In this document: in pieces, positions 1 to 23,820 of the stretch | Position numbering within the stretch: the first letter of the stretch is position 1 | How the letters are laid out: each line of letters starts with the position of its first letter | Origin: a virus | Length of the DNA stretch: 23,820 nt | Virus record (IMG/VR): IMGVR_UViG_3300035145_000377 | Coordinates: 1-23,820 of that record | Strand: one strand, 5' to 3' | Program-made: the position numbers and the translations under genes | The notes under the pieces: model-generated | Databases searched by the model: none | What the model was told of the DNA's origin: nothing | Seen by the model: the letters and a program-made list of their open reading frames with translations, nothing else

Positions 1-80
1 AGTGGGGAAAGCGCTCTACATTAGACATAGACGCACAAGGCGATGAACCTATCAAATTTCAAATAACATACGGAGACTAA
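1..80 (+). CDS. C-terminal end of an unidentified protein (5' partial)
   Basis: The frame starting at base 3 is open from the window edge to a TAA at 78-80 and gives 25 residues ending in FQITYGD. The mix of polar and beta-prone residues looks like a real protein end and not random translation. The gene begins outside the window. A short beta strand followed by an acidic end is reminiscent of the C-termini of some small terminase subunits, and this lies just upstream of the packaging genes. That is only a guess from position and flavour, because no domain is visible. Confidence 0.5.
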   Translation, partial: WGKRSTLDIDAQGDEPIKFQITYGD

Positions 81-133
81 GCTTCCCACATAAATTTTCA
101 TTGGTTTCGGTGCACATCCCAAATAACTAACCC

Positions 134-162
134 TTTATATAGAACATATGTTCGAATATAGT
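134..162 (+). promoter_or_regulatory. Putative promoter of the WhiB-like gene
   Basis: A good -10 hexamer, TATAGT (157-162), lies 17 bases downstream of a weak -35-like TTTATA (134-139). The start codon of the WhiB-like gene follows at 226, leaving a 5' leader of roughly 55 bases. The spacer holds a perfect inverted repeat resembling a LexA operator (separate entry), so a repressor bound there would block RNA polymerase. The -35 match is poor, so the promoter call rests mainly on the -10 and on the operator position. Confidence 0.45.
142..153 (+). promoter_or_regulatory. LexA/SOS-box-like operator
   Basis: GAACATATGTTC is a perfect 12-base inverted repeat followed by G. The Gram-positive SOS box is CGAACRNRYGTTYG, and mycobacterial LexA sites have the same GAAC-N4-GTTC core. 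This site matches at 13 of 14 positions; only the first base differs (A instead of C). It lies between the putative -35 and -10 of the WhiB-like gene, the classic place for repression. Actual LexA binding is inferred. Confidence 0.6.
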
Positions 163-225
163 AATTGCCTTTATTTTGTCTTAATAGTCCTAGTAGCGTG
201 GTTGACTCTGTAGTTAAATCTAGTT

Positions 226-492
226 ATGGACTTACACATAGACTTTGATGATGTAATAGATGTACCTAAATGGTATAAAGACGCTGCTTGTAAAGGTCAT
301 CCAAATCAAGATGACTTTTTTCCAGACCGAGGCAGTTCAACAGTAATAGCTAAAAGAATCTGTAATGGATGTCCAGTAAAAGAGGAATGCTTAGAATATG
401 CTGTTGAGCGAAAAGAACGCTTTGGAATATGGGGTGGCAAGTCAGAAAGAGAACGCAGGGCTATTAGAAGAGAACGCAGAAAAAAGACTTAG
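226..492 (+). CDS. whiB: WhiB-like [4Fe-4S] transcriptional regulator
   Basis: This 88-residue protein has the WhiB hallmarks: a Trp-x4-Ala-Cys N-terminal motif (W16, C22), the C46-x2-C49-x5-C55 cluster that with C22 holds a [4Fe-4S] cluster, the GIWGG turn (67-71), and a very basic C-terminal tail (about 73-87) for DNA contact. WhiB proteins act with the principal sigma factor region 4 and tune transcription in response to redox or developmental cues. Phage versions are known, for example mycobacteriophage TM4 gp49, which interferes with host whiB2 and superinfection. It is probably made early to reprogramme the host or the phage's own transcription. No clear Shine-Dalgarno precedes the ATG. 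The stop codon overlaps that of the minus-strand gene at 489..632, so the two converge. The upstream region carries an SOS-type operator. Confidence 0.95.
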   Translation: MDLHIDFDDVIDVPKWYKDAACKGHPNQDDFFPDRGSSTVIAKRICNGCPVKEECLEYAVERKERFGIWGGKSERERRAIRRERRKKT

Positions 493-632
493 GGTAAATC
501 ATCCTCTGTCATAGGTTCTATATCAAAATAGTAACCTTGTCTGTTTTCGTAATCCCAGTCGCTTAGTTTGCGAAGTAATCTAACGACTTCTTTTAAGCCA
601 TAACCGAATAGGAATCCTACTAAATAATCCAT
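489..632 (-). CDS. Tiny hypothetical protein (47 aa), convergent with whiB
   Basis: On the minus strand an ATG at 632 opens a 47-residue frame ending at 489. The product begins MDYLVGFLFGYG and continues with a basic helix (KEVVRLLRKL) and then an acidic tail ending MTEDDLP. The hydrophobic N-terminus could be a membrane-inserting or amphipathic helix. The composition is protein-like, and the frame fills most of the space between whiB and the hairpin region, with stop codons overlapping by two bases. No strong ribosome binding site is visible. No family is recognised. It is the only minus-strand gene I can support here. Confidence 0.5.
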   Translation of the reverse strand: MDYLVGFLFGYGLKEVVRLLRKLSDWDYENRQGYYFDIEPMTEDDLP

Positions 633-726
633 AGCTCATTACATTACCATGAAATACCACACCCTATGTCTTTAAATGTTAAAGTTATGTTAAGTCGGCA
701 TCCACACCGACCTCCTCCCATCATCG

Positions 727-744
727 GCTCTTCTTAGGAAGAGC
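727..744. other. Perfect 7-bp hairpin with TTAG loop
   Basis: GCTCTTC (727-733) pairs perfectly with GAAGAGC (738-744) across a TTAG loop, with a possible extra wobble pair at 726/745. No T-tract follows on either strand. It lies 34 bases before the HNH start codon. It may be a leader structure or protein-binding site. Confidence 0.5.
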
Positions 745-766
745 TGTATTCAAAATTACATTCTGC

Positions 767-772
767 TAATAT
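767..772 (+). promoter_or_regulatory. Putative -10 element for a leaderless HNH transcript
   Basis: TAATAT lies six bases before the HNH ATG at 779, and no Shine-Dalgarno is present. Transcription would start at or next to the ATG, as in the leaderless mRNAs common in Actinobacteria. The surrounding run of alternating A and T makes the assignment uncertain. Confidence 0.3.
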
Positions 773-778
773 ATATAT

Positions 779-1159
779 ATGACAGTTCGTTGGGAACCTG
801 AAAAAGAAACATACGCAGAATTTAAAAAACGAAGAAGTAAGTCTCATGGTGTTTCTGGTATGGGACAGAAAAAGCGTGAAGGCACAGGAAAAATAAATAA
901 ATCTGCACTTCGTGAAAAATCTTTGAAACGCGCAAATTACATGTGTGAGTGGCCTGAGTGCAACGATACACAGTGGCTGGAGATGGCACACATTACTGGA
1001 ATTGGTATGGGAGGAAAAAATAGAAATATCTCTAATGATGAAGGTAATGTGGCTATCTTTTGTAAATACCATCATGATATTTTTGATGGTAAAACACTAA
1101 CTGGAGCAAAAAGGGAGTACACTAAGTTCGTAAGAGCTTATTTAAAAAGGTACGTTTAA
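779..1159 (+). CDS. HNH endonuclease next to terminase
   Basis: This 126-residue protein has a basic N-terminal region followed by an HNH domain. C56 and C61 (CEWPEC), with C95, suggest a structural zinc site. The catalytic string runs from H71 (LEMAHI), through the GMGG loop, to N90 and H98/H99 in GNVAIFCKYHHD. Free-standing HNH proteins beside the large terminase are known partners in packaging: HK97 gp74 is needed with terminase for cleavage at cos ends. The same role, cutting concatemeric phage DNA with TerL, is inferred here. The ATG lacks a Shine-Dalgarno and has an AT-rich -10-like element six bases upstream. Its TAA overlaps the next ATG by one base, indicating translational coupling. 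A homing endonuclease is the alternative, but the position favours packaging. Confidence 0.88.
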   Translation: MTVRWEPEKETYAEFKKRRSKSHGVSGMGQKKREGTGKINKSALREKSLKRANYMCEWPECNDTQWLEMAHITGIGMGGKNRNISNDEGNVAIFCKYHHDIFDGKTLTGAKREYTKFVRAYLKRYV

Positions 1160-1398
1160 TGCCCAGATATGATTACAAATGTTTATCTTGTGAAAAGATT
1201 TATGAGATAACACATAAAATTAGTGAGGACCCAGAAATTATGTGTCCTAAATGTCAATTTATATGTAAAAGACAAATTGCTAAAAATGTAATGTTTGAAA
1301 CACCAATGGATGCAGAGTTTGTACAAGACCCTTCAACATTGAGTCCAAAGTCTATGGCACAAGTACAAAAAGCAAGTAAGCAAAAATACAGATGGTAG
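1159..1398 (+). CDS. FmdB-like zinc-ribbon protein
   Basis: This 79-residue protein starts MPRYDYKC, typical of FmdB-family putative regulatory zinc ribbons. C8-x2-C11 and C29-x2-C32 form the zinc site, with the aromatic YEITH between them. The C-terminal half is Gln/Lys-rich and probably flexible. The function of FmdB-type ribbons in phages is not settled; binding to nucleic acid or to the packaging proteins is possible. The start overlaps the HNH stop by one base, with an AAGG eight bases upstream, so it is part of the HNH-terminase cluster. Confidence 0.75.
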   Translation: MPRYDYKCLSCEKIYEITHKISEDPEIMCPKCQFICKRQIAKNVMFETPMDAEFVQDPSTLSPKSMAQVQKASKQKYRW

Positions 1399-1404
1399 GA
1401 GATT

Positions 1405-1611
1405 ATGGATTACGAATTTATATCTGATGAAGATAAAAAAAATATTGTAGAAAATCAATTAAAAAAATTAGAAGGCGAGCATTTTGCTATTCTATTGCTT
1501 GAACCTAATAAGTTACAAGATTCACAAAATCATTTATCTTGGCAACAAGCTAAAACTGGTATAGAGCAATCTATAGAAAGGTTAAGAAACAAATCAAAAG
1601 ATTTAATTTAA
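1405..1611 (+). CDS. Small helical protein upstream of terminase (68 aa)
   Basis: No family is recognised. The protein is highly charged and predicted helical, with a long segment from about residue 8 to 30 and another from about 45 to 66 (QQAKTGIEQSIERLRNK) that could form a coiled coil. An AGGAG (1397-1401) sits three bases before the ATG, which is short spacing but a good match. Its stop is immediately followed by the terminase ATG. A small terminase or packaging accessory role is possible from position, but it lacks an obvious DNA-binding helix-turn-helix, so this stays a hypothetical. Confidence 0.7.
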   Translation: MDYEFISDEDKKNIVENQLKKLEGEHFAILLLEPNKLQDSQNHLSWQQAKTGIEQSIERLRNKSKDLI

Positions 1612-2829
1612 ATGCCGATATACGCACCAGAGTTACCACCTTTACACGAGGCACAAAAGAAAGTAGCCGAATCTGATGCTCGTTGGAAAATACTTTGTGC
1701 TGGCAGACGATTTGGAAAAACTAGACTTGGTGTCCAACTTTGCATCCAAACAGCATTGGCTGGTGGAAGAGCTTGGTGGGTTGCTCCTACTTTTTCTATT
1801 GCTCGTGTTGGTTGGAGGGCGTTAGAAAATGCAGCCCTTTCATTTCCTAAAGAAATTGAACCAAAAATTTCAATTGCCAATATGGAAGTTCTTTTTCCTA
1901 ATGGTGGTTTTATTGCTTGTAAGTCTGCTGATAATCCGCAAAGACTAAGAGGTGAAGGTTTAGACTTTATAGTTATTGATGAGGCTGCTTTCGTCAAACC
2001 AGAAGTTTGGCAAGAAGTTTTAAGACCTACTCTTACAGAAAGAAAAGGTTCAGCCTTATTTATTAGTACTCCTCTAGGTGTAGGTAATTGGTTTTATGAT
2101 TTATGGGAAACAGCAGGTGAGCAAGCTAACTGGGAAAGATTTAGATTTTCTACTCTTGATAATCCTGCTATCGACCCTGAAGAGATTGAAGCAGCTAAAA
2201 CTGAAGTAGGTTCTATTGTATTCGCACAAGAATATATGGCTGAATTTGTTGAAGCTGGTCAAGGTTTGTTTAAACCTGAATGGGTTTCTTATTATGATGT
2301 AGCACCATCAGGATTTTACATGGGTGGTGGTGGACAATGGAATCCTCAAGACTTAGAACACTTTGGTGCTGTAGATGTAGCAGTTACAACAGAAAAAGCA
2401 TCTGACTATACAGTTATTATGTCTTTTGCTAGAACACCAAGTAATCAACTTTTTTTAGAAGATTTAGTAAGAGTAAAAATGGAAGGGCCTGATATTGTCC
2501 CTGCTATGAAAAGAATGGCAGATAGATACAGATGGAGACATGTATGTATGGAGAATCAAGGTTTTTCTAAAGCTTTTATTCAGCAAGCAAATAGGTCTGG
2601 AATGAGAGTACAAGAAATGAGAGCAGAAAAGGATAAAATAACCAAAGCTTTACCGCTAAGTGCTAGGATGGAGGCAGGTGATATCATGTTTCGCAAAGAT
2701 GCGCCATGGTTGACAGAATTAGAGAGAGAGTTGTTGACTTTCCCTGTTGGAGCACATGACGACCAAGTCGATGCTCTGGGTCTCGCAGCGCAGTCAATAC
2801 AACAAAGACACGGATGGACAGCGTATTAA
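1612..2829 (+). CDS. terL: Large terminase subunit (packaging ATPase-nuclease)
   Basis: This 405-residue protein is a complete TerL of the shorter class. The ATPase half has an atypical Walker A, GRRFGKT (31-37), a Walker B FIVIDE (119-124) and the coupling motif ISTP (151-154). The C-terminal RNase H-like nuclease shows its acidic residues at D255 (GAVDVA), E314 (CMENQG) and D383/D384 (AHDDQVDAL). It docks on the portal, translocates DNA into the prohead and cuts concatemers. The ATG directly follows the previous stop and has no Shine-Dalgarno, so it relies on coupling. A separate small terminase is not obvious in the window. Confidence 0.97.
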   Translation: MPIYAPELPPLHEAQKKVAESDARWKILCAGRRFGKTRLGVQLCIQTALAGGRAWWVAPTFSIARVGWRALENAALSFPKEIEPKISIANMEVLFPNGGFIACKSADNPQRLRGEGLDFIVIDEAAFVKPEVWQEVLRPTLTERKGSALFISTPLGVGNWFYDLWETAGEQANWERFRFSTLDNPAIDPEEIEAAKTEVGSIVFAQEYMAEFVEAGQGLFKPEWVSYYDVAPSGFYMGGGGQWNPQDLEHFGAVDVAVTTEKASDYTVIMSFARTPSNQLFLEDLVRVKMEGPDIVPAMKRMADRYRWRHVCMENQGFSKAFIQQANRSGMRVQEMRAEKDKITKALPLSARMEAGDIMFRKDAPWLTELERELLTFPVGAHDDQVDALGLAAQSIQQRHGWTAY

Positions 2830-5829
2830 ATGGAAGAAAAGAGTAGATTCCAGAAAGCTTTAGATTTTATTGTACCTGGAAGAGGTAAAGAAGAAGAAAA
2901 AGCTCAATCAAATTACAATCAATTATTTGGCAACGATGCCTCTATATATGGTTATAACACTTCATCAGGATTTTGGGAATCTAATAAATTAAAAGAAATA
3001 GGTGATGGTTCAGCAAACTCTGCTGTAACCGCATGTTTAAATGTTTTAGCAACATCATTTTCAGAACCTCCTTTACAAGTTGTAAAAATAGATAAAGAAT
3101 TTGGCGATAGAGAAATATCTGTTGACCACCCATTAGCACAATTATATAGAAGGCCTAATCCATTTATGTCTTCTAACTTATTATCACATTATATAGTTTT
3201 AGCTTTAAATACATTAGGTGATGCTTTCCTTTATAAGAATAGAGATGCTAGAGGTCAAGTAGTTGAACTTGTACCACTTATGCCACACCTAGTAGAAGTA
3301 AGAGGAAATGAAGATACTTTAATTACTCATTATGATTACTACCTTTATGGTAAAGGTGAAAAGATTGAACTTCCAGAAAAAGATGTTGTCCACATCCGAC
3401 AAGGAATAGACCCTAATGACCACAGAAGAGGACATGCTCCGCTTAAAACAGTTCTCCGTGAAATATTAGGTGATGAAGCTGCTGGACAATATGCAGCTGC
3501 ACTGCTCAACAACATGGCTGTACCTGGTGTAGTACTTACACCAAGAAATGATGGATATGGTGGTCCTACTAGAGAAGAGGCCGAATCAATACTTCAAATG
3601 TATAAAGAGAAATTTGGTGGTGCTAATAGATTTGCACCTATGGTTTTATCTGGTGCTATGAATGTAGATATTGTTTCTTTCTCACCTGACCAAATGAAAT
3701 TAGGTGAGTTAAGAAGATTACCTGAAGAAAGAGTATCTGCAGTTTTAGGAGTCCCAGCAATTCTCGCAGGCCTTGGGGCTGGATTGGACGCGGCCACTTT
3801 TAATAATACTAAGGAATTAAGAGAATTTTTTACAGAACAAAAACTTGTTCCAATGTGGAGAACAGTAGCTAATGAATTGACACATCAATTATTAGTTCCA
3901 GACTTTAAAGATGTTTCACTTAGAGCAGAATATGATATCAACTCTGTTAGAGCATTACAACCAGATATGGACAATATGTACAAAAGAGTAAATATGGGTG
4001 TATCTGGTGGTTGGATAACTATTGGTGAAGCTAGACAAGTTGTAGGTTTAAGTTCTGATGATAAACATGATGTTTACTTAAGACCATTAAATATGATTCA
4101 AGTAGATACAAATGGTAATGCAATTTTAAATGATATGCCAGAAGCTAATAGACAACAAGCTCAGAATGAACAAGAGGGTAATCCATTAGCTGCTGCTAGT
4201 TCTAACATTGAAACAGAACAAAAAGATTTATTAGCTGGACAAAATTATCCTGTTGAAAATCCTAGAGCAGATAGAATACAGCAAAACGAAGAACCTCGTA
4301 ATGAGGAAAAATATATTGCAAAAATGCCTAATGGTTCATACTGTGTAATAAGTCATGACACAGGAAAAGTAATTAAATGTTTTGATACAGAAAAAGAAGC
4401 TGAAAAGTTTTTAGGTAAAAAAGAAGCAGCACCAGCAATGGCTGATACTTACACTACAAGAGAAGAAGCTATAGCAAGAGCAAAAGAGTTAGGTTGTGAT
4501 GGTTATCATGTAGTTGATAGAGGACCAGCTGGTAAATTTTATATGCCATGCGATAGTGAAGAAGATTATGGTAAGTTAGTAAAGTCTGCACACCCAGGTC
4601 GAAATACTTCTAGCAATATGTGGATGTATGACACAATAGAAGCTGCTGAAAGAAGAGCAAAAGAAATTGGTTGCGAAGGTTATCACGAACACGAAGTAAG
4701 AGGAACTACTTACTATATGCCTTGTGCAAGTCATGAACAAATGGAAAGGTCAAAAAAATCTTACCTTGTTGATATAATGGAAGAACTCAAAGTAAGTTTA
4801 GAAGAAGCAGAAGTTATTATGGAATCACAATTTAGTATTGAACCAGAAAACGTAAAAGAAAAACCTAAAAAAGATAGAACAAATTTTCCAAGTCCAGGAG
4901 ATGATAAACAAGTATCAATCTCAAATTCAAAATACAAGCAATTTCCATATGGGTACGCTAAAGACCTAAAAGAAAATTGGCCTGAGATTTGGAGAAGAGC
5001 TGGTAATGGAGGTAATCCTCCTACATCGTTTACAGGAAATGATGCATTTGCTAATTGGACTAAATATAAGTCTGGTGATAGAAGTGAATCAGTTCTTAAC
5101 TGGGTTCGTAGAAGAGAACGCTACATGGGAAGACATCAAGGTAACAACCGACTTAATGGTACTATTGCCAATATTAAGTGGGGTGGTGTTTCTAACATAG
5201 GCGTATCTGCTATGAAAAAAATAGTTAACGACCAAAAGAAAGTAGTTCGTTCTAGGAGAAAAGCCGCTGCTGAACTAGCAAACCAAATGGCTGATGATAT
5301 TGCATTAAAAGCAATATCTGGAAGAATAAAGAAAATACTTGCAGAAAAAGCAAGTAATCATAATTCAAAAAATCCTAGACACAAAACGAATGCTAGAACT
5401 TTGGCCGCAGTTTTTAATAGAGGTGTCGGTGCTTACAGAACTAATCCAGGTTCAGTTAGAGGTAATGTAACTTCAGCTGACCAATGGGGATTAGCCAGAG
5501 TAAATGGGTTCTTACACGCTTTGCGTACAGGACGATTTAAGAGAAAACCTTATGACCAAGACTTGCTACCTTCTTCCCACCCTCTCTCATCTAAAAAGAG
5601 TGGAGAGAAAGCAGCTAGTGTTAGAGTAGGACAATCTGTTAGTTGGTCTATAAATAAGGACCCAGACCCACCCTCAACAGTACATGGAGTAGTTACATCT
5701 GTAAGTGATGGAGAAGCCACTATGCAAGTATATGCAATACTAGAAAGTGGAAAACATAAAAAAACCGATAGAAAAGTAACAATGCCAGTTTCTAAACTCA
5801 CTGTTATTAAAGACATAAAAGACGAATAA
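2830..5829 (+). CDS. Portal protein with long multi-module C-terminal extension
   Basis: Residues 1 to about 430 are an HK97-family portal: an N-terminal clip/wing region with RRPNPFMS (107-114) and the LPEERVSAVLGVPAIL stem region (297-312). It forms the DNA channel of the head. Portals of this family usually end near 400-500 residues, but this one continues to 999. The extension holds a small module with CVISHDTGKVIKCF (505-518), two tandem copies of a GC[DE]GYH...YMPC unit (about 543-585 and 601-642), a helical/acidic linker, an aromatic-rich module around W717 to K803 (EIWRRAGN, RRERYMGRH, IKWGG), a segment with GVGAYRTNPGS and QWGLARVN (865-892), and a final all-beta, SH3/Tudor-like end (930-995). 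Such modules are ones I associate with phage head accessory or protease polyproteins, which is memory-based. The frame is open throughout with even codon use, so it is a real fusion or polyprotein. Proteolytic processing by the downstream protease is inferred. Confidence 0.9.
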   Translation: MEEKSRFQKALDFIVPGRGKEEEKAQSNYNQLFGNDASIYGYNTSSGFWESNKLKEIGDGSANSAVTACLNVLATSFSEPPLQVVKIDKEFGDREISVDHPLAQLYRRPNPFMSSNLLSHYIVLALNTLGDAFLYKNRDARGQVVELVPLMPHLVEVRGNEDTLITHYDYYLYGKGEKIELPEKDVVHIRQGIDPNDHRRGHAPLKTVLREILGDEAAGQYAAALLNNMAVPGVVLTPRNDGYGGPTREEAESILQMYKEKFGGANRFAPMVLSGAMNVDIVSFSPDQMKLGELRRLPEERVSAVLGVPAILAGLGAGLDAATFNNTKELREFFTEQKLVPMWRTVANELTHQLLVPDFKDVSLRAEYDINSVRALQPDMDNMYKRVNMGVSGGWITIGEARQVVGLSSDDKHDVYLRPLNMIQVDTNGNAILNDMPEANRQQAQNEQEGNPLAAASSNIETEQKDLLAGQNYPVENPRADRIQQNEEPRNEEKYIAKMPNGSYCVISHDTGKVIKCFDTEKEAEKFLGKKEAAPAMADTYTTREEAIARAKELGCDGYHVVDRGPAGKFYMPCDSEEDYGKLVKSAHPGRNTSSNMWMYDTIEAAERRAKEIGCEGYHEHEVRGTTYYMPCASHEQMERSKKSYLVDIMEELKVSLEEAEVIMESQFSIEPENVKEKPKKDRTNFPSPGDDKQVSISNSKYKQFPYGYAKDLKENWPEIWRRAGNGGNPPTSFTGNDAFANWTKYKSGDRSESVLNWVRRRERYMGRHQGNNRLNGTIANIKWGGVSNIGVSAMKKIVNDQKKVVRSRRKAAAELANQMADDIALKAISGRIKKILAEKASNHNSKNPRHKTNARTLAAVFNRGVGAYRTNPGSVRGNVTSADQWGLARVNGFLHALRTGRFKRKPYDQDLLPSSHPLSSKKSGEKAASVRVGQSVSWSINKDPDPPSTVHGVVTSVSDGEATMQVYAILESGKHKKTDRKVTMPVSKLTVIKDIKDE

Positions 5830-5837
5830 AATACCAC
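5829..5837 (+). repeat. AAATACCAC box, copy 2
   Basis: The nine-base word AAATACCAC overlaps the last base of the portal stop codon and is followed at once by GCTTT-TTT-AAAGC, a small inverted repeat. The same word occurs in two other intergenic gaps (652-660 and 16546-16554). It is a possible phage-specific control site of unknown role. Confidence 0.4.
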
Positions 5838-5917
5838 GCTTTTTTAAAGCATCTGCAAAAATTACTAATATAGCGTACCTTTTAATAAATCTGTTAACAG
5901 AGGAGATATTAATAGCT

Positions 5918-7102
5918 ATGTCTGAAAAAGAAGTAAAAGCCATCGACTTCGAATTAAAAGAAGAAGCCGAAGGTAAAGTTTCAGCCGTATTTTCAGTATT
6001 CAATAGTCTAGATTCTGACGGAGATGTCGTTCTCCCAGGTTCAATCAAATCAGGTTTTAAATCTGGCGATGTCCCTATGGTATGGGCTCATAAATGGGAC
6101 ATGCCAATCGGTAAAGGAAGAATCAAAGAAGACGATGGAAAAGCAACCTTTGATGGTGAATTTTTCATGGATACTGATTCAGGGCAAGAAGCTTATAAAA
6201 TTGTAAAAAACATGGGTGACATGCAACAATGGTCATTCGGTTACAGAGTTAATGACTCTGAAAGAGCACCATTTAAAAGTGCTGACAGCGAACAAGAACA
6301 AGATGCAAGATATTTAAAAGACTTAACTGTCTTTGAAGTATCTCCTGTACTTGTTGGTGCAAATCAAGAGACCTACACTATGGCAATCAAATCAAATAAA
6401 GAATTGGTTGAAGATTTAGTGGAGGAAGAGAAAAAAAGTGTTTTAGGCTCTGATTCTTTTGAAAAAGAAGAACCAGAAGCTGAAGTTTCTTCTGAAGAAC
6501 CAGTAGTTGCACATAATGCAAATGCTGAATCTTGTGAACACTGTGCAAAAATGATAGAAGACCCTGCGGTTTATCTAAAAGAATTAATGGAAGCACAAGA
6601 ATTAGAGACACAAGAATCAGAAGAAATTGAAATGTCCGAGAAAAGTCAAACTTTCTCAGAACAAGTCAAAGATGTGCTTGCTGCATTGAACGACTTGATG
6701 GTACGAGCTACCGCCATTGCGATGTTGCGTGCTAAAGATGGAAGAACACTAGGTACAAAAGCTACTGAAGCCTTAAGAGCAGTTCAAGAAGACTTAAGCG
6801 ATGCTTGGGTTGAAATAGACCAATTTATCGAAAATGTCGGAACTGAAGAGGTTTTAGAGTTAGAAGTAGAGGAACAACAACCTGTTGAAGAAATCATTGA
6901 AGATGAAGACCCATCTGATGATTTTGAGGTAGAAGAGGTGGAATCTTCAGAAGAACCTGAAGTCGAATCACCTGAAGCCGTTACAGATGATAACAGTGAA
7001 TCAGCTGACGAAGATTTTGATGCAGAGTGGTTAGAGGGTCAGGCTTTATTGTCTGACACAGTGGATATCGACATAACAGAAGAGGACGAGCCTGTCCTCT
7101 AA
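5918..7102 (+). CDS. HK97-type prohead protease with acidic C-terminal (scaffold-like) tail
   Basis: Residues 1 to about 157 are an HK97 prohead protease (family U35/S78): the SVFNSLDSDGDVVLPGS start, a catalytic His in WAHKW (H58), the nucleophile Ser in QQWSFGYR (S106) and the third residue near E140 in FEVSPV. It cleaves the capsid delta domain and scaffold during head maturation. The remaining 237 residues include a CEHC motif (206-209), a helical block around 245-305 and a very acidic tail (about 310-394). This layout fits a protease fused to scaffolding, and no separate scaffold gene is present. A GAGGAG lies 13-14 bases before the ATG. The gene ends inside a 7-bp hairpin (7081-7100) just before the capsid gene. 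Confidence 0.92.
   Translation: MSEKEVKAIDFELKEEAEGKVSAVFSVFNSLDSDGDVVLPGSIKSGFKSGDVPMVWAHKWDMPIGKGRIKEDDGKATFDGEFFMDTDSGQEAYKIVKNMGDMQQWSFGYRVNDSERAPFKSADSEQEQDARYLKDLTVFEVSPVLVGANQETYTMAIKSNKELVEDLVEEEKKSVLGSDSFEKEEPEAEVSSEEPVVAHNANAESCEHCAKMIEDPAVYLKELMEAQELETQESEEIEMSEKSQTFSEQVKDVLAALNDLMVRATAIAMLRAKDGRTLGTKATEALRAVQEDLSDAWVEIDQFIENVGTEEVLELEVEEQQPVEEIIEDEDPSDDFEVEEVESSEEPEVESPEAVTDDNSESADEDFDAEWLEGQALLSDTVDIDITEEDEPVL
7081..7100 (+). other. Hairpin at the protease stop codon, upstream of the capsid gene
   Basis: AGAGGAC (7081-7087) pairs perfectly with GTCCTCT (7094-7100) across a six-base loop. An A-rich run follows, with no T-tract, so it is not an intrinsic terminator on the plus strand. 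It sits 40 bases before the major capsid ATG. Possible roles are an RNA processing or stabilising element defining the 5' end of capsid mRNA. Confidence 0.55.
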
Positions 7103-7140
7103 AAAATAAACCCAATAATATATATAGGAGAATAACCAAT

Positions 7141-8391
7141 ATGTCAAAAGTGCAAGAACTCAAAGAGCAGATTGCAAAATCTCGTGAAGAGCTTAAAGCA
7201 GCTTTCGATACATCTGAAGACGGCAAGTACACTCCTGAGGCTAAAGAGAAAATCAAAGGCCTCAACACAGAACTTGCTGGACTTGTTGATGATTTAAAAG
7301 TCGAAAATGCTAAAGCAGAAAACGAGAAGGCTATGGAAATTCAAGCTGAACAAGCACCTGTAAATGCTATTCCTAATCAAATGGAAGAAGCAAAAGGCCC
7401 ACAAACAATTGGTGAGCAATTTGCTAACTCTGATGCTTATAAAGCATACACAGAGAATGGCGTTAAAGGTGTAGATTCAAGAGCTGAATTTAAAACAACC
7501 TTGAACACAACTGGTTATCCACCAGAGAGCTTAAGAGCTCCTGGTATCCTAGAGACCGCTCTTCGTAACCCAGACAGCGTTATTGGATTGTTTGACCAAA
7601 TTCAAACATCCCAAAATGCATACGTCTACCTCGAAGAGACAACATTCACCAACAACGCTGGTGCAGTTGCTGAATCTACCGACATTAGTACATCTAATGA
7701 AGGTGCTTTAGCATTTACAGAAAGAACAGAATCCATCAGAAAGATGGCTACTTTCTTGCCTGTAACTGACGAGTTGTTAGCTGATGTTGCTGGTATTCAA
7801 GGATATGTCAACTCACGTTTACAAACAATGATGAGATTGAACTTGGACAACCAATTAGTCAATGGTGATGGAAGCGCTCCTAACCTAACTGGTGTACTCA
7901 ACAAATCTGGAATCAATACATTTGATTACAGCTCATTTGCTGGGGACTTAAACAGATTAGGTCAAATTTATCAAGCTATAACAGAAATCAGAAAAGATGC
8001 ATTCGTAGAAGCTGATTCTATCGTAATGCACCCATCTGATTGGTATCAAATCGTTACATCTGTAGGCGACTTAGCTGGAACTGATTCAGCTGGTTACACA
8101 AGCAAAAATCCTTTGTTTGTAGTTGCAGGTGGTTTTGGTGCTGATGTTTCCCCAAGAATTTGGGGTCTCAAAGTAGTTCCTTCAACAGTAATTGCTGAAG
8201 GTACAGCTTTAGTTGGTAAGTTTGGTGGTGGTGACGCAGCTCAAGTAGTAATGAGAGAAGGCGTTGACCTAGCCGTTTCCGATAGCCACAGCGATTTCTT
8301 CGCAAAAAATCAACTCGCAATTAGATTAACTATGCGACTTGGTTTTGTGATTTATCGTCCAACAGCATTCTGTTCTATTACAAACTTTTAA
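7141..8391 (+). CDS. HK97-fold major capsid protein
   Basis: This 416-residue protein has the two-part layout of HK97-type capsid precursors. A charged, coiled-coil N-terminal delta domain (about 1-85) serves as built-in scaffold and is likely removed by the upstream protease. It is followed by the capsid fold. Typical signatures are FLPVTDELLAD (205-215), NGDGSAPNLTGVL (241-253), SIVMHPSDW (293-301), WGLKVVPS (341-348) and the closing SDFFAKNQLAIRL...RPTAF segment (384-410). It assembles the icosahedral shell around the portal. The exact cleavage point cannot be read from sequence alone. AGGAG (7126-7130) lies ten bases before the ATG. The gene is flanked by hairpins at 7081-7100 and 8407-8441. 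Confidence 0.96.
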   Translation: MSKVQELKEQIAKSREELKAAFDTSEDGKYTPEAKEKIKGLNTELAGLVDDLKVENAKAENEKAMEIQAEQAPVNAIPNQMEEAKGPQTIGEQFANSDAYKAYTENGVKGVDSRAEFKTTLNTTGYPPESLRAPGILETALRNPDSVIGLFDQIQTSQNAYVYLEETTFTNNAGAVAESTDISTSNEGALAFTERTESIRKMATFLPVTDELLADVAGIQGYVNSRLQTMMRLNLDNQLVNGDGSAPNLTGVLNKSGINTFDYSSFAGDLNRLGQIYQAITEIRKDAFVEADSIVMHPSDWYQIVTSVGDLAGTDSAGYTSKNPLFVVAGGFGADVSPRIWGLKVVPSTVIAEGTALVGKFGGGDAAQVVMREGVDLAVSDSHSDFFAKNQLAIRLTMRLGFVIYRPTAFCSITNF

Positions 8392-8406
8392 TAGAACTAA
8401 TTAGTT

Positions 8407-8441
8407 TTCTTAGGGGCAGGTTTTGTAAGCTGCCCCAAGAA
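8407..8441 (+). other. Strong hairpin after the major capsid gene
   Basis: TTCTT-A-GGGGCAG pairs with CTGCCCC-AAGAA around a ten-base loop, giving 12 base pairs with one bulged A. It is by far the strongest structure I see in this AT-rich window. No U-tract follows; instead a Shine-Dalgarno and the next gene come within 20 bases. It is more likely a partial terminator or a 3' stabiliser of capsid mRNA than a full stop. Confidence 0.7.
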
Positions 8442-8454
8442 GACAAGGAGAAAT

Positions 8455-8613
8455 ATGAACCCAGAAGATAAAAAAAATCAATTACAAGCATTTGGCAGAA
8501 TCGTAAGAGATGCAGAGTTTTTTAAGAAATCAGAACAAATTTTACAACAGTTTATGAAACCAAAAAAAGAGGAAGTTAAAGATTTTGATGGAGATTCTGA
8601 TGCCGAGGGGTAG
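8455..8613 (+). CDS. Small hypothetical protein after capsid gene (52 aa)
   Basis: The ATG at 8455 follows AAGGAG (8445-8450) by four bases and opens a 52-residue frame. The product is charged and helical (QAFGRIVRDAEFFKKSEQIL in its first half) with an acidic end, DGDSDAEG. No family is recognised. Genes of this kind between capsid and connector genes often encode minor head or decoration proteins, but nothing here proves that. The end overlaps the following basic microprotein gene by 14 bases in another frame. Confidence 0.65.
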   Translation: MNPEDKKNQLQAFGRIVRDAEFFKKSEQILQQFMKPKKEEVKDFDGDSDAEG

Positions 8614-8701
8614 ACCTAAGTCATACAGAATGGGTGGTCGAGTTCGTCCTAGAAAGATGAAAATGGGTGGCCGTGTTAGACGACCTAGGAGAAGAAGATA
8701 A
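8600..8701 (+). CDS. Arginine-rich microprotein (33 aa)
   Basis: The ATG at 8600 has GGAG (8590-8593) six bases upstream and encodes 33 residues: 13 Arg and 3 Lys, with no acidic residue. It contains two copies of MGGRVR (residues 11-16 and 22-27) and ends in RRPRRRR. It overlaps the previous gene by 14 bases and touches the next start. Such a peptide should bind nucleic acid or the acidic lumen-facing surfaces of the head. A role in DNA condensation, packaging or as a minor capsid component is inferred. The well-placed ribosome site, the internal repeat and the seamless packing argue that it is real. Confidence 0.6.
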   Translation: MPRGRPKSYRMGGRVRPRKMKMGGRVRRPRRRR

Positions 8702-8764
8702 ATGGGATACGGAAAGTATAAACCAAAGAAGGGTCCTAAAAAACCTAAAAAACGTGGGAAGTAA
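8702..8764 (+). CDS. Lysine-rich microprotein (20 aa)
   Basis: Directly after the previous stop, ATG at 8702 encodes 20 residues beginning MGYGKYKPKKG, with nine Lys, one Arg and no acidic residue. AGGAG (8687-8691) lies ten bases upstream. Together with the Arg-rich frame before it, this forms a pair of extremely basic peptides next to the capsid gene. Twenty residues is below usual gene-calling limits, so confidence is moderate. A DNA- or RNA-binding or virion role is inferred from composition only. Confidence 0.5.
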   Translation: MGYGKYKPKKGPKKPKKRGK

Positions 8765-8780
8765 GGTAGGATAAATTATT

Positions 8781-9059
8781 ATGTATACAATACCAGAACA
8801 AAATATTTACAAATTACCTGACGGAAAAATCTGGAAGGGTGTTCCAGCAGACTTGCCATCAGCTCAAGCAGACTTAATTGCTAAAGCTGGTAAGGAATAT
8901 CCAACTGAATGGTTAAAAGAGCAAGGTGCTTTAGATGCTCCTAAGAAGAAAAAAGAATCTTCTAAGAAAGCAGCTCCAGCAAAAAAGAAAGCTCAAAAAC
9001 CAGTTGAAGATAAATCCGCTAAGGTAGAAGAAGTTAAAGATTTCGACTCAGAAGAATAG
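8781..9059 (+). CDS. Hypothetical protein with Lys/Ala-rich linker (92 aa)
   Basis: The first 45 residues (MYTIPEQNIYKLPDGKIW onward) look like a small folded domain. From about residue 53 the protein becomes a Lys/Ala/Pro-rich flexible stretch (KKKKESSKKAAPAKKK), then acidic (ending DFDSEE). The tail recalls histone H1-like or linker sequences. AGGA (8768-8771) lies nine bases before the ATG. It sits between the capsid and connector genes, so a minor head protein is plausible. No family is recognised. The Lys-rich end parallels the two basic microproteins immediately upstream. Confidence 0.75.
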   Translation: MYTIPEQNIYKLPDGKIWKGVPADLPSAQADLIAKAGKEYPTEWLKEQGALDAPKKKKESSKKAAPAKKKAQKPVEDKSAKVEEVKDFDSEE

Positions 9060-9063
9060 GAGG
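9058..9063 (+). promoter_or_regulatory. Perfect Shine-Dalgarno of the connector gene
   Basis: AGGAGG overlaps the previous stop codon and lies five bases before the ATG at 9069. It is the best ribosome site in the window and fixes that start. Confidence 0.8.
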
Positions 9064-9068
9064 TCTAA

Positions 9069-9722
9069 ATGGCTTTCTGTACTGCTGCTGATGTAGAAAC
9101 ATTTGCTTTAATAGATTTTCATTCAGACTTAGAGACGCATTTAACAAATAACATAATACCTCTAGTTGATGACGCAATTAGAGAATACTTAGGCATTGAC
9201 GTTGATTACAACACTTATACTGAAACAATGTCTGGTAATCAAACCAAAGAATTATTTCTAGAACAAGGTCCTGTATTATCTGTTACTTCTATAACTGAAG
9301 ACGACACAACATTGGAATATGGCAATGATAAAGATTTTTTGTGGTATGAAAATGGAAGAATAAGAAGAATTGGAAGTAGATGGTCTTTTGCTAGGCCTGA
9401 TAACATAACAGTTTCATATACTGCTGGATACGATACTGGTGGAGGAACTGGAAGAACATTACCTATACAATTTAAATATGTAAGCGCTAGAGCATCAGCT
9501 AGAATGTTAGAATCAGCATTAGTTATGTCTGCACAACAGGAAGCTGGTGAAATTGTCGCACAATCATCAACACAAGTATCAAACTTTACAGCAGCAGATT
9601 CAGAATCAATGGGTGATTATTCTATAAGTTATGTAGGAAATATTGGTATGAATTCTGTTTCTATATTGTCTGGTAGCGACTTACAAATAATAGGAAAGTT
9701 TAGAAAACGGTTCTTTTTATAG
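9069..9722 (+). CDS. Head-tail connector (Ad1, gp6/gp15-like)
   Basis: This 217-residue protein shows the adaptor layout: an N-terminal helical half beginning MAFCTAADVETF, with a helix around LVDDAIREYLGI (32-43), then beta segments VLSVTSIT (69-76) and ITVSYTAGYD (113-122), and helices after LPIQFKYVSARASARM (131-146). The xVxSIT...D and V-SYTAGY patterns are typical of HK97 gp6 and SPP1 gp15-type connectors, which form a ring beneath the portal. It is the first gene of the head-tail joining block. The C-terminal 60 residues (Ser-rich, then FRKRFFL) extend past the usual core. Confidence 0.85.
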   Translation: MAFCTAADVETFALIDFHSDLETHLTNNIIPLVDDAIREYLGIDVDYNTYTETMSGNQTKELFLEQGPVLSVTSITEDDTTLEYGNDKDFLWYENGRIRRIGSRWSFARPDNITVSYTAGYDTGGGTGRTLPIQFKYVSARASARMLESALVMSAQQEAGEIVAQSSTQVSNFTAADSESMGDYSISYVGNIGMNSVSILSGSDLQIIGKFRKRFFL

Positions 9723-9734
9723 TAAAATAAGTCT

Positions 9735-10352
9735 ATGCCAAATAGACAAGCACCTACACCAGAAGAAGCACTTCAATTATTTAAAAAATATCCTGAAAGA
9801 TTACTTCGTGAATGGTCTGATGAGTGGGGTGTATCTATAGAAAGAGTTCGTCAAATTAGACATGAATCTGGCATTGGTGCAGTATTTAAGATAAATTATG
9901 ATGTAGTAGAAACTGTTGCTAAAAGAATAGAAAATGGTCAACATACTTTAACAAGTAGAAGCATGTATAAAGATTTACCTGTTAGCTATGATGCTTTTGC
10001 TACTTGGATAAGAGATGATATTGATGCCGCACAGAGAATACAAGAAGCACAACAAAAGTATAAACTTTCAAAATTAAATCCAACAAATAAGACATGTTCA
10101 ATATGTAAATTATTAAAAGATGTTTCAGATTTTCCTAAAAGTCAAAAATATGCTGATGGGTATAATAAGTTTTGTTCACCTTGTTTAGAAAATATAAAAA
10201 ATAATATACCAAAAGAAAAGTCTAAAAAGACTTGTTTAATGTGTAAAAAAGAATTGTCTATTGGTAGCTTTGACGCTAAGTCTTATTTTTGTAAAAATTG
10301 TCGTTCAAAAAGTAGAAGAGCAAAAAGAGCTAGAGACCTCAAAACACTATAA
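9735..10352 (+). CDS. Putative DNA-binding protein: sigma-region-4-like HTH plus two zinc fingers
   Basis: Residues 22-47 carry a helix-turn-helix whose recognition part, GVSIERVRQIRHESG (32-46), closely resembles sigma-70 region 4.2 (RVRQI signature). A second helical region follows (about 55-105). The C-terminal half holds two treble-clef-like Cys4 units, C121/C124/C147/C150 and C167/C170/C186/C189; the first has the C-x2-C...F...DGY...C-x2-C pattern common in phage zinc fingers and HNH-associated proteins. The tail is strongly basic (RSKSRRAKRAR). No HNH catalytic His/Asn set is seen. It sits between connector genes, an unusual place for a regulator. It has no Shine-Dalgarno, but TAAAAT (9723-9728) lies six bases before the ATG. 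A transcription regulator or DNA-end-binding protein is inferred. Confidence 0.7.
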   Translation: MPNRQAPTPEEALQLFKKYPERLLREWSDEWGVSIERVRQIRHESGIGAVFKINYDVVETVAKRIENGQHTLTSRSMYKDLPVSYDAFATWIRDDIDAAQRIQEAQQKYKLSKLNPTNKTCSICKLLKDVSDFPKSQKYADGYNKFCSPCLENIKNNIPKEKSKKTCLMCKKELSIGSFDAKSYFCKNCRSKSRRAKRARDLKTL

Positions 10353-10381
10353 AATTAATAACGGCCTGTTAGTCTTACAGT

Positions 10382-10732
10382 ATGGTTGGCCAAATTCACA
10401 AAAGATTATTTATTGATAAAATTAATGTCCAAAGAATATCTGCTTCAACAGTAGATGAACGTGGAATAGAATCACAATCCTGGCAAAGCCATTTGACTGG
10501 TGTAGATTGCAAAATAGTATCTAGTGGTACCTCTGAAGCAAAAGATGGTAGAAATACAATATTAGAAAACTTTACTGTTTATATTCATGGTGACATAGAT
10601 ATAAAGGCTAATGATAGATTGCAAGATTACACAGATAATAATTTATATCATGAAATAGATGCAGTAAGAAAGTCTCACAATAGAAGTGGAGGAGTAGTAG
10701 GTCTTATATTGTCGACTCACATATTTGAATAA
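10382..10732 (+). CDS. Head-closure (head-tail joining) protein
   Basis: This 116-residue protein fits the SPP1 gp16 / HK97 gp7-like stopper family: an early strand (RLFIDKINVQRIS, 8-20), a Trp in ESQSWQSHLTGVDCKI (30-45), YIHGDIDIKANDRLQD (67-82) with the characteristic Asp-Arg turn, then a closing strand with Gly-rich loop (SGGVVGLIL). It seals the connector channel and binds the tail. It follows the connector gene with one unrelated gene between. No clear ribosome site; TAGTCT (10370-10375) lies six bases before the ATG. The TAA overlaps the next ATG by one base. Confidence 0.75.
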   Translation: MVGQIHKRLFIDKINVQRISASTVDERGIESQSWQSHLTGVDCKIVSSGTSEAKDGRNTILENFTVYIHGDIDIKANDRLQDYTDNNLYHEIDAVRKSHNRSGGVVGLILSTHIFE

Positions 10733-13700
10733 TGGACTACGCTCCTAGCAATAGTTTAAGAGAACGAGTAAAAGTTCCTAAGTTTGGTTTAATAGCTGGT
10801 GATGGAAAAGTAGGTTTATTTAAATCACTAAAAGGACTTAAAGGTGCAGACCTAAGATACGCAGTAGGTTATAACATGTCTACCCTTAGGGCTTTTGGTG
10901 TTAATATTCCATCTGCAATAGTATCGCTACCTTATGATTTTCAACAAGCAAAAAATACATTTGACAGAGGTGTAAAATTCTTTCAAGGTGGAGGTATCCA
11001 ACAAATTGGTAGACGTGCTGGTGTTTTAACATTCGCTAGTAGAGTTGCACCAAAATTAAGAGCTAATCTTATACCTAGAACTAGCAGTAGTATATTTAAT
11101 CGTTACATGAACATTTATGCAGGTTCAATTATTCAAAAAGAAATTATAGGTCCTATATCAAGAGGTAAAAGTAAAAAAGATATTATAGAAGGTATATGGA
11201 ACCCTGAAATAGTAGAAAAAGTTGCACAAAAAGAATTTTCATCAAACAAGTCAGATAACTTCTTATACAAATGGCAACTAGCTACATACACTAGAGCAGT
11301 TGCAGGAGCTCCTGACCCTTTAAGAAATAATGCTTTTATTCAAGCAAAACACTTTAAAGAAAAAACTGGTAAAGACATAAAAAGATTTGATGCAAGGTAT
11401 GGAATAGTAAAAGATAATGGTCAGCTTTTATATCAAAGTGATAGAGAGTTTGACCAACTTATGTCTACTATTGACCAAATGAGTTTGCCACAAGCAGAAG
11501 CCACAGTCAAAGCAACAGTAGATTCAATGATGATGGAATACATGGCAGAAAAAATTGCAGGTGAACATATAATTGGTGCAAAATCATATAACCAAACTCA
11601 TGCTATTGCAGACAAAGATAGGAAAAGAGCAGTTTTACAATATCTTTCAAATTACTCAGGAAGTAGAACAGCATTTGAATCTGGTTCTGATGGTATGAGA
11701 CCAGAATTAGATACAGGTGGTTCTTTAGGTCCATTTGGAGCTAATAAAGTTGAAGTAGTAACTAATGAAAAAGGTGACATTGTTGGTTACACAACTAAAA
11801 AGCTAAGAACAGCTACAACTAAATTTATGGGATTAGAAGATGCATTAATTAAAGATATGCAAATGATAAAAAGTACTTTAGGTAAACAGTTTGGTGTTAT
11901 ATCAGTTGAAGCAGAAGAAGAAATAAATTTATTAGCTAATCAATTAGGACTGAAAACACCACAAGGAATAATGAATATAGGTGCAGAAACATTGCACGAT
12001 ACAGACACATTGATTGATAGAGTTGTAAATTCTATTATAAATATAGGTACATACAATAATCCAAATATAACTTTACAAAGACCAGTAGAAAAAATGGCTG
12101 ATAATAACCAAAGAGATTTGTTAGCAATTCTACAGTTTGCAAAAAAAATGCAAGAAAAAGGATTTGGTTCTTTTGCAAGAGCTTTAATTACTGCAATAGC
12201 TCCTGATATGGGTGGTAGAGATATTAAAACTGGAAATCTAATTAATAAAATGTCTAAAGCTTTAACACCTAAACAAGCTTCTTCTAATAAAAAAGTTAAT
12301 AGAGGTGGTAAGGACGTATTAAAAAATAAGGAAGGTTGGCATCAACCAATAGAAAAAATACTAGATGGTAACTTAGAAGAAAATCCTGACAAAATATATG
12401 CTCAATGGTGGAATGCAAAGAATAGTATTGCATCACTTAGAAATGATGCTCACAAAAGAGTCGCCCAATCATTTTTAGATGGAGGAGGGTTAAGTATATC
12501 AGGAAATGCAAGAGCTAATGCAGGTGTAGATTTCTTAGATGTGGTTTATGACCCACAAATGTTAAGTTACAGTTTTTTCCAAGAAGAAGTAGCAGTTGGA
12601 AGAAGCGGTAGAAGTAAATTAAAAATATATGACAATTTAGAAAAACATGACAGATTTCTAAAAAAAATGTATGCAACAAAAAACGCAAAAAAGTCAATGG
12701 AAGACCCTACAAGCTCAAATTTTATAGGTCAAGATGCAGATTTAAAACAACTTTTAAAATCATATGGATATGATGTAAATCCTAATGTAGGAGTTTTAAA
12801 AACCAAAGGTTTACTTGGAATTCCTATGTTCGATGTAGTTCACCCACTTAAAAAAGAAATAGAAGAAAAAATTAGAAGAAAATTAAATATGGGTGACAGC
12901 ACGCAAGCAGAAAATAACAGAGTTGCCAAAATTAAAAAATTAATGAATAGTGTTTTAAAACCTAATATGACAAGTCAATTCAGACATGGTTTAGACCATT
13001 TAAGCAGAATACCTTCTGATTTAAAAGGTATAGATAACTCATTAACAGCACTAGCTGTTGATGCAGATGCTAAATATCAAATAGACCACATTAAGTCTGT
13101 GACTACAAATCAAGGATTAATTAACGAAAGAAGAGCTAAGAGAGGTAAAAGAGGAGTTGGAAGTTATGACGATAATTATGTTCCATCGAAAATAGATATA
13201 GCAGAATCTATTCATATAATACCAATACATCAAAAAGGACGAGCATTCTTAACAGCTGAAGTTGTAGCTGGTACTTCACAAGCTAAGGTAGGTTTTGCAG
13301 ATGCAGTAAGAGACATAACAGCTATAGAGTATGGTGGTCCTGCTACGGACTCAAGTGGTAACCACCATAAAAGAACTGATGGTATGGTTTATCTTCCTAG
13401 TTTATTTTTTACCAGAGCATGTGAAGAAGCAGCAGCTTATTTAGGTTTTACAGATACAGGTAGAGTTTTAGGATTTGATAAAACACTGCAAAGAAAAGTT
13501 GGAGTAAAATTTCGTTTAGGTAAAGGACAAATGAAATCTAGCTTAAGGTCTTTTAATCAAAAAAAAGATAAAGCTGAAAGAGACATGAGACAAAGAAGAT
13601 TAAATGCTTTAGTTAAATATAGAAAAGATTTAAGAACAAATTTAATTAAAAAGAATAGAGGTTCTGTTGATAGAAACTTTAGATTAGCTAATCAAAGAGC

Positions 13701-16032
13701 TTTAGAAGCATTTTTTCAAGGAATGAGTTCATCTGCTGATTCAGCTGATAGATATATAGACGCAGCTACCTTATTGTCTGGAACATCAGGAGAAATATCA
13801 GATGTTTTACCAGAAGGTATGGGTTTAGGAATGACTGCATTTGGTAACTTAAGAGAAACTAGAAGAACAGTTAATTATGGATTCCAAGGATATGCAACTT
13901 CTTTAACTGAAAAATTACCCCATGAAAAATACTTTCAAGATAATGCTTTAGCAAAAATATATAAAAGAACAGTTTATGGTGATGATAATTTGCCACAAGT
14001 ACAAGAAATAGTTGGAAGACTAGGATTTGCAAAAGTATTTGACCCAGCTCTATATAAACAATTAATTAATGCTGGTGCAACAATAGAAGCTGCTAACTAT
14101 TTAAAAAGAGCAAAGATAGTTGCAAAAGGTGGACACCCAGGTGGCTATGAAGGATTGTCTATACAAAACTTAGGAGACTTTGAATTCTCAGCTGCAGCTT
14201 ATATGGGTAATGATGATTTAAAAACTATGCTTGGTACAAACTCTATGGAACTTAGAGCCAACGTTTTTCAAACACTTGGCTTAGGTAAAATAAATACAAA
14301 TCCTCAAACAGGACAAAAAACATTTGAGTGGTCAAAAAAGGATAAAACTAATTTAGTTGGTTTAATAACAAGAGGTAGACAAAGTACATTTAGTAATAAC
14401 CCACTGTATAAACTAATAGATGGAATTTCAGGACCTGGTGCTCAAGGTAAATTAACAGCTCATTTTTATGAACATTTAAGAGAAACATTGTTTAATAATT
14501 TAACAGGTTTATCTCCTGTTGAGAAAAGACAAATTATGGACAACCTTAAAGGACAAGCTGGAGCTGTTGCAAGAAAAACAGTTAGCGCAATACAAACTGT
14601 AATGACAAAACATTCAGTAGGTGGCAATTTTACTAATTTTGAAAATATGGCTATTGCTTTAGAAAAATCAATGCGGTTACTTGAATTGTCATTTGCAAAC
14701 GTTCTTGACAAAGCATACTTTTTAAGATTTATTATGGAACAACAGGGACAAGGTGGTGCTGCATTATCACAGCTAATTGGTGATGATGGAAAAATAAAAC
14801 CTATATTTAATGTTAAAAGCAGTGGTGAATTAAATGATTTAGCAAACTTAGATGTAAATATAGAAATCAATGAAGAAGGTATAGCTTCAGTTTTAGCAGA
14901 TGCTAACTGGGATGATACTGTAATAAGCGAAATAGAAGCTGATTCAAGAAAAAAGAAAACATTATTAGAAATGAATGGTCAAGGACAAGCTTCTGCAACA
15001 TTTGGTGGTGCTGGTGCTAGTTTGAAGGGTGCTTTAGAAGCTGCTGGTTTTTCTATAAGTGAAGACCTAGGAACAACTCAAACAGGTATTGACCAACATA
15101 CAGATTGGGTTAATGACATACTAAGAGCTGCAAAAGACGATATAAGTCAAGCATTTATTTTACCAAGAGGTCAGGGAGCTTTAGAAGATTATTTAAATCA
15201 TTTACAAAAAAGAATACCTATAGAAAAATCTATTGGTGTTGTTGGTGGTGGTCCAAAAAATAAAGCTGAAGCATACGATTCTAAAAGAAGATGGCATCAA
15301 ACTTCTTCTGGTGGAATGCAAAAATCATTTGAATTTATGGAAGATGCATTATTTGACACTAGAGTTTCTAGAACAGGTAAAACTGCCGCTGATAAATTTA
15401 TAAAAGATAAAATATTTATGTCTGTTGCTATACCTGAATTGACACACGACACTAAAACAGTTGCATATGGTAATTTATATGATGAAAGTGCGATTGTTCC
15501 AGGACGTGGTAGTAACCATGGTAACTTTATGGAAAACCCAGCATTTAAATATTCTGAAGGAGACAGGGTCCAGACTCACATGAGCCCAGTAATGTTTGAA
15601 CAATTAATAGGTAACCTTGCTCAATACAAATCTGAAAGTTGGTTTTACGATTTCTTAAACACATTGTATGTAAATGCTAATGCTCAAGGAGTTTTGGGTT
15701 CTTCATCTGCAAACGCAGAAACACAACCATATTTTGTTGAATTAGTACAGATGTTGTTAAATGTTACTGGTATAGGTTTTGACTTAAGAAAGCAAGGTGG
15801 AGGTGTATATCCTCCTAGTGGAGCAGTAAGATTAGGCCCTCACCATGCTAAACAAATACAAGAATATTTAAGGCAGAGGTCAAGAATTACTATAGGTAGA
15901 GTAAGAACTGATTACAACGAAGCAGTTAGAACTAAAATAAACAGAAGAAATCAGCAAAATCCTAGAAGAGGTAGTGGTGGTTCTAGAAATTGGACTTATG
16001 GTGCTAGTGATGGTAACTGGTTTGATACTTAA
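10732..16032 (+). CDS. Giant neck-position protein (1766 aa) with HK97 gp10-like segment
   Basis: The frame is uninterrupted for 1766 codons and starts on the previous stop (TAATG), so it is coupled to the head-closure gene. In siphoviruses this slot usually holds a neck protein of 120-180 residues (HK97 gp10 family). Residues about 826-905 recall that family: beta segments SIHIIPIHQKG and VGFADAVRDITAIEYGG, then a Pro/His-containing loop and LPSLFFTRACEEA, matching the 'VEYGT ... PF..PA' ending of gp10-like proteins. The 800-plus residues on each side are largely helical, charged and unrecognised. They hold no signal peptide, no clear membrane segment and no catalytic motif that I can see. 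The C-terminus is basic and Gly/Ser/Asn-rich. Possible roles are a neck or whisker protein, an internal head protein injected with DNA, or a polyprotein cut by the prohead protease. Confidence 0.8.
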   Translation: MDYAPSNSLRERVKVPKFGLIAGDGKVGLFKSLKGLKGADLRYAVGYNMSTLRAFGVNIPSAIVSLPYDFQQAKNTFDRGVKFFQGGGIQQIGRRAGVLTFASRVAPKLRANLIPRTSSSIFNRYMNIYAGSIIQKEIIGPISRGKSKKDIIEGIWNPEIVEKVAQKEFSSNKSDNFLYKWQLATYTRAVAGAPDPLRNNAFIQAKHFKEKTGKDIKRFDARYGIVKDNGQLLYQSDREFDQLMSTIDQMSLPQAEATVKATVDSMMMEYMAEKIAGEHIIGAKSYNQTHAIADKDRKRAVLQYLSNYSGSRTAFESGSDGMRPELDTGGSLGPFGANKVEVVTNEKGDIVGYTTKKLRTATTKFMGLEDALIKDMQMIKSTLGKQFGVISVEAEEEINLLANQLGLKTPQGIMNIGAETLHDTDTLIDRVVNSIINIGTYNNPNITLQRPVEKMADNNQRDLLAILQFAKKMQEKGFGSFARALITAIAPDMGGRDIKTGNLINKMSKALTPKQASSNKKVNRGGKDVLKNKEGWHQPIEKILDGNLEENPDKIYAQWWNAKNSIASLRNDAHKRVAQSFLDGGGLSISGNARANAGVDFLDVVYDPQMLSYSFFQEEVAVGRSGRSKLKIYDNLEKHDRFLKKMYATKNAKKSMEDPTSSNFIGQDADLKQLLKSYGYDVNPNVGVLKTKGLLGIPMFDVVHPLKKEIEEKIRRKLNMGDSTQAENNRVAKIKKLMNSVLKPNMTSQFRHGLDHLSRIPSDLKGIDNSLTALAVDADAKYQIDHIKSVTTNQGLINERRAKRGKRGVGSYDDNYVPSKIDIAESIHIIPIHQKGRAFLTAEVVAGTSQAKVGFADAVRDITAIEYGGPATDSSGNHHKRTDGMVYLPSLFFTRACEEAAAYLGFTDTGRVLGFDKTLQRKVGVKFRLGKGQMKSSLRSFNQKKDKAERDMRQRRLNALVKYRKDLRTNLIKKNRGSVDRNFRLANQRALEAFFQGMSSSADSADRYIDAATLLSGTSGEISDVLPEGMGLGMTAFGNLRETRRTVNYGFQGYATSLTEKLPHEKYFQDNALAKIYKRTVYGDDNLPQVQEIVGRLGFAKVFDPALYKQLINAGATIEAANYLKRAKIVAKGGHPGGYEGLSIQNLGDFEFSAAAYMGNDDLKTMLGTNSMELRANVFQTLGLGKINTNPQTGQKTFEWSKKDKTNLVGLITRGRQSTFSNNPLYKLIDGISGPGAQGKLTAHFYEHLRETLFNNLTGLSPVEKRQIMDNLKGQAGAVARKTVSAIQTVMTKHSVGGNFTNFENMAIALEKSMRLLELSFANVLDKAYFLRFIMEQQGQGGAALSQLIGDDGKIKPIFNVKSSGELNDLANLDVNIEINEEGIASVLADANWDDTVISEIEADSRKKKTLLEMNGQGQASATFGGAGASLKGALEAAGFSISEDLGTTQTGIDQHTDWVNDILRAAKDDISQAFILPRGQGALEDYLNHLQKRIPIEKSIGVVGGGPKNKAEAYDSKRRWHQTSSGGMQKSFEFMEDALFDTRVSRTGKTAADKFIKDKIFMSVAIPELTHDTKTVAYGNLYDESAIVPGRGSNHGNFMENPAFKYSEGDRVQTHMSPVMFEQLIGNLAQYKSESWFYDFLNTLYVNANAQGVLGSSSANAETQPYFVELVQMLLNVTGIGFDLRKQGGGVYPPSGAVRLGPHHAKQIQEYLRQRSRITIGRVRTDYNEAVRTKINRRNQQNPRRGSGGSRNWTYGASDGNWFDT

Positions 16033-16062
16033 TCAAAACAATAAATTTATAAAGCTAATGAC

Positions 16063-16068
16063 TATAAT
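16063..16068 (+). promoter_or_regulatory. Consensus -10 box for a leaderless tail-terminator transcript
   Basis: TATAAT is a perfect -10 hexamer eight bases before the ATG at 16077. A weak AATAAA lies at -35 distance. No Shine-Dalgarno is present. Transcription would start at or just before the ATG, giving a leaderless mRNA and an internal start for the tail genes. Confidence 0.4.
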
Positions 16069-16076
16069 GACTTATT

Positions 16077-16547
16077 ATGCCTACAACTAATCAACCTGTA
16101 CCACCAGACGCAGAAATTATATTTAGACAATTCTTACTTAGTAAGAGTGATGTAACTGATTTGGTTGGTACAAGAATAGCTACGAGACTTCCAAGAGATG
16201 CTGAAATGCCTTTTGTTACAATTCAAAGAGCTGGTGGTATATTAGTAAGACCCACTAGCCAAGTTCATGTTCAATCAGCAATTATACCTGTACAATGCTT
16301 TGCTGGTCAATGGGGTGGAGATGGAAACACATCAGCACCAGATTATGGTAAAGCTATGGAAGTAGCTAATGCTATTGTCAAAGTATGCTTTAATTCAGAA
16401 AACGAATATATCACTACATCTGAATCAACTACTAGAGCAAAAATTTATGGATTTGATATGCCACAAATGCCAACAAGAGTAACAGAAGCTGCAACAGGCT
16501 TAGGTAGATATGATGTTGGTATTTCTATGATTTATAGAGCAGTTTAA
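16077..16547 (+). CDS. Tail terminator / tail completion protein
   Basis: This 156-residue protein matches the general plan of DUF3168-type tail completion proteins (HK97 gp10-next gene, lambda gpU-like). It has an N-terminal helix (DAEIIFRQFLLSKSDVTDLVG), then RLPRDAEMPFVTIQRAGG, a beta strand VQSAIIPVQCFA, a helix with AMEVANAIVKVCF, and a closing strand GLGRYDVGISMIYRAV. It caps the tail tube and joins it to the head stopper. The order closure-neck-terminator-tail tube agrees. No Shine-Dalgarno but a consensus -10 lies eight bases upstream. It ends at an AAATACCAC box. Confidence 0.8.
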   Translation: MPTTNQPVPPDAEIIFRQFLLSKSDVTDLVGTRIATRLPRDAEMPFVTIQRAGGILVRPTSQVHVQSAIIPVQCFAGQWGGDGNTSAPDYGKAMEVANAIVKVCFNSENEYITTSESTTRAKIYGFDMPQMPTRVTEAATGLGRYDVGISMIYRAV

Positions 16548-16554
16548 ATACCAC
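16546..16554 (+). repeat. AAATACCAC box, copy 3
   Basis: The word overlaps the stop codon of the tail terminator and precedes the next ATG by 34 bases. TATAAC follows 17 bases after its end, so in this copy it could act as an unusual -35 region. The other copies (652-660, 5829-5837) do not have this spacing. Confidence 0.4.
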
Positions 16555-16588
16555 TACTTTTCACAACATCATATAACATTTAAGTATT

Positions 16589-16924
16589 ATGTTTAAAGAT
16601 AAATATAAACAAGAAGATTCGAAAGTAAAGATAAAGGTTAGTCCTCTGTTCGCAAAGGCAGATACTGTCCGTGATACAGTGACTGGCATGACTTTTACTT
16701 CGAAAGAATGGGTCGAGGTTGAGGCGAAAGACGCTGAACGCCTACTCAACAACAACATGGATATATTCATTGTTGATGATGAGGAAGACGAAGCAGAACT
16801 TGACGAAGCTGATTCTACTGTGGAAGACGATGAAGCAGTAGAAGATATTGAGGATACGATTGAAGAGTCTCACGAAGATGAGACTATCTTCGAAGATAGT
16901 ATCGGATTAGACGAGCAGGAGTAG
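16589..16924 (+). CDS. Small protein with acidic tail before the major tail gene (111 aa)
   Basis: Residues 1-60 look folded: KVKIKVSPLFAKADT, then DTVTGMTFTSKEWVEV and a helix KDAERLLNNN. This resembles small proteins found between the tail terminator and tail tube in other phages, some of which carry a beta-rich TG.xF domain. Residues 64-111 are almost wholly acidic (Glu/Asp-rich). An acidic tail could prevent early association or mimic DNA. No function is known. The last coding bases include a perfect 18-base palindrome (16883-16900) shortly before the major tail gene. No clear ribosome site. Confidence 0.75.
   Translation: MFKDKYKQEDSKVKIKVSPLFAKADTVRDTVTGMTFTSKEWVEVEAKDAERLLNNNMDIFIVDDEEDEAELDEADSTVEDDEAVEDIEDTIEESHEDETIFEDSIGLDEQE
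16883..16900. other. 18-base perfect palindrome upstream of the major tail gene
   Basis: ACTATCTTC and GAAGATAGT are exact reverse complements with no spacer. As RNA it would fold as a 7-bp stem with a UCGA loop. It is 28 bases before the major tail ATG (16929) and lies inside the end of the preceding gene. Roles could be RNA stability, cleavage or a protein-binding operator. Confidence 0.55.
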
Positions 16925-16928
16925 ATAA

Positions 16929-17588
16929 ATGGCTACATATACAAGTGGTGCAATTAATGAGGTATTAGTTGGTACTGGTGTTCTTTATGTTGCAGACAGA
17001 ACTGCTTCAGGATTAGCCTACCCAGGCGATGACGGTTCAGGCAACTGGGAAGCAGTTTCAACTGCTTCAGCAGCTTGGAGAGACATTGGATATTCTGAAG
17101 ATGGTTGGACTCTCGAAATGGATAGAACTTTCGAGGACATTCTAGTCGCAGAAGAAATAGACCCAATTAAAACCATAAAAACTGCTCAGGAAGCAAGATT
17201 AATGGGTGAACTTTCACAAGCTTCACTCGCAAACCTTTCCGTAGCAATGGGACAAATTGACAGTTATGTCAGCGAAGACGATTCAGACTTTGCAGCAGGA
17301 TATGACGTTGTCAAAGCTCCTATTACTGACTCTTTCAGCGAAATGGCAGCATTGCTAATCGCAGAAGGACCAGCTGGTGCAGATAGACATGTTCAAATGC
17401 CTAGAGTAGTATCAGTAGGTGCATTCTCAATGCAACACGCAAAGGCTCCACAAAAAGTGGTTATTGCAACTGAGTTTAAGTTGTTAGTCCCTGATTCAAC
17501 ATTCAACGTTGGAGCAACAGGTGGTAAAAATCACCTCTTCAAGATTGTTGATAACACTAACGACTCAACAACATTTGATGTCAACTAA
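16929..17588 (+). CDS. Major tail tube protein
   Basis: This 219-residue protein has the siphovirus tail tube pattern: an N-terminal NEVLVGTGVLYVADR strand, a loop with YPGD, WRDIGYSEDGWTLEMDR (50-66), the FEDILVAEEIDPI segment (68-80) and a helix-rich middle (RLMGELSQASLANLSVAMGQ), followed by beta strands (VVSVGAFSMQHAKA, KVVIATEFKLLV). It polymerises as hexamer rings around the tape measure to form the non-contractile tube. AGGAG (16917-16921) lies seven bases before the ATG. Hairpins lie on both sides (16883-16900 and 17581-17595), as for the capsid gene. No C-terminal Ig-like domain is present. Confidence 0.88.
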   Translation: MATYTSGAINEVLVGTGVLYVADRTASGLAYPGDDGSGNWEAVSTASAAWRDIGYSEDGWTLEMDRTFEDILVAEEIDPIKTIKTAQEARLMGELSQASLANLSVAMGQIDSYVSEDDSDFAAGYDVVKAPITDSFSEMAALLIAEGPAGADRHVQMPRVVSVGAFSMQHAKAPQKVVIATEFKLLVPDSTFNVGATGGKNHLFKIVDNTNDSTTFDVN

Positions 17589-17595
17589 AAGTTGA
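17581..17595 (+). other. Small hairpin at the major tail stop codon
   Basis: TCAACT (17581-17586) pairs with AGTTGA (17590-17595) across a three-base AAA loop, enclosing the TAA. It is short and AU-rich, so it is weaker than the capsid hairpin. It may be chance, but it mirrors the arrangement at the capsid gene. Confidence 0.35.
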
Positions 17596-17629
17596 ACTAG
17601 TATTAATTTACAAGAGGAGATAGGTCGGT

Positions 17630-17986
17630 ATGGTCGACAAAAAATATAAAGACTTTGATGCAGCTGTGGATGAAGCAGATGCCAAAGAGATAAAATTCAG
17701 AATAGTGGGAGAAGATTTCACTATCCCAGGTCAATTACCAGCTCGTGTAGTACTCACGCAAATGAGATACATGGACGAAACTGGTGGATTACCTCAAAAT
17801 TCATTACCAGAATGGCTCGAATCATTAGTAGGTAAAGATAATCTAGACTCAATGTTAGATAAAGGTGCTACATGGAATCAATTAGATTCTTTGTTGCAAT
17901 GGTTACTTACTGAATATGGTATTGCAGGTGACGGTGAAGAAGAAGTAGAAGTTGAAGTCGAGGGTGAAGAAGACCCAAAAGAATAA
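17630..17986 (+). CDS. Tail assembly chaperone, short form (gpG-like)
   Basis: This 118-residue protein follows the major tail gene and precedes the tape measure, the invariable slot of the tail assembly chaperone. It starts with a charged region, then IKFRIVGEDFTIPGQLPARVV (a beta pair typical of gpG-like proteins), helices including QMRYMDETG and WNQLDSLLQWLL, and ends in a Glu/Val-rich acidic linker (103-118). It coats the tape measure before tube polymerisation. AGAGGAGA (17613-17620) lies nine bases before the ATG. Codons P116 and K117 form the slippery site used to make the longer product, and the stop follows one codon later. Confidence 0.88.
   Translation: MVDKKYKDFDAAVDEADAKEIKFRIVGEDFTIPGQLPARVVLTQMRYMDETGGLPQNSLPEWLESLVGKDNLDSMLDKGATWNQLDSLLQWLLTEYGIAGDGEEEVEVEVEGEEDPKE
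17974..17980 (+). promoter_or_regulatory. -1 ribosomal frameshift site CCCAAAA
   Basis: In the zero frame the site reads C-CCA-AAA, an X-XXY-YYZ slippery heptamer. Slipping back one base lets both tRNAs re-pair on CCC and AAA and moves translation into the open downstream frame, which runs 350 bases to 18330. The zero-frame stop lies two codons later. Position and frame relation match the lambda G/GT arrangement. Confidence 0.85.
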
Positions 17987-18330
17987 ACTTCAATCTACTT
18001 GATGTAATCTACGATTGGAATAAATTAGAAGCAGACTTTGTAAGGTGGTATAAAATAGACCAACCTTTACAAGTTACATGGAGGCGGTTTTTATTACTGC
18101 TTTCAGGATTACCTATGGATAAATCCGTTTTCTTTGCTCCTTACTATGAAGCAATGATGAACGATGAAGAATACACTCCTGATAGACCAAAATCTTCTAG
18201 GTCTGATTATAAAAAAATATTAGACCAGAAAAACAACAGAAGAGGCAGACCTCGTAGTACAATGAGCCTAGACCAATTCATTGCTCAGTCGGATGGTCTC
18301 GGTGCTAGAACAAATTTAAAAGATACTTAA
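17980..18330 (+). CDS. Tail assembly chaperone, frameshift extension (gpT-like)
   Basis: This frame is open from 17968 to a TAA at 18328-18330 and lies -1 relative to the preceding gene. Read through the slip site it adds 116 residues to the first 117, giving a 233-residue fusion. The added part begins RINFNLLDVIYDWNKL and contains WRRFLLLLSGLPMDKSVFF followed by a charged Arg/Lys-rich C-terminus, the usual look of the T domain (helix, 'sGLP..S' turn, basic tail). It binds the major tail protein and brings it to the chaperone-coated tape measure. An ATG at 18115 exists within this frame but has no ribosome site, so it is not taken as an independent start. Confidence 0.85.
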   Translation, partial: RINFNLLDVIYDWNKLEADFVRWYKIDQPLQVTWRRFLLLLSGLPMDKSVFFAPYYEAMMNDEEYTPDRPKSSRSDYKKILDQKNNRRGRPRSTMSLDQFIAQSDGLGARTNLKDT

Positions 18331-18342
18331 ATAGGTAATTAA

Positions 18343-21300
18343 ATGGCTAAAGGCAGCACATCTGCGTTTTCTCTGAAAGGTGATATACAACTTTACTTTT
18401 CAGACAAATCATTAAAAGCAGCTAACAAACAAATACAGCAATCTGCTGCTCGTATACAGGGACATAGCGAAAGTGTAAAAAGAACACTTGGAAATATGGC
18501 TGTATCAGCAGGTTCTACATTTGGTTTAGTAGCCGCTGGTTTTGGTGCTGGCGCTGCAGCTGCTGCAAAATTTGAAGAGTCATTCGTTGCTGTTAAGAAA
18601 ACTTTAAACATAGCAGGAGACACAAGAAAAGTTGAAAGAGGATTTCAACAAATTGCAAAATCATTATTAGATTTAACTAAAATCGCTCCAGTCACCGCTG
18701 ATGAATTAAACCAAATAGCATCTGTAGGTGGACAGTTAGGTATAGCTGCTAGCGATATAGTAAAATTCACACAAGTAATTCAAAAATTAACTATTGCAAC
18801 AAATATGGGTGCAGAGCAAGCTGCACTAGCAATGGCAAGACTTCAAGAAATAACAGGTAGAGGTGTAGATGAATTAGATAACTTGGGTGCTACATTAGTA
18901 GATTTAGGTAACAACTTTGCTGCAACAGAATCTGAAATTACTAATGCATCACTCCAGATTGCAACAGCGACTTCACAGATTGCTGGAAATCTTAATAACG
19001 CGGCTGTAGATGCACTTGCATTCTCGACTGCCCTAAGAGCAATAGGTCAGCCAGCACAAGCAGGTGCAACTGCGATTGTAAGACTTATGACAGAAATGAG
19101 CAAAGCTGTCACACAAGGTGGAGAAAAATTAGAAATATTTGCAACTACTGCAGGTCTTTCAGTAGGAGAGTTTCAAAAACTATTTGAATTAGATTCTACA
19201 AAAGCAATAGCTATGTTTGTAAGAGGATTAGACCAATCCAACATAGCAGGAATGACAAACATAGAAGTCATGGAAAGACTTGGCTTAAGTCAAGTTAGAA
19301 CTAGAAAAGCAATACTTGCATTATCAAAAGCTAATGAAACATTATTTAAAGCAATAGACACAGCCAATAGTGCATTTATTGAAAACAGAGCATTAAACGA
19401 AGAAGCAGCAAGAAGATACGACACTTTATTTTCTAAAATACAACAACTTAAAAATATTGCTCAAGCAGGTTTAATTGATTTTGGTTTAGAGTCTAAAGGT
19501 TTAGATTTAGCAAAAGACGGAATGGAAGGATTGCTAAACATAACACAACAGCTAGCTGACAACATTGACTTTATGGTCAAAAGAATTATACCTATTGTTG
19601 GTGTGGCTACAACTATTAGAGGAATATTTGGTGTATTAAATAAAAACACAATAGAAATGGCTAACAACATGGGTCTATTTGATGAAGCTATGCAAGGTAT
19701 TAAATCAAGTAGAGGTATATTAGAAAATTTAGGTTTTGCTGTAGGACCTGCACCAAGCATGGAAGAACTACAATCGTTTGGAATGGCTGGATTAAGAGGT
19801 TCACAGTTAAACACAGCGGATAAACTTTTAGAAAGAGTGCCTGGAATTATAGGTAAAATATTTAATGTAACAACTGGTTCAGCTAGAAGGGAACAAAACC
19901 AAAATAGAGTAAATTTCTTTACACAAGCTAGAGGTGCTGATGCTTATATGCAAGGTGTGGTACCTCAAATAAAAATGGATAAACTTGTAGATGTTTATGC
20001 AATACAAGAAACTATTGCACAAGCTTTAGGACAAGATGTTAACTTTGAAGATATACTTAGTTCTGATAATATTTTATCTCACCTAATTAATACAAGAGAA
20101 GACTTAATGTCTCAGTTAACAGGAAGAATGGACCCAACTGGCGATGATATTATTGCTAGAAGTGATATTCAACTTTCAGATTTTAGTCAAGCTGACCAAG
20201 TAAGAGCAATGAATGAAATGGTTGCTGAATACATGCAAAGAATGTTAAACAGAGCTTTATTTGTGCAACCAGATTTTTACGACAATGTGTTTGCTCAAAT
20301 AAACCAATCTTTATTTAACTTATTTATTAAATTAGAAGGTTTCTTTGGAAGTGACTTAAAAGAGGCAATGGCTAGAACACTTCAGGTTGTTAAAGGTTCA
20401 ATTTTTGGAAGAACAAACCCTATGGCAGTATTGGGCAAATATGCAAATGCTGCAAACATATCACCTATTGCATTAAGTCAAGCTCCATCAGCAGACCCAG
20501 AAGGTATAGGTGGTTTTGGTATGCCTGAAGGAGCACAGGAAGGTAATGTTACAATGTCTCGTAATTTTGGACAGGGTGCAAGAAATTTATTAAGAGACAT
20601 ATTGATTGGTAATGCTGACGATAACATAAAAAACATAATAAATGCCTCAAAATTAGATAAGAAAGGATTAATAAAATACGATAGTAAAACCATAATGGCA
20701 GTACTAGAAATAAGAAGAAAATTCTTTAGTGCAGTAGTAGAGCCTATGGCCGATACAGACTTTATAGTACCTGTTATTGAAAGTGTAGGTGGTGGTAAGA
20801 ATCTAGATGCATTAAGAAATATTATAGATAATACTGCATTTGAGCCAGAAGATGTTATGAAACTTGTAGATGAAACAGGCTTTAGGTATCCTGGCTCACA
20901 AGATGTTCCTGCTATATTCCAAGAATTACAAAATTTATCTACAGAAGAATATTTAAAATTTTTCAATCAAGAAGGCCTAGTAGGTAAAGGTGTAAATCTA
21001 TTTAAAGGATTAGGCTCTAGTGCAGCTTCTAAAATAAAAGGAATGGGCTCTAAGGTTCTAAAGTTTGGTGCAGATAAAATAGCTTTTGCAAAAGATGTAC
21101 AAGAAGTAATTTCCGAAATTATAGGTGAGAAAGTTTTAGCTGACTTAGAAGTTTTATTTAATAATGATAATTTTGGTATAGAAGCTGCTTTAAACAAAAT
21201 GACTAAAAATGAACATCTTGATGCAAGGTTTGCTGAAAAAGATTTAATATCAACAAAAACAGCTAGTACTTTACAACTTATAACAACAAACATACAAAAG

Positions 21301-23820
21301 AGATTTCAAAATTTAATGAAAGAAGTTAGTTTCTTTTTTGAATCTTTACGTTTTTCTATTACAGAAAAATTGCAAGATTTAGGATTGAAAGACTCAATGG
21401 TCAAAAAAACAATACAAGCTAGTGCTAATACTGTAACTGGAAGACCAAGCATAGGAGGAATACCAATAGAAAAAGCTGCTCAAATTGCTGCTCTAAAAGC
21501 ATTTGATGTTGGTGGTGCTGTAGATACCAAATTATTAGAAGAAGCTGTCTTTAACAATATGGATGCAACAAAGATTGTAAAAGATACAGCAGGTGGAGGA
21601 TATAGACACAAACTTGACTACTCCGACCCATATCAAGTTTTAAGAGATATGGGATTCATAGGTGATTATCAAGGGGAATTTAACGCATCAGGTAAAAGCT
21701 ATGACTTACCTGTAGAATTAGACCCACTCACTGGTTTACCAACAAGAGATGGTAAACAATTTAAGTTTAGAGATTTCTTAGACCCTGATTCTCCATTTAA
21801 AGCTGGTTCACAGATAGGACAAATAAAGCTTCCTAAGTCTGGTGCAAAAATGAATGTAGCAGGTAAGAGCTTGCTCGAAGTAATGCGTATTGATGAAATA
21901 CAAGCTGCTATAGAAGAAAGTGGAAAAGACTTAGAAGTTACAGCAGAAAATTACTTTAAATTAATGGGTAAAACTATTGAAGAGGCAGTACCAGAAGATA
22001 CATTAGTTGAAATATTTAGAGGCGTATCTGTTCCTAAAGACAGAATGGACCCTGAAAGAGCAGCAAGAGCTCAAATAAACGATTTAGATTGGATAACTAC
22101 AAGTAGAAGTACTGCAGATTTTTATGCAAAAACTAATACAGAGAAAAAACTAGCACAAGGTTTAGATTATGAAGAGCTGATAATGTCTCAGCAAGTTAAG
22201 GCATCAGAAATATTTTACAATACTTCTGCTGAGGTTTCTGCTGAAAACTTAACACTTGTAACAGAGGGATTCAGAGAGCAGTATAAAAAGATAACACAAC
22301 AACTTGGTTTTGGAAAAACTATGATTCCAGAAGATGTCAACTTGACATTAGGCAAATATACAGAAGGTTTTAATACCTTTATTGCAAGTATAGGCGAATC
22401 ATTAGATAGCCTAAAGAAATCAGCATCAGGATACATGAAATCTTTAGGAATAGATATGCCTAAATCACTAGATAAGGTTTCAGAAAAATTTGGTAATTTA
22501 GGTGACAAAATATCTGAAAAATCAAGACCAGGTATAGAAAAATTATTAGCACTATATCAAGGTAGTTACTTTGGTGCAGAAGCTAAGCGAGAAAGATTAA
22601 TAGCTAAACAAGAAAAAGCTTTAATGAAAGCAAATAATGCTCTTACACTTTATATAAAAAGGATGATTGATACAGCAGAATTAGCTGATTCATACATAGA
22701 TGATATTATATCTTCAGACTTATCACCAAAAGCTATAAACTTACAAAACTTAGGTGCTAGAAGTGACAAAGAACAATTAGACGATTTACTAGATTCAATT
22801 TATGGTGAGACAGGTGAAGGCTTCTTCGGTAATAGAGCTAGAAAGAGAAGAAGGTCATTAGCTGCTGGTGGTTCATTAGCAGAAGTAAACAGTGTTATAG
22901 CCGCAGCTTCTGAAATAAAAGATGCAGATTTTACTTCACAATATGTAACAAGTGGTGGCAAAACAATAGAGATTAATAAAGGAATGGTCAAATCATTTAA
23001 AGCTGTTGCTGCATCAATGGGTAAAGTAAGAGCTCTTATAGCAGCATTTACAGCAAGTATCAGTTTACTAGGTGTTGCTTACCTTGTAATAGCACCATTA
23101 GTAAAACTATTTGCAAAATTTGGAGCTCAGAGCAGAGGACTAAATCAGTTCACAAATAGCTTAAGAGAAGCAACACAAGGAATGTTGGAATATAGAACTG
23201 AGTTATTCAAACTAACACAAGCACAAGAAATATTAGAAACAGAATCTAAAGTATTTGGTTTTGAAGGTAGTGAAATGGAAGGCACTCTTAATGATTATAT
23301 TAAGAAACAAACTCAAGCCATTGAGTCACAAAGAAGACAGATGGCTGAGACTCTAGGTGCTTCATATATAGAAAATATTGCAGAAAATGTATTTAGTGGT
23401 AGTGCTGGTGTACAAGCTGGTTCTTATACAGATACAATGATTGAAGCTTTGGCTAGAGGATTCAAAGTAGATGAATCTGAAATAAGAAAGAGATTAGGAA
23501 GACCTGTTGGTGAAACATTATTTGCAATATTAGAAGGTGAAGAGCTTCCAACATTTGATAAATTACTAGAAGGAATGCTCTTTGATAAATCTGATACTAC
23601 AGATGATAATGTACTTTCAGCTTTCTTTAGTGGAGCTACAAGAGAAATGTTAGAGTCTGGTGGGGTTACTCAAGGAGTAGAACAAGGATTTAATTATTTC
23701 AATGAATTATTTAGCGATGCATTAACACAGAGTTTCCAAAATATTACTTTACCACCAAATGTTAAAGACGGTTTATATGGAACTGAATATGTAGAGGATA
23801 TGTATGAAAAATATTCAAAT
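18343..23820 (+). CDS. Tape measure protein (3' partial, at least 1826 aa) with ART-like segment
   Basis: The ATG at 18343 opens a frame with no stop to the window end, giving 1826 residues so far. The N-terminus has a TP901-type tape measure core: helices with Ala/Gly-rich SAGSTFGLVAAGFGAGAAAA (54-73), AKFEESFVAVKK (75-86), APVTADELNQIASVGGQLG and AIGQPAQAGATAIVRLMTEM (232-251). A hydrophobic segment lies at 407-434 and a clear membrane-like helix at about 1567-1588 (SLLGVAYLVIAPLVKLF). Residues about 1215-1300 resemble an ADP-ribosyltransferase: EIFRG (1223-1227), then WITTSRSTADFYA (1250-1262) and downstream acidic residues. It sets tail length and is thought to exit into the cell envelope at infection. 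Only a weak AGGT precedes the start. Its length suggests a long tail, roughly 0.15 nm per helical residue. Confidence 0.9.
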   Translation, partial: MAKGSTSAFSLKGDIQLYFSDKSLKAANKQIQQSAARIQGHSESVKRTLGNMAVSAGSTFGLVAAGFGAGAAAAAKFEESFVAVKKTLNIAGDTRKVERGFQQIAKSLLDLTKIAPVTADELNQIASVGGQLGIAASDIVKFTQVIQKLTIATNMGAEQAALAMARLQEITGRGVDELDNLGATLVDLGNNFAATESEITNASLQIATATSQIAGNLNNAAVDALAFSTALRAIGQPAQAGATAIVRLMTEMSKAVTQGGEKLEIFATTAGLSVGEFQKLFELDSTKAIAMFVRGLDQSNIAGMTNIEVMERLGLSQVRTRKAILALSKANETLFKAIDTANSAFIENRALNEEAARRYDTLFSKIQQLKNIAQAGLIDFGLESKGLDLAKDGMEGLLNITQQLADNIDFMVKRIIPIVGVATTIRGIFGVLNKNTIEMANNMGLFDEAMQGIKSSRGILENLGFAVGPAPSMEELQSFGMAGLRGSQLNTADKLLERVPGIIGKIFNVTTGSARREQNQNRVNFFTQARGADAYMQGVVPQIKMDKLVDVYAIQETIAQALGQDVNFEDILSSDNILSHLINTREDLMSQLTGRMDPTGDDIIARSDIQLSDFSQADQVRAMNEMVAEYMQRMLNRALFVQPDFYDNVFAQINQSLFNLFIKLEGFFGSDLKEAMARTLQVVKGSIFGRTNPMAVLGKYANAANISPIALSQAPSADPEGIGGFGMPEGAQEGNVTMSRNFGQGARNLLRDILIGNADDNIKNIINASKLDKKGLIKYDSKTIMAVLEIRRKFFSAVVEPMADTDFIVPVIESVGGGKNLDALRNIIDNTAFEPEDVMKLVDETGFRYPGSQDVPAIFQELQNLSTEEYLKFFNQEGLVGKGVNLFKGLGSSAASKIKGMGSKVLKFGADKIAFAKDVQEVISEIIGEKVLADLEVLFNNDNFGIEAALNKMTKNEHLDARFAEKDLISTKTASTLQLITTNIQKRFQNLMKEVSFFFESLRFSITEKLQDLGLKDSMVKKTIQASANTVTGRPSIGGIPIEKAAQIAALKAFDVGGAVDTKLLEEAVFNNMDATKIVKDTAGGGYRHKLDYSDPYQVLRDMGFIGDYQGEFNASGKSYDLPVELDPLTGLPTRDGKQFKFRDFLDPDSPFKAGSQIGQIKLPKSGAKMNVAGKSLLEVMRIDEIQAAIEESGKDLEVTAENYFKLMGKTIEEAVPEDTLVEIFRGVSVPKDRMDPERAARAQINDLDWITTSRSTADFYAKTNTEKKLAQGLDYEELIMSQQVKASEIFYNTSAEVSAENLTLVTEGFREQYKKITQQLGFGKTMIPEDVNLTLGKYTEGFNTFIASIGESLDSLKKSASGYMKSLGIDMPKSLDKVSEKFGNLGDKISEKSRPGIEKLLALYQGSYFGAEAKRERLIAKQEKALMKANNALTLYIKRMIDTAELADSYIDDIISSDLSPKAINLQNLGARSDKEQLDDLLDSIYGETGEGFFGNRARKRRRSLAAGGSLAEVNSVIAAASEIKDADFTSQYVTSGGKTIEINKGMVKSFKAVAASMGKVRALIAAFTASISLLGVAYLVIAPLVKLFAKFGAQSRGLNQFTNSLREATQGMLEYRTELFKLTQAQEILETESKVFGFEGSEMEGTLNDYIKKQTQAIESQRRQMAETLGASYIENIAENVFSGSAGVQAGSYTDTMIEALARGFKVDESEIRKRLGRPVGETLFAILEGEELPTFDKLLEGMLFDKSDTTDDNVLSAFFSGATREMLESGGVTQGVEQGFNYFNELFSDALTQSFQNITLPPNVKDGLYGTEYVEDMYEKYSN

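Follow-up and report, generated by a model that had tools for sequence, protein, structure and literature searches.

An uncultured phage lineage, probably actinobacterial, possesses a neck plug-like protein whose length has risen from some 150 residues to a maximum of 1,774. Part of this enlargement consists of hundreds of residues inserted into the portion of the fold that is expected to face the viral DNA. The gene was identified in a window of 23.8 kb, which is an entire IMG/VR virus record with a siphovirus head-neck-tail module aboard. A WhiB gene in the window suggests that the host of this phage is actinobacterial. The core of the giant protein is homologous, through intermediates, to ordinary tail-completion proteins (TCPs), the Ne1 proteins that include lambda gpZ, HK97 gp10, SPP1 gp16.1, and 80alpha gp51. 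The gene probably encodes the TCP of this phage, enlarged roughly tenfold and situated inside the neck channel or tail lumen. Its location in the channel and the role of the approximately 1,500 added residues are suggested by analogy with known TCPs.

TCPs are required for infectivity and have been called elusive for half a century. To our knowledge, they are nearly universal among long-tailed phages of neck type 1, and the only TCP that has been located in the channel is a protein of 115 residues. Published lengths are 56-231 residues (PMC4362835) and 112-255 residues (PMC11099176). The 1766 residues of the giant protein lie outside the range of 56-255 residues, which is descriptive only. No report of a giant TCP was found in the open-access literature text.

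The giant gene and its neighborhood

The frame at 10732-16032 on the plus strand is open and intact, begins with ATG, and encodes 1766 residues. Its ATG overlaps the stop codon of the head-closure gene by 1 base (TAATG). The initial annotation had described one 5.3-kb frame that fills the neck slot upstream of the tail terminator, and both the frame and its named neighbors were confirmed (Table 1). It is the sole gene that separates head closure from tail terminator, in the order adaptor, head closure, giant protein, tail terminator, tail tube, and tape measure. This is the gene order in which Ne1 is found. A tail chaperone gene is also among its neighbors, and a gene for an S78 prohead protease lies close by.

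Table 1. Features of the giant protein and of the adjacent genes in the window.
Feature	Position	Strand	Evidence
Head-tail adaptor (Ad1/HTCP)	9069..9722	+	phrog_442 E 1.2e-22; conserved in relatives
Head closure / head-tail adaptor (Hc1-like)	10382..10732	+	phrog_615 'head-tail adaptor' E 9.2e-9; precedes the giant gene with a 1-base overlap
Residues 1-176, conserved basic helical N-terminal domain	10732..11259	+	Conservation peak; common to 315-residue L154, hhalign 98.2%, E 3e-14
Residues 177-194, probable first helix of the Ne1/gp10 fold, ending at invariant Pro194 of the 'AP' motif	11260..11313	+	P194 invariance; L154 alignment; AF2
Residues 195-814, insertion within the Ne1 fold (620 residues)	11314..13173	+	Insertion lengths per relative; AF2 low confidence, mostly helical; dN/dS
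Residues 815-909, remainder of the Ne1/gp10 fold (NYVP..ESIH, IEYGG, LPSLFF..A)	13174..13458	+	Core HMM; AF2; fold match of contiguous homologue
Residues 910-1766 and stop, C-terminal extension (857 residues)	13459..16032	+	No known domain; lengths and dN/dS across relatives
Tail terminator (Tc1/THJP)	16077..16547	+	phrog_123 E 3.7e-7
Major tail protein (weaker call)	16929..17588	+	phrog_476 E 6e-4; phrog_2175 (Ig-domain protein) E 6e-11; position
Tape measure protein, cut by window end	18343..23820	+	phrog_13339 E 5e-66

The whole protein had no match in Pfam, PHROGs, the PDB, or cultured phages, and tblastn searches of cultured phages with the protein and with two cores also found none. No membrane segment was found. 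An intein or homing insertion in the gene was considered and rejected, as the Pfam search gave no such domain. Similarity to the tape measure and internal duplication were likewise set aside, since no such similarity or repeats were found. The giant proteins contain 0-2 Cys each and are nearly all basic overall; the tape measure is Cys-free.

The earlier statement that the protein is as large as the tape measure was wrong, because it used the tape-measure gene that is cut by the window end. The open tape-measure frame in a close relative (L006) has 3147 residues. Tape-measure frames of the related phages span about 1250 to 3150 residues, so tail lengths in the group may differ greatly. Near residues 1200-1260 of the tape measure, a stretch, IFRGVSVP...DWITTSRSTADFYA, resembles an ADP-ribosyltransferase motif by eye; Pfam gave no support for it. 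The lengths of the giant protein and the tape measure correlate (Spearman 0.67, n=21), but in lineages that are not independent. Within the window's clade the two lengths are uncoupled, and the correlation was set aside as evidence for both of these reasons.

The portal protein (2830-5829, 999 residues) has two DUF3721 matches (E 4e-15) after the portal domain and a weak DUF5824 match near residues 791-904. Its C-terminal extension of about 450 residues is unusual and is shared by L154, a sister of the giant lineage. An Endonuclease VII/HNH-like gene (9735-10352) is located between adaptor and head closure. It is not there in L022, L027, and L033, where adaptor and head closure nearly abut; thus, it looks like a free-standing homing endonuclease.

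Slot proteins of the relatives and homology to Ne1

A capsid protein search gave 80 loci, and two further scans gave more. The neck slot was a single frame of 1047-1774 residues in all 32 dereplicated loci that have both neighbors and an intact slot, the window's own gene included. A chance open frame is therefore excluded. The exceptions to an intact slot were two contig ends (L008 and L020) and one contig with an in-frame stop (L120). This stop (L120:6252-6254) lies within the insertion of the giant gene and homology runs on in the same frame, so it is either an error or a broken gene. The giant proteins are 12-46% identical to that of the window, and the capsid proteins are at least 69% identical to their queries. 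Conservation along the giant protein peaks at residues 26-200 and 801-925. The second peak is the gp10-like segment of the initial annotation, where ITAIEYGG and LPSLFFTRACEEA were both found as described.

The size of the slot protein forms a series of 1047-1774, 315, 187, 175, 139, 124, and 109 residues. The sister lineage L154/L155 has a protein of 315 residues. In L154, the N-terminal domain of the giants is directly followed by ...TTAAPKKTGNLRKSI..., a canonical Ne1 motif, and the protein matches phrog_5 weakly (E 0.001). More distant phages have ordinary slot proteins, of 175 residues in L161 (phrog_5 E 2e-11) and 187 residues in L103 (phrog_5 E 5e-7). The slot proteins of L171 and L177, assigned by position, have 109 and 139 residues, and that of Streptomyces phage Chymera has 124. 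Chymera gp11 is an ordinary Ne1 in the same gene order, and the Chymera adaptor is related to that of the window (24%); unlike the giant protein, gp11 has neither insertion nor extension.

Neither the window protein nor its core matched phrog_5, PF04883, or the PDB directly, and when the core was compared by profile with known Ne1 sequences, either one or ten of them, no significant similarity emerged. Membership in the family thus rests on the intermediates (L154, L161, and L103) and on the fold. The fold was examined with a contiguous homologue, residues 112-300 of the L142 protein, modeled from an alignment of the family's own members, including L154 and without published Ne1 sequences. The model had a pLDDT of 75. 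Foldseek against viral models (BFVD) returned a 'Putative tail component' (E 3e-4, probability 1.00) and an 'HK97 gp10 family' entry (probability 0.99) within the first four matches. The list also has entries of phiL7 P10 and Bernal13 gp12; their lengths of 155 and 121 residues fit these proteins, which are located between the head-tail joining and tail terminator genes. The TM-scores were low, 0.31-0.56 among the better matches, and this counts against the TCP reading. Foldseek of the contiguous homologue against the PDB gave no match.

The suggestion that the protein is a gp10-like neck protein was thus supported by synteny, the homologue series (1766, 1047, 315, and 175 residues), the Foldseek matches of the contiguous homologue, and the lack of a second candidate. 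It had been considered that another gene might encode the neck protein; neither the window nor any of 14 related giant-slot records, which are 29-65 kb in length with none rated complete, has another phrog_5 match. The giants share with the Ne1 superfamily (phrog_5 and PF04883; HK97 gp10, SPP1 gp16.1, lambda gpZ) the slot between head closure and tail terminator, a helix, an AP..TG loop with a beta-hairpin, an E-F/Y-G-G/T motif, a C-terminal helix, and a single copy per genome. They differ in their length of 1047-1774 residues, a fold broken by 11-633 residues, an extra N-terminal domain, and a C-terminal extension of 571-957 residues. Lambda gpZ is a TCP that is likewise described as interrupted, by an additional beta domain at the apex of its fold (PMC11661146). 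However, gpZ has 192 residues in total, and the insertion of the giants reaches 633 residues and is mostly helical in the model.

A fold split by a long insertion

The initial annotation had placed a gp10-like middle between two giant appendages. The gp10-like part stood and the anatomy did not: the Ne1/gp10 fold is split by a 620-residue insertion rather than being a central island between two flanks, and only residues 910-1766 are a true terminal appendage. The profile of the N-terminal half of the giants matches L154 (probability 98.2%, E 3e-14) and stops exactly at the AP motif, window residues 193-194. The L154 sequence ...TTAAPK, directly followed by KTGNLRKSI, aligns to the region of residues 177-194. 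Pro194 is invariant across all aligned sequences. The spacing from Pro194 to the core is 11-15 residues in the clade of L142, L149, L074, L052, and L068, 537-633 residues in the window's clade, and 251-362 residues elsewhere. Because of the end of the L154 match, the invariance of Pro194, and these insertion lengths, the first helix of the fold is placed N-terminal to the segment first noticed, most likely at residues 177-194, and residues 195-814 are a loop insertion. The core HMM of the 815-909 region matches every relative whose frame extends that far, and G868, G869, and F892 are nearly invariant.

In the AF2 model of window residues 1-960, confidence was high mainly in two stretches, 177-200 and 811-905. 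The helix at 177-191 had a pLDDT of about 90 and residues 815-909 mostly 79-90. The two parts, 177-194 and 815-909, would pack as one domain. The insertion between them had low confidence. Foldseek of this 960-residue model against the PDB gave chance helical matches only, which is expected because the domain is split and the model is of low confidence. The long helix, loop with beta-hairpin, and C-terminal helix of Ne1 were present in the contiguous homologue; for the split domain of the window, confidence is local only.

In seven pairs of relatives, dN/dS was 0.11-0.26 for the N-terminal domain, 0.18-0.44 for the insertion, 0.04-0.33 for the core, and 0.28-0.43 for the C-terminal extension. 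The extension is the fastest-evolving part in most pairs and also the most variable in charge. As every region is at 0.04-0.44, the added parts are maintained by purifying selection, though less strictly.

In the capsid tree, all giants fall together with moderate support (90/85) and separately from the small-slot sisters, and the no-insertion clade is nested among the insertion-bearing clades. In the tree of adaptor and tail terminator, the no-insertion clade and the long-insertion clade are each separate (100/100). The disagreement suggests exchange between head and neck genes, and it concerns the L142, L149, L074, L052, and L068 clade. With L154 as outgroup, the neck tree tentatively gives gain of the C-terminal extension, then of the insertion, then enlargement of the insertion; the order is tentative because the L154 branch is long.

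Possible placement in the virion

In Staphylococcus phage 80alpha, the TCP gp51, whose structure is solved, is a monomer wholly inside the neck. Through N55, Y78, F81, and R87, a loop of gp51 covers the end of the DNA, with N55 contacting a DNA phosphate, and three tape-measure N-termini are paired with the helices and hairpin of gp51 (PMC11661146). The giant core aligns with gp51 over the motif WTGNLSRNI...AYSGFLEFGT, and N55 falls in TGNL, immediately past the insertion point. The proteins differ in that gp51 has 115 residues and its DNA-stacking Y78 is lost in the insertion-bearing clades. The no-insertion clade and L154 have Tyr at this position, and the insertion-bearing clades mostly have Asp there, adjoining a conserved Arg (window 13174-13458). 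The DNA contact may thus have changed, and this counts against the reading as a channel TCP.

By this comparison, the core would sit inside the neck or tail channel, with its loop against the packaged DNA end and its helices against the tape-measure N-termini. The insertion, after the first helix and before the residue that matches N55, would point toward the DNA and the head, and the N-terminal domain and C-terminal extension would face the other way, into the tail lumen. The extra residues could keep the end of the DNA in register with the tape measure and control when and where the DNA exits. When SPP1 lacks its TCP, its DNA is released outside the cell (PMC11099176); thus, DNA retention and routing would be the likeliest role of the giant TCP. 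It would leave with the tape measure at infection, and such joint ejection is possible. A more specific arrangement, in which the TCP is a third major channel protein with the insertion as a protein plug or DNA-end clamp toward the portal and the extension as a shorter second tape-measure-like protein in the lumen, ejected before the genome, is conceivable, with a low probability.

A channel of about 30 A would have difficulty accommodating a 620-residue insert beside the DNA end, which counts against the channel reading. The core could instead be a TCP docked at the neck, with insertion and extension outside as a collar, whiskers, or neck decoration. About 1,500 extra residues are sterically difficult in the lumen, and the fast divergence of the giants relative to the capsid fits exposed surfaces. 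In addition, T5 p143, assigned as a TCP, is located outside the tube at the side of the tail tip (PMC11784142), so a channel location is not guaranteed. We consider this placement unlikely: gp51 is entirely inside, no carbohydrate-binding, Ig-like, or fibre domain was found in PHROGs or Pfam, and few Cys, basic charge, and a largely helical model are closer to channel proteins than to fibres. It is similarly doubtful that the extension serves as cargo for ejection, acting on the host as an effector fused to a TCP that travels with tape measure and DNA. The rapid evolution and variable charge of the extension and the scarcity of Cys would agree with cargo; its presence in all giant relatives is as for a structural part, and no enzymatic or toxin domain was found in Pfam or PHROGs.

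A polyprotein cut during maturation, also proposed in the initial annotation, found no support and appears improbable. A prohead or other protease would separate the N-terminal part, the neck domain, and the C-terminal part, and the very large size and nearby S78 gene are in its favor. However, the gene is cleanly split in none of the 32 loci (one further contig, L120, has the in-frame stop), and there are no internal repeats. The N-terminal region and core form one fold that spans the putative junction and that cleavage within the insertion would disrupt. Least probable is replacement of the TCP by an unrelated large protein whose gp10 likeness is convergence or chance. It would account for the lack of a direct sequence match to Ne1 families, but the 315-residue intermediate bears both the family N-terminal domain (E 3e-14) and a canonical APKKTGNLRKSI motif, and the fold search with the family core gives neck-slot proteins first.

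An enlarged TCP in the channel is the reading we favor. In a widespread lineage the TCP core is retained and as many as about 1,500 residues are added, some of them inserted where the protein is predicted to touch the DNA. The lineage supplies natural variants in which each added part is present or absent. Should the protein lie in the channel, the view of what the neck and tail contain would change, and the protein would be a target big enough for cryo-EM and mass spectrometry.
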